From Elusimicrobia bacterium HGW-Elusimicrobia-1 (GTDB lineage Bacteria > Elusimicrobiota > Endomicrobiia > PHAN01): 64,000 nucleotides of DNA. Location of the stretch: contig PHAN01000005.1 in assembly GCA_002841695.1 (NCBI GenBank), positions 1 through 64,000 on the forward strand, written 5' to 3'. Positions within the stretch are counted from its first letter, which is position 1; each line of letters starts with the position of its first letter. Both the position numbers and the translations under genes were made by a program. Shown here in pieces: positions 1-64,000 of the stretch. The notes under the pieces are model-generated. The model was not told the origin of the DNA, did not search any database, and saw nothing but the letters and a program-made list of their open reading frames with translations.

Positions 1-625
1 TCCAGTATTTATCGCAGGCGGCGATGGTCGCGTAGTAAGTGGTTCCGGCCAGCCACGTCGACGGAGTTCCGGACGCGCCGCCGGGATACCAGCCCTCGCC
101 CGTCGGAGCGTAAGGCGGACGGCCCGGCACGTGCGTTTGTCCGGGCATCAGCAATAGCAGATAAACGGCGGCGGGGGATGCTGTTACCGGCACGGCGGCT
201 GTCGAAAACGCAAGCGGGTTCTGATAAGGAGGATTGGTTACATCCGAAGCGGTAAGAATAGTGTAGCGATTGGAGACGTCCAGCGCCCCGACGTTACCGG
301 TGATAAGAACCAGCGAAAATACCGTCGAACCGTTCTGAAGTATCTGTTCGGGGACGGAAGACGCAAAAATATCGTCGAAAGTAAGCCGCACAGTGGCGGT
401 TGAGTCGGCGGGGTTCCAGTCGGAATCAAGAGCAGCCACCGTGACGAGAAAAGGCGCGCCCGCGGTTTGTACGCTTGGCGAATCGGTTTTCCCCGGAGCC
501 ACGCCGGGCGTAGCGGTCTGGCCGGGCAATAATATTTGAAGTTCCGTCGCAGGGCCGGCGCATACTTGGGCCGCAAAAGCAACAACCAAAAAACATCCGA
601 CGGGAAGTGATGCCGTCTTACCCAT
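1..625 (-). CDS. secreted repeat protein, 5' part (runs off window start)
   Basis: I read this minus-strand frame directly. It opens at ATG 625 behind a GGGGTGGGG run 4-12 nt upstream, has a typical signal peptide of about 23 residues, and stays open to the window edge (208 codons). The mature part contains two copies of a degenerate unit starting ILLPGQTATPGVAPGK (around residue 31) and LLLMPGQTHVPG (around residue 156), each followed by a segment resembling an Ig-like beta domain. I associate such PGxTxxPGxxxGK repeats with very large extracellular proteins of Elusimicrobiota/Omnitrophota-like bacteria; that link is from memory. No enzyme motif is visible. A cyclic-di-GMP riboswitch lies in its leader, which fits an adhesin or surface-matrix role (inference). 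The 3' end is outside the window. Confidence 0.75.
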   Translation of the reverse strand, partial: MGKTASLPVGCFLVVAFAAQVCAGPATELQILLPGQTATPGVAPGKTDSPSVQTAGAPFLVTVAALDSDWNPADSTATVRLTFDDIFASSVPEQILQNGSTVFSLVLITGNVGALDVSNRYTILTASDVTNPPYQNPLAFSTAAVPVTASPAAVYLLLLMPGQTHVPGRPPYAPTGEGWYPGGASGTPSTWLAGTTYYATIAACDKYW

Positions 626-770
626 TTTACCCCACCCCTCTGCCTGCAAATAACATCCTCGTTATATGTGACAAAATAAAAACCGGCTCGACGAAAAAGC
701 TGCGCTAAAACAACAACCACGGAAAGCGCAAAGCCCATTTCGACAAACCGGCCAAAAAATAAATCACTTC

Positions 771-882
771 GGCCATTTCGGCAACCCGGCGAACAAATGT
801 CACGGCGATTTCATTGCGTCGTGATTTAGTCCCGTGGCTTTGCGTCCCACCCTTTCGGCGTGGTTTGCCTTTGTCGCTGACT
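771..882 (-). promoter_or_regulatory. cyclic-di-GMP-I (GEMM-I) riboswitch aptamer
   Basis: The minus-strand RNA contains the GEMM-I signature in order: GGCAAACCAC, a GCCGAAAG loop, GUGGGACGCAAAGCCAC, GGACUAAA, a variable P2 hairpin, and CGCCGGGUUGCCGAAAUGG. These correspond to the conserved P1b/P1a strands, the tetraloop and the tetraloop receptor of the Vc2-type aptamer. It sits about 145 nt upstream of the start of the repeat protein at 625. The expression platform (626-770) has no terminator I can call with certainty. Class assignment is strong; whether ligand turns the gene on or off is not visible. Confidence 0.9.
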
Positions 883-1009
883 CTTGTAGTCAGTTTATAT
901 CAGAAATCCCGTCCAAAATCAAGTTTTTTTGAAAATAAAAAACGGGGCGGGTTCGGCGATACGGCCAAGTAAAATATATTCTAAAGATAATTTTAAATTT
1001 GAGTTACTA

Positions 1010-1297
1010 AAGGCGGGCCGTTTCTCCGTCGAGCCACCGACGGAAAAAAATAAAAAACTCCCCCGACTGGACGATGTTCGAACTTATTTTGCAGGGGCAG
1101 AAATTAGGTGTTTGTGTTGATTTTTTAGGTATTTTTGCTAAAAATAAGCGTGACAAACACTTGGATATGGTGTGGAAAATAGGGTCTTTGGCAGGGGCGC
1201 GAAAGGGTTCGGATATCCTGAAAATAGGGTTACTGCTGCTTAAAACGTTGTTTTTGCTCCATGGGTGGGTGCAAGATTCGATTACATTACACACAGG
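1010..1297. repeat. degenerate repeat copy A with IS-like end
   Basis: This segment matches 23450-23730 in the same orientation. Shared blocks include a TCCGTCG...CGACGGA hairpin, CTGGACGATGTTCGAAC, TTGATTTTTTAGG, AAAAATAAGCG, and a terminal block CTGCTTAAAACG...CCATGGGTGGG...AAGATTCGATTACATT. The terminal block also ends the IS3-like remnant at 24268. Short open frames inside (on both strands) differ between copies by frameshifts, so I do not call genes here. Confidence 0.7.
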
Positions 1298-1309
1298 GAA
1301 CGCTCGCTG

Positions 1310-2635
1310 TCACTCCAAACTCGATACCAAGCGCGGCAGATGTTCTATCATATATAGCGGGATGGAAAGGATTTTATCGTGGAAAGTGAGTTTCCCCGGC
1401 GACAATCTCACGCCGAACTTCGACTTTTTTTCGTCGAGGAACACTCTTAGCGACCGGAGTTTCCCCTGCTTGCCGGATTTTACCTCCACGGGCAGGATAT
1501 CCGCCCCGACGGCGATGATGTAATCGACCTCCGCGGAACTGCTTCTTTTGTCTCTGGCCCAAAAATAAAGCCCGCCGCCTCTGCGGCTGTCGGAGTATGC
1601 CCTCAATTCTTGCCCCGCGAACTGCTCGGCGACGGCGCCCGCGTTTATCTGTATAAAATCTTTCTCGACACTCAGCCGCCCTTCGAGGCCGCAGGCGTTT
1701 TGCATAAGTCCGACGTCAAGAAAGTTCAGTTTGAACTTCCGCTCGTTTATATCGGCCCCGAGGGGCAGCCCCGATGCGCTCGTCGAATAAACGATTTTGA
1801 CGAGCCCCGCCAAAGACAATAAATTGAGCGCGTCTTTTAGGTCTCTTGAACGGCTGTCGGGGTCGATGCCCGAATACTTGATTCTCTGGCCGACGAGCCG
1901 CGGCGCGGCGTCGAAAACTTTTTCAAGATACTGATGCCGGGAAAGCCCGGCGTATTTTCCGAAATCGCTCCTGTATGCCTGAATAATCCCCGTCTGCATC
2001 CTTTGGGTATTCATCATATCTTTTGAGTCGAGATAATCTTTTAAGACCGCGGGCATTCCGCCGACGATAAGATACGTTCTTAAACATTCCAGAAGTTTCT
2101 CGTGTATGGCGTCGTCAATTTTGTCGGTGGCTTTAAGGCCGGACAAAAATTGCCGCAGCCGGCCGTTACCCGAAGCATCGAGATATTCTCCGAACGAGAG
2201 CGGCTCAAGATAGATGAATTGTATCCTGCCGACAGGCATCTTGAAATCGGGTTTTTTTAGCGCGAATTCAAGAAGCGAGCCGGCCGCGATCACGGAGAGT
2301 TCCGGCATCTTCTCCTTGAAATATCTCAAAGACATCAGCGCCCGCGGGGATTCCTGTATCTCGTCGAGAAAAAGAAGCGTTTCGTTTTTGTCGATTTTTA
2401 CGCCGAGCAGCATTTGCAGTTTATTGACTATCTCGGACGGGTCGAAACTGCGGAAACATTCCTTGAGTTGCGGCTGAAACTCGAAATCGACCGTGACGCA
2501 GTTTTTGAAATGCGCTTTCCCGAATGTTTCCACGAGGTAGCTCTTGCCCACTTGCCGCGCGCCCCGGATTACAAGAGGTTGACGCCCTTTCTGCGATTTC
2601 CAGGATAGAAGCTCTTTTTCGATGTCCCTGCGCAT
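1310..2635 (-). CDS. AAA_14/DUF4143 ATP-binding protein
   Basis: A 441-residue protein of the AAA_14 + DUF4143 family. The Walker A motif GARQVGKS lies near residues 25-32 and the Walker B motif LLFLDEIQ near residues 88-95. The C-terminal DUF4143 part carries EVDYIIAVGADILPVEVKSG, the PD-(D/E)xK-like segment usual in this family. Family members are often found near mobile or variable regions, but no biochemical role is established. I chose ATG 2635 (MRRDIEKE) because AGGCGGAACA precedes it and an N-terminal basic helix leading into the P-loop is the family norm; an in-frame start 10 codons upstream (2665) is possible. It stands alone between the repeat copy at 1.0-1.3 kb and a peptidase gene. 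Confidence 0.9.
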   Translation of the reverse strand: MRRDIEKELLSWKSQKGRQPLVIRGARQVGKSYLVETFGKAHFKNCVTVDFEFQPQLKECFRSFDPSEIVNKLQMLLGVKIDKNETLLFLDEIQESPRALMSLRYFKEKMPELSVIAAGSLLEFALKKPDFKMPVGRIQFIYLEPLSFGEYLDASGNGRLRQFLSGLKATDKIDDAIHEKLLECLRTYLIVGGMPAVLKDYLDSKDMMNTQRMQTGIIQAYRSDFGKYAGLSRHQYLEKVFDAAPRLVGQRIKYSGIDPDSRSRDLKDALNLLSLAGLVKIVYSTSASGLPLGADINERKFKLNFLDVGLMQNACGLEGRLSVEKDFIQINAGAVAEQFAGQELRAYSDSRRGGGLYFWARDKRSSSAEVDYIIAVGADILPVEVKSGKQGKLRSLRVFLDEKKSKFGVRLSPGKLTFHDKILSIPLYMIEHLPRLVSSLE

Positions 2636-2781
2636 TGTTCCGCCTTTAATCTGTTTTATACACAATCTGGCTAAAATACGGGGGTATTATAGCATTATTT
2701 TGGCTAAAACACAAGGTATGTGGCATTATTGATGGGGATTTAATATCCACCCTTTCGTTTTTTTGGAAGGGCGACGGACGT

Positions 2782-3786
2782 CTATTCGGCAAGTTCCCGC
2801 AAAGCCGACGCGACGCCTTTCACAACATACGACATCTTTTCGTAGTCAAGTTTTTCCCATATGTCGGAATCTTTGTGATAATGCGGGTACCTGAAAAAAG
2901 CGGTATCGGTGAACATTACGGCGGGATATTTTTCCTCCCAGAATGACCAGTGGTCCGAAAGATCGGCACCGGGGGCAAAACCCAGCGTTATGGATTCGAC
3001 CGGAAATGACGTTCCTTTCCTGAAACCGGAAACGACTTTATTCAGAAGTTTTCTCGACGGAAAATTTCCCGCCAAGCATATAAAATTCCCCTTGTTCGGA
3101 TAGACCGCTCCCAAAAGCGGCGGGTATCTCTGGGAGAAAGTTTTTTCCGTGTAATAACCTATCATCTCAAGAATCACCGCCCCTTTGATGACATCGCCTT
3201 TCTTTTTTAATTCTTTTGCATACACGACACTGCCCATATCCCCGGTTTTTAAAAACGGCGGCTCCTCGTTTACAAAAGCCACAAACCTTATCGTGTGTTT
3301 CGTGTCCCTTTTTGAAAATTCCCTCGCAAGTTCGATAACACCCGCCACGCCGCTCGCATTGTCGTCGGCGCCGGGATTGAAACACGTATCATAATGCGCG
3401 CCCACTATGATAACTTCGCAGGGTTTTTGCGAGCCCTTTTTCTCCGCTATTATGTTGCCGACTTTTTTATTCAAAACATCGTAACTTTGAAATCTTACGC
3501 TGTAACCGAAAGAGGACAACTGACCGGCTATATATTCCGCCGCTTTTTGAAGATTATGATATTCGAAAACGCTCCTGTCGCCTATCTCATGCGAAAGTTT
3601 ATAAACGTGTTTTTCAAGCCGCCCGGCAAGCATAATATCCTTGTCCTCGCGGATGCTCCCAGACGCCCTGCGCCAGAAACGCCAGCCGTATGTCGTGGCG
3701 GAGATTACGGCAAAAGCGCCGACGGTGAAAATTATCAGCGATATGATTCTTTTTATGCTGGTTCGAAAGGAAAGTTCGATAAACAT
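2782..3786 (-). CDS. M28-family zinc aminopeptidase-like protein, membrane anchored
   Basis: A 334-residue protein with one N-terminal transmembrane segment (about residues 13-32) and an M28 peptidase domain. Metal-site residues are visible: VGAHYDT (H131), GADDNASG (D141), NEEPPF (E174/E175), EMIGYY near 206, and a C-terminal RYPHYHKDSD histidine. The family uses two co-catalytic zincs to remove N-terminal residues from peptides. The N-terminal anchor suggests an inner-membrane protein facing the periplasm, though it could be an uncleaved signal. There is no convincing ribosome-binding site before ATG 3786. It has the same orientation as the long unknown cluster upstream but is separated from it by about 180 bp. 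Confidence 0.88.
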   Translation of the reverse strand: MFIELSFRTSIKRIISLIIFTVGAFAVISATTYGWRFWRRASGSIREDKDIMLAGRLEKHVYKLSHEIGDRSVFEYHNLQKAAEYIAGQLSSFGYSVRFQSYDVLNKKVGNIIAEKKGSQKPCEVIIVGAHYDTCFNPGADDNASGVAGVIELAREFSKRDTKHTIRFVAFVNEEPPFLKTGDMGSVVYAKELKKKGDVIKGAVILEMIGYYTEKTFSQRYPPLLGAVYPNKGNFICLAGNFPSRKLLNKVVSGFRKGTSFPVESITLGFAPGADLSDHWSFWEEKYPAVMFTDTAFFRYPHYHKDSDIWEKLDYEKMSYVVKGVASALRELAE

Positions 3787-3969
3787 CCGGTTGATGTCCG
3801 TTTGAAAAATCGCCCCGAGGGGGCGGGCGACTTTCGAATATATTTTATGCGCTATCCACTCTGATTTTCACTGACCCGCGACAACGATATCTTTCACCCG
3901 TATTTTCTCGCCGTCGCGCAAATATAACATTGAAGATTGTATCACTCCTTTGTTGACTTTACTTTATGC

Positions 3970-5007
3970 TCAATAACCGCTCATCGGCGCTCCCTTTGTG
4001 TCCTTTTCATTGCAGTTTATATAAATAAGATTTATCCAATCCGTATCTTTTTTATCATTATTATATAGCCAACCGCCCCTGCTATCAGGTTCTTTACCAT
4101 ATCTGACTTTGTTTGTAACAGGAAACCCCTCTATCCCGGTGTCTGCATCGGGTATTGCTTCAATATATCTTGGCACAAGCGCGTCAAGAGTTTCAGGATA
4201 AACACCATCGTTATCTGAGTAATAAATAGTTAACGCGGTGCGAAGCGCGCCGAGATTGCCTTTTATACTTTCCTCTTTGTTTTTTCTTACTTCTTCTTTT
4301 GTAATTTTTCCCTCATTGTAAAGTTTATCCGCAATTTTACCGATTTTTTCATCGGAAATATAAGCAACGGCACGGATAATATCAACCGAGACCGTCTTGT
4401 CATTCAAGGTTTTATTAAGATATATTAGGGCTGATTTTGAATTTATATTTTTCAGCGAGTTTATTATCTGTTGTTTCACTTCCGTGTCTTTCTCTTTTAA
4501 TAATTGCTCGCCAAGTATTTTGACTCCAACCTCACCCGCATTTGCCAATGCGCGCGCCGCTTCTCTTCTTATTTCTTCGTTTTCACCATAAAGATACTTT
4601 GTAAGACCTGAAATGATTTTTTTGTTATGCGTCTCTCCCAAAAATTCACCCAAAATTCCTATTAAAATTGTTTTTTTATCCGAAGAAACCGGCTTTTCAA
4701 GTTCCTTGAATATACGCGGAACGGCCGAATCGCCGACGCCAAAAAGGGCTCGACAAATATTGGACATAAATCTTATATCTTCCGTGTCCATTGCTTTTAT
4801 AAGCAATGGCGCGGCCGACTCACCCATCACTCCCAATTTCTTTATTGCTTCATCCTTGTCTTTACTTAAAACTTCCGGATTTTTGAGTATCTCGATGTTG
4901 CGTTTGATTTCTTCCTGTTTTGCGCCATCCGACATCTTTGCAGATGCCAAAACCATACTTCCACTGATAAAAATAACCGCTACAAAAAAAACAATTTTTT
5001 TAATCAT
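3970..5007 (-). CDS. secreted HEAT-repeat protein with pseudopilin-like C-terminal head
   Basis: A 345-residue protein: signal peptide (about residues 1-22), HEAT-like helical repeats over about 30-235 (for example AAPLLIKAMDTED and EEIRREAARALANAG), then a distinct tail from about 250. The tail begins LGALRTALTIYYSDNDG and ends with a GGWLYNNDKKD...IYINC segment. It resembles the globular head of type II secretion major pseudopilins (GspG-like), which normally follows a prepilin leader helix absent here. The gene at 10749 has the same kind of tail. The start is set by GGAGG 5 nt before ATG 5007, within a GGAGGCGGGTATG leader also used by the WG-repeat gene at 18227. Function unknown; protein-protein scaffolding is the usual HEAT role. 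Confidence 0.8.
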   Translation of the reverse strand: MIKKIVFFVAVIFISGSMVLASAKMSDGAKQEEIKRNIEILKNPEVLSKDKDEAIKKLGVMGESAAPLLIKAMDTEDIRFMSNICRALFGVGDSAVPRIFKELEKPVSSDKKTILIGILGEFLGETHNKKIISGLTKYLYGENEEIRREAARALANAGEVGVKILGEQLLKEKDTEVKQQIINSLKNINSKSALIYLNKTLNDKTVSVDIIRAVAYISDEKIGKIADKLYNEGKITKEEVRKNKEESIKGNLGALRTALTIYYSDNDGVYPETLDALVPRYIEAIPDADTGIEGFPVTNKVRYGKEPDSRGGWLYNNDKKDTDWINLIYINCNEKDTKGAPMSGY

Positions 5008-5037
5008 ACCCGCCTCCGATATTTATTTCTCCTGTTT

Positions 5038-6762
5038 CTATTTTACCCATTGCTCCGAATTTGTGATTTCATCTATTTTATCTTCCAGTCGCCTGAGTTC
5101 ATCGGGAGCGCCCGTATCGCCAAGATAGTGAACAATGGTTTTAGTTTTTCCTCTCATAATAATTGAAGTAATAACATACGGCAAATCAGTTACTATGTAT
5201 TTCTCGTAGCTGTCTTTCAAGGAATAATAATTTATTTTTTCAAACTCTATAATAAGTTGTTTGATTTTTTCTTTGCTGATATTCGCTTTTCTTGTCTTCC
5301 AAGAAGCGCGCGTAAAAGGTTCGGGGCCGATATCAAAAACCACTTCGCCGCGTCCATATACGGTCAATTTATAAGCGCGGCAAGGCACGTAGCCGGCGGT
5401 TTTTTTTAGCGTTATTACGACATCTTTTATTTCATCTGACGAGATTTCACTGATTTTTTTCTTAATGCGCGCTTCCTCTTCTTTCTTGTATGCTTTAAGC
5501 GCTTCCCGGGCACCGGGGTCTTCTGCTTTTTCCAGCGCTTCCGAAGCCGCTCGCCGCACGGAAACATCCGGGTCATTCAAAAGAATCATAACGGCCGCGA
5601 TAGTTTCTTTTTCTAAACTTCCTATTCTCCCGACAACTTCCACGGCACCCTGGCGCACATAAGGATTTTTATTTTTTAATGCTTCGGCGAGAGCCCCCTG
5701 AATGTGGTCAATAACTTTTTCGGATTGTTCCAATTCTTTATTCTTATCTAAATTCTCGATAAAAGAATCCATCGCAATTTTATTGATATTAATTAAACCG
5801 TCAATTGCCGATTGTCTGACATGAGGATCTTCGTCTCCCAATGCTCCGATGAGGGCAGAAACCGCTTCCGGGGTGGCAGGCGCAATATTCCCCAATGAAT
5901 AAGCCGCGGCGGAGCGCACCGCAGAGTCCATATCCTTCAATGCTTTTATAAGAAATGGCGCTGCTTTTTGCGCATTGGAACCAAATCTGCCGCCCAGTGT
6001 AATAGCCGCCCACTGTCGGACATGATAATCATCATTTTCCAAAGCTTTAATAAGCGGTGGAACCGCATCGGGCCCGATTTGAATTAGCGCCATGGCTGCG
6101 TAAGAACACATCAGAGTGCTTCCTAAACACTGAATTAATATTGGAATTGCTTCTTTTGCTTCCGGGCCTATTTCGCCTATGGCTTTCATAATCGCAAGGG
6201 AAGGAAAACTCGCGGCTTCCGTATTTTCAAGCGCTTCAATAAGAGCCGGAACTACTTTTGGCGAGACCGGTCTGATATTACCTAATGCCTTGGCCGATGC
6301 CGCCTGATGATACCCCAAATCCAAATAATCCGTAGGTTTTTCTTTCAAGCACCGAATCAACTCGGGAACCACGCCTTTATTAACTGCCCCTATCTTGCCC
6401 AGGGCTTTGGCGGATGCGGCTCTAAGGCCGGTTGGGTTGCCGGGTTTCAGAGCGCCAAGTAAAGCCGGGACCGATTTTTCGGCGGCTGGACCCAATTTTC
6501 CCAATGTTTCCGCAGCGTGTTCTGCCTTGACAAGATTCTTGTCTTTCAAAAATAAAATAAGTTCGGAAACAATTTTTTTCTTTGCCACCGCATCTAATTT
6601 TTCCAGTTCCTCTTCCGCGGAATTGCGTATAGTGTAATCATCAGAGACCATTCTCTCGGATAAAGCGGCTGCGCTGCTTATAGAACAAAATCCCGGCAGA
6701 ATTATTCCGACAATAAGCGCGGAAGACAAAGTAACGGAACATAGATTAAATTTGTTTTTCAT
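5038..6762 (-). CDS. secreted HEAT-repeat protein with DUF6438-like C-terminus
   Basis: About 574 residues: an N-terminal signal/TM segment (MKNKFNLCSVTLSSALIVGI), then roughly ten tandem HEAT repeats (repeating pattern AxALGxIGP-A---VPALI-ALxDxDxxVR) to about residue 440, then a C-terminal domain with VITLKKTAGYVPCRAYKLTV, TDLPYVITS and IVHYLGD, which I recognise as DUF6438-like. HEAT arrays form curved binding surfaces; no catalytic motif is seen. I chose ATG 6762 because it gives a clean signal sequence; a start 19 codons upstream (6819) would add a basic non-signal stretch. It is 30 bp upstream of the other HEAT gene, so the two are probably cotranscribed. Confidence 0.82.
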   Translation of the reverse strand: MKNKFNLCSVTLSSALIVGIILPGFCSISSAAALSERMVSDDYTIRNSAEEELEKLDAVAKKKIVSELILFLKDKNLVKAEHAAETLGKLGPAAEKSVPALLGALKPGNPTGLRAASAKALGKIGAVNKGVVPELIRCLKEKPTDYLDLGYHQAASAKALGNIRPVSPKVVPALIEALENTEAASFPSLAIMKAIGEIGPEAKEAIPILIQCLGSTLMCSYAAMALIQIGPDAVPPLIKALENDDYHVRQWAAITLGGRFGSNAQKAAPFLIKALKDMDSAVRSAAAYSLGNIAPATPEAVSALIGALGDEDPHVRQSAIDGLININKIAMDSFIENLDKNKELEQSEKVIDHIQGALAEALKNKNPYVRQGAVEVVGRIGSLEKETIAAVMILLNDPDVSVRRAASEALEKAEDPGAREALKAYKKEEEARIKKKISEISSDEIKDVVITLKKTAGYVPCRAYKLTVYGRGEVVFDIGPEPFTRASWKTRKANISKEKIKQLIIEFEKINYYSLKDSYEKYIVTDLPYVITSIIMRGKTKTIVHYLGDTGAPDELRRLEDKIDEITNSEQWVK

Positions 6763-6988
6763 ATTAGTTTCTATGATTTCAGTTTTGCTTCTTTTTCGAC
6801 CGAAACACAACCCCAACACTCTGACTCCTTATCTCTTTTATTCTAATAAGTCCTGTTGTAGTTCTAAATTCAATCGGCTTTGTGTCATCCCCTCCATAAC
6901 GCGTATTTTCATGGGATCATGTCAACTATTATTCTCTTCAATTATTTTCTTCTTATAATCGGGAAATAATTTAAGATTTTTATTACTT

Positions 6989-8428
6989 TCAAGGTAATTT
7001 ATTTTTATTAAAAAAGTTTATTATTTTCTCTCTGGGATCTTTAACTGGCTTGTTTTCTCTATTACTATTATTTTCACTGGAGCCGCCGGTTTCAGGGGCA
7101 TTTGTTGTTGTTTTTGGTTTAGTTTCTGCCTCTGGGTTAGATCCTATTGGTGTATATGATTCAAGACATTTTTCTTTTTTTATAAGCTTCCCATAACCAT
7201 CATAGTAGTAAACATAGCCGTCGTGAGAAGACGTCCACCCAAGAGGTTCATATGATTTCTTCCTTTTTTCTTGCCGGATTTTCCAAGGATTAGTATATTT
7301 CTTATTCCGTTCGACTTTAATGAGGGTCTTTGTTCTGCCGTCATAAGTATACGCATTGCCATCTCTATAGATTACATACCTTACAAGATTGCCTTTTTCG
7401 TCACGATATTCAACTTTATTTTCTTCATCATCAAACCACGGCGTCAGATCCCCGCGTTTCAACAGCTCTTCTTTTTTTAACTCTGCATAAAACCATTCCG
7501 GCTTTGGGTCGTCAATCTGTTTCGCCTCTTTTATAAATCCTTCTATAGTCGTCTTTGCTTTTTTGTCAAAGCCGTAGATACCGTCAATCAATGCCAAAAG
7601 AGCAGATGTCCCATACAAACGCTTTTCAGATGCCTGTCTGCCGGCCCAAGTGGCATACCAGCGATTGTACGACCTTCGGAATTTTCTATCATTTAAAGTT
7701 GTAAGATTATCAATCATTCCTTTATCGAAAACACCTTTCCATATATTAGTATAAATTCTCATATCTTCAAATAATGGAGTTTCATCTTTTGAATTTGGTT
7801 TGGGCGTCATACCTATTCGGTTTAATTCTGAATATAAAAACACCCCGCGCAAAAAACTCTTATGCTCGGTGGCGCGGCTTTGCATTTGATCTTTTTCTTT
7901 GAACTTTCTGAGGTCTACCGCATGATTGATTTCGTGCGCTAAAATTAAAGACAATTCAGACGGCGGGCGGTCAAAATGCCCGGGGTTTATCAGAATGTTA
8001 AATTTTGTTTTTGGTCGGAAAAAATCACCAAATGCCGCGCCGTATGTATTGTCTCTGTGTAATCTATAAATACGAACATTAAGTCCGGCATTTACTAATT
8101 CAGAATAGGTTTTTGGTAAATGTCCGCCATCAGACCATTCGGTCAGTATTTTTTTACCTGTTTCTGTTCTATATAAAATTTCCAATGCCTGTCTGATTTT
8201 TTCTTGGCTTTGGGCCGAAGGCGGCTTGGAAAAAATGTATTGCTGTATCGGGTATTGAGCAATCAATTTTTCTTTTATTTTCCATATCAACGTCGGCGGT
8301 TTAGGTTTATCAAATACCGGCAAAGGAACAGGCACTGTCGCAATATCCCCGACAGAAACAGTTCTAATGGAAGTTAACAAAAGAATAAGAATAAACCCGT
8401 TTTTTAGAATCTTTTTTAAAATAATCAT
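6989..8428 (-). CDS. secreted HExxH zincin-like protein, unassigned family
   Basis: A 479-residue protein with an N-terminal signal/TM segment (residues about 10-25) and a metallopeptidase-like core. SLILAHEINHAVD supplies the HExxH zinc motif, with ATEHKSFLRG downstream as a plausible third ligand (E). The preceding GKKILTEW...NILINPGHF layout resembles that of the larger zincin at 14412, so the two are likely distant paralogues. After the core come several short Tyr/Asp-rich segments (YVIYRDGNAYTYDGRTK, GYVYYYDGYGKLIKKE) and a Ser/Thr/Asn-rich low-complexity tail. I do not recognise a named peptidase family. Secretion or periplasmic location is inferred from the N-terminus. Confidence 0.75.
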   Translation of the reverse strand: MIILKKILKNGFILILLLTSIRTVSVGDIATVPVPLPVFDKPKPPTLIWKIKEKLIAQYPIQQYIFSKPPSAQSQEKIRQALEILYRTETGKKILTEWSDGGHLPKTYSELVNAGLNVRIYRLHRDNTYGAAFGDFFRPKTKFNILINPGHFDRPPSELSLILAHEINHAVDLRKFKEKDQMQSRATEHKSFLRGVFLYSELNRIGMTPKPNSKDETPLFEDMRIYTNIWKGVFDKGMIDNLTTLNDRKFRRSYNRWYATWAGRQASEKRLYGTSALLALIDGIYGFDKKAKTTIEGFIKEAKQIDDPKPEWFYAELKKEELLKRGDLTPWFDDEENKVEYRDEKGNLVRYVIYRDGNAYTYDGRTKTLIKVERNKKYTNPWKIRQEKRKKSYEPLGWTSSHDGYVYYYDGYGKLIKKEKCLESYTPIGSNPEAETKPKTTTNAPETGGSSENNSNRENKPVKDPREKIINFFNKNKLP

Positions 8429-8434
8429 GGAATT

Positions 8435-9016
8435 TTATTCCCGGAACTTTATTCTCCTGACAAATTCTTCAAAACGTTTCAAGTTAGTTTCTCCTGCTTC
8501 GGGTGAATCAACCCCCAATGAAACCATACAACTCAGCCGGTAATAGCCGCCATTTTTACTTACACACCATATATTCCAAATGTCTCCGCCACCCGGCGAA
8601 TCACGATCGCGGACCAAATAGGATACCCCATCATTATCGTTATTCAACTTTATTCGCTTAAAAGTTTCTTTGACTACGTTAGAGTCATATATCTGTTCAT
8701 TATATTCTTTTGAATATTCTTGAGAATCGATATATTTTTTAATTTCAATATTGCCAGTAATCTTACCCGGTCGGGCGGCTCTTGATTCCTGAATAACCAG
8801 CAGATGGGCTTTTCCATCTGTGCTGGTATATTTTTTGACACCCAAAAGAGGAGACTGAACTTCAATCTCAATACCCATCTCGTCAAACGAGTAGCGACCA
8901 TAAAGGTCAATAGGTTGTGACATATGTTTCTTTGATGCTTTTAAGTAAACAAAAACCGCAACGATAACCACTAAGATAGATAAACCAATAATAAGCACCT
9001 TAATTTTTTTTGTCAT
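8435..9016 (-). CDS. membrane-anchored protein of unknown function
   Basis: 193 residues: a basic N-terminus followed by one transmembrane helix (IKVLIIGLSILVVIVAVFVY), then a soluble domain of about 165 residues. The soluble part alternates short beta-like segments (IEIEVQSP, HLLVIQES) with a long amphipathic helix at the end (TNLKRFEEFVRRIKF). The layout is similar to the lipoprotein at 12367, whose domain ends in a comparable helix, and could be a PsbP/DcrB-type fold; that is a guess. It lies 6 bp upstream of the zincin gene, so the two are very likely cotranscribed. Confidence 0.65.
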   Translation of the reverse strand: MTKKIKVLIIGLSILVVIVAVFVYLKASKKHMSQPIDLYGRYSFDEMGIEIEVQSPLLGVKKYTSTDGKAHLLVIQESRAARPGKITGNIEIKKYIDSQEYSKEYNEQIYDSNVVKETFKRIKLNNDNDGVSYLVRDRDSPGGGDIWNIWCVSKNGGYYRLSCMVSLGVDSPEAGETNLKRFEEFVRRIKFRE

Positions 9017-9084
9017 TTTTTTATCCGGTGTTCCGATAGGAATAACCCCGCAAACGCGGAATGCCTCGCCTTGCAGGGAAACAT

Positions 9085-10062
9085 CTACCGGGGCTCTCTG
9101 TTCAAGGCATCTCTTACCGCTTGTACGAGAAAATCCGGTTTTTCGTAACCCGTTATATCAAGCGTATTTGTTTTGCCGTCGCGCATTGTAAATATTAAAC
9201 TCCTCGATTTCCATATCATCGCTTTGTAACGATTGTCTTCGATGCCGGCCACTTCACCAAATGTTACGGAGAATTTTATTTTGGAAGTCCTGCGGCAGAC
9301 TTTTATAATTCGTCCGGGATAAACACAAATCACATACCCGGAATATCTAAACCAGTTTATAACCCAGGCGCTCGCAATGCCAAGAAAAATAACGGCAAAA
9401 TAAAACGGGGCGGGATCTCCCTTTAAATTTTCCGCATAAAAAAACGGCAGGACAAACAGCGCAATGCTTCCGCAAAAGAACATTGCAAAAAGGAAAAATC
9501 CGCGCATAAATATGTAGTCGGGAAATTTTAGGCGAAATTTCCACTCGAGTTTTTCCGGTTTTGCCGGATCCCCATAGGCGACTTCCCTGACGATTGTATC
9601 CGTCGCGGGAACTTTTCTTACAGGTATCCAACCCGTCAGAAATTTTTGAATTTCTTTTCTTTGCTCCGCGTCAAAAATAATAAGCGAGGCGCGTTTTTTG
9701 GTGATGTTTTTAGACTTTTCCCCTTCGTCATATTGAAATTCAATACCGCAGTCGGTAAGCGCATTATTATAATAATTTTCAAACGGGGCGGCGTTAAACA
9801 TCCATTCTCTTTTATATTCTGTTTTCCCGTATTTGAATGTGGTATCGTCCACAATAATTGACGGCAATTTTGCCCTGCCTGCGGCTAAGAATATAACCAG
9901 CAGAACCGTCGGAATAGTCATTGAAAGTATGTAGTATGTTGTAGAGGCACCATAAGAACTGAAATGATTGAAACCAATAAACAATGCCACGGCTAAATAA
10001 ACCGCGACACAAATCAAAGGGTTGATTTTTCTTTGGGATTTAGGATGGAATTCTGTTTTCAT
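9085..10062 (-). CDS. multi-pass membrane protein of unknown function
   Basis: 325 residues. Two transmembrane helices lie at about residues 18-57, then a soluble stretch, then two more at about 185-245, and a C-terminal soluble domain of beta character with GRIIKVCRRTSKIKFSVTF and a final amphipathic helix. This layout (paired helices with a small beta domain) resembles bacterial PH-domain membrane proteins, but I see no diagnostic motif. It lies in a row of small membrane-protein genes reading the same way. Confidence 0.6.
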   Translation of the reverse strand: MKTEFHPKSQRKINPLICVAVYLAVALFIGFNHFSSYGASTTYYILSMTIPTVLLVIFLAAGRAKLPSIIVDDTTFKYGKTEYKREWMFNAAPFENYYNNALTDCGIEFQYDEGEKSKNITKKRASLIIFDAEQRKEIQKFLTGWIPVRKVPATDTIVREVAYGDPAKPEKLEWKFRLKFPDYIFMRGFFLFAMFFCGSIALFVLPFFYAENLKGDPAPFYFAVIFLGIASAWVINWFRYSGYVICVYPGRIIKVCRRTSKIKFSVTFGEVAGIEDNRYKAMIWKSRSLIFTMRDGKTNTLDITGYEKPDFLVQAVRDALNREPR

Positions 10063-10077
10063 TCGGGCACCCGTTCC

Positions 10078-10293
10078 TTATCTGTCTGAAAGATCCCGGT
10101 CTTTATTGTCCGGGTTTTTCTTTTTTTCAAAAATTGATTTAAGGAGAATATCTACCGCCCCCCATATCAGAACGATAATAAAAAAACGGACAACTCCGCC
10201 TATTGCGCCCCACGCCGGCGGATTCCAGCCATAAACGAGATTGATAGAAAAATAAAATATAGCACAGGCAAAAAAAAGGGAAAGTATTTTCAT
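10078..10293 (-). CDS. small two-helix membrane protein
   Basis: 71 residues with two predicted transmembrane helices (LSLFFACAIFYFSINLVYG and the following GGVVRFFIIVLIWGAVDILL) and a charged Lys/Asp-rich tail. Ribosome-binding sequence AAAGGAGAACC lies just before ATG 10293. No family recognised. It is separated by about 15 bp from the next gene, consistent with cotranscription. Confidence 0.6.
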   Translation of the reverse strand: MKILSLFFACAIFYFSINLVYGWNPPAWGAIGGVVRFFIIVLIWGAVDILLKSIFEKKKNPDNKDRDLSDR

Positions 10294-10312
10294 GGTTCTC
10301 CTTTTTTGCTTT

Positions 10313-10615
10313 CTACTTGTTCACCACATCTTTAGTCACATCTTTCCCGCCGCGCAGGTTGATAACAATGGACTTTACGCTCCAGAGCGGCCCCCATGGA
10401 ATGCCCCACCAGCCCAATATAAGTGTTATGAGAATATATGGCCATCCTTTGCTTAATGCGCTTCCTCCGGCACGGACAAAATAAATATTTGATGACCGGA
10501 GAAACGATATAACAATAACGGACGCGCAGTACTGGAATACGACGAATCTTCCTCCCTTCTGAATTTCAAGAGAAATTTCCCCGTCCGTCATCCCTTCAAT
10601 CCCGATGATTTTCAC
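10313..10615 (-). CDS. conserved small membrane protein (GWWGIPWGP motif)
   Basis: 100 residues from a GTG start at 10615, chosen because GGAGGGG lies 4-5 nt upstream and the resulting N-terminus (VKIIGIEGMTDGE) fits the family; an in-frame ATG at 10663 lacks such a site. The sequence has EIQKGGRFVVFQYC, SSNIYFVRAG and LILGWWGIPWGPLWS followed by NLRGGKDVT. I recognise this from memory as a widespread uncharacterised membrane protein of planctomycete-like and other bacteria, with two membrane segments and a short cytosolic tail. No function is known. Confidence 0.68.
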   Translation of the reverse strand: MKIIGIEGMTDGEISLEIQKGGRFVVFQYCASVIVISFLRSSNIYFVRAGGSALSKGWPYILITLILGWWGIPWGPLWSVKSIVINLRGGKDVTKDVVNK

Positions 10616-10748
10616 GCTTCCCCTCCGTTCTATTATCTCACATCTTACGATAGCGGTCACCAAATCTGATATCTGAGAGTGAGGTTATCTTCTTTTTCAA
10701 AATTACACGCGGCGCGGAATTCCGCTTTGATATCCGTCGCCCGACGAT

Positions 10749-12119
10749 TTACCACGAATACACCGACTGCCCTTTGGAATCTTTATGCGTGCAATCTATG
10801 ATAATATTCCCGCTTTTGGGGTCATAAAGCCAATGTCCCGTGTCTTGAAGGGGCGCCGGATCCACTTTTCCCTGTTTATCCGAAAATGTACGGCTCTCAA
10901 TTGCGGATGAGACGGCGTGACCATATCGTCTCAATACTATCGGGGGAATCGCGCCCAGATATCTCCAGAGGAGCAATTCCATATTTTTGGGAAAGCGGCC
11001 TTCATTGTCCGCGTAATAAATCGATATCGCGGAACGAATTATGGCTAAATTTACTTTTGTCGTTGCTTCGCCAAGGTTTATAATTGAGTCCGATAGAGGA
11101 AACCGATCTTCCATTGCGCGGCTCATGTTTATGAACTTATTCAAACCATCTTCCGCCTCTTTCGGCACATCTTTAATTGTATTGAACCATTCCTCCATCT
11201 TTTTGGTGTCTCCTAATTTATGATATGTATCTCCGATGAGATGGCGGACAATAAAAGCATTTTCAATATTTTTCTTTACACTCTCTTCATAATAAGGAAG
11301 CGCTTGCTGCAGAAACGAAAGTTCCCTGTAGATTAATTTCTCGGTTTCATTCGCCCAATTTTTGATTCCTTCCGGAACATTTTCCATGCCTTGCAATTTT
11401 GCCGTGTGGCTAAGCACCGCCTGCAACTCGCCGTGCAGATGATATTGATAAATCAACAAAGCCAAGAGATCCGTATTGTTGGCTTTGCCCTTTTTTAAAA
11501 TTTCTTCCGTGTCTTGGGCGGTTTTTAACCAGTCCGGGATCGTCTTATCTTTTTTGGAAGGCATCTTCATGAGCAATTCGTTAATTTTGTCAAGAGATTT
11601 TTTTTCAATGGGCGGGAAGGCCGCCGTCAGTCGTATAATCTTTGCCGTATTGTGAAGGGCGTTGCCGATTTCATACGAAGGAGCGCCTTCTATTTTGAGC
11701 CGCTGAGCGTAAAGGTCATACCGAACCCAACTTGGAAAATCCCGGCTGTCTTTGGGTTTTTTAAAAAGAGAAGCCGGTTTAAGGGTTGAGATGTAACCCT
11801 TTTTTTGCTTCGCGGTTAGTTTCGGCCCATCGGATTTTTTTTCACCCGCCCTCTTAAAATCATCCGAGTACCCGGTAAAATAACAAGTGGGGCATGTCCA
11901 TGGGAAGAAAATCATCGGATTAAATCCCACCGTAAGCTGGAGCAAATCGCTGTCAAATTCTCCCGAATATGTCGTTGACATAACTTCTTGTGCGTTGAAC
12001 CCGGTGCCGTCTACAGGACAGATTAGACTAACCTCTGACTCTGTCGTTGCTAAAACCGGCATCGGATATGCCGACAGAAACAGTATAACAATGCCAAGCA
12101 TTCTTAATCTTGTTATCAC
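10749..12119 (-). CDS. secreted protein: two-CxxC N-terminal domain plus pseudopilin-like tail
   Basis: 456 residues with a signal peptide (about 1-25). The mature N-terminus has ICPVDGTGF and TCPTCYFTGY, a two-cysteine-pair layout reminiscent of DUF2225, followed by about 230 residues of helical, TPR-like sequence (for example AFIVRHLIGDTYHKLGDTKK). The C-terminal 100 residues (VNLAIIRSAISIYYADNEG ... HWLYDPKSGNIIIDC) resemble the head domain of a type II major pseudopilin, as in the HEAT protein at 3970. There is no prepilin cleavage motif, so it is not a normal pilin. Function unknown; the shared tail suggests a common partner (inference). Confidence 0.72.
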   Translation of the reverse strand: MITRLRMLGIVILFLSAYPMPVLATTESEVSLICPVDGTGFNAQEVMSTTYSGEFDSDLLQLTVGFNPMIFFPWTCPTCYFTGYSDDFKRAGEKKSDGPKLTAKQKKGYISTLKPASLFKKPKDSRDFPSWVRYDLYAQRLKIEGAPSYEIGNALHNTAKIIRLTAAFPPIEKKSLDKINELLMKMPSKKDKTIPDWLKTAQDTEEILKKGKANNTDLLALLIYQYHLHGELQAVLSHTAKLQGMENVPEGIKNWANETEKLIYRELSFLQQALPYYEESVKKNIENAFIVRHLIGDTYHKLGDTKKMEEWFNTIKDVPKEAEDGLNKFINMSRAMEDRFPLSDSIINLGEATTKVNLAIIRSAISIYYADNEGRFPKNMELLLWRYLGAIPPIVLRRYGHAVSSAIESRTFSDKQGKVDPAPLQDTGHWLYDPKSGNIIIDCTHKDSKGQSVYSW

Positions 12120-12145
12120 ACACCCTCCCTCAAATTTTTTACCGT

Positions 12146-12286
12146 CTACCGCGCAGCAACTTCAATATATCTTGCAAGAGTGGGCAAATAGGTCAGCGCG
12201 GCCAGGATTCCCGATATCCAGTAAAGCAGTTTCTTGCGCGGACTGAATTCCGCCTGTCTCCTGATTTTTGAAATTAGCCATGCCAT
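12146..12286 (-). CDS. possible 46-residue single-TM protein
   Basis: I read a 46-codon frame starting ATG 12286 and ending TAG at 12146. The product has a basic N-terminus (ISKIRRQAEFSPRKK), one hydrophobic helix (LLYWISGILAALTYLPTL) and a short tail. It lies in an otherwise empty gap between two genes of the same orientation. The composition looks protein-like, but there is no clear ribosome-binding site, so it stays tentative. Confidence 0.4.
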   Translation of the reverse strand: MAWLISKIRRQAEFSPRKKLLYWISGILAALTYLPTLARYIEVAAR

Positions 12287-12366
12287 CAAAAGTCATGCCC
12301 CATAATAAATCAAAAAATATACCGCTACTTGTCCGAGTTCAAACAAAACAAAAAAGATTTTAGAGC

Positions 12367-13227
12367 TCATAATTCCGGTTCCACGCGGTAGCCGCCGCGT
12401 TTAAGCCTGTTTACGAAATCCTCAAAACCGGCGGATTGTTCCAGAATAGCGCGCAGATTCCCATCCTCCACAGCATACAGGGCGCTGCCCGAAAGGAACG
12501 GATGCCTGACGGGCGGCGTCCCCGGCGGCGGCAGAGCCGTGCCGGCCAGAATACCCGGACGATCGTTAAAAACCAGCACCTTGCGACTGCCTTTGTAAGC
12601 CGCCCGGTGCCGCCCGCCGTCAGGTTCCATCTCCAGCGTATTAACGAGATGCTCAAAAATAGGCAGATAGACCTTGAACCGGTCTTCCGGCGCCGAATAA
12701 GAAATTACGTACAGAAAGCCCTTGGCTTCAAAAAATGCGGTGTACCCTCTCATATGCGGCGCCTTCGGCCCACCGCCTGATGTCTCGACCCAATCGCCGG
12801 ATTCGGCGAAGCGCTTAAATTCCAGGCGCTTTGTCTTAAACTTTTTTACACTGCCCACGCTGGTATTCGGCAGGTTCTTTGAGCGGTCTATCAAAGCTTC
12901 AGGCGTCAGATATTCGTATCCCCCGACACCGGGGCGCGCGGAATATTTTCTGATGTCTATGCGCACCAGTCGTTCGGTAAGATGAAGGATTTCTATCTCC
13001 CAGTTCCCTTTGACGCCGGGCTTTGGCGTCAGGTAGCGGCCCCAGTCCGCGGAATCGGGAGCATCAAAACTTATCTCCACCGTGCCCGGTATAGCGCGAA
13101 CCCGGGTGTATTCCGGCGGCTTTTCTTTTTGAGCGCAGCCGGCCAGGCATATTAAGGCCGTTAAGACAACTGTTTGCGCCGCGGCGCGTATCGGCATATT
13201 GCTTGTACGGTAAGGGGGGTTAATCAT
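12367..13227 (-). CDS. lipoprotein of unknown function
   Basis: 286 residues with a type II signal sequence: MPIRAAAQTVV then ALICLAGC, a lipobox with the cysteine near residue 31. A GGAG motif 8 nt before ATG 13227 decides the start, although this leaves ten residues ahead of the usual basic signal start at Met11. The mature domain has a central Gly-rich GDWVETSGGGPK and ends in a helix (YLPIFEHLVNTLEMEP), broadly like PsbP/DcrB-type lipoproteins, without a firm match. The first 21 codons and the leader are duplicated at 16103-16191 ahead of another gene. Confidence 0.7.
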   Translation of the reverse strand: MINPPYRTSNMPIRAAAQTVVLTALICLAGCAQKEKPPEYTRVRAIPGTVEISFDAPDSADWGRYLTPKPGVKGNWEIEILHLTERLVRIDIRKYSARPGVGGYEYLTPEALIDRSKNLPNTSVGSVKKFKTKRLEFKRFAESGDWVETSGGGPKAPHMRGYTAFFEAKGFLYVISYSAPEDRFKVYLPIFEHLVNTLEMEPDGGRHRAAYKGSRKVLVFNDRPGILAGTALPPPGTPPVRHPFLSGSALYAVEDGNLRAILEQSAGFEDFVNRLKRGGYRVEPEL

Positions 13228-13253
13228 GCTTTAATCTCCTATCCGGTCCGGAT
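13165..13253. repeat. duplicated leader plus start of gene, copy 1
   Basis: About 89 bp covering the ribosome-binding site and the first ~21 codons of the lipoprotein gene at 12367. It is nearly identical, in the same orientation, to 16103-16191. It includes a GGAGATTAAA ribosome-binding context and the peptide start MIN-PY-TSNMPIRA. Confidence 0.85.
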
Positions 13254-13282
13254 TGTGATGAGTCCGGCGTGAAATTACTTAC

Positions 13283-14464
13283 CTAATTGTTTGTCAGGTT
13301 ATTCTTGAGCCATTCATGCACTTTGAGGAATCGCTTGGCTTTTGAATTAGACAACATTTTATCCCCTACATATAGGCGGGATTCGTAAACCTCGCCTGCC
13401 ATCCGCACATTGATACAAATGGCTTCCTGCCCAAAAGTGGAAAACCTTTTGGGGGCGATATTTTTTGGAAGAGCTGTAAAGCGATTCTTCTCGACCACCT
13501 GATATAATTCCCATACTTTCTTGGCGCTTATTTCTGAGGGCACCTTACGTGATTTCAAACCCTTAAACTTTTCGTTTAGATGTACAAGAAACCATGCAAT
13601 ATCCGGAGGAAGTACCCTAAATGCCTCGCCCTGAATCAGTTCGTCAGCGTCATTAAACAATGATGGGAACTGCATTTTGTAGGACTTCATTGCTATGTGG
13701 ACCGCTCCGAGTTCGAAATCGTAAATGTTGCCGTAAAGCCGGATTTTGTATGACCATGACTCTGACAGTTTATCTGAGTTCATCCCGGGGTCAAAACTCC
13801 ATGTCACGGCAAAACCGGGTGGCATATCCAGCAATCTCGGCTCAGAACTGTCGTATACAATTGGATCGGCGAGAAACTGAAAACCTGCCGGAATAGCCCG
13901 TATCCGAACATCTCCATCACTGACTTTAATTGTAAGAGATTGAACACGCGCAGATTCAAGTCGGTCATTCACATATGAAGGATTGTTAAACAGTGCGCGG
14001 CCGAGTTCATCCAGGTTTTCCGTATACGCGCCTGTCTTGTTTTTGAACTTTGTCTCATACCGGGCCAACATCCGGATAGCGTTTTTGGATATTTCTATAT
14101 TCCAAAACTGCCCGTTGAAGAATGGCCGGATAGATAATGCGCTCCACACGATGACGATCAGAGAAATGCCCAATATAACATAGTATACCCGTGCGGACCG
14201 AAAACATACTGGCATCTGTTTCAGAAATAATCTCTTGACGATAAAGAGCATCAAAATAAAAACCAGCCAGCATAGTGTCGGGAAGAACGGCTGAAAGTAT
14301 ACCCACTGTCTGATATAAAGCAGAGCAGAAACACCAAATCGCGCCCACAGAAAAAACACTGCGAGCTCCACTGCCAACCAACCCGTGAAATTCTTTATAT
14401 CCGTGGAGCCGTTAGGGCTTCGGGTCATAGGGTTCAAATTTGTAATTCGCTCTGTAATTTTCAT
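13283..14464 (-). CDS. membrane protein of unknown function
   Basis: About 393 residues from ATG 14464, chosen because GGAGAAACACT directly precedes it; a longer frame starts at 14491. Three transmembrane helices occupy roughly residues 28-120 (WLAVELAVFFLWARFGVSAL, FPTLCWLVFILMLFIV, YVILGISLIVIVWSAL), followed by a soluble domain of about 270 residues with no motif I recognise. The start overlaps the 3' end of the upstream zincin gene by about 50 bp, so translation is probably coupled. Confidence 0.68.
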   Translation of the reverse strand: MKITERITNLNPMTRSPNGSTDIKNFTGWLAVELAVFFLWARFGVSALLYIRQWVYFQPFFPTLCWLVFILMLFIVKRLFLKQMPVCFRSARVYYVILGISLIVIVWSALSIRPFFNGQFWNIEISKNAIRMLARYETKFKNKTGAYTENLDELGRALFNNPSYVNDRLESARVQSLTIKVSDGDVRIRAIPAGFQFLADPIVYDSSEPRLLDMPPGFAVTWSFDPGMNSDKLSESWSYKIRLYGNIYDFELGAVHIAMKSYKMQFPSLFNDADELIQGEAFRVLPPDIAWFLVHLNEKFKGLKSRKVPSEISAKKVWELYQVVEKNRFTALPKNIAPKRFSTFGQEAICINVRMAGEVYESRLYVGDKMLSNSKAKRFLKVHEWLKNNLTNN

Positions 14465-16070
14465 AGTGTTTCTCCGTTTTCTTGAGTTCATCTTCCGTCA
14501 ACCAACCGGTTCCCGGCAACCGCTGTTCTCTTACTTCATCCGGAGTCTTCCCAGACCCATATGCCATAGCAAAAGATGATGTGACCTTCAACTTCTTCAA
14601 CCCCAACCAATATTCCCTCTCACTAATTTTACCCTGGCTAAAATCTATGCGCAATTTGGCCATGTCAAGGGCCAACTGCCGGTCGGAGTTATAACGCAGG
14701 TGCACTATTTTTTGGTAGTTCTCAATACCAACGCTTTTCAAGATTTTGTAGTCCGCCTCTATTTGCCCTTTAGATGGGGGCGCCCCGGAACGCCTCGCTT
14801 CGGCATAAACCTTATTCTGCTCAAGATGTGCCTCATACTCATGGTAAACCGAGGAATAAATTGTGCCGCCCTCTATGTGTTGCCTGGCGTGCTGTCCTTC
14901 GTGTGCCAGTGTTACGGCAAAGTCCGTCCGGTTGAATTCCGGATTTTTCAATGCTTCTTCATTGACAGTAATCTTCTTGGTTGCCGGGTCATACTGGGCA
15001 ACCACCCAGGGATTCAGTGTGCCCGCCCCTATAGGCACATTTGATTTGGCTAAAAAATCCAGGATTTCTTTTCCGGAAGGCGACTGGGCCAGAAGATTGA
15101 CCCCTTCGTTTTTAATCTCCTCCGCCCGCGGATCTGAAAACTTTACATGGTTCTTGACATTCTCCCAGAATTCGGGAACGGGAACGGCTCTGATTTTCTT
15201 CTCAGTCGGCTCAAGTTCTGTTTTTTCTTCACGGAGAAGTCCGGGTGTAGTTCCTTGAATTCTGGGCACGGATGGGGGCTGCACCGGCTTCTTCACAACC
15301 TTTTCCGGCGTATAGGTCTTGGGGGCATAATCCACACTAACTGACCAACCCTCACTACTCCATGCCCCCACCTTTTTCACATAGCCCAGAGAGACCTCTT
15401 CGCCCGGGGGCACGCTTGTGTCTCCTCTCTTGACAAGGTTTTCTATGTTTTTGCTCTCCGTAACCCATACCATAACGCTTTGGGATTTTTTGGAGCCATT
15501 ATAAACCCTATATTCCACTCCGTAAAAGTATTGGGTTTTGTCCCACAGAGGAACCTTCTTAAATATGATTGGGCCGACGGACCACTCCCCCTTGGACATC
15601 TCCCACGCTCGGGCACTCTTATCATACCGCTCCTTTTCCTGTTGCTCCTGTTGCTGTTGGTGCGCCTGTTTATGCTGCCGATATTCCCACTCGACGCGTT
15701 CCTTCGTGCTATCATAGATTTTCTGTCCACACTGCGGGCAGGTAACAGACCATTGCTGATCCTGTTTTGTCGTGTCCGTCAGTTCTTTAAATATATCCAC
15801 CAACGGCTGATATGGATCGTCACTCGTACCGCCCTTTGTTCCTCCATCGCTTTCACGCCATTCGCCGCCGGCATCCTTTCCATGTACTTGTTTGTTATGG
15901 TTAATCATTTGCATTGTGGCACTTTGAGAAGGAGGCCATGCATGCTTTATCCTAAAGTTACAATATTTGCAACATATATCAGCAAACAAAATAGATACAG
16001 TGCAACAGATTGTAACGCACGTAGTAAAAATTAGCAAAAACATTTTAGTTCCAAACGTTTTTTTAATCAT
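14412..16070 (-). CDS. secreted zincin-like protein with Cys/His zinc-binding N-terminus
   Basis: 552 residues with a signal/TM segment (about residues 8-30). Next comes a C2H2-like cluster (CCKYCNFRIKHAW...INHNKQVH), a Gln/Glu-rich segment preceded by a VTCPQCGQK ribbon half, then a beta domain (YFYGVEYRVYNGSKKSQS) similar to that of the small protein at 16226. The C-terminal part holds VTLAHEGQHARQH, an HExxH zinc motif, with HEYEAHLEQNKVYAE supplying candidate further ligands. The 6989 product has the same general plan. I infer a secreted metallopeptidase or inactive relative; no named family is recognised. Its ATG overlaps the stop of the small leader frame at 16067. Confidence 0.75.
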   Translation of the reverse strand: MIKKTFGTKMFLLIFTTCVTICCTVSILFADICCKYCNFRIKHAWPPSQSATMQMINHNKQVHGKDAGGEWRESDGGTKGGTSDDPYQPLVDIFKELTDTTKQDQQWSVTCPQCGQKIYDSTKERVEWEYRQHKQAHQQQQEQQEKERYDKSARAWEMSKGEWSVGPIIFKKVPLWDKTQYFYGVEYRVYNGSKKSQSVMVWVTESKNIENLVKRGDTSVPPGEEVSLGYVKKVGAWSSEGWSVSVDYAPKTYTPEKVVKKPVQPPSVPRIQGTTPGLLREEKTELEPTEKKIRAVPVPEFWENVKNHVKFSDPRAEEIKNEGVNLLAQSPSGKEILDFLAKSNVPIGAGTLNPWVVAQYDPATKKITVNEEALKNPEFNRTDFAVTLAHEGQHARQHIEGGTIYSSVYHEYEAHLEQNKVYAEARRSGAPPSKGQIEADYKILKSVGIENYQKIVHLRYNSDRQLALDMAKLRIDFSQGKISEREYWLGLKKLKVTSSFAMAYGSGKTPDEVREQRLPGTGWLTEDELKKTEKHYENYRANYKFEPYDPKP

Positions 16071-16165
16071 TTGAACACCGCCCCACTTTCATTATTCCGA
16101 TGGACAACCGTTTGCGCCACGGCGCGTATCGGCATATTGCTTGTAAGGTAAGGGGTGTTAATCAT
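16067..16165 (-). CDS. 32-residue leader ORF derived from a duplicated lipoprotein start
   Basis: This frame starts at ATG 16165 behind GGAGATTAAAAC and encodes MINTPYLTSNMPIRAVAQTV then 12 unrelated residues. Its TGA overlaps the ATG of the zincin gene at 16070 (ATGA). The first 21 codons match the lipoprotein at 12367, so it arose by duplication of that gene's start and is now cut off before the lipobox. It may serve only to bring ribosomes to the zincin gene (inference). Confidence 0.5.
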   Translation of the reverse strand: MINTPYLTSNMPIRAVAQTVVHRNNESGAVFK

Positions 16166-16191
16166 GTTTTAATCTCCTATCTGGTCCGGAT
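16103..16191. repeat. duplicated leader plus start of gene, copy 2
   Basis: The second copy of the ~89-bp segment at 13165-13253, same orientation, with roughly eight to ten substitutions. It places the same ribosome-binding site and start codon ahead of a truncated reading frame. Confidence 0.85.
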
Positions 16192-16225
16192 TTCGGAGGT
16201 AAGGTCAGTGATATCCCCGGCAGTT

Positions 16226-16798
16226 TTATTTTACTTCGGATCCGCAGTCGGGACAAAACTTTACCGCGGGCGGAACGGATTTGGAACACGAAGGGCATTG
16301 TTTCTGTTTTTTGATTAAGTTACTGCCGCACTTGGGACAAAACTTTGCCTCGGACGGAATGAGTTCTGAACACGAAGGGCATTGTTTCTTTGATTGGAGC
16401 GGTTGGAATTTCTTGACTTGCGAGACGCTAAAGTTCCAATTAAGTTCCCAATGCTTGGTTTTGTCAATAGCGACAACCCATCCTAATCTTAACTTTTGAT
16501 TCGGGGAAAGCCGCGTCTGGTTATTTATGGAATATTGCGTATTGGTTTGAGACTTAGCATAGAAGAAAAGATCCACTTCATATGAATTCGAATTAGTCGC
16601 ATAATAATTGGCACCATACACAACATTGTTTTCATCTTGCATAAATTCATCAAAGACCGTTACCCCCCCGGATGAAGAGGATGCACCGTAAGTTTTGCAC
16701 GGTGTCTGGAGGAACATAAATATAAATAGCAAAACAAAAAGAGAAAACGGCCCCAATATCTTTTTGGTCTTCCGGTTCACTTCCTTTGCGATTTCCAT
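16226..16798 (-). CDS. secreted protein with tandem C-terminal zinc ribbons
   Basis: 190 residues. A basic N-terminus precedes one hydrophobic segment (LGPFSLFVLLFIFMFLQT), then a beta-rich domain (VVYGANYYATNSNSYEVDLF) resembling a segment of the 14412 protein. The C-terminus carries two zinc ribbons in tandem: CPSCSELIPSEAKFCPKCG and CPSCSKSVPPAVKFCPDCG. Ribosome-binding site GGAGGGCAAA precedes ATG 16798. Zinc ribbons of this double-CxxC type usually mediate protein or nucleic-acid contacts. The same ribbon pattern recurs in the next two genes upstream, so the products may share a partner (inference). Confidence 0.75.
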   Translation of the reverse strand: MEIAKEVNRKTKKILGPFSLFVLLFIFMFLQTPCKTYGASSSSGGVTVFDEFMQDENNVVYGANYYATNSNSYEVDLFFYAKSQTNTQYSINNQTRLSPNQKLRLGWVVAIDKTKHWELNWNFSVSQVKKFQPLQSKKQCPSCSELIPSEAKFCPKCGSNLIKKQKQCPSCSKSVPPAVKFCPDCGSEVK

Positions 16799-16838
16799 TT
16801 TGCCCTCCAGATATTCTGCTTGATGTTGTGACTTATGG

Positions 16839-18227
16839 TCATTTTAATTTTTTGCCGCACTCGGTACAAAACTTTGCATCCGATGAAGTGAGTTTGGAAC
16901 AGAAAGGGCATTTTTTCTGCTTTGATTCCTCACCTGTTTTCTGTTGCGATGCGCCGGTATTCTCTTTAATCTTTCCTGATTTCTGCGCATTCTCAAATGC
17001 TTCTTCTGACCAGATAAGTTTTCCGGTTTTGTCAATATAATTCATTTTTTTGTTTTTGAAAACCTGAGCCAGCCCATTAGAAAATGAATTAACCCCATCA
17101 TATGTTGGTGTAACAACATATTTTCCCGTATTATCTATGAAACCCCATTTGCCGCCTACCTTTACAACTGCAAAACCTTCACTAAAACTTTGCGCTTCAT
17201 CAAACTGGGCAGGAATGACAATTTTCCCGGTTTTGTCTATAAACCCCCATTTGCCGCCTACCATTACAGCTGCAAGACCTTCTTTAAAAATCCATGGCTT
17301 ATTAAAATCCACCAATTTATCAAACTGGGCGGGGATGACAATTTCCCCGGTTTTGTCTATAAACCCCAAACTTTTACTTTTTTCATCCCAGACGGCTGCC
17401 AGTCCATCAGAGAAGTGGTTTGCCATATGGTATTTACCGGGAATAGTTTTACCCTCTTGATCTATATATTGACTTGTATATTTGCCTTTCCATCTAATTT
17501 CAAAACCACCGGAAAACGGTATGTAGTTAGAAGGAACACTTATTGGCATATCACCAAGTTTTACTTTTACTTTTCCGCTTGTATCAATAGCATTCCATCC
17601 ACTGGAATCATGCACCAGTGCCGACCCTTTTGAAAATCTTGTCACTTTGTCAAATTGCGGTTTGATTACCATTGTGCCTGTTTTATCTACGAATCCCCAA
17701 AGTTTGTCGGTTGTTCTCACAGCCGCTAATCCTTGTGAAAATGGCCAAACTGATTCATACACGGGATTGATAATAATTTTCCCTGTATTATCAATAAACC
17801 CCCCTTTTGTGGCAAGCATTACCTCCGCCATTCCTTCGCTAAAATCTTCACATCGATCGAACTGTCCCGGCGGAATAACCACTTTTCCTTTTTCGTTAAT
17901 ATAACCCATATTGACTAAAACATCTTGAATCTCCCCTTTCCACGCATATTTATACTCAGCATACCACAGAATTTCTGTTATTGCCGCGGTGCTGGTGATA
18001 ACTTTACCTTCTGGAAGTATTCCCACGCGGGCAAACCCGTCAGAAAATGGGTAGGCATAATAAAACTGCGGAGTTACAACCACTTTGCCTGATTGGTCAA
18101 TATAACCCCATTTATCACTTTGACGAATTAGAAACAAAGACCCTTGCTCAGCAGCCCCGAAACCACAAATCCCTGCCAGCAACAGGCCGACCAGACCCAA
18201 CTTCGCTAAAACTTTCCCTTTATTCAT
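16839..18227 (-). CDS. secreted WG-repeat protein with C-terminal zinc ribbon
   Basis: About 462 residues from ATG 18227, fixed by GGAGG 5 nt upstream and a good signal peptide (KVLAKLGLVGLLLAGICGFG). The body is about nine WG (KWG) repeats, such as GKWGFIDKTGKIVIPAQFDE, covering residues about 30-410. The C-terminus has CPFCSKLTSSDAKFCTECG, a zinc ribbon matching those of the neighbouring small proteins. WG-repeat proteins are common cell-surface or periplasmic proteins of unknown role. A longer frame begins at 18275, overlapping the stop of the small ribbon gene as ATGA, so the genes are probably coupled. Confidence 0.85.
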   Translation of the reverse strand: MNKGKVLAKLGLVGLLLAGICGFGAAEQGSLFLIRQSDKWGYIDQSGKVVVTPQFYYAYPFSDGFARVGILPEGKVITSTAAITEILWYAEYKYAWKGEIQDVLVNMGYINEKGKVVIPPGQFDRCEDFSEGMAEVMLATKGGFIDNTGKIIINPVYESVWPFSQGLAAVRTTDKLWGFVDKTGTMVIKPQFDKVTRFSKGSALVHDSSGWNAIDTSGKVKVKLGDMPISVPSNYIPFSGGFEIRWKGKYTSQYIDQEGKTIPGKYHMANHFSDGLAAVWDEKSKSLGFIDKTGEIVIPAQFDKLVDFNKPWIFKEGLAAVMVGGKWGFIDKTGKIVIPAQFDEAQSFSEGFAVVKVGGKWGFIDNTGKYVVTPTYDGVNSFSNGLAQVFKNKKMNYIDKTGKLIWSEEAFENAQKSGKIKENTGASQQKTGEESKQKKCPFCSKLTSSDAKFCTECGKKLK

Positions 18228-18271
18228 ACCCGCCTCCTGTTTTATGCCTGATGTCTTGACTTGATTCAGGC

Positions 18272-18415
18272 TCATTTTAACTTATGACCGCACTCGGCGC
18301 AAAACCTTGCATCCGATTGAATGAAATTGGAACACGCAGGACATTTTTTTAAACTCATCCCATCCTGCGCCGCCATTACTTTAGACAAGATGTCCCCTGT
18401 TTTTCTTCCCTCCAT
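18272..18415 (-). CDS. 47-residue zinc-ribbon protein
   Basis: I read this small gene directly: ATG 18415 to TGA 18272. The product has a short amphipathic N-terminus (GDILSKVMAAQDG) followed by CPACSNFIQSDARFCAECG, a complete double-CxxC ribbon of the same pattern as the ribbons in the two genes downstream. It has no signal peptide, so it is probably cytosolic, unlike its neighbours. It lies 16 bp after the TPR-CHAT gene, in the same operon. Confidence 0.7.
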   Translation of the reverse strand: MEGRKTGDILSKVMAAQDGMSLKKCPACSNFIQSDARFCAECGHKLK

Positions 18416-18430
18416 TTAAATCCTCGCGCT

Positions 18431-21334
18431 CTAACGGCAATCGCCGTACAAAACAAATGGGGCCCAAAACATGGGGGCTGAACACAAAATTTTATTCCCC
18501 TGTTCCGTAAAACTCTTTTTCATCAAGTCGAGTTGCGCCTGTCTGAGCGATGCCGCCTTATCCATTCCATTTTCCAAATTACCGTAAAATTTCTCCATCA
18601 ACATCCCCGTAGATTCGTCGCCCACCCCCCATAAACTGACCGCGACAGCCGGCGAGCCGGCATACATAAATGCTCTGGTCAATCCCATCACACCTTCGCC
18701 TTTCTCTATCTTACCAAGACCGAGATCGCAGGCGCTTAATGTCACCAAATCACTGTCAAGTTCCAGCCCGAACACCTCTCCGACTGTCAAAAAACCGTCT
18801 TCTTTATCGTCGCTGTCCTGTGCGAGCGCCAAACAGGACAATACGGGCGCATCCTCAACAACAAGTCCATGCGCGGCAAAGTGTATATATTTAAATTTCT
18901 TCAGAAGCCCTTTTTGAGAATATTCTTTTATTCTGCCCTCGGTCGCTTTCTCTTTAGTGAAGATGTAATTCTTGCTCTTTGTAATCTTGCCAAGCGATTT
19001 CACCTCATCCTCTGTCGCGGGCAAATCAACCAGTCCTCTCTTCCCGAGTATAGTTCTATATACATTGCTCTTGTCTTCACCGCTTCGCACGGCAATCCCG
19101 CGAATCTTTTTCTTATCGAAATTAATTTGTTCTTCGGGTAAGTCAACCCGGTTATAGACAGGATTGCCCATAGCAAACAATTTCTCAGAATATGTTTTCT
19201 TCCTGGCGAATCTCCTTATATCCCTTAATACTGTCGCCGACTGGACATACGACATGCTGTATTTCTCGATTAAATAACGTGGAGTTCCATTTTTAATTTC
19301 ACAGACAAGCGTTTGGAAAGGCACTCGATAAAGAATCCCGTCCGGTATAACGATTATATTCTCAATGCCTTTGAGTTTTTCCTCAAATGGTTTAAATAAT
19401 CGCCCATAAAGCTCCCATCCCAATACACATACGCTTGCATCCATCTTGTGTTTATGGGCAGTGTATTCCATGTAATTGCCGACTTTATCCGTCAACTCTT
19501 TTATATCGAGCCGGTATATATCGGCGTCATCATTCGTTATTACCCAGCAGACAAAAAAGTCTCCTCCGACAAAATATTCCACAAGCGCGGTTTTAGTGTC
19601 CAATAATTCCTGAACATCTTTTACAGTGCAGGCATCGGGATACTTCATACTCGCATATTGAGGATATTTCAGTTTTATTTCTAATCTCATTTGCCTGAGT
19701 TCGTCCTGTTTCCGGTCAAGCTGTTTTTTCAAATTTATCGCTTTGTCTTCGCTCTGTTCCTTTGCGATACCCGATTCAAGCGCGCCTATGGCCATCTCAA
19801 CGGACTTCTCTGTGCGCAATATTTCATCGGGGACCCCCGCGAGTTTTTTCGCCTTAGCATCGTCGAGCAACTCAATTAACGCGCGGGATTTGCTCTTTTC
19901 AGAATATTTAAACGCGTCCCGGTCCCAGCCCCTGCCTTTTTCAAGTTCATCAAGGCGCAATAAAACTTTGATTGCATATTCATACGCGCCGATTCTGCCA
20001 CCGCCGAAAGAAATTTTGTATTTCTCCTCATTTATTCCTTCGCGCATTTTTTCTATAAGTTCGACGGATATTTTAAGCGCCCTTAACGCATATTTCAAAT
20101 GTCCGAGTTCATTGTTTGTTTCTTTATTTTTTCTGTGCCCGATCGACAAATTATAGAGGGAAATCCCTTTGTTCAAAAGTAACGTCGCGCCGAAATCTTT
20201 AACGAGAATGTTTTCTGTTTTCGGGTCGGGATAAGGGTTCTCGCGCGACGGCAATAATTTTTCCGCGGTAAGCAAATTTACCGCTTTCTGCAAGTGCCCG
20301 AGACATTTTTTTTCATCGCCCAATCTTCTGTAATCAAACCCGATGTTCCCGTAATTTTTCGCGACGGCGGGATGGGGTTTGTTCCCGTAAATTTTCATGT
20401 CCATCGCCAGCGCCTTTTTATGATTTTGCAGCGCGCTCTTAAAATCGCCTAAACTTCTGTAATCCTGTCCGATATTGTTGTAGCAGGCGGCGATATGCGG
20501 ATGCGGTTTTCGACCGTATACTTTCAGCAATATCCCCAACGCATTTTTATGGTTTTCCAATGCTTCGGCAAAGTCGCCCAACTCAAAGTAATCCGACCCA
20601 AGGTTGCTGTATTTTACGGCGACGGAAGCATGGGGCTTAACTCCGTAAATCTCGAGGTCTATCTCCAGCGCCTTCTTATGGTTTTGCAGCGCCGTCGAGA
20701 AATCGCCTAAATAACCGTAATCTTCACCAAGATTGTTGTAAGACGAAGCGACGGCGGGATGAGGTCTGTCGTAAATTTGAAGAAATATCTCGAGCGCTTT
20801 TTTGTGGTTCTCCAGCGCCTTTGCAAAGTCGCCCAAACCGATGTAATCCACTCCGAGATTATTGTAATCTCTGGCTACGTCATAATGCGGTTTGTCCCCA
20901 TGAACCTTTAGATTTATCTCCAGGGCCTTATTATGATTTTCCACCGCTTTCTGAAAATCGCCTAAACTTCTGTAATCTGACCCGAGATTGGCGTATGTTT
21001 CGGCGATTATCTCATTTTTCTCTTCGGACACCCCTTGCAGTATATTTAATGCCTGCATATCATATCTCAAGGCGGATTCGAAATCCCCGGTCTTCCTGTC
21101 AATACTACCAAGCCAGAGGTAACAATACGCGGTGTTCTTACTTATTCCGCCGTTTTGTTTATTAAATTTTTTTAACGCATCAATAAAAGTTCTTTTGGCT
21201 TCTTCAAACCGTTGGTTTTGAAAAGATACCACCCCCTGCTGAAACATCTCCTCGGGGGTTTTATCCGGACGCGCAAACGACGCTGTACTAACCAGTATGC
21301 TGGCAACAACCATCATTAATAATCTTATTTTCAT
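18431..21334 (-). CDS. secreted TPR-CHAT caspase-like protein
   Basis: About 967 residues from ATG 21334, chosen because it begins a proper signal peptide (MKIRLLMMVVASILVSTASF); a longer frame starts at 21406. The N-terminal half holds about eight tetratricopeptide repeats of the kinesin-light-chain type, each near LGDF-AL-NHKKALEI-L-YG-KPH. The C-terminal 350 residues are a CHAT domain with the His-Cys dyad visible in YIHFAAHGL and TLSACDLGLG, followed by MGLTRAFMYAGSPAV and the closing FWAPFVLYGD. CHAT proteases of the caspase/gingipain clan cleave proteins when TPRs sense a signal or partner. The signal peptide points to a periplasmic or extracellular site. It follows an ECF sigma/anti-sigma pair in the same direction. 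Confidence 0.92.
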   Translation of the reverse strand: MKIRLLMMVVASILVSTASFARPDKTPEEMFQQGVVSFQNQRFEEAKRTFIDALKKFNKQNGGISKNTAYCYLWLGSIDRKTGDFESALRYDMQALNILQGVSEEKNEIIAETYANLGSDYRSLGDFQKAVENHNKALEINLKVHGDKPHYDVARDYNNLGVDYIGLGDFAKALENHKKALEIFLQIYDRPHPAVASSYNNLGEDYGYLGDFSTALQNHKKALEIDLEIYGVKPHASVAVKYSNLGSDYFELGDFAEALENHKNALGILLKVYGRKPHPHIAACYNNIGQDYRSLGDFKSALQNHKKALAMDMKIYGNKPHPAVAKNYGNIGFDYRRLGDEKKCLGHLQKAVNLLTAEKLLPSRENPYPDPKTENILVKDFGATLLLNKGISLYNLSIGHRKNKETNNELGHLKYALRALKISVELIEKMREGINEEKYKISFGGGRIGAYEYAIKVLLRLDELEKGRGWDRDAFKYSEKSKSRALIELLDDAKAKKLAGVPDEILRTEKSVEMAIGALESGIAKEQSEDKAINLKKQLDRKQDELRQMRLEIKLKYPQYASMKYPDACTVKDVQELLDTKTALVEYFVGGDFFVCWVITNDDADIYRLDIKELTDKVGNYMEYTAHKHKMDASVCVLGWELYGRLFKPFEEKLKGIENIIVIPDGILYRVPFQTLVCEIKNGTPRYLIEKYSMSYVQSATVLRDIRRFARKKTYSEKLFAMGNPVYNRVDLPEEQINFDKKKIRGIAVRSGEDKSNVYRTILGKRGLVDLPATEDEVKSLGKITKSKNYIFTKEKATEGRIKEYSQKGLLKKFKYIHFAAHGLVVEDAPVLSCLALAQDSDDKEDGFLTVGEVFGLELDSDLVTLSACDLGLGKIEKGEGVMGLTRAFMYAGSPAVAVSLWGVGDESTGMLMEKFYGNLENGMDKAASLRQAQLDLMKKSFTEQGNKILCSAPMFWAPFVLYGDCR

Positions 21335-21500
21335 TGTGAATCCGCCCGGATACAGCCGCATTCCGGGCCACAAACTCTTGTTTTTAAAGCTCCGGCTCGG
21401 GAACAACCGTGAACATCTCCCTTCGTATGCGCTCGAAATCCATTCTAACCTTTCACTTAATCGGACAGTACCCGAATATTTTTCTTTCCCGGCTTTTCAA

Positions 21501-22484
21501 TTATTTCTTCTCCTTTTTCGCCCATTTGCCGTCCGACGCCTGAATTAAACTTTCCGGCGTGGATAAACCCTGAAATACTTTCGCCAATATCTCCCCCATT
21601 CTTACGGCTACCTGTTTTTTGACATCCCCCGAAATGTTTTTCTCCTTCATATAGCGTTCCGTATAAGCCGCTATAAGTCTTTCTCGATCGATATTTTCTT
21701 CGGATATACTTCTTTTTTGTCCGCTTGAAAGTTTTCTCTCATCAAATATAATAAGCTTTGCCTTGTTGCCTTCGCCGACGAGGTTTTCCGCTTTCAATTC
21801 TCTTATTTCATTAAATCTCAGACATCTGCGATTGTATATCTTTTTTATTTCGGGGATGTTTTCTACGAACTCTAAGTTTAACTTTTCAAACGCATTGTAA
21901 AACTCCTCCTCCACCTTTTGCCCGTGCGCTGTCTTTGACCCGCGCAATCTTATATGCGGCTCTCCCGATTCTTCCGAAGTCATGCTTTTTGCGGACGCCA
22001 GCAAAACACTCTCCGATATTTTAAAATCATTTTCAAGCGAATCTGTATTTATTATTACGACCTCCGCCCGTTCACGGTTTTCTGATTCTTTTTTGGCGAG
22101 TGTCTCTGCGGGCGGATACACTTTTATTACCATCTGTTTTTCTCTGAATAAGAGTATAACGCCAAGAATTAACACTGCTGTCGCGGGGATAAAAACCTTT
22201 ATGGTGGGATATTTTAGAATTGATTTTATTTCGTTTATCAGTTTTTTTATAGGCGCGTCTTCTCCGACTTCATTTATTTTTTGGAAAGTATCCTCGAGCA
22301 AATTCGGCGGGAGCGCTCTGACGGGCGATTCCATAAGCAAATCGCGTATCTTTTTATACTCTCCGAGTTTCTTCTTGCAATCCGCGCATTCCAGCAAATG
22401 GCTCTCTAATTTTTCTTTATCCGCTCTACTGACGGCATCGTCAAAATATAAAATTAACGCTTTTTCAAATTTTTCGCATTTCAT
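21501..22484 (-). CDS. zf-HC2 anti-sigma factor
   Basis: 327 residues. The N-terminus has the anti-sigma zinc finger (C3, then SHLLECADC giving H29, C33, C36). A single transmembrane helix follows at about 117-134 (VFIPATAVLILGVILLF), then a periplasmic domain of about 190 residues with a long helical C-terminus. Such proteins hold an ECF sigma factor at the membrane until an outside signal releases it. Its start overlaps the sigma gene by 4 bp, the usual coupling for this pair. The large periplasmic domain is not one I recognise and presumably senses the signal. Confidence 0.88.
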   Translation of the reverse strand: MKCEKFEKALILYFDDAVSRADKEKLESHLLECADCKKKLGEYKKIRDLLMESPVRALPPNLLEDTFQKINEVGEDAPIKKLINEIKSILKYPTIKVFIPATAVLILGVILLFREKQMVIKVYPPAETLAKKESENRERAEVVIINTDSLENDFKISESVLLASAKSMTSEESGEPHIRLRGSKTAHGQKVEEEFYNAFEKLNLEFVENIPEIKKIYNRRCLRFNEIRELKAENLVGEGNKAKLIIFDERKLSSGQKRSISEENIDRERLIAAYTERYMKEKNISGDVKKQVAVRMGEILAKVFQGLSTPESLIQASDGKWAKKEKK

Positions 22485-23080
22485 TTCAGTTCATCCATAA
22501 AATTCCGGAGTCCCCTTCTCAATTCATCGGACGCGCGACATATCCGGGATCCCACCGTCCCGATATTGCATTTACATATTTCCGCTATTTCCACGTATGA
22601 TTTATTTTCTATATATCTTAAGACAATTACCAATCTTTGCTCGGGGTTCAACTTCGCTATTTGGCTTTGCACGATTTCCTGCAACTGTTTTTTTTCTAAT
22701 TCTTCGCCGGGCAAAGGATTTGTATCGGCGAACTGCGCGAACATTCCATTGTCTCCCTCTTCCGTCGTGCCGTTTAGAGATAAAATTTTTCTTCTTTCCG
22801 GCTTCTTGGTTTCATTAATCCACAAATTTACCGCGATGCGATACAACCAGGTGCTAAACTCGGATTTTTCTTTGAATTGTTTGACGGACTTGAACGCTTT
22901 TATAAACGTCTCCTGAAAAATATCTTTCGCGTCGGTTTCGTTTTTTGTCAACCTATAACTCAGATTGTATATCTGCGGAGAATATTTTTCCATGAGTTTT
23001 TGAAAGGCATCTCTATTGCCTTGTTTCGATAATTGTATTAGTTCTTTATCCTCGGCCCGCACGCCCACTCCTTTAGACAT
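22481..23080 (-). CDS. ECF sigma-70 family RNA polymerase sigma factor
   Basis: 199 residues of ECF type. Region 2 is visible as DAKDIFQETFIKAFKSVKQF and FSTWLYRIAVNLWIN; region 4 as LNPEQRLVIVLRYIENKSYV with the helix-turn-helix AEICKCNIGTVGSRICRA. There is no region 3, as expected. It heads the operon that continues with its anti-sigma factor and the TPR-CHAT gene, so it probably activates that operon. The translation start may be ATG 23080 or a GTG six codons inside, which has AAAGGAG just before it. The region upstream has been disrupted by an IS remnant beginning near 23107, so the native promoter may be lost or altered. Confidence 0.92.
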   Translation of the reverse strand: MSKGVGVRAEDKELIQLSKQGNRDAFQKLMEKYSPQIYNLSYRLTKNETDAKDIFQETFIKAFKSVKQFKEKSEFSTWLYRIAVNLWINETKKPERRKILSLNGTTEEGDNGMFAQFADTNPLPGEELEKKQLQEIVQSQIAKLNPEQRLVIVLRYIENKSYVEIAEICKCNIGTVGSRICRASDELRRGLRNFMDELK

Positions 23081-23449
23081 ATCTCGTCAACTATTTCTTC
23101 CCGGATTGTGCAATGTAATCGAATTTGTACGTCGTCAAGCGATTCGGGACACAAAGCGGTTTTTTCTTAGTGATGGTTTGAAGCAAGTATAGCATATCGT
23201 CAGCGACGGCGGGAACGGATATTTTTGCGCAGGTCGTCTCGGAAGTTCCCTTTATCCCCAAAACGGTTACCCCTTGCGTCGGGCGAAGATGTGCCCGAGC
23301 GCAGGCAAATTATACAAAATAAAACGAGCGGGTCAAGTTCGATTGCGGGCGATATTTCGGGCGGGAGATGCGAGAGTTTCTGTCGGAGCAAACGGCGATT
23401 ACAGAGGGATTGCGAGTTAATTTTCCGTCGAAGAAAAAACTTAATCGGG

Positions 23450-23730
23450 GTGATTTCTCCGTCGGAGCCCCGACGGTAAAAACAAAAAACTCCCCGGGCT
23501 GGACGATGTTCGAACCTTTTTAATCGAACAAAATTCGAGGGTTTGTATTGATTTTTTAGGGGGTTCTGCCAAAAATAAGCGAGGTGCGTGTCGGCAGGTA
23601 ACGGAGCAAAAGGGGCCATGCCAGGGTGTAAAAATGGGTCTCAAACATCGCAAAAGTGGGCTTACTGCTGCTTAAAACGGTGTTTTTACTCCATGGGTGG
23701 GGTCAAGATTCGATTACATTTTACAGCCGG
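23450..23730. repeat. degenerate repeat copy B
   Basis: Direct-repeat partner of 1010-1297 (same orientation). It has the hairpin TCCGTCGGAGCCCCGACGG, then CTGGACGATGTTCGAAC, TTGATTTTTTAGGG, CCAAAAATAAGCG and the IS-end block CTGCTTAAAACGGTGTTTTT. The two copies bracket the whole 1.3-23.4 kb cluster. Confidence 0.72.
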
Positions 23731-23736
23731 GTATTG

Positions 23737-24171
23737 AGTTGGAGGTTGTCCAACACGCTGGAAAGCGGTTTTTGCCTGGAGGCGCTCGACGAGGCGTTCC
23801 GGTTATACGGCAAGCCGGACATATTCAACAGCGATCAGAGCAGCCAGTTTACGAGCGAAGATTTTATCAAGCGCATAAAGGCCGAGGAAACCGTTAAGAT
23901 AAGTATGGACAGCCGCGGCCGGGCTTATGACAACATTTTCGTGGAGCGGCTCTGGTGGTCGGTGAAGTACGAGAACATTTACCTGTACGATTACCAGAGC
24001 ATCCCGGAATGCAAGAGCGGCTTGGAGCGGTATTTCAGGTTTTACAACACCCAGCGGCGGCACCAGTCGCTGGAGGATAGGACGCCATGGGAAGTTTACG
24101 AGGCGGGAACATATTGGAAGCGCTACGACGGGAATAATGCGTTGATGATGTCCACCTTAGGAAGCGCCTGA
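23737..24171 (+). pseudogene. IS3-family transposase (orfB) C-terminal fragment
   Basis: About 145 codons in frame, beginning VLSWRLSNTLESGFCLEAL, which is the middle of an rve integrase domain. NSDQSSQFTSEDF carries the second catalytic Asp and NIFVERLWWSVKYENIYLY the catalytic Glu. The N-terminal half, including the first catalytic Asp and the helix-turn-helix orfA, is missing, so it cannot be active. The C-terminal tail YFRFYNTQRRHQSLEDRTPW is typical of the family. It is the only substantial plus-strand coding remnant left of 50 kb. Confidence 0.88.
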
Positions 24172-24204
24172 TACTGGTACAGACTATCCCGACTACCGCA
24201 TACT

Positions 24205-24268
24205 ACTGCTTAAAACGGTGTTTTTACTCTATGGGTGGGGGTCAAGATTCGGTTACATTTTACACAGG
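24205..24268 (+). repeat. IS right-end repeat copy C
   Basis: Third copy of the block CTGCTTAAAACGGTGTTTTT...ATGGGTGGGGGTCAAGATTC followed by GGTTACATTTTACACA. Other copies end at 1297 and 23729. Here it forms the outer right end of the IS remnant, directly before the defence-island genes. Confidence 0.75.
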
Positions 24269-24284
24269 CACACTCATGTTGTTC

Positions 24285-24992
24285 TCACAACCTCCCGTCC
24301 TGTAAAATATCATTTAATGCAAATAGTATTTTGTCATTTACTAAGCAATCATTGATGGACTTTGTTAAATTTTCTGTTTTGTCTTGCACCCAATAGGCAA
24401 GATCCTTAGAAGATAGCAAACTATGCATCCAAGATGTTTCTAAAGCAATCTCGGAATCTGAACCAGATTCTCCGCATTGGCCTACTATATATTGAGGATA
24501 TTGCGCAGGGTTAGATTTATTTTTTATATTCAAAATATCGTGCAAATTCTTTAGCCTCTTTTTGGGAACATCTTCGGGTGACAAGAACTTTGCCTTGTAA
24601 TGTACGAGTTCATTTCTTAATGTTTTAATGATTCCGAATGACTGAAATGGCTCTTTGCTTGAATCCCATTTGTTGCCTTGGAATAATGCGGCTATAATAT
24701 TCCATTTTTTTTCTAATGGCAGATTTTCTGTTTGTTCGTTTAGTATTTCTAACATGCTACTTAATTTACCTTCAGAACAAATGCTAATTATTCTCATTCG
24801 CTCATTAAATGATGCTTCTATTATTGCGACGGATAAAAACACTACTGCTGAATTGATAGCTATGATTTTTTCGTCACTCAACTTTTCATTTTTAAGGCAG
24901 CTGCATAAATATTTTATACCCTCTTCAAACAGAAGTTGAGAATAAATCGGCATGGAAGTAATTGTAGGTTCTTTATCAGTTTTAGATTTCAT
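24285..24992 (-). CDS. HEPN-like protein of unknown function
   Basis: 235 residues, largely alpha-helical. FGIIKTLRNELVHYKAKF contains R-N-x-x-x-H (RNELVH), the R-x4-H pattern of HEPN domains, placed after a helix as in that fold. HEPN proteins are often RNases in toxin and defence modules or partners of nucleotidyltransferases. There is no clear second domain. It follows the PIN-like gene by 36 bp, in the same direction as the XRE-ImmA gene, so the three may form one operon. The HEPN call rests on one motif and context only. Confidence 0.55.
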   Translation of the reverse strand: MKSKTDKEPTITSMPIYSQLLFEEGIKYLCSCLKNEKLSDEKIIAINSAVVFLSVAIIEASFNERMRIISICSEGKLSSMLEILNEQTENLPLEKKWNIIAALFQGNKWDSSKEPFQSFGIIKTLRNELVHYKAKFLSPEDVPKKRLKNLHDILNIKNKSNPAQYPQYIVGQCGESGSDSEIALETSWMHSLLSSKDLAYWVQDKTENLTKSINDCLVNDKILFALNDILQDGRL

Positions 24993-25028
24993 AGATAACT
25001 ATGTATTATCCTTTCATCCAAACTAAAC

Positions 25029-25547
25029 TTATACACAAAAATCGTCAAACCCCTTGCGACAGTTCACATCCTTAAATTTCTGTGTAAATTGTTGTTTTAA
25101 TTTACTGGTCGGGTGCCCTATTTCTATAAGCAGTTTTTCTAAAGAAACTCCTTTTTCGGATTTTGCGTGTTTACCAAGAATTCTATAGACAACACCATCA
25201 CCGGAAGCTATCAACATTTCATCACTGATGTGCTCGAACAGATGATAAAGCAGTGTCATTTCACCAAAATCAATCCTTTCAAAAACTGTAGCCCCTATTC
25301 CATCGCGAAATTTATAAACATCAGCGACAGAAACACTTATGACCTGAATCTTACCAGAATCTACATATCCGCTCAAATCTATATCGTACCGTTTTTCCTC
25401 ATCATCCTTATAAAAAATAGACTCCCCGACTATTGCATCGGAGAGCGCAATATTATATCTTGATACTAAAACATCCCAGGCGCCAACACGAAAAGCCTCG
25501 ATTACTACACCCGCATCAACAAGTAGGATTGTTGATTTGGACATCAT
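25029..25547 (-). CDS. PIN-like domain protein, probable toxin/nuclease
   Basis: About 172 residues from ATG 25547. ILLVDAGVVIEAFRVGAW gives the first PIN acidic residue, SDAIVGESIFY the second, RIDFGEMTLLYHLF the third, and LIASGDGVVYRIL the fourth, the usual PIN-fold order. PIN proteins are metal-dependent RNases. It overlaps the end of the XRE-ImmA gene by about 32 bp, an arrangement known from regulator/PIN toxin pairs (for example DUF4411 modules). I infer a toxin-antitoxin or abortive-defence role. A longer frame from 25589 exists but extends further into the upstream gene. Confidence 0.72.
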   Translation of the reverse strand: MMSKSTILLVDAGVVIEAFRVGAWDVLVSRYNIALSDAIVGESIFYKDDEEKRYDIDLSGYVDSGKIQVISVSVADVYKFRDGIGATVFERIDFGEMTLLYHLFEHISDEMLIASGDGVVYRILGKHAKSEKGVSLEKLLIEIGHPTSKLKQQFTQKFKDVNCRKGFDDFCV

Positions 25548-26646
25548 CAAATTGCTGTGGGATGTTTCTGGCGTATACTTCAGAAACATTTATCGCCAAA
25601 TAATTCGCAAACTGCTTGGATGATATTAACCCATTATTCAGAGCTTTGTTGGCCAAGTCCCTGTATCTGTCGGGCAACATATCCGGCGTTTTGCTTTTTC
25701 GAGGTAGAACCTGCGGTAGGATTTCATCTCGCCATCCTTGAATTATATTTTTGACGTATTCGTTCGGCATCCCATAGACATAACATAGCCGCCAAAGCAA
25801 CGCATCGACAGAAACTCCAAATTGCCTGGCTATTGAATCTACGGCATCAATCGACAATAGCATTTTATCCTTATCCTTATCCTTATCCTTTTGCGCAAAA
25901 GATTCAACGGCTTCTCGCAATGCCTCTACCGGCATAAGCAGGGCGCTTGCAAACACATTGGCGTTTTGTTCGTCCTGCTGCGTTAAAGAACCATCTGGTG
26001 AAATATCTTTTCTGACCTTCCAAGTGACCAAATGAAATAGTTCGTGGGCAAGATCATAGTTTCTACGCCACTGCTTACTGTTTTTGTTCAACATAATCGC
26101 CGCGCCAAAATTTTCTGAATATATACATGCGGAAGAAGTGTCTCCTTCAAGGGTGAAATGGAAAACTTTCACAGCGTACACCTCTTCCATTACCCGGAAT
26201 AAACTTTCTCCTGGTCTTGCCCCTAAATCCATTTTCTTCCATGTGTCATGGGCGATTCTCCTCACCTCAGGAAAATTCTTCGGGTAAGTGGAAACAAAAA
26301 GATCCTCGTAAGAATTGAGTCGGGGCCAATTCGTCCAGATTTCAAGATTTCTGTATTGTCTGCACCATTTAGTGAACTTGGCCTCCAATTGTTTGACAAC
26401 AATTTCATTGCCTGGCTTCTCACGCCATAATAGGGCAGGGGAGCTAATCTCCGTCGTTTCAAAAAAGAAAGAAAGCGGTCTTTCGTAAAGTTCGGAAAGC
26501 TTCTTGAGCTGAATAAGCATGGGCTCTCGCTTTCCGTTTTCAATCTCGCTCAGAGAAGATATGCCTATTCCCGTTTTTTCCGAGACATCGGCAAGTTTCA
26601 TCCCCAAAGCATTTCTGACTGATCTCAGCCTGTCAGCAATGTTCAT
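25516..26646 (-). CDS. XRE regulator fused to ImmA/IrrE metallopeptidase
   Basis: 376 residues. The N-terminus is a Cro/CI helix-turn-helix (ADRLRSVRNALGMKLADVSE then TGIGISSLSEIENGKREP). The central ImmA/IrrE (COG2856) domain holds YDLAHELFHLVTW with the HExxH zinc site. Such fusions act as antitoxin-like regulators that cleave themselves or a partner on a stress signal. A run KDKDKDKDK is encoded by a hexanucleotide repeat. The promoter just upstream has -35 and -10 boxes matching the consensus and likely operators, giving a very short leader and no ribosome-binding site, so it is probably autoregulated and translated nearly leaderless. Confidence 0.9.
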   Translation of the reverse strand: MNIADRLRSVRNALGMKLADVSEKTGIGISSLSEIENGKREPMLIQLKKLSELYERPLSFFFETTEISSPALLWREKPGNEIVVKQLEAKFTKWCRQYRNLEIWTNWPRLNSYEDLFVSTYPKNFPEVRRIAHDTWKKMDLGARPGESLFRVMEEVYAVKVFHFTLEGDTSSACIYSENFGAAIMLNKNSKQWRRNYDLAHELFHLVTWKVRKDISPDGSLTQQDEQNANVFASALLMPVEALREAVESFAQKDKDKDKDKMLLSIDAVDSIARQFGVSVDALLWRLCYVYGMPNEYVKNIIQGWRDEILPQVLPRKSKTPDMLPDRYRDLANKALNNGLISSKQFANYLAINVSEVYARNIPQQFDDVQINNPTC

Positions 26647-26655
26647 ATATTTCTA

Positions 26656-26694
26656 CTTTACAGAAATTATACATATATTTCTATGATTTGTCAA
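26656..26694 (-). promoter_or_regulatory. consensus sigma-70 promoter with operator repeats for the XRE-ImmA/PIN/HEPN genes
   Basis: On the minus strand TTGACA (26694-26689) and TATAAT (26671-26666) are separated by exactly 17 bp. TAGAAATATATG occurs twice, once in the spacer and once overlapping the start codon region, and AGAAAT/ATTTCT forms an inverted repeat across the -10 box. The predicted transcription start is about 12 nt before ATG 26646. The repeats are likely binding sites for the XRE protein (inference). Confidence 0.8.
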
Positions 26695-26815
26695 GTGTTT
26701 TTTTCTATTTAGCAGAAATAATCTAAGGCCGACACCATATGGAGGGGTTCATTTCTATAGAGAATCGTTTAAATTTATCACTTCTCAAAAAAACGTGGCA
26801 AATTTTTCATAAGAA

Positions 26816-28006
26816 CTATTTTCTGGGTGCCCAATTACCACTCGTGTCAAAGTTCATAGACCTTTCGTAACCACAAGCATTCCACACGGCGTCGAAATTC
26901 GGACGAAGTGTTTTCGCCACATCTTTTTCAGAGCCCACAAGAGAATAGTCTTCAATTGGAATATCCGAAAGAATTATTGTGTCTCTGTCAATGGCTACAG
27001 CATCAGGAGTCGATGTATCTGATGTCCACATGAAAGCGCCTGAAACGCCAACCATGCTGATAAATATAATCAATGGACACGGAACTCCTATCGCTTTCAA
27101 TACTTCAAGATATTTTGAAACCGCCATAATGATATTTTCTTCATAGTGTACGCTTGCTATAAATCGTCTGCCACCCTCATCCTCCCTTACAATTCCTGAG
27201 TACACCGATTCGACTTGGCCTGAACGAAATACCTGGCAATACGATAGTGATTCGTCGGCACGGGACAACCCGCCACTACAAGTCACAACTCCGTCCAAAT
27301 TGAGCCTATTGTTCCAACCGATATCGCCCATTGGTTTTAAGTTTATTGTGTGCTTAGCGACAATGGAGATGTCCAAACTGAAATCGGAAGCAAACGACAC
27401 AACGGGTAAGATATGAAGTATAAGACGCGCGCCTTTACGCAGCGGCACAGGCGTTTCCCCCGCAACAATTCTTGCCAACCTATCATTTCGGAAGTGTTTG
27501 ATTTTTTCGGATAATGATTCGGACATTAAAAAAGCTGAGCGAATTTCTGTAACATCCAATTGATATTTACCCGCACTGGTGCGTGAAAAAAACCGCGACA
27601 ACCTCTTAAATGTGACCATGTGGGGAGCGGACCAACTCTTGGGCATATGAACAATCAGAACACAACCGCCGGAAAAACCCTCCACTATTCTCAGGCCGAT
27701 ACCTTGAATTCTTGGCTCAATGCCATCACGAATAATACTTTCCATTCGCAATTTTGCGGAATCAAGATTGCCACTTAATCCCAACGCTGCTACAGGAATA
27801 CCTTCTGTAGCAGTTACTCCGTAGAGAATATCTCCGCCGGCAGCATTTGCAAAAGAAGACACGTCCGCCAAAAACTCGCGTTTATCTTCGTCCGAATCGC
27901 CGGGCAGTTCCTTTTTGTATTCAATTGTGCGACACTCGCAAACTTTATTCGCTATAAGAGCGTCAATGTCTGCTTTGGTAACAGCATCTAAAGGTTTTTG
28001 AATCAT
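26816..28006 (-). CDS. AlbA_2 (Schlafen-like) domain protein
   Basis: About 396 residues. The N-terminal 140 residues form an AlbA_2 domain: TIEYKKELPGDSDEDKREFL, SSFANAAGGDILYGV and a C-terminal YFRTSAGKYQ-like counterpart (FFSRTSAGKYQLDVTEIR). The AlbA_2 fold is shared with Schlafen nucleases and is frequent in defence regions. The remaining 250 residues are not recognised. I chose Met at 28006 (IQKPLDAVTKADID) because relatives start there; a frame from 28027 adds seven residues. It reads in the same direction as, but is about 120 bp from, the XRE operon promoter. Confidence 0.82.
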   Translation of the reverse strand: MIQKPLDAVTKADIDALIANKVCECRTIEYKKELPGDSDEDKREFLADVSSFANAAGGDILYGVTATEGIPVAALGLSGNLDSAKLRMESIIRDGIEPRIQGIGLRIVEGFSGGCVLIVHMPKSWSAPHMVTFKRLSRFFSRTSAGKYQLDVTEIRSAFLMSESLSEKIKHFRNDRLARIVAGETPVPLRKGARLILHILPVVSFASDFSLDISIVAKHTINLKPMGDIGWNNRLNLDGVVTCSGGLSRADESLSYCQVFRSGQVESVYSGIVREDEGGRRFIASVHYEENIIMAVSKYLEVLKAIGVPCPLIIFISMVGVSGAFMWTSDTSTPDAVAIDRDTIILSDIPIEDYSLVGSEKDVAKTLRPNFDAVWNACGYERSMNFDTSGNWAPRK

Positions 28007-28064
28007 ATGAAAACCACACCCCGCCATACTTGGATTGAGTTTCTACTGCCATTCGTCCAGCGGC

Positions 28065-28205
28065 TTAATCTAATCTGCTTTTCTGTTCATTACGCTCTTT
28101 CGAGTTTTCGCCAAGCAACTGTTCGCGCAAACCCTGAAACCATCTGCCATCAACATAAGTTACAGTTTCCCCCGCGCGGAAAACTACAAAAACTCTGCCA
28201 GACAA
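28065..28205 (-). CDS. possible 46-residue ORF (TTG start)
   Basis: In the roughly 400-bp gap 28028-28425 I read a frame with protein-like composition (RVFVVFRAGETVTYVDG, WFQGLREQLLGENSKE) ending TAA at 28065 and opening at TTG 28205. Upstream, ending at 28243, a second open stretch (AVEVEVFGDINDLLELMKMY) has no usable start codon. The two could be an eroded small toxin-antitoxin pair or unannotated short genes. Otherwise the gap shows no clear feature. Confidence 0.3.
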   Translation of the reverse strand: MSGRVFVVFRAGETVTYVDGRWFQGLREQLLGENSKERNEQKSRLD

Positions 28206-28425
28206 TCAACCTATATCCCAAGCGGATGTCTCATATTTACCTTCATAATCTTGCTATCACTGCAGGTTCCACATTTCCGTACATTTTCATCAGTTCTAAT
28301 AGGTCGTTTATATCCCCAAATACTTCAACTTCAACTGCTAACTTTTTATTTAAGAACTAAAAAAAACAGCGAGCGCGACTTTGAAACGTAAGAAGTATTA
28401 CCTTATTTTTTCCCCGCGCCTTCAC

Positions 28426-29421
28426 TCACTCCGGCTTGTCTTCATATTCTATCGTTTCCAATCCTTGTATTATGGGCGCAAAAACTTTATGAAAAAGTTC
28501 CAGTTTTTCCCTTAACCACTCGTGCTGTTGGGACCACAATTTTTCGTCGAGAAAGTCGGCATTTCGGCGAATGTAAACGCGGCACATATTTTTACCCGCC
28601 GGGTTATGCCACGTCAACGGAGCATCAACTGCTTTTTCTATCTCTTCCCGCCGGGCCAGAATTGCCTCAAAATGACTCTTTGCGTCTTCTCCTGTCAACA
28701 CCAATTCCACACGCACTTCCGGATCCTTATTTTTACTCACCGAATTCCACAGTGACACAATGGACGCTAAGTGAAAACCGCTACGCCCGATAGAATGATT
28801 CATACAGTGCTGAGGATAAGCTTTTTGACATCGGATACGGCTGTTTTTCTCCATAAATTCCTTGAACATCATCCAAAACTGAAACTGTTTCTGTTTATGT
28901 TCCGTAATATCGTTTGATTCGCCTGCCGCTGCTTTCACAGCCCGAGACCAGTCATTCGGCTGACTGACAATATTAAACTTAGGCGCGGGCGGAGAATCGC
29001 CGATACGCCACAGTTCTATTTCCAAACCGAAGCAATTTATCTGTTCATCAGTTCGCTCGTTCAACCAGTCAAGTGTAGCGCGATGTTCCTCTGTGAAACG
29101 TTCGGCAATCCACACAACGGTTACCGCCTGCAATCCCGCCGCATAAGTCAGCAATTGGCCCAAGTGTGTATGATCTGTTCGTTCAATTTGATTTTCAATC
29201 AATACCCAACTATCTGTAGTCGCATCTTTACATAGAATATCGGCGCGGAATTGTCCTACATCTTTTTCCTGGGCATCGAGAGCCAAATCAACGCCTATGG
29301 TTTCTCCCAATAATTTGAGATTTTCTTCCTGCGCCAACCATGGCGTAAAATCACCGGCTTCCGTGGCAAATACTTCTCTAATATCGACCTTTTCTAATCT
29401 GCCAAGATTACCTTGTTTCAC
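28426..29421 (-). CDS. DUF4268 domain protein with nuclease-like N-terminus
   Basis: 331 residues. The N-terminal half (FRADILCKDATTDSWVLIEN followed by QIERTDHTHLGQLLTYAAGL) is a PD-(D/E)xK-like fold with D and E-x-Q residues in place. The C-terminal half (KQKQFQFWMMFKEFMEKNS ... FHLASIVSLWNSV) is DUF4268. Proteins of this layout commonly accompany type I restriction operons, but their role is not settled. It lies 62 bp after hsdR in the same direction, so it is probably the last gene of the operon. Confidence 0.85.
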   Translation of the reverse strand: MKQGNLGRLEKVDIREVFATEAGDFTPWLAQEENLKLLGETIGVDLALDAQEKDVGQFRADILCKDATTDSWVLIENQIERTDHTHLGQLLTYAAGLQAVTVVWIAERFTEEHRATLDWLNERTDEQINCFGLEIELWRIGDSPPAPKFNIVSQPNDWSRAVKAAAGESNDITEHKQKQFQFWMMFKEFMEKNSRIRCQKAYPQHCMNHSIGRSGFHLASIVSLWNSVSKNKDPEVRVELVLTGEDAKSHFEAILARREEIEKAVDAPLTWHNPAGKNMCRVYIRRNADFLDEKLWSQQHEWLREKLELFHKVFAPIIQGLETIEYEDKPE

Positions 29422-29483
29422 TTGATTATCTCCTCGAATTGACCCGACTGTTCTAAACGTTGCATAACATAAGTAAGCCCCAC

Positions 29484-32420
29484 TTACCCCGTCGGCAGTA
29501 GATGGGTCTGAATAACAGTAACGGCCATTATGTCGAAGATACCGCCTATATCTGTATAGTTTGGATCGGCGAGTTCATCATACCGCGAGAGATCATTGTA
29601 TGTGTGCTGAATCTCCCCGTTCACCTGTTCACGGTAAGCGCCATCAAGATAGATGTTATCGTCCCGATGGGCACGGACGGTGCCTCGAATATCCGGATCC
29701 GCCGCCTTGGCCGCGGTGACTTGCTTGATGTAAAGCGCCTCTTCGTCGCTGATCGTGTACTTTGTGCGAATCTCGTCGATCATACCCTGCACGGAGACCT
29801 TCCGAGGAGGCGGCCCGACATCTTTTCTGCCTCCGCCCGAGCCAGTCTTTCCCACGCCCCCCTCGCTTCGCATCACCCCCTGATACTCGACGGCCGCCTT
29901 CACGACTTCGGTCTGACGGATCTGCCTCATCAACTCGGAAACACTACCCTGCTTTATAAGTTGCGGCCCGACAAACTCCGCGAATGCGACGAACTCTTTG
30001 ACTTCTTCCGGATAGGTGAAGAAACACCGCAGGAAATGAAAGACCTTCACAAGCCGCGCCAACAAATAGACATAGTTCTTGCGTTCATCCAGAGAACTAA
30101 ACCTGGCCTGAAATCGCACGCGGAGACCTTTTATCGCCAACTGCATTTGAGCATCGCCACCCGTCGCCGCCAGTCTCACAAAATCCCAGACATCGTCCTG
30201 CGTAAACACACCCTCGGCAAGAATTTTGGCGTGTAACTCGGTGCAAAGTTCCGGTTTGGGGTCATCAGGAACGAATGGCGTGCCTTTCCGGTACTTCGCA
30301 AACGCTTTCAGGATGGCCGCGGCATTGTTCGTAAAATCGACGACCACCACATCCTTTTTGCCTTCATAACAGCGATTAAGGCGCGACACTGTCTGCACGG
30401 CGTTTCGGTCAATCACCGGCTTATCGAGAAACATCCCGGCAAGCAATGGCTGGTCAAAACCGGTCTGAAACTTATTTGCAACGATCATCAAACGATAGTC
30501 GTTCCCCTCGAAACGGTCTTCAATCAACTCACCGTCCCTCAAATCGTTGATAGCATACTCGCTGATGGGCGCATTCGTCTCGGGATGGACAAAGTCCGAA
30601 AACGCAAATAACACCTTATAGTCGGCGTTACGTTCCCTGAGTTTTTCTTTGATGATATTAAAATAGCGCAATCCTGCCACCCGCGATGCGGCAACAATCA
30701 TAGACTTGGCGCGGCCGCCAACAAGCGGTTTTACGTCTTTTTCGAAAATTCGGAGCATAACCTCCGCCTTGTATTGTATCAACCCGTCGTCCTGAAAAGC
30801 GACGTTTTGCAGCGCCTTGGAGACCACGCCCTTGGGATAAAGTTTTTCTTCATCGGGTTCGGGAACGATCGTGCAATGCAGGTTGTAGAGCGTCTTGTAG
30901 GAGATGATGCTGGCCGCCACGTCTACAATGTACCCCTCGGCGATGGCCTCCGCCTCGGCGTAGGTGTCGAATGGCGCTCCAAACAATGTTACTGTAGCCG
31001 GAGCAGGTGTGGCGGTGAAGGCAACAAATAGCTGATTGAGGTCATGCTCTCGAATAATCCGGGCTATCTTATCTTCTTCGTCTATTCCGTCATCCGCGGC
31101 ATCTTCGGCGTCGGGTTCCCCCTGTTTCCGGAAGGGCAGGCGGATGGCGGCCCCCATCTGTCCCTCCTGCGACCGGTGCGCCTCGTCAATCAAGAAGGCC
31201 ACGCGGAGACTTTTCAACTCCGTGTTCTTCTCGATCTCCTTCAGCACCTCTGCGAATTTATGCTGAATAGTAACAATTATCGGCTTACGCTCTCTCATAA
31301 AACGCGGTAAATCGTCGGACTTGCGGGCCAGTCCTACCACGTCTTTTAAGTGAGTGAATTTCTCGATGTCCTCTCGGACGTTGGTGTCGAGCGCCTTACG
31401 ATCTGTCAGGATGAAAGTGATATCAACTAACTTCTCGCTCGTGCCCGGCTTGAACAGGCTATGCAGCATATCTGCCAGCCAACAAATGGAAAGCGTCTTG
31501 CCGCTGCCTGCCGAATGATTGATAAGATATTTGCGGCCGATATCGCCGGACGCGGTGAAATGATTCACAACATCGGATGCGACTTTCCGCACCATACGGC
31601 TTTGGTGGTAGCGTGGCAGAATCGTGGAGACCGGCCGTTCAGGCCTGTCGTCCACAGCATCTCGGTGAGGCACAAGCGCCAGAAAGAACGACAGCGTCTC
31701 CAGTAATCTGTCTTTCGAGAGTACCTCGCGATAGAGAAACTCGACGGGATATTCGCCACCGTCTTTTGTTATGGGTTCGTTGGTCAGGCCGGTATTGTAC
31801 CAACGGAAGTTCTCCACACGTCGCGGGTCGGTAGCGGCCATAACATCACTGGTATCGGCGGCCAGATATAGGAACGGATATTGAAATATCTTGTGGGTAT
31901 GATTGCGGGCGGCGAACTGCGCCGCGGCATCATGCACATTTTGGTTCTTTTCGTGCTTCACCTCCAGCGCAACGATAGGCAGCCCATTAAGGAAGACTAC
32001 AAAATCGATTTCTTGGCTCGTCTCACCAAAATAGAAGTGCGGGCGAAACGTGACGCGATTCTCCTCGTGTTTCTTAACGGCCACACTCTCAGCCGAACGC
32101 GGCTTCGGATAAAATAGACGAAACTCCAACCCGCGAACCTTCAGCCCATGGCGCAGTATCATCCAGAGCGGAGTGTATTCAAGCTCCTTGCGTAGCGCGC
32201 GAAATATCTCGTCGCGCGCGTCGGTGCCGTAGTCATTCGTCAATTTATTGAGTTGATCGGCCTGCGTGGCGCGAAGAAAAGCCCAAAGATGGTCTTCAGC
32301 AATGCAGTGCTCGGTATCGGTGATGTCGACCTGTTCGAGCACACCATAACGATGCTCGCGGATGAGGAAATCCGCAATGTGCTGCTGAAAGGTCAGCTCG
32401 GGGGCTTTCTTTTTAGCCAT
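29484..32420 (-). CDS. hsdR: type I restriction enzyme R subunit
   Basis: 978 residues, normal for HsdR. The N-terminal nuclease domain has EIDFVVFLNGLPIVALEVKH (D and E-x-K of the PD-(D/E)xK site). The helicase motor has Walker A (SAGSGKTLS), a DEAH box (AFLIDEAHRSQEG), a motif III-like FTATPAP, and motif VI near TVSRLNRCYEGK. HsdR translocates and cuts DNA when bound to HsdM/HsdS at unmethylated sites. Its start overlaps hsdS by 8 bp. All key residues look intact, so the system may be functional. Confidence 0.96.
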   Translation of the reverse strand: MAKKKAPELTFQQHIADFLIREHRYGVLEQVDITDTEHCIAEDHLWAFLRATQADQLNKLTNDYGTDARDEIFRALRKELEYTPLWMILRHGLKVRGLEFRLFYPKPRSAESVAVKKHEENRVTFRPHFYFGETSQEIDFVVFLNGLPIVALEVKHEKNQNVHDAAAQFAARNHTHKIFQYPFLYLAADTSDVMAATDPRRVENFRWYNTGLTNEPITKDGGEYPVEFLYREVLSKDRLLETLSFFLALVPHRDAVDDRPERPVSTILPRYHQSRMVRKVASDVVNHFTASGDIGRKYLINHSAGSGKTLSICWLADMLHSLFKPGTSEKLVDITFILTDRKALDTNVREDIEKFTHLKDVVGLARKSDDLPRFMRERKPIIVTIQHKFAEVLKEIEKNTELKSLRVAFLIDEAHRSQEGQMGAAIRLPFRKQGEPDAEDAADDGIDEEDKIARIIREHDLNQLFVAFTATPAPATVTLFGAPFDTYAEAEAIAEGYIVDVAASIISYKTLYNLHCTIVPEPDEEKLYPKGVVSKALQNVAFQDDGLIQYKAEVMLRIFEKDVKPLVGGRAKSMIVAASRVAGLRYFNIIKEKLRERNADYKVLFAFSDFVHPETNAPISEYAINDLRDGELIEDRFEGNDYRLMIVANKFQTGFDQPLLAGMFLDKPVIDRNAVQTVSRLNRCYEGKKDVVVVDFTNNAAAILKAFAKYRKGTPFVPDDPKPELCTELHAKILAEGVFTQDDVWDFVRLAATGGDAQMQLAIKGLRVRFQARFSSLDERKNYVYLLARLVKVFHFLRCFFTYPEEVKEFVAFAEFVGPQLIKQGSVSELMRQIRQTEVVKAAVEYQGVMRSEGGVGKTGSGGGRKDVGPPPRKVSVQGMIDEIRTKYTISDEEALYIKQVTAAKAADPDIRGTVRAHRDDNIYLDGAYREQVNGEIQHTYNDLSRYDELADPNYTDIGGIFDIMAVTVIQTHLLPTG

Positions 32421-33711
32421 GTGCTTCCACCAGTTTGATGTCGGCTTCTGTCACCCGCCGTTGGCCGGTGACGCATTCGTGTATCAAAGATTTGCGATAG
32501 GCGGTGAGAGTGGCGATTTGGGATTCGATGCCACCGACGAGGCGCTTCACCTCGTCGAGCTTGGCGTCGAGGTAGGCGCAGATGGCGACCTGTTCACTAA
32601 TAGGGGGCAACGGAATATCAATTGTGCCAAAGTCCTTGTCGTCCACGGCTGGATAACCCACGCCTTTTGCCGTTGACTTGAAATATTGTCGTCCGCCTTC
32701 AGAAATAAGCGCGTAAAAGACAAATTTCGGCCAAAGTATATCCTCGTTTGGCTGCACGACGTTGAAACCCGTCGAGCAAACGAAGTCTTTTCTACTCTCA
32801 AACACAAAAGCAACAGCCTGTAGATTAGGTCGGACTGACGAAATCAGAGTGCTATTCGTCGCCACGCGCCGACGAGCCCGCGAAGGCGCGTCCTCGAAAC
32901 GAACGCGCTCAATCGCGTTTACATCAACAATGCCGTGATAATTTACGTTCGAGATTTCAAGGTAATCGAATTCATAGTCGGGATCGGTATCAGCTGCAAG
33001 CGATGATGAGTTGATTGCCGAGACATCTTTAAGTCGATCAATTCTCCAATGCGCGGGGATCTCACCGAGCACGCTAATACTCGAACACTTCACTTTGGCG
33101 GCCTGATTCAGACCCTGTGTGACTGCACTTTGAATCGTGGATTTTCGGATTTCGCCGAGGGTGTCGATTTGCCGCCGCTTAGCAGCCACCGCAGCATCGA
33201 TCGCCGCACAACTCGCGTACAGATATGCAGCAATGCGCTGTTGCTCGGGAAGCGGGGGGAGTGGGACATTGAACTGGGACAATTGTGTTGACCAACTGAC
33301 ACGTGGCATCTTGGCACCATAGGCAAGTGCGTTACAGCGCTCAATGAACCAACGTGACCCAACGCAGTAGAAAAGGAAGCGACTCGTTATTCGCTCCGGT
33401 GTGAAAGCCAGTATCTCGCCAGTGCATTTGCCGTCGAACTCGGCTTCGTAGTACTTTTCGAGATATGGTCGCAACTTCCCGAAGAGCACATCACCCCTCT
33501 TAAACATAGTGACAGCACTTTCCACCTCCAATGTATTCCGGCGCCTTAAAATGTGACCAGTACCAGATTCGATATCTTCCAACTCGAGATAGTCATCATC
33601 CTCACTTGCGTCTGAATTCTTTTCCTTACGAAGCGTGACAACATCTTTAAGACGGTCGAAGTTCCAACCGTTGGGCAACTCATCCAGAAAGCCGTCGTGT
33701 TGGCCGTTCAT
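32413..33711 (-). CDS. hsdS: type I restriction specificity subunit S
   Basis: 432 residues with two target-recognition domains. Each half starts alike (LPNGWNFDRLKDVVTL and IPAHWRIDRLKDVSAI) and ends with a conserved spacer helix (PLPPLPEQQRIAAYL and PLPPISEQVAICAYL). The two TRDs differ strongly from each other, as expected for a split recognition sequence. The start ATG overlaps a short relic resembling the end of hsdM (33708-33761). No frameshift is seen. Confidence 0.95.
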   Translation of the reverse strand: MNGQHDGFLDELPNGWNFDRLKDVVTLRKEKNSDASEDDDYLELEDIESGTGHILRRRNTLEVESAVTMFKRGDVLFGKLRPYLEKYYEAEFDGKCTGEILAFTPERITSRFLFYCVGSRWFIERCNALAYGAKMPRVSWSTQLSQFNVPLPPLPEQQRIAAYLYASCAAIDAAVAAKRRQIDTLGEIRKSTIQSAVTQGLNQAAKVKCSSISVLGEIPAHWRIDRLKDVSAINSSSLAADTDPDYEFDYLEISNVNYHGIVDVNAIERVRFEDAPSRARRRVATNSTLISSVRPNLQAVAFVFESRKDFVCSTGFNVVQPNEDILWPKFVFYALISEGGRQYFKSTAKGVGYPAVDDKDFGTIDIPLPPISEQVAICAYLDAKLDEVKRLVGGIESQIATLTAYRKSLIHECVTGQRRVTEADIKLVEAHG

Positions 33712-33761
33712 TTAGCAAGTTCCTCCAACATTTTCTCCGCATCCTTCTCCACTGTACGCAT
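33708..33761 (-). pseudogene. vestigial 3' end of hsdM
   Basis: A 17-codon frame (ATG 33761, TGA 33710-33708) encoding TVEKDAEKMLEELAK at its end. This matches the end of the hsdM product just upstream in the operon (RLEKEAEKLLERLAQ), and both sequences finish with an ATGA overlap onto the next gene. The most direct reading is that this is the original hsdM tail that used to couple to hsdS, left behind when the DUF1016 gene entered between them. Confidence 0.6.
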
Positions 33762-33763
33762 AG

Positions 33764-34897
33764 CTATTTGCCGCCCCTTTCCGGGAGTGCGGCGCGGACG
33801 ACCCCGGAAAGTTGCTTCGCCGTCGGAAGTTTTCCCTTAAACTCTCCCGGCAATTTCGACTGCAACTGATAGGTGGCCACACCTATGGGATTGGCTTTAG
33901 TGCGCAGGGCGTATTCTACCTCCACATCGTCTTTCTCCGCGCATAGGATGATACCGATGGAAGGTTTGTCATCCGGGGCTCGTTCTTTGTCGTTGAGCAG
34001 ATTCAGATAAAAGTCCATCTTTCCCGCATATTCCGGTTCAAAGGGCCCGACTTTCAGTTCGAAAGCCACGAGCGCCTTTAAGTATCGGTGGTAGAAAAGC
34101 AGGTCGATGAAATATTCTTTGGCGCCGAGAACAATACGATGCTGCCGGCCCACAAAGCAGAAACCGTAGCCCAATTCGAGGATGAAGTCCCGCAAACGGT
34201 CTATGAGGCGGTCTTCCAGTTCACGCTCCCTGACCGCGCCGCGAATACCCAAAAACTCCAGATTGTAGGAGCTCTTGAGCATTTCGTCCGCCTGCTCGGC
34301 AAAATGCTGCGGCAACGCCGCGGGAAAATTGTGAGTTTTTTTCTCAGTCACCGCCCGTTCATACACCCGGGCTTTGATTTGGTTTAGGAGGACATTGCGT
34401 GACCACCCGAACCGGGCGGTAGCTCGGAGATAGTATATCCGCGCGGCGGGATCGGTAACCTTCGCCAGTATGTTGGTATGATGCCCCCAAGGCACTTGAG
34501 TCACCAATTCTCTCACAGTCCGTGAGAGTTTTGTCATGTCTCGTTTTTTCACATCCCGCTGACCGATTTCTCTCACAACTTGTGAGAGAAATTCTTTAGA
34601 GGTGTGCGCGAGGTAAAACTGCTTCATCCGCCACACATTCTGCGCGGAAAAACCTTGTTTTCCGGTGAATGTGCGCCGCAAATCGGCGGCTACCATTTCC
34701 ACCACGGATTCTCCCCATCCGAGTGTCCGCTGCTTTTCCGCAATTCCACGCCCTATGTTCCAGTAAAGCAGAATAGTTCCGTGGTTAACGGCTCTCGCCA
34801 CTGGCACACGGGCGGCGGCGACGAGTTCTTTCAAGTCCTCGATAAACAGCCGGTATTCCGGCGAAATCGCCACATTCGTATCGATCATATTTTTCAT
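33764..34897 (-). CDS. DUF1016/YhcG-type PD-(D/E)xK nuclease-domain protein
   Basis: 377 residues. The N-terminal DUF1016 domain has TILLYWNIGRGIAEKQRTLG and FSAQNVWRMKQFYLA. The C-terminal nuclease-like domain has EYFIDLLFYHRYLKALVAF followed by ELKVGPFEPEYAGKMDFYLN, giving the D...E-x-K site of the PDDEXK superfamily. Members often sit inside type I restriction loci, and some are reported in phage defence. Its start overlaps hsdM by 4 bp. The flanking duplicate of the hsdM tail suggests it was added to an older hsdM-hsdS operon. Confidence 0.9.
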   Translation of the reverse strand: MKNMIDTNVAISPEYRLFIEDLKELVAAARVPVARAVNHGTILLYWNIGRGIAEKQRTLGWGESVVEMVAADLRRTFTGKQGFSAQNVWRMKQFYLAHTSKEFLSQVVREIGQRDVKKRDMTKLSRTVRELVTQVPWGHHTNILAKVTDPAARIYYLRATARFGWSRNVLLNQIKARVYERAVTEKKTHNFPAALPQHFAEQADEMLKSSYNLEFLGIRGAVRERELEDRLIDRLRDFILELGYGFCFVGRQHRIVLGAKEYFIDLLFYHRYLKALVAFELKVGPFEPEYAGKMDFYLNLLNDKERAPDDKPSIGIILCAEKDDVEVEYALRTKANPIGVATYQLQSKLPGEFKGKLPTAKQLSGVVRAALPERGGK

Positions 34898-36870
34898 TGT
34901 GCCAACCTCTCCAATAACTTCTCGGCCTCTTTTTCCAACCGCCAGAACTCGGCCAGCAAGTCTTTCGCGGGAGGGGGCGGCTGGTATCGGTAGAAATACT
35001 TGTTGGGCAGAATCTCGTAGCCAAGCTGCGGACTATCCTGCCAACGGATGATAGGTTTGCCGATTTCGCGTTTTAGGAATAACTCAATATCTTCGCCGTA
35101 CGGGATGTATTCGTCGTCTTTAATATAGTGGCGGTGAGTCCATTCAACGGAAAGAATTTCCGGCTTACTTTCCATAAGCGTCTTAAATTTCTTGGCCGCA
35201 TTATCCTTCGGTCCCAGCGTCAACGTCTCTATCTTTTCGGATTTGCCGACCTTCAAGCGCGCGCGAAAAGTGATGTTACTGTCATAGAACTCCTGCTCCT
35301 TCTTCAGGTTTGCCGCAGTGAATCCTCTGTCATAGGATTCGGTAATTGTCGCCGGCTTGTCGTTTTCGTCGAACTGCCAAAAAACGACTTTAACCTTGTG
35401 ATAGGAAAAGTCCTCGCGCCGGAAAATTTTTACACATTCGTCGGCGTAATCCTTTTTCCAGCCATCGTGGTAGCGCGTTTCTATCCACGCACGGTGCGCG
35501 CCGGTGATGCGATTATGCTTTTTGCCGAAAGCCTTGGGCTCTTTTTCGTATTGCCCTCGGGCATCAATCAGCATCACGCGCCCCCTGTGTGTGGCAGGTT
35601 TATCGTTTCGCAACAGCCATATATAGGTGAATATACCTGTGTTGTAAAAAAGTTCGTCGGGCAGCATGACGATGGCGTCAAGCCAGTCATTTTCCAAAAT
35701 CCAACGGCGAATCTCGCTTTCACCCGAGCCACAGTCACCGTTTGAAAGCGGCGACCCGTTAAAGATTATGGCTATGCGGCTGGCGCCCTTTTCCGGCGAC
35801 TTCATCTTCGCCAACATAGTTTGCAGGAAGAGCATCGCGCCGTTGTCGCGCGACGGCATACCCGCCCGGTATCGTGTCTTCTCCAACTTGCGGGCGGCGG
35901 TCTCATAGCTATCCTTCCCGCCCCAAGTCACACCGAATGGCGGATTGGAGAGCATAAAGTCAAAAAGAAATTCCGATTCCGGGAGTTGGTCGCCAGGTTC
36001 CCGGCTATGCGGCTCATGCGGGATTAGCGAGTTGCCGAGGTATACCTTGGCCTGCCGGTCGGCCTTGATCAGCAGGTCGGCCCGGCAAACGGCGTAGTTG
36101 GTAGGCGACAATTCCTGTCCATGAACGGTGACGTACTTCTCGACGTTGGCTTTCTGCGCGGGCGTGGATGCCCGGTCGAGCAGATGTTCCTTGGCCACTG
36201 AGAGCATACCGCCCGTTCCGCAGGCCGGGTCATATATTGAAAGATGCCTCTCGGGGATGGGAATGTCGAGCAACTCGACCATCAATCGAATCACTTCGCG
36301 CGGGGTGAAGTGGTCTCCGGCTTCCTCGCCGCTTTGTTCCGAGAATCGCCTCAATAGCTCTTCGTAGATGTAGCCCATCTCCAACGGCGACAAATTGTCA
36401 GGGCCAAGTTGAAGTTCCTTGTACTGGTTCAGTATCGGCGCAAGGCGGTTGTGTTTCACCATCTGGCCGATAGTGGCCCTGTAGTTGAAATGCTCGATAA
36501 TCTCGTCTACGTTCTTCGAAAATCCGTTAATATAGGCGCGGAAGTTCTCTTCAAGTATCGCGTGGTCTTCCTCATATACCCGGCGCAAAGTCCATTTAGT
36601 CTTATTGGAGAACGGGGCGGTGCCGACCTCCACACTCTTGACAAGTTTCTCGAGTTCCTTCTCGGTCAGTTTCGGCCGCTTGGCGCGCACCTCGGCGGCC
36701 TTGTCCTCGCGCCACTTGATGAGTACACATTCCATGCGGCGAATTACGATGATGGGCAGAATTACGTTCTGGTACTCGTATGCCTTAAACTTGCCGCGTA
36801 GCCGCTCGGCCGATTTCCAGATTTCATTGGCGAGGTTATCAAGTTTGGGTTTATTAAGGGCAAGAGACAT
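34894..36870 (-). CDS. hsdM: type I restriction-modification methyltransferase M subunit
   Basis: 658 residues. A HsdM N-terminal helical domain precedes an N6-adenine methylase domain with the SAM motif YDPACGTGGML (residues about 213-223) and the catalytic NPPF (309-312). It methylates adenines in the sequence set by HsdS and is required for restriction. Ribosome-binding site AAGGAG precedes ATG 36870. It opens the operon hsdM, DUF1016 gene, hsdS, hsdR, DUF4268 gene. The 3' end overlaps the next gene by ATGA. Confidence 0.95.
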   Translation of the reverse strand: MSLALNKPKLDNLANEIWKSAERLRGKFKAYEYQNVILPIIVIRRMECVLIKWREDKAAEVRAKRPKLTEKELEKLVKSVEVGTAPFSNKTKWTLRRVYEEDHAILEENFRAYINGFSKNVDEIIEHFNYRATIGQMVKHNRLAPILNQYKELQLGPDNLSPLEMGYIYEELLRRFSEQSGEEAGDHFTPREVIRLMVELLDIPIPERHLSIYDPACGTGGMLSVAKEHLLDRASTPAQKANVEKYVTVHGQELSPTNYAVCRADLLIKADRQAKVYLGNSLIPHEPHSREPGDQLPESEFLFDFMLSNPPFGVTWGGKDSYETAARKLEKTRYRAGMPSRDNGAMLFLQTMLAKMKSPEKGASRIAIIFNGSPLSNGDCGSGESEIRRWILENDWLDAIVMLPDELFYNTGIFTYIWLLRNDKPATHRGRVMLIDARGQYEKEPKAFGKKHNRITGAHRAWIETRYHDGWKKDYADECVKIFRREDFSYHKVKVVFWQFDENDKPATITESYDRGFTAANLKKEQEFYDSNITFRARLKVGKSEKIETLTLGPKDNAAKKFKTLMESKPEILSVEWTHRHYIKDDEYIPYGEDIELFLKREIGKPIIRWQDSPQLGYEILPNKYFYRYQPPPPAKDLLAEFWRLEKEAEKLLERLAQ

Positions 36871-36968
36871 TTATTTGCGGCTCCTTGAAAAACTTACCAG
36901 GTATAATTTGTAGCATGCCTAACGTTCCATTCTTAACATTGTAATCTATCTTCCTATCGCCCATTTTT

Positions 36969-37613
36969 CTATTTCATCTCTTTTTTACCAGCATCTTTCA
37001 ACTTTTTATTCAGAGATTCTCTTCTTGTCTTTATTTTTTGTGGCTGAACAAAATAAAAATCAAATAGGCTTTCTAACACATCGAGATTCCATTCCGCTTC
37101 GCCCTGTTCAACTGGTACAATTTTATCACTTGATGTGCTTTTAATCGGATGGGCAGCAAAATTGCCAATATTTCTTATGGCGTCTATACTTTCAGCAAGC
37201 TGCGAGGGTAATTTATTTATGACTTCATCTATTTCTTTTGAAAGATCGCTTTTATTTACTTTTGCGTATTCTCTTAATAATTGTTGAAGACAACGACGGC
37301 TTAATGCTGCGCTTGCTTTAGGACTATCTTCCAAAACAAGAGCGGCCTCGATATAATCTTCCGCGAGATACTTGGGTACCTCTGGTGGCAAAGGCCCACG
37401 ATTCATCCCTTTTGGATAAACCAATTTCATTGTTGAGGATTGCCAGTAAGAAGAAGGATTACTATCTCTTTCGCCATATATTAAATAAATTATCATCTTT
37501 GTACAAGATGGACATATTTGTGTCTCAAACCCAAAATGATGATTTACATCATTGCCTATGGGGGTCTCTCCTGGCTGATCATGGAATTCAACTAAACAAT
37601 GCGGACATTTCAT
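36969..37613 (-). CDS. DUF4145 protein: zinc ribbon plus HEPN-like domain
   Basis: 214 residues. The N-terminus is a zinc ribbon (CPHCLVEF and CPSCTKM). The DUF4145 part has ALSRRCLQQLLREYA and ESIDAIRNIGNFAAHPIK, an R-N-x-G-N-x-x-A-H motif typical of this HEPN-related family. DUF4145 proteins are often encoded next to restriction systems, with unknown function. It lies about 100 bp upstream of hsdM in the same direction. Confidence 0.85.
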   Translation of the reverse strand: MKCPHCLVEFHDQPGETPIGNDVNHHFGFETQICPSCTKMIIYLIYGERDSNPSSYWQSSTMKLVYPKGMNRGPLPPEVPKYLAEDYIEAALVLEDSPKASAALSRRCLQQLLREYAKVNKSDLSKEIDEVINKLPSQLAESIDAIRNIGNFAAHPIKSTSSDKIVPVEQGEAEWNLDVLESLFDFYFVQPQKIKTRRESLNKKLKDAGKKEMK

Positions 37614-37892
37614 ATTGTCCCCTTATTTTTTATTCATCCCCAGCATTTTTTTGTTGCAGTGCGGCATTGGTTTTGAGTGAGTTGTTGTCGTTTAAGATTG
37701 AGGATGAAGTGATTATGATTTTTCCGCCCGCCTTGGCGCGGTGATTTTTTACCATTGGTGGCATATTCCCCGATATTTTTCCTCACTTCACAAAGTCCGG
37801 CCTTTTGGTTTTTGTGGTGAGTGGATGGGTCGAGGGTAGTATACAAAATCTTTGGTTTTTTAGAAAGGTGGCAGCCAATGGAGACGTGGCAG

Positions 37893-38255
37893 CTATTGAC
37901 GGCGGGATTTGTAGTCGCGGAACACGCGCGGTTCGTCGGAGCGCGAGCGGCAATCAAGCAGTGTCTTCTTCATAAAATCCGGCATCGGGAGCGCGCGCAG
38001 CCGAGCGTTTTTCGTCAATATGATAATGCCTTTGTCGAAATTGATGTCGCTCCATTTGAGCGCAATTATTTCTGCCGGCCGCATTCCGGTGTAAAGCGCG
38101 ATGAGAGATGACAGACGAGAGCGAGGATTCTTGCAAGCGGCAAGAATATGCGGCAATTCGTCTAAATCATCGCACTTGAGTACGTCGTCTCTTTTCCGTC
38201 GGGAGCCAATATAATAATCCATCCACCACTTGCCCTTTTTCCAGAAAACGGACAT
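37893..38255 (-). pseudogene. broken tyrosine integrase
   Basis: 120 codons. The start FWKKGKWWMDYYIGSRRKR is an arm-type DNA-binding domain. It then joins directly to a catalytic-domain piece with LIALYTGMRPAEIIALKWSD (first catalytic Arg) and a Lys-bearing beta hairpin. The core-binding domain between them and everything after the hairpin (HxxR, His, Tyr) are missing, so it is inactive. It borders the defence island and is probably the relic of the integrase that brought it in. Confidence 0.8.
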
Positions 38256-38297
38256 ACCGCGGCCATCCTCGTATCGTTATTTATTGGGATGAGAGCG

Positions 38298-38311
38298 ACG
38301 GACAGTCCCGA
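38298..38311 (+). repeat. 14-bp direct repeat, left copy
   Basis: ACGGACAGTCCCGA, matching 39358-39371 (ACGGACTGTCCCGA) in 13 of 14 positions. The two copies flank the orphan gene at 38332. The core is nearly palindromic. Confidence 0.5.
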
Positions 38312-38331
38312 TATTTTGACGCGCTGCCGAC

Positions 38332-39132
38332 TCACTGCCCCGCGAAATCAAGCGTTTTGGGGAGCGCGAGCAGAATCGAAACCATTTCAGAGGCGGTAAG
38401 AGGAACGCTCCGGCAAACAGTCCCGTCGGCGCACAAGAGCATCGGAATAAAGTGCGGGGACATATTGAGCGCGTCCCATCCCGGCAGACAGAAACGGCGG
38501 GACGACGGCCCCCACGACAGCCACTCCGACAGCACCACAAGAGTGTGCGCCGGGGGCGGCTGAAAAGATTCGTAGTTCCGCTCGACGGGCGCGGAGACGG
38601 TGATTTTCCGTCCGCGGAGTTCAAAAGGATCGAGATCGTTCTTGCAGTAAAGCGCCGGATTGTGAATGCAAGAGCACATCCAGTTCCAAAAAGAAGATTG
38701 CGGAGTCGTGAGAGCTTTTATCGCCAGCCGCTTGTCTATTTCTTGAAATGAATCGAGTTTCGCGGAGATGTGGATGAAAAACTCGTCGGGCGCGGCGGGA
38801 TCGCGGACGGGCGGGGGCGTGTAGAGTAAAACGGCCGAGACGGACTCGCGCGGATATTCCTTGACGTGGACGCTGATATAATCGAACGCGCCGACGGACG
38901 CGCGCGCGGTCAGGGAATCTTTGTGGCCGAGGTGGAAGGGAACGCGGCCGAACGGGAGTTGGTAACTTGGAGGGCCTGCGCTTAAAGTAAGATAGAGCCG
39001 TCCGCCGTCGAGGGAGAGGCGCAGTATCGTCTGACATTGGGTATCGAGCAGGACGTTTTCAAGGATGAAAAAAACACGCGAGGCGGTGTCGCCCGGGGCG
39101 ACTTCGCGGAGTTCTTCCTGACAGATTGACAT
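38332..39132 (-). CDS. orphan protein of unknown function
   Basis: 266 residues from ATG 39132, decided by GGGGGAG 4 nt upstream (a longer frame from 39174 lacks a site). The sequence is mixed alpha/beta, with no signal peptide and no motif I recognise. It is flanked by near-identical 14-bp direct repeats at 38298 and 39358, next to a broken integrase and a gene remnant, so it may be a recently inserted cargo gene. Confidence 0.6.
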   Translation of the reverse strand: MSICQEELREVAPGDTASRVFFILENVLLDTQCQTILRLSLDGGRLYLTLSAGPPSYQLPFGRVPFHLGHKDSLTARASVGAFDYISVHVKEYPRESVSAVLLYTPPPVRDPAAPDEFFIHISAKLDSFQEIDKRLAIKALTTPQSSFWNWMCSCIHNPALYCKNDLDPFELRGRKITVSAPVERNYESFQPPPAHTLVVLSEWLSWGPSSRRFCLPGWDALNMSPHFIPMLLCADGTVCRSVPLTASEMVSILLALPKTLDFAGQ

Positions 39133-39260
39133 TTTACTCCCCCTGTATCTGGAATGGGATTTTGATGCGGCCATCGAAGATATATCCCCCTTATTCCGTC
39201 AATCGTATACTCCCCGCTTTTTACTACCGTTGGATATGCGAAAATCCTTCTTTGCTATTA

Positions 39261-39350
39261 TCACAAAAAATACATCGCCACCGAAATCAAATGACCGTTG
39301 GCGAGGGTTCGATTCAGTCCGAAAGAATAATTGATACCGAAATTTTTCAT
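39261..39350 (-). pseudogene. 3' remnant of a second PorV-like gene
   Basis: Reads KNFGINYSFGLNRTLANGHL then ISVAMYFL and stop, matching the last residues of the intact PorV-like protein at 40004 (KNFGINYSFGLNKILGNSHL). The match ends abruptly near 39350. The rest of this paralogue has been lost, apparently at the 14-bp repeat. Confidence 0.8.
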
Positions 39351-39357
39351 TTTTGGG

Positions 39358-39371
39358 ACGGACTGTCCCGA
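39358..39371 (+). repeat. 14-bp direct repeat, right copy
   Basis: ACGGACTGTCCCGA; partner of 38298-38311. It begins 7 bp beyond the point where the truncated PorV-like remnant stops matching its full-length relative. Confidence 0.5.
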
Positions 39372-39427
39372 CGGCGAGATATCTGGTTTATTTGACGGGA
39401 TACTGAGTCGTCGGCAAGCCCTTCTAT

Positions 39428-39946
39428 TTATTTCTGAGTTAACTCTGCTTCCGTAATTATGAACCTTACAAATTGGGAGTCAGTAAAACTCAACGCTGTG
39501 TATAGTTTTCCCGGCTCGAAAATGTGTTCTATAGAAATTATCCCGGTAGTTATCCTTGTGTAAGAACCAACTGGACCGAATACAGCGGGTTGGGTAGAAT
39601 AATAAGACAACTCCACGGTGCGTGCGCCGGGATCGACCATTATGTAGTCGTTAAAGTTTAGAGACGGTGGCGGCCCCAGTGAATCTTTGCCTCCAAGGGC
39701 GTAATACGGAATTAGCAGGGGTGAGAGCATAACAGAGCAAAGTAGAAGCATTTCTTTTTCAATTTTAGTCCTTGCTACTTTTTTAGAATCTATGCCGTGC
39801 ACTCGTGTGTCTCTGTCACCCGCTTTAAGATAAGCCGTGTCTGGTTTTAAAAAATCGGGCTTCTTGTGCCTTGAAATACTCGGCGCAGTCGCGCAGCCGG
39901 CGGCGGTTAATGCAATTATCATAAGAATAGCCGTTGTTCTTTTCAT
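39428..39946 (-). CDS. lipoprotein of unknown function
   Basis: 172 residues with a type II signal sequence (KRTTAILMIIALTAAGC; lipobox TAAGC). A hydrophobic segment follows around residues 65-85 (LLLCSVMLSPLLIPYYALGG), then a small beta-rich domain. No family recognised. It is about 60 bp downstream of the PorV-like gene and probably belongs to the same transcript as the subtilase. Confidence 0.7.
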   Translation of the reverse strand: MKRTTAILMIIALTAAGCATAPSISRHKKPDFLKPDTAYLKAGDRDTRVHGIDSKKVARTKIEKEMLLLCSVMLSPLLIPYYALGGKDSLGPPPSLNFNDYIMVDPGARTVELSYYSTQPAVFGPVGSYTRITTGIISIEHIFEPGKLYTALSFTDSQFVRFIITEAELTQK

Positions 39947-40003
39947 TTCTCAGCCCGCCTTTTAAAGAAATAAAACCGGATTTGATAAATACACTTCGAA
40001 GCA

Positions 40004-40903
40004 TCAGCGCGGAAAATACATAGTGATCGAGATTAAATGGCTGTTCCCGAGGATTTTATTCAGTCCGAAAGAATAATTGATACCGAAATTTTTCACTCTT
40101 GACCCGACGCCGAAAGACAATCCCTCCACGTCGGAGTTAAACTTATAGCCGCATCTCAACGCGGCGATGTTTTTCAAGGCATATTCCACGCCTACCGACG
40201 GAACGACTACTTTATCGAAGATCAAATAACTCGCGTCGGTTATTACGAAGTAATTCTCGAACTGATAGCGTCCCGATAACCTTGCGGAAGCCGGCAGGGG
40301 GTCTCCCTCCGAGATGTATTTTAACGGAGTACCGATATTGAGAAACGATAATCCACAAGTTACGGGCGCATTCTCAAACGAATAAAGGGCGCCGAAATCT
40401 GCGGCGATGGCGGTAGCGGTTTTATATTCGACGAGCGTGGACGAGACATATTTGAGCGTCGCGCCGGCGTTTATCTCTCTTCCGCAAAATGATAATTTTC
40501 GTCCGTAAGAAACTCCGAGCGCAAAGTTCCGCTCGGCCGACACGGTCTTTTCGTTCCATGCCGAGTCGAAAAACTCCAGCGAACCTGCGTCATAGTAATC
40601 CAGAGAAAACCCTGCCACTCCGGATTTAAACGGCATACCGCCCGTCACATTAGCGTGGGTGTCATCGGCGAAACCTTTGTTGTACATAACCGCAAGTTGC
40701 CGATGAGTAAGCGTGGAAAGCGAGCCGGGATTATACTTTACGCCCGACACATCGTCTTCTATCGCGCCGAAGGCGTCGCCGAGGGCGGCCGCTCTCGCCG
40801 ACGGCGGTCTCGTCAAAAAATACGCCGATGAAGCGCCAAAGAGCGGAGCGGCGAAAACGCCCCCGAATAAAACGGCCGCTACAACCGCCGGATATTTTTT
40901 CAT
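40004..40903 (-). CDS. PorV/UPF0164-type outer-membrane beta-barrel protein
   Basis: 299 residues from ATG 40903, whose ATGA overlaps the stop of the subtilase gene and which gives a good signal peptide (MKKYPAVVAAVLFGGVFAAP). The mature N-terminus ARAAALGDAFGAIEDDVSGV followed by NPGSLS is the signature of the PorV/UPF0164 family, and the rest shows alternating beta-strands ending in an aromatic residue (ISITMYFPR). Relatives are outer-membrane barrels; PorV works with the type IX secretion system in Bacteroidota. Pairing with a subtilase carrying a C-terminal FlgD-like domain suggests this barrel helps export or anchor it (inference). Confidence 0.88.
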   Translation of the reverse strand: MKKYPAVVAAVLFGGVFAAPLFGASSAYFLTRPPSARAAALGDAFGAIEDDVSGVKYNPGSLSTLTHRQLAVMYNKGFADDTHANVTGGMPFKSGVAGFSLDYYDAGSLEFFDSAWNEKTVSAERNFALGVSYGRKLSFCGREINAGATLKYVSSTLVEYKTATAIAADFGALYSFENAPVTCGLSFLNIGTPLKYISEGDPLPASARLSGRYQFENYFVITDASYLIFDKVVVPSVGVEYALKNIAALRCGYKFNSDVEGLSFGVGSRVKNFGINYSFGLNKILGNSHLISITMYFPR

Positions 40904-43806
40904 TTCATTACGCATATTTTTCGAGTCCTGTTCAATCCCGGGCCTTCCAACTTTATCACATATATCCCCGAAGCGACCGCCTCGCCGGAGTCGTTTCTCC
41001 CGTCCCAAATGAAACAATCCGAAACACCTCCCACGGCTTCTTTCGATATTGTCTTTACGAGGCGGCCGTTCGATGAGAATATTTTCACTTCGACGGATCC
41101 GGAGTTCTCCGCGTTGAAATTTATTTTGACTGCCCCGCCTGTCGCGGGATTGAAATAGCCCCTGTCTATTCCCTCGCCGCTGTAGCCCATCTTTACATTA
41201 CCCGGTTCCGTTAATACAAGCCCCTCGTCCCAAACATCGGGCGAGTCCGCTTCTACCGTGGGCGCGCCGCTCGCGCTTGCATTATGCACGTCGTATGCCT
41301 CAAAATAATGCGTGTACCCGCGCCACGGCGGCAATTTTGTCGCGTATTCATAGTTTCTGCCGGTGTTATAAGGCGTAGCATCATCGGAGGCATCCGACAT
41401 CGTAAAAGGGCTGCCGGAAATGTTGATTCCGCCTCTTTTTATATAGACATGGGGATAGCCACTTGCGGGGGCATCGTTGTTAGCGTCTGTGTATTTAACT
41501 CTGAATACGAATTCTGTACCGGGCCCGGCAATTGCGGGGCTGCACCCGGGCGTGATATAATTACCATCACCTGTCCATGATAATGTCGGAGCAACATTTA
41601 TTACAGGCGCAGCAATAGCGGCAGTTGGGTTTCCATTAGCAGAACTATTCCATACATCATATGCTTCAAAATAATATGTGTAGTCGGTTCCGGTAGAAAC
41701 TGTCGTTGAATATGTATATCCCCTGCCAGAAGAATATGCATTACTGTCGGATGCAGTCATCGTGAACGGACTGCCGGAAATGTTGACTCCGCCTCTTTTT
41801 ATATAGACCTTGGGATAGCCGCTTAAAGGTGCATCGTTATCTGCGTCTGTGTATTTTACACGGTAAGTAAATGTTGTTGAAGTATCACCCGTTTCAAGGT
41901 GTAAACCGTCAGAAACATAATTTGTCTCGCCTGTCCATGATAATGTCGGAGGAAAATTGTAAAGTGATTTATAAGCATTTACTCTGCCGCCTGTAACCAC
42001 TTTGCCGGATAATGATGCCTTGGTATCCACACCGTTTAATATTAATGCTTTTAACTGTTCAACTGACAGGTCAGATTTTTTTGCCAGTAAAAGCCCTGCA
42101 ATTCCAGCCACATGAGGAGCGGCCATAGATGTGCCGTCATTATAAACATAATCGTAAGAAGCGACGGACATCGGCTCTCGGGTAATATTAAAATCATCTA
42201 TATATACTCCGTCAAACGTGCCTGAATAATCAGAATAAAGCCCGAAACCGAAATAATTTCCGCGCTCAACCAAAGAAGTTATCGTTGAACCTATAAACGC
42301 AAAACTTCCACCTGACGAGCCGGTTAGATAACCAAACCAAGACCAGCTTGTTTTATCAACCGAATACATCAACGATAAAGCATCATATCCATTTTCAAGT
42401 TCGTATCTTACTTTGAAATTAAGCATGTACCTGCTGTTTTTAACATAGGTAAAGGTGGAATTGTAACATACCCAAGAGTTCGTGTTATTTACATAATTCC
42501 CGCCGGGGCTATCTGTCAAACTGTTCGGTGCGGAAGCGGATACCGAGTTGGTTATTGCCCAACTGCTGTTTGTGCCGCCTCTCACCCACCCTGAAGGGAC
42601 CTGCCCGACGGTATCGGAATCAAAATTTTTGGAATACAACGTAGTCGGCGCTCCATAACTGTAAGTCGGGATAGTACTGTAGATATTTACGCCCGGCGCG
42701 GCTACGTCCACGCTTGTCGCGCCGTAATTCGAAAAACTCGCCAAGGCATCGTTTTGGTCCGTGGCAGCCACGGAAATGATGCAACCGAGATTATAACTGG
42801 CGGGATACGAGGGTTTTGTATCATTGTTATTCGCCTCATTGCCCGCTGCGGCCACAAACAAAACCCCGGCAGCGCCCGCCGACTGAATCGCCTGATAAAG
42901 CAAGTCGCCGTTAGAACCGCCGTAACCGGCCCAACTCGCGTTGATAATTCTCGCGCCTTTCGCCGCCGCATAATTTATCGACTGTATGATTTTATCGTCG
43001 GTTGCGAACGCCTCCACACCGCTGATTTTAAGCGGCATCAGTTTTATGTTCCAACACACTCCGGTTATTCCCGAACCGTTATTCCCGACCGCGCCTATTG
43101 TGCCTGCCACATGCGTGCCGTGGGTATAAAACCCGGTCGGGTCGTTGTCGCCGTCAAAAAAATCCCAACCGCGAACATCGTCCACAAGTCCGTTACCGTC
43201 GTCGTCAACGCCATTGCCGGCAATCTCTCCGGGATTTACCCATATATTGGCGGCAAGATCGGGGTGATTTATCGCAACGCCCGTATCTATCACGGCGACG
43301 ATTACAGTATTTGAGCCGGTTACAATGTCCCATGCCTCGGGAGCGTCTATGTCGGCGTCGGAAGTGCCTGAAACACCGTTCACGCTTTGGCCGGTGTTAT
43401 GAAGCCCCCAGAGTTGTCCGAAATGTGTATCATTGGGAGTAGCATTGAAATAACGGATATAATTCGGCTGGGCGTACTCGACGTTCGGATTCTTTTTTAA
43501 TTCTTCAATCGTTTCTTCGACGGTGGTGTTCTTCTTGATTTTGATTTTGCGCGCTTTCTTGTCTTTTTTGTTCGATACGAAAAAAGCGTCCACCTCGCGC
43601 ATATCCTTTGATGAATGGAAAGATTTTATTTGACCCTCGCCCATATGGGATTTGTAGATGACGATTACTTCGTCGGGCGCATATAACGGACGCTCGGACT
43701 TAAAGTCGCGCTGAGTTTTTTGCTGGGCGTTTCCCGTACGCAAAGAAACTACGCATATAAGAGAAATCGTTAATCCGATAATAAATAATCTGTTTTTTAT
43801 TCCCAT
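40900..43806 (-). CDS. secreted S8 (subtilisin-like) serine protease with FlgD-like C-terminus
   Basis: 968 residues: signal peptide (about 1-27), an inhibitor-like propeptide (YAPDEVIVIYKSH ... NPNVEYAQPNY), then the S8 domain with all three catalytic residues: Asp in VIAVIDTGVAINHPDL, His in THGTHVAGTIGAVG, Ser in NDGTSMAAPHVAGI. A beta-sandwich insert lies before the Ser motif. Two Ig-like repeats (SGYPKVYIKRGGVNISGSPF and SGYPHVYIKRGGINISGSPF) and an FlgD-like C-terminal domain (IFSSNGRLVKT ... GEAVASGIYVIKLEG) follow. It is an extracellular protease. A ~500-nt leader with two structured elements and terminators controls it. Confidence 0.95.
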   Translation of the reverse strand: MGIKNRLFIIGLTISLICVVSLRTGNAQQKTQRDFKSERPLYAPDEVIVIYKSHMGEGQIKSFHSSKDMREVDAFFVSNKKDKKARKIKIKKNTTVEETIEELKKNPNVEYAQPNYIRYFNATPNDTHFGQLWGLHNTGQSVNGVSGTSDADIDAPEAWDIVTGSNTVIVAVIDTGVAINHPDLAANIWVNPGEIAGNGVDDDGNGLVDDVRGWDFFDGDNDPTGFYTHGTHVAGTIGAVGNNGSGITGVCWNIKLMPLKISGVEAFATDDKIIQSINYAAAKGARIINASWAGYGGSNGDLLYQAIQSAGAAGVLFVAAAGNEANNNDTKPSYPASYNLGCIISVAATDQNDALASFSNYGATSVDVAAPGVNIYSTIPTYSYGAPTTLYSKNFDSDTVGQVPSGWVRGGTNSSWAITNSVSASAPNSLTDSPGGNYVNNTNSWVCYNSTFTYVKNSRYMLNFKVRYELENGYDALSLMYSVDKTSWSWFGYLTGSSGGSFAFIGSTITSLVERGNYFGFGLYSDYSGTFDGVYIDDFNITREPMSVASYDYVYNDGTSMAAPHVAGIAGLLLAKKSDLSVEQLKALILNGVDTKASLSGKVVTGGRVNAYKSLYNFPPTLSWTGETNYVSDGLHLETGDTSTTFTYRVKYTDADNDAPLSGYPKVYIKRGGVNISGSPFTMTASDSNAYSSGRGYTYSTTVSTGTDYTYYFEAYDVWNSSANGNPTAAIAAPVINVAPTLSWTGDGNYITPGCSPAIAGPGTEFVFRVKYTDANNDAPASGYPHVYIKRGGINISGSPFTMSDASDDATPYNTGRNYEYATKLPPWRGYTHYFEAYDVHNASASGAPTVEADSPDVWDEGLVLTEPGNVKMGYSGEGIDRGYFNPATGGAVKINFNAENSGSVEVKIFSSNGRLVKTISKEAVGGVSDCFIWDGRNDSGEAVASGIYVIKLEGPGLNRTRKICVMK

Positions 43807-43870
43807 GATTTTGGTCCGCCATTACGGCATTCGCACCGTTTTTCAACAGCGTCTGCGTAAAATAAAAAAA

Positions 43871-43916
43871 CCGGATTGCGCGCGAGTCGCTCGTGACAAA
43901 TGTCGCGCCAATCCGG
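43871..43916 (-). terminator. intrinsic terminator in the subtilase leader (proximal)
   Basis: On the minus strand CCGGATTGGCGCG pairs with CGCGCAATCCGG and is followed by TTTTTTTA (43870-43863). It lies 57 bp ahead of the start codon, so it would stop transcription before the gene. Its loop contains CACGAGCGACTC, the same 9-mer as in the upstream element. Confidence 0.85.
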
Positions 43917-43967
43917 TCGATTGCCGGAGGCAAAAAACGGTATGCCCTTGTTTCTGATTTATGTTTT

Positions 43968-44032
43968 CCATAGTCGCTCGTGGAAACGCCGCCGCAATTC
44001 TTTTTTAAGATTTTGCGGCTCGCTTCCTATGG
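43968..44032 (-). promoter_or_regulatory. structured RNA element, copy 1 (unassigned riboswitch-like)
   Basis: Minus-strand RNA folds as P1 CCAUAG/CUAUGG, P2 GAAGCG/CGUUUC, and P3 CCGCAA/UUGCGG with a long loop. Between P2 and P1 on the 3' side is CACGAGCGA. Copy 2 at 44182 has the same layout with compensatory stem changes and the same ACGAGCGACUAU. It is followed by the terminator at 43871. I compared it from memory with the common riboswitch classes and found no match. Confidence 0.6.
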
Positions 44033-44102
44033 ATGTTTAAGTTAACTTATCGTCGAAAAACCTGTTTTGTCCCCGCTGTATCCTTTGCCCGGCCAAAAAA
44101 AG

Positions 44103-44161
44103 AGCCAGGCGACATATTCATCCGAATACGAGCGACCGAATTGGAAGAATAGCGCCTGGCT
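44103..44161 (-). terminator. intrinsic terminator in the subtilase leader (distal)
   Basis: On the minus strand AGCCAGGCGCTATTC pairs with GAATATGTCGCCTGGCT and is followed by CTTTTTTT. The hairpin loop holds GTCGCTCGT, the exact complement of ACGAGCGAC in element copy 2 just upstream, suggesting mutually exclusive pairing. Confidence 0.85.
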
Positions 44162-44181
44162 AAATGAAAGACAGACACTAT

Positions 44182-44235
44182 CCCTATAGTCGCTCGTATG
44201 TAAGCGTGCGATTGGGGGCGCATCGCTTATATGGG
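44182..44235 (-). promoter_or_regulatory. structured RNA element, copy 2 (unassigned riboswitch-like)
   Basis: Minus-strand RNA: P1 CCCAUA/UAUAGGG, P2 UAAGCG/CGCUUA (perfect), P3 UGCG/CGCA, then CAUACGAGCGAC before P1 closes. Shared with copy 1: the order of helices, AAGCGA at P2, and ACGAGCGACUAU at the P1 junction. Stem sequences differ while pairing is kept, which is evidence for a conserved fold. Confidence 0.6.
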
Positions 44236-44314
44236 ATGTGTTATTTCCGCTTCGTCCGTTTTCCGCCCGGGATTTTATTCTCCCCGACGGGCCTCGGCGA
44301 AGAGGTCCGAAGCA

Positions 44315-44343
44315 ATGATACAAGTTTTCGTTTTTCAAGTCAA
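44315..44343 (-). promoter_or_regulatory. sigma-70 promoter of the subtilase leader
   Basis: Minus strand TTGACT (44343-44338), 17-bp spacer, TATCAT (44320-44315). The predicted start near 44308 gives a leader of about 500 nt to ATG 43806, containing both structured elements and both terminators. Confidence 0.7.
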
Positions 44344-44405
44344 GCGTTGAATATCGCATTTGTATTGGCGCCGCCCGCCGTTATTTTCCACTCGTCTCCG
44401 CCTAA

Positions 44406-45056
44406 TCACTTGCCGACGGATTTATCGTCATTTCCGCCGATATTTTCTTTTCCCGCCTCTTTGAACGCCTCGTCCAACTTCTTCGCAAAGCCCTCGCAAC
44501 GCTGCTCAAGAACGCAGAGCGGCGTCTCCTCAAAAAGTTCAAGAACAAAAAAAATCGTGTCGCGCCATAAGTTCTTCGGAATCTTTGAGAGATTCACGGC
44601 CGCATTGTCCATCCAAGAAACACAGCCCGAAGGGCTCGCAAGCCCGAGATGATCCATTATCTTTTTGCATTCGCTCTGCCCCTTGTTGAGACGGTCGGCG
44701 AGGATTATTTTCCGTATCGACTCCGCTGCACAAATGCCGGGACACGCAACGAGCATCGGCGCGACGGATTGAACCACAAGGTCGAGATTGAGCCGGACGC
44801 TTTCTGCGACGACGCCCTCTTGCGATATATATTTGTCGCAAAGTCGAATCAGCGTCCTGGCCGGGATTTTGCGAAGATGCTCGTCTTTGATGACTTCTAT
44901 CGGATGTCCGGGAGTGGAACAACTTGAAGCCGCCCAAAATAGCATGACAAGGCAGTCCGCGTCCTTTGCTATTTTCGGGTTGTCCAGCATAATGTCGAGC
45001 GCCTGCTCGATTATCTGTTTCTCGTCGGCTCGCGAGTTTTTTTCTTTGTCGGTCAT
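44406..45056 (-). CDS. element-borne protein of unknown function
   Basis: 216 residues from ATG 45056, fixed by GGAGG 7 nt upstream. The protein is predominantly helical with a charged N-terminus and contains Cys-rich spots (SSCSTPGH, CPGICAAE, ETPLCVLEQRC) that do not form a standard zinc motif. No signal peptide. It is the left-most gene of the mobile element and follows the SbcD-like gene in the same direction. Confidence 0.6.
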   Translation of the reverse strand: MTDKEKNSRADEKQIIEQALDIMLDNPKIAKDADCLVMLFWAASSCSTPGHPIEVIKDEHLRKIPARTLIRLCDKYISQEGVVAESVRLNLDLVVQSVAPMLVACPGICAAESIRKIILADRLNKGQSECKKIMDHLGLASPSGCVSWMDNAAVNLSKIPKNLWRDTIFFVLELFEETPLCVLEQRCEGFAKKLDEAFKEAGKENIGGNDDKSVGK

Positions 45057-45160
45057 TTTTTTCCTCCGATACTTTTGCCCCCGCGGCGGCGGGGTAGCGA
45101 CCGCGAGGGCTTGGGATTTTCCGTCGGAGAGTTTCAATCGTTTTCTCCGGCGCGGATAGA

Positions 45161-46051
45161 TTATGTCCGGCGCCGGTTATTCAAATCGCCGATATTGATT
45201 TCCACCGTGTGAGATTCGACGGTATCCACCGGCATAAACTCGTGAGACCACGAAGTCCCGTCGAAATTAAGCAGCGCCACGCCCGTGTTTTCCGTGTCAA
45301 ATATGGTTGGGACGGTGAAGCCCGCATAAACGACCATGGGCTTGATTCGCGATAAGACGCCGTACCTCGAAGCGTGGCCCGCGACGACGGCGACATTGGC
45401 CCTCCTGGGAAACATCTCAATCGGGATTCTGACGTCGTAACCCGGAACTATCGCGCCGACGGAGCACGCCTGCGCTCCCCCGACGCTTACGGCTCCGTGA
45501 TAAATCACGAGAAGCGGAACGGCGGGATCGTCGGCGGACAGCGCCTCGGCAAGTTTATTTTGAACGTGTTCCGACGCGGCGGCGGACATCTCCAGATAGC
45601 TTCTTATCGGGCGGCCTGCCGCGAACATCCACGTCGACAAGTAAGGCAGCGCGATAATCCGGAGTTTTTGTCCGTCGGAAAACTCCAGCGTTTCCGACGC
45701 GCATTCGGGGTAGTATCTCAAGTTCTTCCAGAGGTCGTTGTCTCTTAATAATCCGAAGTGGTCGTTCTGGATTACGTCGGCCGAGTCGGCGCTCCGCAAG
45801 GCATTCTTGCCGTTAATGATCAGGTAATGCCTGCCCTCGGCGAGAAGCGGACGTATCAGCGAGGTAACCGCGCAGTGCTGCATTTGGTACTCGTCGGCGC
45901 CGGCGCTGCAATCGCCGCAATGCGCGACCACGCGGATGTCATAACGCCCGGCGATATTCTTTATCGTCTCATTGGCCAGATAAGACGCGCCGTAGACGGG
46001 GCCGGGCGGCGGATTGTACGTGTTGGCGTGAGCCAATACTTTGAAAGGCAT
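45161..46051 (-). CDS. SbcD-like metallophosphoesterase with altered metal motifs
   Basis: 296 residues. The order of motifs follows SbcD-type phosphoesterases: VLAHANTY (normally D-x-H), AHCGDCSAG (GD retained), LIINGKNALRSADSA (normally GNHD), ALPYLSTWMF, LLVIYHGAVSVGG (H retained), VVAGHASR (normally GHxH) and MVVYAGFTVPTIF. Several metal ligands are therefore changed, while the scaffold is kept. SbcD works with SbcC in DNA-end processing; no SbcC is seen here. It may be a binding or regulatory protein, or have a modified site. Start ATG 46051 is preceded by AAGGAGAACGC. Confidence 0.65.
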   Translation of the reverse strand: MPFKVLAHANTYNPPPGPVYGASYLANETIKNIAGRYDIRVVAHCGDCSAGADEYQMQHCAVTSLIRPLLAEGRHYLIINGKNALRSADSADVIQNDHFGLLRDNDLWKNLRYYPECASETLEFSDGQKLRIIALPYLSTWMFAAGRPIRSYLEMSAAASEHVQNKLAEALSADDPAVPLLVIYHGAVSVGGAQACSVGAIVPGYDVRIPIEMFPRRANVAVVAGHASRYGVLSRIKPMVVYAGFTVPTIFDTENTGVALLNFDGTSWSHEFMPVDTVESHTVEINIGDLNNRRRT

Positions 46052-46091
46052 TGTGCGTTCTCCTTTTTTTATTGTCGAAATGAAAAACGAT

Positions 46092-46286
46092 TTAATGAAG
46101 CGACGGCGGCTTGCCGCCGATTTTTATCGTCAACGTCTCGTTAAATATGATTTTGTCGATCACCGCCTCGGGGTCCCGGATTTCCTCTCCGGTATTCCCG
46201 TCGAAAAACCTCGCGCCTGAGGCCATTTCTCTTTTGATATCCTCCGACGCCGACGCGATATACGGCCTTGTCTTTTTGCTGTCCAT
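46092..46286 (-). CDS. small element-borne protein
   Basis: 64 residues with a charged N-terminus (MDSKKTRPYIASASEDIKRE) and a central FDGNTGEEIRDPEAVIDKI. GTGGAAAAATT precedes ATG 46286. It lies in the operon-like row of small genes downstream of the element's sigma factor. No family recognised. Confidence 0.5.
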   Translation of the reverse strand: MDSKKTRPYIASASEDIKREMASGARFFDGNTGEEIRDPEAVIDKIIFNETLTIKIGGKPPSLH

Positions 46287-46334
46287 AATTTTTCCACGAT
46301 GATGCGCGTCACAATGACTTTGGATTTAAGATTG

Positions 46335-46382
46335 GGGGGCGGTGTCGCTCTGACCGGGGATGAACCCCTGCCCACCGCCCCC
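46335..46382. other. GC-rich hairpin between small element genes
   Basis: GGGGGCGGTG and CACCGCCCCC form a perfect 10-bp stem, with an inner GGGGTTCATCCCC hairpin. Neither side is followed by a T-run, so it is not a simple terminator. It lies between two small genes and may stabilise or process the mRNA, or be a protein-binding site (inference). Confidence 0.55.
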
Positions 46383-46444
46383 ACACTATCTATAATAAAT
46401 CGCCGCGAGCGCTTCGGCAACTTCTGTGGCGACTTTATGCCGGA

Positions 46445-46666
46445 TTACGAAAAACTGCCGGCCCGGCGCGCTGTCAAATAATGTTCCTCCCGGGCGATGG
46501 CTTTCTCAATCTCTTCGACGGTGACGCACTCCAGTCCGGACGTTCCGAGCGCCTCGCACATAGCGTCTTCGATTTCTTCGTCGCCGACGATGTTGCGCGA
46601 GCGCACAAGTATAGAGCGCAACTCATAAAAGCGTTTGCTCCGGAGCGCCTGAATGTTTTCGTTCAT
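46445..46666 (-). CDS. small element-borne protein
   Basis: 73 residues, helical and acidic (RSRNIVGDEEIEDAMCEALG). A strong AGGAGG ribosome-binding site precedes ATG 46666. The pattern of strong sites on small genes continues through this part of the element. No family recognised; a regulatory role is possible. Confidence 0.55.
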   Translation of the reverse strand: MNENIQALRSKRFYELRSILVRSRNIVGDEEIEDAMCEALGTSGLECVTVEEIEKAIAREEHYLTARRAGSFS

Positions 46667-46869
46667 CTGCCTGCCTCCTTTGATTTTCCCGCCAAGCTCT
46701 TGCGCTTGACGGCATCAGAACTTCCGTCTCAAAACCTCCTCCGGCGGCGACGGGCGATCGAAAATCATCGCCCTGTGTCGCGCCGTGTCATTTTCTTATA
46801 TTGCGGGCGCTCCTTTTCCACGCCGTCAAACTATTTAATAAATCGAAATCGGCGGAGCGGTTGCCAAAA

Positions 46870-47634
46870 TCAGAAAGCCGCTCTCAAATATGCGAGCGCT
46901 TTGATTCCGATTTTCCGCACGCTTCCTCTCGGAATACGGAGCGACTCCGCCACTTCCGAAAAAGACCTCGGGCCGGATGCGGCGAATTCTCCGACGCCAA
47001 AGCGCATCTCGACGATTTTTTTGGCGCGCGGATGAATCGCGCCGTCGGCCTTCGCCAAAACCTTGAGAATATTGGCCGCTTTGAGTTCGCCTTTCCACCG
47101 CTCCGTCGGAGAATCGAAAAGCGCGTCTTCGAAGCAAACGCATTTTTCGCCGCCGTCATTATCCACGCCGTCGCCGCACGCCGTCATAGCCGAGAACGGG
47201 ACTTCGGGGCGGATATCAAGCGGCTCGGTGGTTCTGCCGAGGGCAGCGTCGCGTTCCTTATTTTTCTGATGCTGCGCGACGAGTTTCTTGCCGGCCAGGC
47301 GGCCTACCGACAACTGCGCGTAAAACTCTTTCTCGACGTAACTCTTGATGTAGTTCCACGCCCACGCCGCGAACGGCACGCCCTTGGCGGCGTCGTAACT
47401 GCGCATCGCCAGAAGTAAACCCCTGTTACCGTCCTGCACAAGATCCATAACGTCGATGCCGTATCGTCCGGCGTTGCGCCGCCACTTCCGGACGACAGAG
47501 CAAACAAGCCGCTGGTAACTCCTTGCAACTTTTTCCTCGCCGTCGGGATGGCCGCTTGATAAAATCTCCGCCACATCGGCGGACGAAATCTGCGGGGCGT
47601 TCGACGCCGCCGCGAAATACTTTTTAAAATCCAT
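46870..47634 (-). CDS. element-encoded sigma-70 family factor
   Basis: 254 residues. Region 2 is visible as YGIDVMDLVQDGNRGLLLAM then YDAAKGVPFAAWAWNYIKSY; region 4 as KIVEMRFGVGE followed by SFSEVAESLRIPRGSVRKIG. The region between is Gly/Asp-rich and short. This is not an ECF factor; it resembles a reduced group 2-4 sigma. AGGAGGCAGCA precedes ATG 47634. A long hairpin with T-run lies immediately upstream, so its expression is probably attenuated. It likely directs transcription of element genes (inference). Confidence 0.85.
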   Translation of the reverse strand: MDFKKYFAAASNAPQISSADVAEILSSGHPDGEEKVARSYQRLVCSVVRKWRRNAGRYGIDVMDLVQDGNRGLLLAMRSYDAAKGVPFAAWAWNYIKSYVEKEFYAQLSVGRLAGKKLVAQHQKNKERDAALGRTTEPLDIRPEVPFSAMTACGDGVDNDGGEKCVCFEDALFDSPTERWKGELKAANILKVLAKADGAIHPRAKKIVEMRFGVGEFAASGPRSFSEVAESLRIPRGSVRKIGIKALAYLRAAF

Positions 47635-47664
47635 TGCTGCCTCCTTTTTTTTTGAAATAAAAAA

Positions 47665-47736
47665 GCCCGCCGGCCCGGGGTTTCGGACTTGAGATTTTTC
47701 CCAAGAGCTCCGAATGTTAGCCCCGACCAGCGGGTT
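47665..47736 (-). terminator. terminator/attenuator before the element sigma gene
   Basis: On the minus strand AACCCGCTGGTCGGGG pairs with CCCCGGGCCGGCGGG, and an inner CTTGGGA/TCTCAAG pair extends the fold. CTTTTTTATTT follows directly, only about 15 nt before the sigma gene's ribosome-binding site. Its position inside the leader suggests attenuation. Confidence 0.75.
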
Positions 47737-47822
47737 ATTGTGCTGTGCGCTTTTTATGGACTTCGATTGTGACTACTGCCACAGGCAGGCGCACGCCTAC
47801 CGATGGCTTTATTACTTGGCAA

Positions 47823-47842
47823 TTACTCCATGTATCACCTCC
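47823..47842 (-). other. minimal ORF Met-Glu-stop with strong ribosome-binding site
   Basis: Minus strand GGAGGTGATACATGGAGTAA: a near-perfect anti-16S match, 3 nt spacing, then ATG GAG TAA. Such start-codon-stop arrangements can stall or recycle ribosomes and affect downstream translation or transcription. It could also be the eroded start of a lost gene. Confidence 0.45.
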
Positions 47843-47869
47843 GTTTCAACTCAAAAATATGGCCGCAGA

Positions 47870-47985
47870 GTCGCGGAATTCGCCCCCTTGGCCACCCTTT
47901 TCACCCAGAACACCGTATATCTCTCAGGACTGCCCCAAACTGTATATATCACCCCTATTTACGGTGTTTCGGTGGCGAATTCGCC
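47870..47985. other. long imperfect inverted repeat in the sigma-gene leader
   Basis: AACACCGTA (about 47911) pairs with TACGGTGTT (about 47969), flanked outward by GGCCACC and GGTGGC and then by GAATTCGCC on both sides. The arms could form a large cruciform or RNA hairpin. No gene is visible here. Confidence 0.5.
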
Positions 47986-48009
47986 AAATACCCCCACACC
48001 CCACTTTTT

Positions 48010-48222
48010 ACTGCGTAAAGCGAACACCCCCCAAAACCACCAAGGCGGTTTTTAAGCCTCTTTCTCGTCGGAAAACACCTCCAATTTTATGGGATTTTTG
48101 CCATCAAAAGAACCTCCTGATCTTTTGATGGCAAACCCCCAAATAACGCTGTATTTGAGGGTTTGCCGGATTTGGTGGGATTTTACTGCGTAAACCGAAC
48201 AAAATAACTGCGTAAAGCGAAC
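48010..48222. repeat. three direct repeats ACTGCGTAAAGCGAAC
   Basis: Copies at 48010-48025, 48185-48200 (one mismatch) and 48207-48222, the last two 22 bp apart, just downstream of the tyrosine recombinase gene and around the two hairpins. They could be recombinase arm sites, replication iterons, or promoter elements for the element's own sigma factor. The sequence alone does not decide. Confidence 0.7.
48097..48135 (-). promoter_or_regulatory. hairpin with ribosome-binding site in loop and start codon in stem
   Basis: A perfect 15-bp stem, TTTGCCATCAAAAGA / TCTTTTGATGGCAAA. On the minus strand the loop holds TCAGGAGGT and the 3' arm contains ATG (48104) of a five-codon frame (Met-Ala-Lys-Ile-Pro-stop). 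A second 14-bp hairpin, CAAACCCCCAAATA / TATTTGAGGGTTTG, adjoins at 48132-48165. The arrangement could control translation by masking the start. Confidence 0.5.
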
Positions 48223-48234
48223 GAAAAAACGCGT

Positions 48235-50139
48235 TTATTTGCGATTTTTCTCGTAAAAATGCTCTACCAATTCGTCCGGTTCAAAGAAATGAAGCTTGCC
48301 TATCTTGGTGGATTTTACCATCCCCTTTTGAACCAAACCGGGGATGGTGGTGGGCACTTTTTCTTTATACCCGAAAGCAACGGATGCTTTTCGGGAATCG
48401 ACAAGAGCATTGATGCGGTCTATCTCTTCTTTGAGATACACGATTTTTTTGTTCGACCGCGCCATGGGCGTGACCAGCCCCATATGCTCGAGTGTCCTCA
48501 TCCTCTCGTAGGTCTGAGTTCTGCCGATTCCCCATTTATCCATTACTTCGCGGTAGGTATAGCATTGCGCAGCCGGCACGCAGTCCACACAATTCGCCCT
48601 GATCGCTTTTTCAATTTCCGTGATTGCGACGCCTAACGGTTCGCTGTCGAACCGTTTTTCGCCCCGAACGGAATTGATAACAATCTCGATTATCGTCCGC
48701 AATATCGCGGATTTGGGCAACGCTTCCGACCTCATAGCGCGGCTATCTTTGTCCAAGCCGTATAATTTTTCCACCGCCTCGATTCTCTTGGAGGCATTGC
48801 TGTGGAAATATCTCCACGTCTCGTCCAAGTCGGCATGACGGGCGTTCTCGTGAACCTTTTCAAATGCCATTCCTTCGTCAACCCAATGAGTGATCCGTGA
48901 ATGACGGATGATATGCGTCTTATATCCCTTGGGCAGAGATATCCCGGCCTTTTTCAATTGCCTCGAGAAGATATGGCTATACGATGCCGGCGAGAGCGGT
49001 TTGCCCGTTTTGGAAAAAAATATGGGATGATATTCGCGCCCATTTACCGTTATCACAGGCGGAACGATACCCTTTGCCGCACAGTATTCCTGCGATATCT
49101 TTTTCCAACGGTATAAATCCGCATCCAATCTGTTCAATGGGATGTAGATCCTGTCTTCATGTTGATCGGGGCGACTTTTTCCGCCGCGCACTACCACGGG
49201 CCCCACATTCGCTTTGGATCTTTCATGCGCGGGCAAATCTTCCCAACAAAGATAAACCGTGTCTTCGCTCCGCAAGGCCGGCTCATACTGGGTCGAGACC
49301 ATGGCATTATCCCTGATTTGCTCAAATCTTTTCGCCAGTTTCATACTCTCACAACTATCGACGCCGACTGTCCTGAGTTTTTCGACCTGCTCTTTCGTCA
49401 GACAAAACTCGCGCTTCGCGGTTTTATACTTTTCGATGGCGAGCCCTTGGAATATGTTGCCGCCGAGTTTCCTCTGCCTCAGACCCATCTTGAAGACGCG
49501 CCGCAAATTTATTAAAATCGCGGCGATGGCATTCGGGCTTATTTTACGGGAAGTAAACGGACTCGCGCCGGTCTTTACGAGAATGTCGCAGAATTTCTGC
49601 GCGTCGTCACCCGTAAAATCCGACAGCGCGCTCACCGACCTCGCGGGCTCGTTTTTAACCACAAAGTCCCGGAATGCTTCAAAACTGCGCAGTATCTGTC
49701 TCTGCGATTGTTTCTTTATTTTCGAGCCGGTCGTGCGAACGACATGCGCCGCAAGGATATCTTCTATCTCATGCGCCATTTGCGGCGGCAGCGCCGCGAG
49801 TCCTTGTCGTTCTTTTTGGATGATGCACGAGGGCGGAAACGCATCCGGCGACAAAGCCGCGCCGAAACGACAAAAACTGTTCCAAGCGGTCAACGGCCAG
49901 ATATTTCTGTCCGACCAGCCGAACTTTTTCCACAGATTTTTCATCATTTCCCTATCGATGGAACCGATATCGTAGTCCGTCTCGCACAATATCCGCTCCA
50001 CGGCGCTGCGATAATTAACCACACGCTTACCCGCGTTGCCCTTCGCCCACTTTTCCACGACTTCCTTCATGTTTCGCGCATAGTCCGAGTTGCGCAAAAG
50101 ATTTTCCGTCGATACGGCTGCTTGCTGTTGCTGGTACAT
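48235..50139 (-). CDS. tyrosine recombinase with C-terminal DNA-binding extension
   Basis: 634 residues. A core-binding N-terminal region (with NYRSAVERILCETDYDI) precedes a catalytic domain with Arg in YEPALRSEDTVYLCWED, Lys in VRGGKSRPDQHED, His-x-x-Arg in THIIRHSRITHW, His in ENARHADLDET and Tyr in WRYFHSN. About 200 more residues follow, holding two helix-turn-helix-like stretches (YREVMDKWGIGRTQTYERMR and a MerR-like KVPTTIPGLVQKGMVKSTKI). All catalytic residues are present. It presumably acts on the element DNA (resolution, inversion or integration) in addition to the serine integrase. Confidence 0.88.
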   Translation of the reverse strand: MYQQQQAAVSTENLLRNSDYARNMKEVVEKWAKGNAGKRVVNYRSAVERILCETDYDIGSIDREMMKNLWKKFGWSDRNIWPLTAWNSFCRFGAALSPDAFPPSCIIQKERQGLAALPPQMAHEIEDILAAHVVRTTGSKIKKQSQRQILRSFEAFRDFVVKNEPARSVSALSDFTGDDAQKFCDILVKTGASPFTSRKISPNAIAAILINLRRVFKMGLRQRKLGGNIFQGLAIEKYKTAKREFCLTKEQVEKLRTVGVDSCESMKLAKRFEQIRDNAMVSTQYEPALRSEDTVYLCWEDLPAHERSKANVGPVVVRGGKSRPDQHEDRIYIPLNRLDADLYRWKKISQEYCAAKGIVPPVITVNGREYHPIFFSKTGKPLSPASYSHIFSRQLKKAGISLPKGYKTHIIRHSRITHWVDEGMAFEKVHENARHADLDETWRYFHSNASKRIEAVEKLYGLDKDSRAMRSEALPKSAILRTIIEIVINSVRGEKRFDSEPLGVAITEIEKAIRANCVDCVPAAQCYTYREVMDKWGIGRTQTYERMRTLEHMGLVTPMARSNKKIVYLKEEIDRINALVDSRKASVAFGYKEKVPTTIPGLVQKGMVKSTKIGKLHFFEPDELVEHFYEKNRK

Positions 50140-50174
50140 TTTTACCTCCCGTTTGTACGGTTTTAAAAATAAAA

Positions 50175-50205
50175 ACCGGCGGACACTTGTATGGCGTCAG
50201 CCGGT
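50175..50205. terminator. bidirectional hairpin in the divergent intergenic region
   Basis: ACCGGC...GCCGGT stem with TTTTTT after it on the plus strand and TTTTTATTTTT on the minus strand. It lies in the leaders of both the recombinase gene (minus) and the 50295 gene (plus), so it could attenuate both. A TATAAT-like box lies about 20 bp further on the plus strand. Confidence 0.6.
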
Positions 50206-50294
50206 TTTTTTCACTCGCACTACTTTATTATAATGAGCAATGTCGGGGGCACAGCGGCTCCCGAAATATTTATATTGTAACAGCGGGGTACTTT

Positions 50295-51671
50295 ATGAAC
50301 TCACCGACCTTATATGAAAGTTTGTTTAATTTCCAGAATTACTGGCGCAACAAAAAGGGCAGGTTTCTTGTCATAAGCGAAAAAACTTTTAGGACAGCAT
50401 TAAGAAAGGTAACGAAAAAGCGGGGAAGACAGCTTATCCGACTTGATAAAATGACGGATGCCACGACTCTCGACAAAGTAAAAGTGGCGTGGCTAAAAAA
50501 ACTGAATTACAAATATATATTGCTCGATTCCGACTTCAATGTCGCAAAATTACTGCTGCGGAAAAACTACGAAGATGTGCTCTCGTCCATATCGGGCGGC
50601 GGAAAAAATACAAAGTCGCGCGTTTTATTCATTATAGATGCGCCTGTCAGAAACTTGGTAGGCGACGCCATCGAAGGAGATGGCGATTACAGTAGCGCGC
50701 AAAAAAGTCGTCTGGGGAGATATGGCTTTCTTGATCCCCACACAACCAATATTTCCATTCTGCAGAATGCCGGTTTATTGCCCGACAAACAAGAAAAAGT
50801 ATACCCCATAGCCGGCATAAAACTACGGAACAAAATAAACTTCGACAAAAAATATCGGTTGGAATTCCTCTGCGCCGAGCCGTTACAAAAACTTGTCAGC
50901 CCTCTATTGGGGAATAAACCTCTTCACTGTTACACGATTTGGAATCCCGACACAGACAAATTCAAGATTGTCGCACACCACAGCAAGTATGAGGTTGAGG
51001 TTTTTCCTCCCGGCACAAGCATAGTGGCACCCGTTGTCATCTGCCATATCGGACCAAATGGTTCAACACGTTTTCAATACCCTGATAACGTCAATTGGAA
51101 AGCGGGCATAGGCGAAGCGTTCGATATTTTTTGGAAATCAGGTGGGCAGAAGCAATTGGAAGATGCCCTAAAACAAAAGTGTCCGGAATATATGGACCCC
51201 GTTCATCTGGAACAACATGTTATAGCGGCTATCCCGGAAGCGCCGGAAACATATAGTCTGACCATATACCATAATCGCATTAAATTTGAGGGCGTAGAAA
51301 TACAAAAGTTTTCGCCACGGAAAAATCAAAAGACCGAAAGTCCTTTGAACAAAAACCACATAAATCTGCTGTCTTTTTTATACCAACACCAAAATACATA
51401 CCATCCGGCGACCGAGTTGGCGAAAAGAATAGGGTTGCCACCCCAAAAACCCGGGAAGAACATATATCAACATAATGTCTATGAAATTGTATACGCCCTG
51501 CAACGCGCAATATCAAAATGTTTGGCCCTAAAATACAAAAAAGAAGACCTCAGATTAACGCCCAATCAAAAACTCAGCGATGATCTCATCGAAATAAGAT
51601 CTCTTGAAGAAGCAAAACGTATACTTGCTCTTACTCGTAGATATGGCTGCAAACTCTCCCTGAAAAAATAA
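50295..51671 (+). CDS. element-borne protein of unknown function
   Basis: 458 residues from ATG 50295, chosen because GGGGT lies 5 nt upstream; a frame from 50187 would run through the hairpin region. The N-terminal part alternates alpha and beta (KYILLDSDFNVAKLLL, SRVLFIIDAPVRNLV), a middle domain is beta-rich, and the C-terminal part ends in a helical region with a winged-helix look (HPATELAKRIGLPPQKPGKN, EIVYALQRAISK). It could be a DNA-binding regulator, but I recognise no family. It is the first plus-strand gene of the element's recombination module. Confidence 0.6.
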   Translation: MNSPTLYESLFNFQNYWRNKKGRFLVISEKTFRTALRKVTKKRGRQLIRLDKMTDATTLDKVKVAWLKKLNYKYILLDSDFNVAKLLLRKNYEDVLSSISGGGKNTKSRVLFIIDAPVRNLVGDAIEGDGDYSSAQKSRLGRYGFLDPHTTNISILQNAGLLPDKQEKVYPIAGIKLRNKINFDKKYRLEFLCAEPLQKLVSPLLGNKPLHCYTIWNPDTDKFKIVAHHSKYEVEVFPPGTSIVAPVVICHIGPNGSTRFQYPDNVNWKAGIGEAFDIFWKSGGQKQLEDALKQKCPEYMDPVHLEQHVIAAIPEAPETYSLTIYHNRIKFEGVEIQKFSPRKNQKTESPLNKNHINLLSFLYQHQNTYHPATELAKRIGLPPQKPGKNIYQHNVYEIVYALQRAISKCLALKYKKEDLRLTPNQKLSDDLIEIRSLEEAKRILALTRRYGCKLSLKK

Positions 51672-51861
51672 ATTCCCCGTTTTAAACTCGCGAAATCCCC
51701 CAGAAACAACGCCCGATTTATAAACTGTATCCCAAAATCCCCAAAATAACACCATCCCCGCCGGTACCCTTCGTCGAATATCTACAACAATAGATACACC
51801 TGCGTCGTCCAAAATAGCCAAACTTCAAAAAAAAGCACTCATTATCTGATTTAATGTGCCC

Positions 51862-52324
51862 ATGCTACGCAAAGCCATGGACACATTATCCGACCCCACT
51901 CTCTACACCAAAAAAGCGGACTGCGCTAAAAAACGAAATATTCGCGCGAAAACCGCAACCAAACCACAGATACTCTGCCCTGTTGTGGCAATCAACCAAA
52001 CCTCAGACATAAATTGTGCTTCAAATAGTCTGCCCGCGGGGGATGCCTGCAACATAATCACAAACGGGAACGACACGGTTAAAACTCAATCGTTTACGGC
52101 AAAACGCCGCAAAAGCATTTTGGAAACTTATATTAACAAGTGGGCAGAAGAAAATAAACCGCAAAAAACCACAAATTATAAGGAAGCCGTAAAAATATTA
52201 CTCGAAGCGGTCGACTATGACATTACGCAACTAACCGGATACATTGGGGGCAAAAAAAATCGGGGACATTTGGTTTGTCGAAAGAAAATCTTTTATGGAC
52301 TGGCTCAGAAAACGCAATGCCTAA
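51862..52324 (+). pseudogene. excisionase-like protein with recombinase N-terminal domain, frameshifted
   Basis: The first part contains SILETYINKWAEENKPQKTT and NYKEAVKILLEAVDYDI, matching the start of the tyrosine recombinase at 48235 (NYRSAVERILCETDYDI). At an A8 run (52252-52259) the frame breaks; with one A fewer it continues KIGDIWFVERKSFMDWLRKR and stops at 52324, overlapping the next start (ATGCCTAA). The tail looks like an excisionase/helix-turn-helix domain. The break may be a sequencing error, decay or slippage control. GTG 51856 or ATG 51862 may be the start. Confidence 0.6.
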
Positions 52325-52514
52325 ACTAAGTCCCGCGGACATTACCGAATTCAAAGAAATCTACAAAACCCGCTACGGGCGGGATTTGTCCGACGAGGAC
52401 GCTTACCGGCTCGCAAGCCGGCTGTTGAACTTATACGAGGCGGTATATCTGTCTCCGCGGCTCAATGACGAAACGCCCGGGGATACGACCATAAAAAAAC
52501 TATCCGGAAGTTGA
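52317..52514 (+). CDS. small conserved element protein
   Basis: 65 residues: LSPADITEFKEIYKTRYGRD, LSDEDAYRLASRLLNLYEAV, then a short disordered tail. I recognise this pattern from memory as a small helical protein frequently found near recombinases on integrative elements of candidate-phylum bacteria. Its start overlaps the corrected end of the excisionase-like frame by 8 bp, indicating translational coupling. Confidence 0.65.
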   Translation: MPKLSPADITEFKEIYKTRYGRDLSDEDAYRLASRLLNLYEAVYLSPRLNDETPGDTTIKKLSGS

Positions 52515-52579
52515 CGAATGGCCGTCTCCGGTTTATTATATATATTGGGCGCCATTGAAAGCCCGCAAGGAGGCAAAGT

Positions 52580-53260
52580 ATGCGTACTATCAAAGCTTTA
52601 AGCCGGTCGCCGTTTAAACCGGTCGTATCCCTTGAAAAAATCAAGGGAATGCTCGTGAAGCTTTACGAGGAGATTGAAACCGGAGCGACGGAAGTCCAAA
52701 AAGCCGTGTCGTGCAGGGATCTGCTTCTGGTGGGTTTGTTATCCTGCCATATGCTCAGGCCAACAACCCTTCCGAATCTGCGTCTCCGTGGCCGCCGAGG
52801 CAGTATAACTCGGCGCGGCGGCACGGGAAAATGGTATCTCGCGCTCTACCCCGGCGACAGTAAGTGTTTGTCGCGAACAGTCCGGTTTCCCCTGATGAGT
52901 TGCCTCGTCAAAGCCCACGAACTTTGGATAAGCCGTTACCGTTCGGTTCTGGCCGGCGACGGTATCGCAAAGGGGCGTTATCTCGTCTGCGAGTGTGGCC
53001 GGGCGTTAGGCATGGATGGCGTTCATCGACTCGCTCGCAGTATAACCAAGCGCTTGCTGGACTCGGAGATAGTACCGTATTCTCTGCGTCTTATGACGGC
53101 GGCGGAATTGGTGCGGATGGACGATAAAAACAGACGGGCAGTGGCGAGAATGCTCTTGTACAAAGAGGATTTCAGAGATGCGCATTTGATCAGCGTCTCG
53201 GCCGTCGAGAACGAGCTTCAAAAGATCGACGAGATTTGGGATAACTTAAAAGGAGCTTAA
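52580..53260 (+). CDS. recombinase-like protein lacking catalytic residues
   Basis: 226 residues with the layout of a tyrosine-recombinase catalytic domain: LLLVGLLSCHMLRPTTLPNL (position of the first Arg), GKWYLALYPGDSKCLSRTVR, VPYSLRLMTAAELVRM in place of HxLRH, and ARMLLYKEDFRDAHL in place of the LGH box. The His and Tyr residues are missing, so it should be inactive. It may bind the same DNA as a regulator of the active recombinases (inference). AAGGAGGCAAAGT precedes ATG 52580. Confidence 0.6.
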   Translation: MRTIKALSRSPFKPVVSLEKIKGMLVKLYEEIETGATEVQKAVSCRDLLLVGLLSCHMLRPTTLPNLRLRGRRGSITRRGGTGKWYLALYPGDSKCLSRTVRFPLMSCLVKAHELWISRYRSVLAGDGIAKGRYLVCECGRALGMDGVHRLARSITKRLLDSEIVPYSLRLMTAAELVRMDDKNRRAVARMLLYKEDFRDAHLISVSAVENELQKIDEIWDNLKGA

Positions 53261-53347
53261 AAAACGGAGGCGTCCGCCAATAGAAAATAGCGGTCAGAGT
53301 GTTAATTCTGTTTGCACAAAAAACACCGCCGAAAAGGAGCTAACGAC

Positions 53348-55057
53348 ATGGGCATCACCGATAAGAAAATCATCTACCTCAAGTACATCCGCAAGTCGAC
53401 CGAGAGCGACGACCAGCAGGTGCTTTCGATAGAATCGCAAAACTCAGAACTAACCAAACTCGCCCAGCGCGAAAAACTCGAATTCGCCGACCTGCCGCCG
53501 GAATCAAAATCGGCGAAGATGCCCGGAGAGCGGCCCGTCTTCAAAGAAATGCTCAAACAAATCAGAAAGAGCGACGGTATGGGCATACTCTCGTGGCACC
53601 CCGACCGTCTTTCAAGAAACGCGCTGGACGCGGCGGAACTGATACATCTTATGGACATCGGCAAACTTCTTGAAATACGCACGCCGTCGTCGGTGTTCAT
53701 CAACACTCCCAATGACAAATTTTTGCTCAGCATGCTTTGCAGCGCGGCAAAACTCGAGAACGACAACAAAGGCATCAACGTTAAGCGCGGGCTTAAAACG
53801 AAAGCCGAGAACGGCTGGTATCCCACCGTCGCGCCGATAGGTTATCTCAACGACCGCCCCAACGATAAAGGAAAGCGTGAAATAAAAGTCGACCCGGAGC
53901 GTTTCGACCTTGTTAGAAAAATGTTCGACCTGATGCTTTCGGGCGCATACACTCCGCCTCAAATTCTTACAATCGTCACCGACAAATGGGGCCTGCGCAT
54001 GCGGAACGGTCATCCGATATGCAGAAGCTCCATTTACAGGATATTCACCGACCCGTTTTATATGGGCATTTTCGAATATCCCCAGGGAAGCGGCACGTGG
54101 TATACGGGCAAACACAAACCGATGATAACCGCAAACGAGTTCGACACCATACAGATACGCCTGGGGCGCAAAGGCAAACCCCGTCCGCAAAAATATTTCT
54201 TCCCCTTCACCGGCATGGTGACCTGCGGCGAGTGCGGCTCGACTATCGTCGCCGATAAAAAGTGCCATATAATATGCTCCGAGTGCCGTTTCAAGTTCTC
54301 AGGCAAAACGGCCACAATCTGTCCCCGCTGTCATACCGCCGTCGAAGATATGAAAAACCCGAAAATCCGCACCTATGTCTACTACGGCTGCACGCACAAG
54401 AAAAATCCCGCCTGCTCGCAGCGCGGATGGCTCAGGGCGGAGGATTTGAGGCAACAGGCGGTCGACGTGCTTGAAAGCATAGAGATACCGGAAGTGTTCC
54501 ACCGGTGGGCGATGAAGCGGCTGCGCAGACACAACCGTCAGGAGACCGAGGCCAGAAACGGAATGCTTTCGGATTTGAAAAGACGGATGGAGGAGTGCAA
54601 CAAAAAAATATCGGGGATTATCGATATGAGAGCGGCCGGGGAATTAAACGCCGAGGAGTTCGTCGCAAGGAAAGGCGATCTCGTGAAAGAGAAACTGCGG
54701 GTCGAAGAACTGATGAACGACAATTTTCACAATGTCGACAAGTGGCTTGAGGCGGCCGAGAGGATTTTTGATTTTGCGCGGGACGCCAGGAAATCCTTTG
54801 AGACGGGCGATACCGACACTATGCGCAGGATAATGTCGGCGCTTGGCTCGAACCTGGCGCTGAAGAATAAATCTCTGACGGTAAAAATGGAAAAACCCCT
54901 CGAAATTATGGAAAAAATCTCGTCCGGGGTTAAAAAAATTCCAGGCGCGCTCGAACCTGATAATTCGCCTGAAAATATAGAGAAAATCGAGAGGATGTAC
55001 GCCGAGAGTCCAGTAATACTCCCCGGGGTGGACTCGAACCACCAGCCCTGCGATTAA
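53348..55057 (+). CDS. large serine integrase
   Basis: 569 residues from ATG 53348 (AAAAGGAGCTAACGAC upstream). The resolvase domain has Ser17 in YLKYIRKSTES and SWHPDRLSRNALDAAEL; the recombinase domain has GYLNDRPNDKGK and CRSSIYRIFTDPFYMGIFEY; zinc ribbons follow (TCGECGS, ICSEC, ICPRCH). A coiled-coil stretch occupies about 440-500. The last 13 codons (PGVDSNHQPCD end) lie antisense to tRNA-Asn, so the attachment site is most likely in that tRNA and the integrase is completed by host sequence upon insertion. Confidence 0.93.
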   Translation: MGITDKKIIYLKYIRKSTESDDQQVLSIESQNSELTKLAQREKLEFADLPPESKSAKMPGERPVFKEMLKQIRKSDGMGILSWHPDRLSRNALDAAELIHLMDIGKLLEIRTPSSVFINTPNDKFLLSMLCSAAKLENDNKGINVKRGLKTKAENGWYPTVAPIGYLNDRPNDKGKREIKVDPERFDLVRKMFDLMLSGAYTPPQILTIVTDKWGLRMRNGHPICRSSIYRIFTDPFYMGIFEYPQGSGTWYTGKHKPMITANEFDTIQIRLGRKGKPRPQKYFFPFTGMVTCGECGSTIVADKKCHIICSECRFKFSGKTATICPRCHTAVEDMKNPKIRTYVYYGCTHKKNPACSQRGWLRAEDLRQQAVDVLESIEIPEVFHRWAMKRLRRHNRQETEARNGMLSDLKRRMEECNKKISGIIDMRAAGELNAEEFVARKGDLVKEKLRVEELMNDNFHNVDKWLEAAERIFDFARDARKSFETGDTDTMRRIMSALGSNLALKNKSLTVKMEKPLEIMEKISSGVKKIPGALEPDNSPENIEKIERMYAESPVILPGVDSNHQPCD

Positions 55058-55090
55058 CAGTCGCATGCTCCACCATTGAGCTACCGGGGA
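55019..55090 (-). tRNA. tRNA-Asn (GUU)
   Basis: A 72-nt cloverleaf on the minus strand: acceptor TCCCCGG/CCGGGGA with discriminator G, D arm around AGCTCAATGGTGGAGC, anticodon arm GCGACTGTTAATCGC (anticodon GTT), T arm GGTGGTTCGAGTCCACC. CCA is not encoded. The serine integrase gene overlaps 39 nt of its 3' end on the opposite strand, marking it as the probable integration site. Confidence 0.96.
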
Positions 55091-55726
55091 ATTAGTTGAG
55101 ACGATAACGGCCGCGCTGCGGTTTTTCCGTCGGAGAAACCGTTTCGGGCGACCGGTTTAAAGGCATTTTCTGATTTTTGCGACGTCTCCTGAAAACGACC
55201 TGCTTTTGCGATGATTACAGATTTTTTACAGATTTTGTCGCATACTTATGGTGCGGCCTGTTCAAATTGACAGCGTTATTCTACAAAAAAACGCGGGGAA
55301 CGGCAAGTGCCGTAGGCGCAATATCTCAATCGCGGCAGGGACTTCGCAAGATATAGCCGCCCACAATCGGACCGGCTTTGGCTTTTCCGCTACCGCCGAG
55401 CGTTTCGTCTTTTTTTATTTCATAGAAAGATACGGCGCCGAAAACGAAAACATCTTGAGAATGCGTCTTCTTCTGATTATATTCAGGGCGGCGCAGATTT
55501 CAACCCTGTGAAAGTAACGGCTCATGGCCGCCGAAGTCGGATATTTTTTTAAATTAAAGATAAGTTTTAATGAAGGCGCGGCGGGTGAGCAACGCCTCAG
55601 GAAAAGTTTTGCGCTCGTACCCTGAGGTTCCGGTTATTTGAACGACCGAGTTTCCGTGGCTGACAGACAAAAAATTCGGCCTTTGATAATTTTGTCATAC
55701 CGGCTACCGCGGGTCGGAACAACCCA
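55091..55726 (-). other. intergenic region with short unassigned frames
   Basis: Between tRNA-Asn and hemL. It holds the likely tRNA promoter (55278-55306) and two open stretches without normal starts: one ending at 55326 with VFVFGAVSFYEIKKDETLGG, the other near 55560-55700 with SHGNSVVQITGTSGYERKTF. They look protein-like but are too short to assign, and may be gene remnants. No other RNA or repeat is evident. Confidence 0.4.
55278..55306 (-). promoter_or_regulatory. probable promoter for tRNA-Asn
   Basis: Minus strand TTGCCG, 17-bp spacer, TAGAAT. It would start transcription near 55270, about 180 nt before the tRNA. No other minus-strand promoter is evident between hemL and the tRNA. Confidence 0.5.
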
Positions 55727-57022
55727 TCAACAACTCAGAGCGCGCGAGAATGCGCGAAGCGTCCGCTCAAGAATAGCGGGCGCATGAACCGCCGAAATAA
55801 AATTCGCTTCCCCCTGCGCCGGCGATAAGTATATTCCTTCGTCGAGCATATTTTTATGAAACGCCGCGAAAAGTTTTAGATCGCATTTTTTAAGACCGGC
55901 ATAGTCGTACACTTCATCTCTCGAAAAGAACAAAGAGAACATTGAACCCGCGGAGTTGAACGACAGATAATTTTTTCGCGCTATCGCCTTTAATTCTCGC
56001 GCGAAATCTCCGGCGGAGGTGTTTAAGGTCTTATAAAAATCATTTTTCAATATTGACCTTAATACGGCTATCCCCGCCGACATCGCGAGCGGATTGCCCG
56101 AAAGCGTTCCCGCCTGATACACCGGCCCCGACGGAGCGAGCATTTCCATTATATCGCCGGCCGCTCCGAAAGCTCCGACGGGCAGCCCCCCTCCTATGAT
56201 TTTTCCAAGACAAGTTATGTCCGGAGTTATACCGTAATAACCCTGCGCGCCCGCGGGGCCCAGGCGAAATCCAGTGATAACCTCGTCGAATATCAAAAGA
56301 GTTCCGTCGGAGCGGGTCATTCTCCTCAAAAATTCGAGAAAACCGTCGCGAGGCGTCACTACACCCATATTGGCCGGCACCGGTTCGACGATAACGGCCG
56401 CTATTTTACCTTTGTTGCGGGCGAAGGCATCCCTGACTGCCCGGCAAGAATTGAACGGAACGCTCAGTGTCAGTCCCACGAAATCCCGAGGAACTCCGGC
56501 GGAAGAACTTCGGGGCAAATCGCTCAAACCCGAACCGCCGGAAACAAGAAGATGGTCGGCGTGACCGTGGTAACATCCGTCGAATTTCAAAATTATGTTT
56601 CTCTTGGTGAAAGCCCTGGCCAAACGTATCGCGCTCATAGCGGCTTCCGTGCCGGAATTCACGAAACGTATTTTCTCTATCGAAGGAACCGCGCCGGTTA
56701 TTAACTTTGCCAATTCGGTTTCAAGCGTGGTCGGCGCGCCATACGACGAGCCGTTTTCCAAATCCCGACGCACGGCACGATTGACATTCGCGGCATTATG
56801 TCCGAGTATGTGAACGCCCCATGACATGCAATAATCCGTATACGCGTTACCGTCGACGTCGGTAAGCTCGGCGCCGCGCGCTTTTTTGACAAACAGAGGA
56901 TTCCCGCCGACACTCGTGAAAGCTCTGACGGGGCTGTTCACTCCGCCGGGTATATATTTTAGCGCATCCCGAAATGCCGATTTTGATTTTGCGACTATTC
57001 TTCGTGCCGTTGAGTTTCGCAT
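55727..57022 (-). CDS. hemL: glutamate-1-semialdehyde 2,1-aminomutase
   Basis: 431 residues, full length. It makes 5-aminolevulinate from glutamate-1-semialdehyde using pyridoxal phosphate. Diagnostic segments: YIPGGVNSPVRAFTSVGG at the start, LIFDEVITGFRLGPAGAQGY, the PLP lysine in ITCLGKIIGGGLPVGAFG, and GTLSGNPLAMSAG. It is the last gene of the cys/siroheme operon, 7 bp after hemB. The matching glutamyl-tRNA reductase gene (hemA) is not in the window. Confidence 0.97.
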   Translation of the reverse strand: MRNSTARRIVAKSKSAFRDALKYIPGGVNSPVRAFTSVGGNPLFVKKARGAELTDVDGNAYTDYCMSWGVHILGHNAANVNRAVRRDLENGSSYGAPTTLETELAKLITGAVPSIEKIRFVNSGTEAAMSAIRLARAFTKRNIILKFDGCYHGHADHLLVSGGSGLSDLPRSSSAGVPRDFVGLTLSVPFNSCRAVRDAFARNKGKIAAVIVEPVPANMGVVTPRDGFLEFLRRMTRSDGTLLIFDEVITGFRLGPAGAQGYYGITPDITCLGKIIGGGLPVGAFGAAGDIMEMLAPSGPVYQAGTLSGNPLAMSAGIAVLRSILKNDFYKTLNTSAGDFARELKAIARKNYLSFNSAGSMFSLFFSRDEVYDYAGLKKCDLKLFAAFHKNMLDEGIYLSPAQGEANFISAVHAPAILERTLRAFSRALSC

Positions 57023-57029
57023 AAATCTT

Positions 57030-57971
57030 TCAGTCCCTTAATTTGCCCAATACCTCCGGCGTAAAATAGGATATTATTCTGTCGGCGCCGGCGCGTTTTA
57101 TTGACGTTAAAACCTCATGGATGATATCCGCGCGGACGAGGTTCTCGTCGACGGCGCGGCGCAGCATCTGATATTCGCCCGAAACGTTATAAGCCGCTAT
57201 GGGTATCTTAAAACGCGCGCGGGCTTTGGCTATGACGTCGAGATAACTCAGGGCCGGTTTTATTATAACGCTGTCGGCGCCCTCATCGACGTCGGCGGCG
57301 ATTTCATCCATCGCTTCGTCGACGTTGGCAGGATCCATCTGATAACTTTTTCTGTCGCCGGATTTCGGCGCGCAAGCGGCGGCCACTCGAAACGGCCCGT
57401 AAAAATTAGACGCGTATTTGGCGGCGTACGACATTATTTTCACGCCGCCTAAACCGTTTGCCGTCAGAGCTTTTTTGATGTAGTGCACCCGGCCGTCCAT
57501 CATATCCGACGGCGCCACGACGTCGGCGCCGGCGCGGGCGTGGCTCAACGCGATTTCGGCAAGGACTTCGCACGTCCCGTCGTTGTCGCCTGTATGGCAG
57601 TGACCGTCGGACGTGTAGGAGCAAAGACACACATCGGTTATGACTTCAAGCAAAGGATGGTATTTCTTTATCAAAGGGACGGCTTTCTGCACAATACCAT
57701 CGGGCGAATACGCCTGCACTATCCCTTTTTCCGACGGGACGCCGAACAACAGAATCGCCTTCAAACCATTCTCGGCCAAAAGCGGCAGTTCGTCGAGCAA
57801 ACGGTCGACGGAATACCTGAAAACGCCCGACATCGACGAAATTTCCATCGATAAGTTCTTGCCGCGCACAAGGAAAACCGGCCAGATGAAATCTTTTCTC
57901 TTAAGGAAGGTCTCTCTGTGGCGCAGCCGCGTGTCTTCGTCAATCCTGCGGGGGCGGAACCGTTTGAACAT
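57030..57971 (-). CDS. hemB: porphobilinogen synthase (delta-aminolevulinate dehydratase)
   Basis: 313 residues from ATG 57971 (MFKRFRPRRIDEDTRLR). It joins two 5-aminolevulinates into porphobilinogen. The zinc-site cysteines are in DVCLCSYTSDGHCHTGDNDG; the Schiff-base lysines are in GGVKIMSYAAKYASNFYGPF and DSVIIKPALSYLDV. A longer frame begins at 58025 inside the upstream fusion gene, but the family start supports 57971. It overlaps the upstream gene by about 32 bp. Confidence 0.97.
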   Translation of the reverse strand: MFKRFRPRRIDEDTRLRHRETFLKRKDFIWPVFLVRGKNLSMEISSMSGVFRYSVDRLLDELPLLAENGLKAILLFGVPSEKGIVQAYSPDGIVQKAVPLIKKYHPLLEVITDVCLCSYTSDGHCHTGDNDGTCEVLAEIALSHARAGADVVAPSDMMDGRVHYIKKALTANGLGGVKIMSYAAKYASNFYGPFRVAAACAPKSGDRKSYQMDPANVDEAMDEIAADVDEGADSVIIKPALSYLDVIAKARARFKIPIAAYNVSGEYQMLRRAVDENLVRADIIHEVLTSIKRAGADRIISYFTPEVLGKLRD

Positions 57972-59895
57972 TTGCTGTGTAACCTCTTTGAGATAATTTT
58001 TCGGCCGTATGCCGGCCATAAACATAAATGACGAGATGCCGCGGGATTTTTTTATATATTTTGAAAAATGCGTCCACCGTCGAAGAACTGCTGAATACCA
58101 CGCCCGAGAAAGACCCGAGATTCATCCGGGGACGGCGCTTTAGTATTGTATTATACACCACTTTTTTCTCGACGAAAGGCAGTTTATGGATTGCGTTATG
58201 GGACAAGTCGGAACAGGGGTAGAGTATTTTTTTAAGGCCGGATTTTTTCATCGCCACCGCAAGGACGTCAGAGTCGGGAAATGGCGACTCCTTATCGACG
58301 GAATATCCGGCCTTTGATAATTCCTTCGACGTATGACGTCCTATGCTGATGACTGCGATATCGTCGGGTATAATTTTGACGGCACAAAAAAATCTCACCG
58401 CCGAGCGACTTGTAAAAACTATTCCGTCATAGGCGCTCATATCCGCGTCGAAAGCGACCGGCCGGGTTTCTATCAAAGGATAATTTATCAGCCGTCCGGG
58501 AACGAAACACTCATACGGATCAAGCCCTGTAAAAAGAATCTTGTCGCGGCTGACGGACATCCCCGCGGTTTTGCCGACGATAACCGTAAGTGGTGATTTT
58601 TGCCGTGCCGAAGCCATATTTTTTATGTCAGTCACCGTCACTTTTTCGTCGGGAAAATCCGCCTTGTGCACAAGAGCAACGGGAGTATCGCCGTCGAATC
58701 CGCGTTTTATCAGCGAGTTTTTCACTTCGCCTATATTCGACGCCGCCATATAAAAAACGATTGTTTCGGCTTCTTTCCCTATCGGTCGGGTCAGAATATT
58801 TTTCGCATGATGACCGCTTAAAAAATTTACGCTGCGACTTATGCCGCGCATAGTCAGCGGCGCCCCGCAAGACGCTGCCGCGCATTGGGCGGACGTGACT
58901 CCCGGAACGATTTCAACGTCGACATGACGTTCTCTGAGATATAAATATTCCTCGCCGCCTCGTCCGAATATGAAGGGGTCGCCGCCCTTAAGCCGGGCGA
59001 CAACCTGTCTTTTAGCCGTCGCCGCCGTATGAAGCATGGCGTTTATCTCGTCCTGCGACAAGATATATTTCCCCTTCCTCTTGCCGACGTAAACCTTCCG
59101 GCAGCGATATTCGTCGAGCATTTCTTTATCTATGAGGTCGTCGTAAAATATCACGCCCGCATGTTCAAGAATGTTTTTCGACCGGATAGTGAGAAGGTCG
59201 CGTCCGCCACAACCCGCGCCGATTATGTATACCTTGCCCCAAGTCGTCCGAGCGTCTATTTTGCCGAAAAGCGCTTTAAGGTCGGCGCGCGTCTTTTTTG
59301 CGACGACGGCCAGCATACCCTGCAACGGATGCGTCTCAAACGGTAATTTCTCCGCCGCTTTCGCCGCCAAACCGAGCCGCTCCAGCGCGCAGGTCGCGAC
59401 GACAAGAGCGTCCAGTATGCCTTTGTCGACGAGAGACAATCTCTCCTCGATGGTTCCCCGCGCGGAAACGACTTTCAAATCCGGTCGTATTCCGAGCAAC
59501 TGTTCTTTTCGCGAAGCCGAACTCGCGCCGATTTTGGCATTCCGGGGAAGTTTTCTTAAGGTGAGATTTCCGCGCGACACGAGAGAATCCGACGAGTCGC
59601 GCCCTCGCGTGAGCGCAATTATCTCAATACCGTCTCTGAGACGGAACGGCACATCTTTGGCGGAATGAACGGCGACGTCGGCGCGGCCGGAAAAAACCGC
59701 AGTGTCAAGCTCGCGCGTAAAAAAATCATCCGGCACTTTTGACGAGGATAAAGGTATTTTTTTATTCTTGTCGCCGATAGTGTCCACGGCAATAATTTTA
59801 TGCGGCAGGGCGGGGAAACATCCGGATACTTCCCGCGTTTGAGCGAGAGCCAGCGGGCTTTTTCTCGTGATGATTTTGATTGCCGGTTTTAGCAT
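57940..59895 (-). CDS. hemC: HemC-CobA-HemD fusion lacking HemC domain 3
   Basis: 651 residues in three parts. Residues 1-217: hydroxymethylbilane synthase domains 1-2 (IITRKSPLALAQTREV, VAVHSAKDVPFRLRDGIEII with the catalytic Asp, SSASRKEQLLGIRPDL), ending where domain 3, with the dipyrromethane-binding Cys, should begin. Residues about 218-455: uroporphyrinogen-III methyltransferase (VYIIGAGCGGRDLLTI, VARLKGGDPFIFGRGGEEYL, VPGVTSAQCAAA). Residues about 456-651: uroporphyrinogen-III synthase-like. Together they would convert porphobilinogen to precorrin-2. The missing domain raises the question of how the cofactor is held. Confidence 0.9.
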   Translation of the reverse strand: MLKPAIKIITRKSPLALAQTREVSGCFPALPHKIIAVDTIGDKNKKIPLSSSKVPDDFFTRELDTAVFSGRADVAVHSAKDVPFRLRDGIEIIALTRGRDSSDSLVSRGNLTLRKLPRNAKIGASSASRKEQLLGIRPDLKVVSARGTIEERLSLVDKGILDALVVATCALERLGLAAKAAEKLPFETHPLQGMLAVVAKKTRADLKALFGKIDARTTWGKVYIIGAGCGGRDLLTIRSKNILEHAGVIFYDDLIDKEMLDEYRCRKVYVGKRKGKYILSQDEINAMLHTAATAKRQVVARLKGGDPFIFGRGGEEYLYLRERHVDVEIVPGVTSAQCAAASCGAPLTMRGISRSVNFLSGHHAKNILTRPIGKEAETIVFYMAASNIGEVKNSLIKRGFDGDTPVALVHKADFPDEKVTVTDIKNMASARQKSPLTVIVGKTAGMSVSRDKILFTGLDPYECFVPGRLINYPLIETRPVAFDADMSAYDGIVFTSRSAVRFFCAVKIIPDDIAVISIGRHTSKELSKAGYSVDKESPFPDSDVLAVAMKKSGLKKILYPCSDLSHNAIHKLPFVEKKVVYNTILKRRPRMNLGSFSGVVFSSSSTVDAFFKIYKKIPRHLVIYVYGRHTAEKLSQRGYTANVQTVPPPQD

Positions 59896-59905
59896 CGGGG
59901 ATGGT

Positions 59906-60352
59906 TTAACGCGCGCGGCGCCGGAGATATTCTTTGACGGCGTTTCTCGTCGCCACGGATTTTTTTACGTTTTTTCCGTCGGAGGACACGGCCACGCTCA
60001 CGCGACCCGTTTTATATATCGCCGGCGATATAAAATCGCAGTTCGCCGGATCGTCGGCGACGTTGGCAAGGATTTTCCTTTTGCGGGCGGCGGCGGCGAC
60101 CGCGGTATTGAGCTCGCCGTCGTTGGTGCAGGCATATACGAGCGCCGCGCCGTCTAAATCACGGTTCACAAACGGCCTCAGACGGCACTCAGCCGCAGCG
60201 CGGCGTATTTCGCCGAGAATGTAAGGCGCCACGACGACAATGTTTTTCGTAAATCGCTTAAGCGTTTTTATCTTCTGACGGGCGACGGTCCCGCCGCCGA
60301 CAACCAGTATTTTTTTTCCGGCGATATTCAGCGCCACAGGGAGAAACTTCAT
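59906..60352 (-). CDS. Met8-like precorrin-2 dehydrogenase (short)
   Basis: 148 residues. [16 protein letters not shown] is the NAD-binding motif; [20 protein letters not shown] carries the catalytic Asp region of the CysG/Met8 N-terminal domain. It oxidises precorrin-2 to sirohydrochlorin. The usual C-terminal dimerisation/chelatase part is mostly absent, so a separate chelatase may be needed. Its start overlaps the cysN stop as ATGA. Confidence 0.88.
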
Positions 60353-62145
60353 AAGTAGTATTCAAGAATTATATCTTTGGCCTTAAGCAGTTTCAAAATG
60401 CCGGAGACGGCCGCCTCCGGATTTTTCCGCGCCGGAATTTCAAGGTCGACGGGGTACCGGTCGAAATTATTTTCGCCGACGTTTATTACGAGTATTTCGT
60501 GGGGTTCGTTGAGGAATTTGAGTTTCTCGACGTCGTAATCGTCGGCGTCGTCAACGGTCGTTATAAATATCATACCGGCGTCGGTCATTATGCGGGCGAG
60601 TTCCCCCAGGCGACGGACGCGCTCGTCGGGGTCGCCCGCTATATCAGCATCGAGGCCTTTATGAATATTCGCCATGCCGAGATAATAGGCGTTATACTCG
60701 CGCACAAAAAGTTCTTTTTCAAGCGCTTTGGCCATATCTCTTTTCCCGACACCGGCGCCGCCCGTTATTACTATGAACTTTGATTTGTGTTTTTGCCGCT
60801 GTTCTCGCCGTTCGGGCGATATCAAACCCTTTTCCCAGATACCCTCGCGCTCACGGACATGTCGCTTGAGTATCGAATCTTCGGACGTGTAATTTTCGAC
60901 GATAACGCCACCGCCGGCGATTTCGTAATTGTCTACGATGACGAATCTGCCGGTGCCTTCGTTTTCCGCCGCCGCATCGAAGGCCAGCGGCTTCGACGTT
61001 TCAAGCACGCATTCCGCCACGTCGTGACGGTCCACCTGCTGTTTGCCGGCTATCGTGCTCAAGTCCGAAGCGTCTATGACCTGGACTACCTCGGCAAGCC
61101 GCACGGCGGCGTTGGCCGTAGCGAGTTTTAGTTTGTAGTTTTTGTCTTTTATCATCGGAGCGCGGCCGACCCAGAATATGTTCGCCTTGAATCTGGATCC
61201 GACCTGCGGCTGCCGCTCGACGGCCTTCGCCATGATGTCGCCCGGGCGGATGTATATCTGGGTCGCAAGCGTAAAGCCCGCGGCCTCGAGCGCGCGAGCC
61301 GAAGTTTTGGCCGGAGCGTTGAACACCTCCGCGGATTTTATGAATGTCTTCTTGCGCGACGGCAGAAAAATTACCTCGTCTCCGACGGAAACCGAACCCG
61401 AATCCACCGTGCCCGCGACGATTCTCCTGTCATCGCCGCCGCGCGTGAACTTGTAAACATCCTGCACCGGAAAACGAAACGGCCTGCCGGCGATGTCCCC
61501 GGCACACTCGAACAAATCAAGCTGCTTCAGGACGGTCGGGCCGGTATGCCACGGCATATGTTTCGAGAGCGACGCGATATTATGCCCCTCTCTGGCGCTG
61601 ATGGGAATGAAGCCCGTGGGAGATACATTTATGCGCGCAAGAAATGCGGAGTACTCATCGCGTATTTCGTTAAATACCTTTTCGTCGTATCCGACCAAAT
61701 CCATTTTATTGACGAGCACCGAAACCTGCCGGACTCCGAGCATCGAAACCATGTGGCCGTGACGCTTGGAGTTTTCCTGTATTCCTTCGCGGGCGTCTAT
61801 CACGAGCAACGCGGCTTCGGCGCGGGCGGCTCCTGTTATCATATTTTTAAGAAACTCGATGTGGCCGGGAGCGTCTATTATAATATAATCTCTTTTTTCC
61901 GTCTTAAAAAAACTCCGGGCGGTGTCTATGGTAATCCCCTGCGAGCGTTCGTCTTTGAGGGCGTCCAGAAGAAAAGCGTACTCGAAAGGCCGTGAGTTCC
62001 GGCGGCACATTTCTTTGACCTGATCGAGTTTTCCGTCGGGCAAAGAGCCCGTATCGGCCAGAAGCCGCCCTATTACCGTGCTCTTGCCGTGGTCTACGTG
62101 ACCCACTATAACTATATTCATACGCTCTCTGGCGATGTTTGACAT
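60349..62145 (-). CDS. cysN: sulfate adenylyltransferase subunit 1 with degenerate APS-kinase domain
   Basis: 598 residues from ATG 62145 (GGAAAAAAT upstream). GTPase motifs [17 protein letters not shown] and NKMD mark CysN, which with CysD makes APS from sulfate and ATP. The C-terminal 170 residues look like APS kinase (CysC) but the Walker motif reads GGAGVGKRD instead of GxxGxGKST, and the DGDNxR motif is replaced by [13 protein letters not shown]. The kinase part is therefore probably inactive, in agreement with the neighbouring APS-type reductase. Confidence 0.93.
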
Positions 62146-62155
62146 ATTTTTTCCT

Positions 62156-63037
62156 TTACATATATCCGTCGCGGCGAAGAGTTTCAAGACCGCCGCCGTC
62201 TTCTTTGTCCTGCTCCCTGCCCGATCTCTCGGCTATATTGACGAATTGCCCCGTGCGCAGTTCTTCGACGATATCGCGGGGATTGCGCGCCCGCGAAGCC
62301 ACCGGTTTCGTGCACGGAGCGCATCCGAGCGACCGGTAGCGGTGCCCGGTGCCATCATCGAAATAAAGCGACACGACCGGTATTTTTTCTCTGTCTATGT
62401 ATTCCCAGATATTAAGTTCCGTCCAGTCGAGCAACGGATGAATGCGCACGTGAGTCCCGGGCGCAAAATCCGTCTTGTACTGGTTCCAGAACTCCGGCGG
62501 CTGGTCTCCGACGTCCCACTCGTTATTTTCGTCCCTGGGCGAAAAATATCTCTCCTTTGAACGGCTGCCTTCCTCGTCGGCGCGCACGCCGGCTATAACG
62601 CCGGTGTAGGGCTCTTTATTTTCGTCGGGCGCATATTTTTTTAAGTTATGGTCCATTCTGTAACGCGGCCAGTCGCCGGAAAGCGTGTGTTTGAGCGCTT
62701 CGCTTTTAAGGTTCCTGCAGCAGGCGATTCGGTCGGTATTTCCGTCGGGAAAAGTCAGTTTTGCGTCGAGCGCGGCCTTATTCTGTCCGTAAATCATGTC
62801 CAGCCCCCACTCAACGGCCAGACGATCCCGATAGATTATCATCTCAGGAATTTTATAATGAGTGTCTATGTGAACGAGCGGCAGCGGCACGTGTCCGAAA
62901 AACGCTTTTCTGGCAAGCCACAAAAGCACGGTGGAATCCTTGCCGATGGACCAAAGCATGCACAGATTTTTGAAGTTTCTGTACGCCTCGCGCAATATAT
63001 AAACGCTTTGCGATTCCAATCTGTCGAGATTATCCAT
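62156..63037 (-). CDS. cysD: sulfate adenylyltransferase subunit 2
   Basis: 293 residues from ATG 63037 ([19 protein letters not shown]), the usual family start; a longer frame from 63250 runs into cysH. The PP-loop is [17 protein letters not shown]. Other family marks are [33 protein letters not shown] and [10 protein letters not shown]. It catalyses adenylyl transfer to sulfate, driven by the CysN GTPase encoded next in the operon. Confidence 0.97.
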
Positions 63038-63039
63038 AT

Positions 63040-63783
63040 TCAATCGCTCCGTTTCATTTTTTCCGTCGACGCGTTGCCCGCGTGCAACCCGCATTCCTTG
63101 GCCGCGCCGGACGTTTCCCACCACCACCGTCCGGCTCGGAAATCCTCGCCGGGTTTTACCGCTCTTGTGCAGGGCGCGCAGCCGATGCTTGTATAGCCCC
63201 TGTCGCGGAGTTTGTTGTAGGGGACATCGTTTTTTTTGATGTAATTCCACACGTCATCGCCGGACCAGTCGGCCAGCGGATTAACCTTAAAGAGTCCGAA
63301 GTTTTCGTCCCACTCGATTTTTTGAATCAGTTCCCTGCTGTTTGACTGTTCTTTCCTCAATCCGCATATCCACGCTTTGAGGTTTTTCAGTTTTTTCTCA
63401 AGAGGTTCGACTTTCCTCACGCGGCAGCAGAGTTTCCTTTTTTCGGGACTTTCATAAAACAGATTTTCGCCGTGCTCCGTTATCATTTTTTCGACGGAAG
63501 CCGGGTCCGGCCGCACGATTTCGATATTTATCGAATAACGTCTCTGTGTCGCATCCAGAGTATCGAAGGTCTCGATGGGCAAACGCCCCGTATCGAGCGT
63601 GAATATCCGCGCATTTTTGCCGGCTTTCGCGAGCATATCCGTAAGCGCCTGGTCCTCGGCGCCGAAACTCGTGGCCAGAGCGACCGAATCCCGCCCGAAC
63701 TTTTCTATCGCCCACGAAACGATAACTTCGGCGGATTTGTCTCTTATTTCCGTTGCGAGAGATTCGACATCGCTCTTGTTCAT
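63040..63783 (-). CDS. cysH: adenylyl-sulfate (APS-type) reductase
   Basis: 247 residues. The PP-loop-like start is [20 protein letters not shown] then [10 protein letters not shown]. The pairs [12 protein letters not shown] and [10 protein letters not shown] give the CC...CxxC set that binds the 4Fe-4S cluster in APS reductases, and [10 protein letters not shown] holds the catalytic Cys near the C-terminus. It reduces APS to sulfite using thioredoxin. Its ATG overlaps the upstream DUF2061 stop (ATGA). Confidence 0.95.
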
Positions 63784-64000
63784 ATATTGTAATCTATCGG
63801 TCTTATCCTGCGCCCGAATTTTATTTTATCCCACACCCGCTCGTGGATATAATACAATAGCGGCTTTGTGAATATCTCGACGAGCCCTACCGAAATCGCC
63901 ACCCTTATTCTGCCCGTAATGGCAAAAGTGATGGCGGTCGTGTATAAAGTGCTGACGGCGCGATGGGAGAACGCCTTAAAAACGCTGCGCTTTCTTTCTT
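63780..64000 (-). CDS. DUF2061 membrane protein, 3' part (runs off window end)
   Basis: Read directly from the minus strand: KRSVFKAFSHRAVSTLYTTA then ITFAITGRIRVAISVGLVEI, FTKPLLYYIHERVWDKIKFG and a basic end. This is the DUF2061 pattern (two helices, LYYxHERxW box). DUF2061 proteins are often encoded beside or fused to sulfate-activation genes, with unknown role. It overlaps cysH by 4 bp, so it belongs to the operon. The 5' end is outside the window. Confidence 0.85.
   Translation of the reverse strand, partial: ERKRSVFKAFSHRAVSTLYTTAITFAITGRIRVAISVGLVEIFTKPLLYYIHERVWDKIKFGRRIRPIDYNI

Follow-up and report, generated by a model that had tools for sequence, protein, structure and literature searches.

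We propose, with a probability of roughly 55 per cent, that the minus-strand leader of a secreted subtilase gene in the window (the whole stretch of 64,000 nucleotides analyzed here) is a tandem riboswitch-like, cis-acting transcription attenuator that matches no catalogued class, and in which unit 1 works as an OFF switch. By computation, the leader has two folds, mutual exclusion in unit 1 between states of nearly equal energy, terminators, and no match to a known class. We infer the nature of the effector (a small molecule or an ion), the direction of control, and the sensing of the same thing by both units. The narrower reading, that the leader represents a new riboswitch class, found so far at one locus in one genome as a tandem pair controlling a secreted protease, with unit 1 as an OFF switch and P1 and ACGAGCGAC as the switching strand, is tentative and falls somewhat short of even odds; the architecture speaks well for a riboswitch, with no phylogenetic support beside it.

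The locus and its two related elements

The leader lies in a gap of ~600 nt between an uncharacterized gene (44406-45137) and the subtilase gene (Table 1). It is ~500 nt long and contains, in order, a promoter, unit 1, and unit 2; in each unit, a folded element comes first and an intrinsic terminator after it. The promoter that the original prediction called good does match the sigma-70 consensus at 10 of 12 positions, but about one site of that quality is expected per shuffled region. A transcript from it would start near 44308. No promoter is evident in the sequence between T2 and the subtilase ATG (43806), so any transcript begun at the upstream promoter has to get past both terminators, and readthrough of T2 must somehow occur if that promoter drives the subtilase. 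By eye, no ATG with a ribosome-binding site is found between 44308 and copy 1; there is an ATG in the motif region of copy 2 but not in that of copy 1.

The subtilase combines a Fervidolysin-like prodomain, a Peptidase_S8 domain, and a FlgD_ig or T9SS-type C-terminal tail. Together with the PorV/PorQ-family gene that follows it, whose true start is probably nearer 40908, it fits a secreted protease operon, which gives no pointer to a ligand.

Table 1. Features of the leader and of the two genes behind it (window coordinates).
Feature	Position	Strand	Details
Sigma-70-like promoter	44315..44343	-	TTGACT-17-TATCAT; consensus match only
Copy 1	44175..44241	-	P1 ACACAUCCC-AUA / UAU-GGGAU-GUGU; P2 UAAGCG/CGCUUA; bulged A; P3 UGCG/CGCA; ACGAGCGAC in 3' bulge
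Antiterminator 1	44127..44198	-	UACGAGCGACU...GGGAUAGUGUCUG paired with CAGGCGCUAUUCUU...GGUCGCUCGUA; -34.2 kcal/mol alone; pair probability ~0.97 in unit 1
Terminator T1	44095..44160	-	GCCAGGCG...CGCCUGGC, then UCUUUUUUU; -26.2 kcal/mol; loop contains GTCGCTCGT
Copy 2	43967..44033	-	P1 UCCAUA/UAUGGA; P2 GGAAGCG/CGUUUCC; A/GG internal loop; P3 GCCGCAA/UUGCGGC; ACGAGCGAC in 3' bulge
Weak hairpin, possible antiterminator 2	43907..43931	-	GCCUCCGG.../CCGGAUUGGC; overlaps 5' arm of T2; -10.3 kcal/mol versus -25.2 for T2
Terminator T2	43859..43916	-	CCGGAUUG...CAAUCCGG, then UUUUUUUAUUUU; loop repeats CACGAGCGACU at 43895-43885; pair probability >0.99
Secreted subtilase, 968 aa	40900..43806	-	Pfam PF00082 (3.4e-56), PF22148, PF13860; TIGR04183 above cut-off
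PorV/PorQ-family outer-membrane protein	40004..41017	-	Gene after subtilase; NF033709, 155 bits (cut-off 90)

Both copies present CAUCC, AUA, AAGCGA, CGYUU, and ACGAGCGACUAU in the same order. On the 5' side, P1 runs almost directly into P2; on the 3' side, ACGAGCGAC bulges out between P2 and P1. The copies have P3 and outer P2 pairs of different sequence and length, with pairing kept, and the whole motif-to-motif spans differ as well (43 versus 56 nt). The predicted combination of a conserved AAGCGA with different, still-paired stems is thus confirmed in both copies by sequence and by fold. The three-helix layout described originally is likewise the same in both, but it is better put as P1 with a single bulged hairpin, P2-P3.

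Within the leader, AAGCGA is confined to 44228 and 44025, and ACGAGCGACTAT occurs twice in the 64-kb window (0.21 occurrences expected with at most one mismatch). ACGAGCGAC starts at 44197, 43981, and 43894, the last of these in the loop of T2, and its exact complement, GTCGCTCGT, lies in the loop of T1 at 44136-44128, so that the claim of a complementary distal loop and a motif-repeating proximal one holds exactly. When the window is cut into 636 overlapping segments of 453 nt, 16 of them contain some non-trivial 9-mer three times.

As evidence for an element the repeat alone is weak, since a 12-nt direct repeat appears in 55 of 5000 dinucleotide shuffles (~1 per cent), and the folds are stronger. 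With the nine motif bases forced to be unpaired, copy 1 folds at -21.1 kcal/mol and copy 2 at -28.3 kcal/mol (its energy ranging from -27.5 to that value), and none of 4000 flank shuffles is as low in either case. Left unconstrained, copy 1 favors by 1 kcal/mol an alternative pairing in which the motif is partly paired. The fold of unit 1 (-53.0 kcal/mol) lies below all 1000 of its shuffles (-32.9 +/- 3.6 kcal/mol), as does that of unit 2 (-64.6 kcal/mol) below all 500 (-45.0 +/- 4.1 kcal/mol). Two related structured elements, each with a terminator, are borne out as predicted. Plain local alignment of the two units reaches only p ~0.02-0.05, and a covariance model of copy 2 alone scores copy 1 at 12.5 bits (rank 7 in the window); together with the weakness of the repeat, this means that the kinship of the copies rests on motif order and fold, not on overall similarity. 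The folds around the same bulge, the differing yet paired P3 and outer P2, and the differing spacing fit an RNA element rather than a DNA operator.

Competing folds in unit 1 and the terminator of unit 2

The minimum-energy fold of unit 1 is the antiterminator and not the aptamer plus terminator. Specifically, the antiterminator state lies at -53.0 kcal/mol, the state with T1 forced at -50.4 kcal/mol, and T1 together with the consensus aptamer at -49.4 kcal/mol; the pair probability of T1 without ligand is 0.027. Antiterminator 1 draws on the copy 1 motif, the 3' strand of P1, and the 5' arm and loop of T1: the partner of UACGAGCGACU is GGUCGCUCGUA in the T1 loop, and AGGGAUAGUGUCUG (from the 3' strand of P1 onward) pairs with CAGGCGCUAUUCUU (from the 5' arm of T1 onward). 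In the same minimum-energy fold, the P1 5' strand CAUCC pairs with GGAUG beyond the loop. Because they share strands, the aptamer-like fold and antiterminator 1 are mutually exclusive, as expected of a transcription-terminating riboswitch of any class. In folds of growing length, P1 closes the copy 1 region first and is displaced by the antiterminator at ~102-120 nt, once the 5' arm and loop of T1 have emerged. The T1 hairpin is trailed by TCTTTTTTT, plain in the sequence; a simple terminator scan misses both T1 and T2 because their loops are long.

These predicted folds suggest that unit 1 is built like an OFF switch acting by transcription attenuation. Nascent unit 1 RNA would first fold the P1/P2-P3 element with ACGAGCGAC in its 3' bulge. 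With nothing holding that fold, the antiterminator would capture the motif strand and the 3' strand of P1, and RNA polymerase would read through. A ligand holding the bulge and P1 together would leave the 5' arm and loop of T1 free, T1 would form, and transcription would stop; a binding energy of 3-4 kcal/mol on the aptamer side would presumably suffice for the flip. Unit 1 would then be a genetic OFF switch over the secreted subtilase and PorV-family operon, and unit 2 would repeat the sensor and terminator.

That unit 1 is balanced within 3-4 kcal/mol would also suit attenuation by RNA alone, with no ligand. Under such a scheme the leader would respond to transcription speed, temperature, or ions, or T1 would release a short RNA whose exposed loop, GGUCGCUCGU, finds its partner in the ACGAGCGAC of copy 2 or of T2, and the T1 loop is indeed perfectly complementary to the three motif copies. 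In the read-through state, however, that loop is already paired within antiterminator 1, and the additional conserved AAGCGA and P1 identities are left unexplained, so we consider this explanation unlikely.

Unit 2 behaves differently from the ligand-controlled attenuator that we propose for unit 1. T2 (-25.2 kcal/mol, followed by TTTTTTTATTTT) is plain in the sequence and does not overlap copy 2, which is a more stable hairpin than copy 1, and the best fold contains T2 and copy 2 together. Shortly before T2 is complete, its 3' arm can pair with the motif, and P1 goes down to ~0.39. This pairing and the hairpin at 43907-43931, which could act only kinetically, hint weakly at a kinetic switch; the unit 2 folds contain no clear ligand-controlled switch comparable to that of unit 1. 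The original prediction of a tandem attenuating riboswitch is accordingly supported in unit 1, where an antiterminator on the conserved strand excludes the aptamer-like fold, but not to a comparable degree in unit 2.

Searches for a known class and for further copies

The expectation that the element belongs to no known class was upheld. Against Rfam 15, the leader (43864-44310) matches no class at gathering score or at E<=10, the only matches being chance ones to vault and microRNA families below gathering. The covariance models of c-di-GMP-I and c-di-GMP-I-GGC (RF01051 and RF03167) find nothing in 43864-44310 at E<=10, whereas c-di-GMP-I-type members elsewhere in this genome score 43-61 bits; the models of HMP-PP, T-box, TPP, SAM, and all other Rfam 15 families also have no match in the leader.

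The original prediction had named the lack of covariation and of further copies in relatives as evidence against a conserved aptamer. No further copies turned up in the genomes searched, and covariation between the two copies is no stronger than in shuffled controls. Only three base pairs are changed on both sides between the two copies, and 70 of 500 shuffles do as well. We built one covariance model (R1) from both copies, trimmed and aligned by hand, which score 51 and 49 bits by construction, and another (R2) from copy 2 only. Within this genome R1 detects the two copies alone, and it detects no copy in another 340 genomes of the phylum; over 341 phylum genomes, R2 raises its own copy alone above noise. 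The best matches elsewhere were rejected: one of 20.1 bits (genome G029) lies inside an aquaporin-like reading region without the motif in place, and one of 24.2 bits (genome G021; E = 0.005 per genome) is expected over 341 genomes and likewise lacks the motif in place. Among 84,980 species genomes, the exact motif pattern occurs in 78 places, none with the fold; an estimated couple of hundred exact-pattern matches are expected by chance, which makes the scan too loose to inform on anything beyond exact copies. Viral contigs (four patterns) gave only chance matches, none of them folding, and blastn against plasmids and phages gave only chance matches. A genus-mate (G001) has neither the element nor a close subtilase. 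With no homolog outside this one leader in any of these searches, the aptamer has no comparative support.

A subtilase paralog with 59 per cent identity, on contig C3 of the same genome, lies after a small lipoprotein-like gene and lacks a leader of this kind. This, the frequency of a 12-nt repeat in shuffles, and the failure of the copies to find each other by the single-sequence model are what would be seen if two ordinary strong terminators simply insulated the subtilase from upstream transcription, the repeated motif being a remnant of local duplication and nothing being regulated. We regard such insulation as unlikely: it leaves unexplained both the strong antiterminator of unit 1 and the recurrence of the same fold around the motif in the two copies, and it leaves the subtilase with no evident promoter past T2.

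Confinement to one genome would fit a leader site specific to one protein. A regulator that binds RNA, which might be autogenous or an antiterminator protein, could recognize the ACGAGCGAC bulge and stabilize the terminator-compatible fold, with the third motif copy, in the T2 loop, as an extra binding site. That copy (43894) has neither AAGCGA nor P3 and is easier to understand as a site for a protein or a short RNA than as a third aptamer, and the conserved bases (~20) are few for a metabolite pocket. Against this, no candidate binding protein was identified, and a single-strand binder would not need the conserved AAGCGA and P3 geometry. Additionally, other ACGAGCGACT sites in the genome (five as the 10-mer) carry no such hairpin, and at least four of the five are inside long open frames, which argues against a regulon-wide site. 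We therefore treat a protein-dependent attenuator as possible but doubtful.

Parallels with known tandem riboswitches

Same-class riboswitches in tandem, with one terminator apiece, form a known 'pseudo-cooperative' type, of which c-di-GMP-I is the commonest (PMC9481103). The leader resembles tandem c-di-GMP-I (GEMM-I) riboswitches in having two complete units, one after the other and separated by an intrinsic terminator, before the gene of a surface or secreted protein, but it has neither the GEMM sequence nor the GEMM fold. The tandem arrangement is thus a known one, and the putative sensor in it fits no known class.

Five c-di-GMP-I-type matches occur in the genome (C5:776-878, which is in the window, C11:61160, C11:61460, C11:19838, and C7:52823). 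On contig C11, a tandem pair with a terminator-like stem between its members precedes the gene for a short, FlgD-tailed secreted protein, and the same pair is present in the genus-mate G001 (contig C319); secretion and the FlgD-type tail of the proteins behind these pairs were read by eye from their sequences. Tandem c-di-GMP-I pairs in this genome and in a genus-mate indicate that the tandem layout is normal for the genus. The tandem pairs at loci L124 (361-811) and L125 (288-748), before a short FlgD-tailed protein, are conserved between two species of the genus, and in each of them RF01051 describes the second element better than the GGC variant does. The match within the window (776-878, minus strand) scores 60.6 bits as a c-di-GMP-I-GGC riboswitch (RF03167) and lies upstream of a gene that runs off the window start and whose product looks secreted.

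Other systems share single traits with the leader. Tandem TPP riboswitches and other same-class doublets also repeat aptamer plus terminator before one gene (PMC9481103), but their classes have many genomic copies, whereas the leader element has one locus. As in the HMP-PP (thiS) riboswitch with its terminator-embedded aptamer (PMC6478431), conserved bases lie inside a terminator hairpin, here ACGAGCGACU in the T2 loop; unlike that riboswitch, the leader has no Rfam match, and T2 is a plain hairpin without AAGCGA and P3. A choice between terminator and antiterminator in a 5' leader is also made by T-box and leader-peptide attenuators, but the leader has no T-box match in Rfam and, by eye, no convincing leader peptide with a ribosome site.

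Reviews predict that thousands of very rare riboswitch classes are still undiscovered (PMC10043782). Such classes would probably escape comparative methods that depend on many copies; a tandem pair in one leader provides its own internal comparison, so leaders of this kind could reveal single-locus classes. Should the element bind a ligand, it would link a signal to the secretion of a T9SS-type protease, in a little-studied lineage where similar genes are also served by riboswitches of the c-di-GMP-I type.

Three further features of the window were recorded. A small sigma-70-family factor (46870-47634, minus strand; TIGR02937, 58 bits) is encoded between the leader locus and a recombinase gene. 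Three 21-nt direct repeats, TTTTACTGCGTAAAGCGAACA, at 48006-48223, just past the 3' end of the tyrosine-recombinase-like gene (48235-50139, minus strand), are possibly binding or recombination sites. The gene at 16839-18275 (minus strand) contains internal direct repeats of 52-72 nt with a period of ~100-120 nt, near 17000-17370, and probably encodes a repeat protein.
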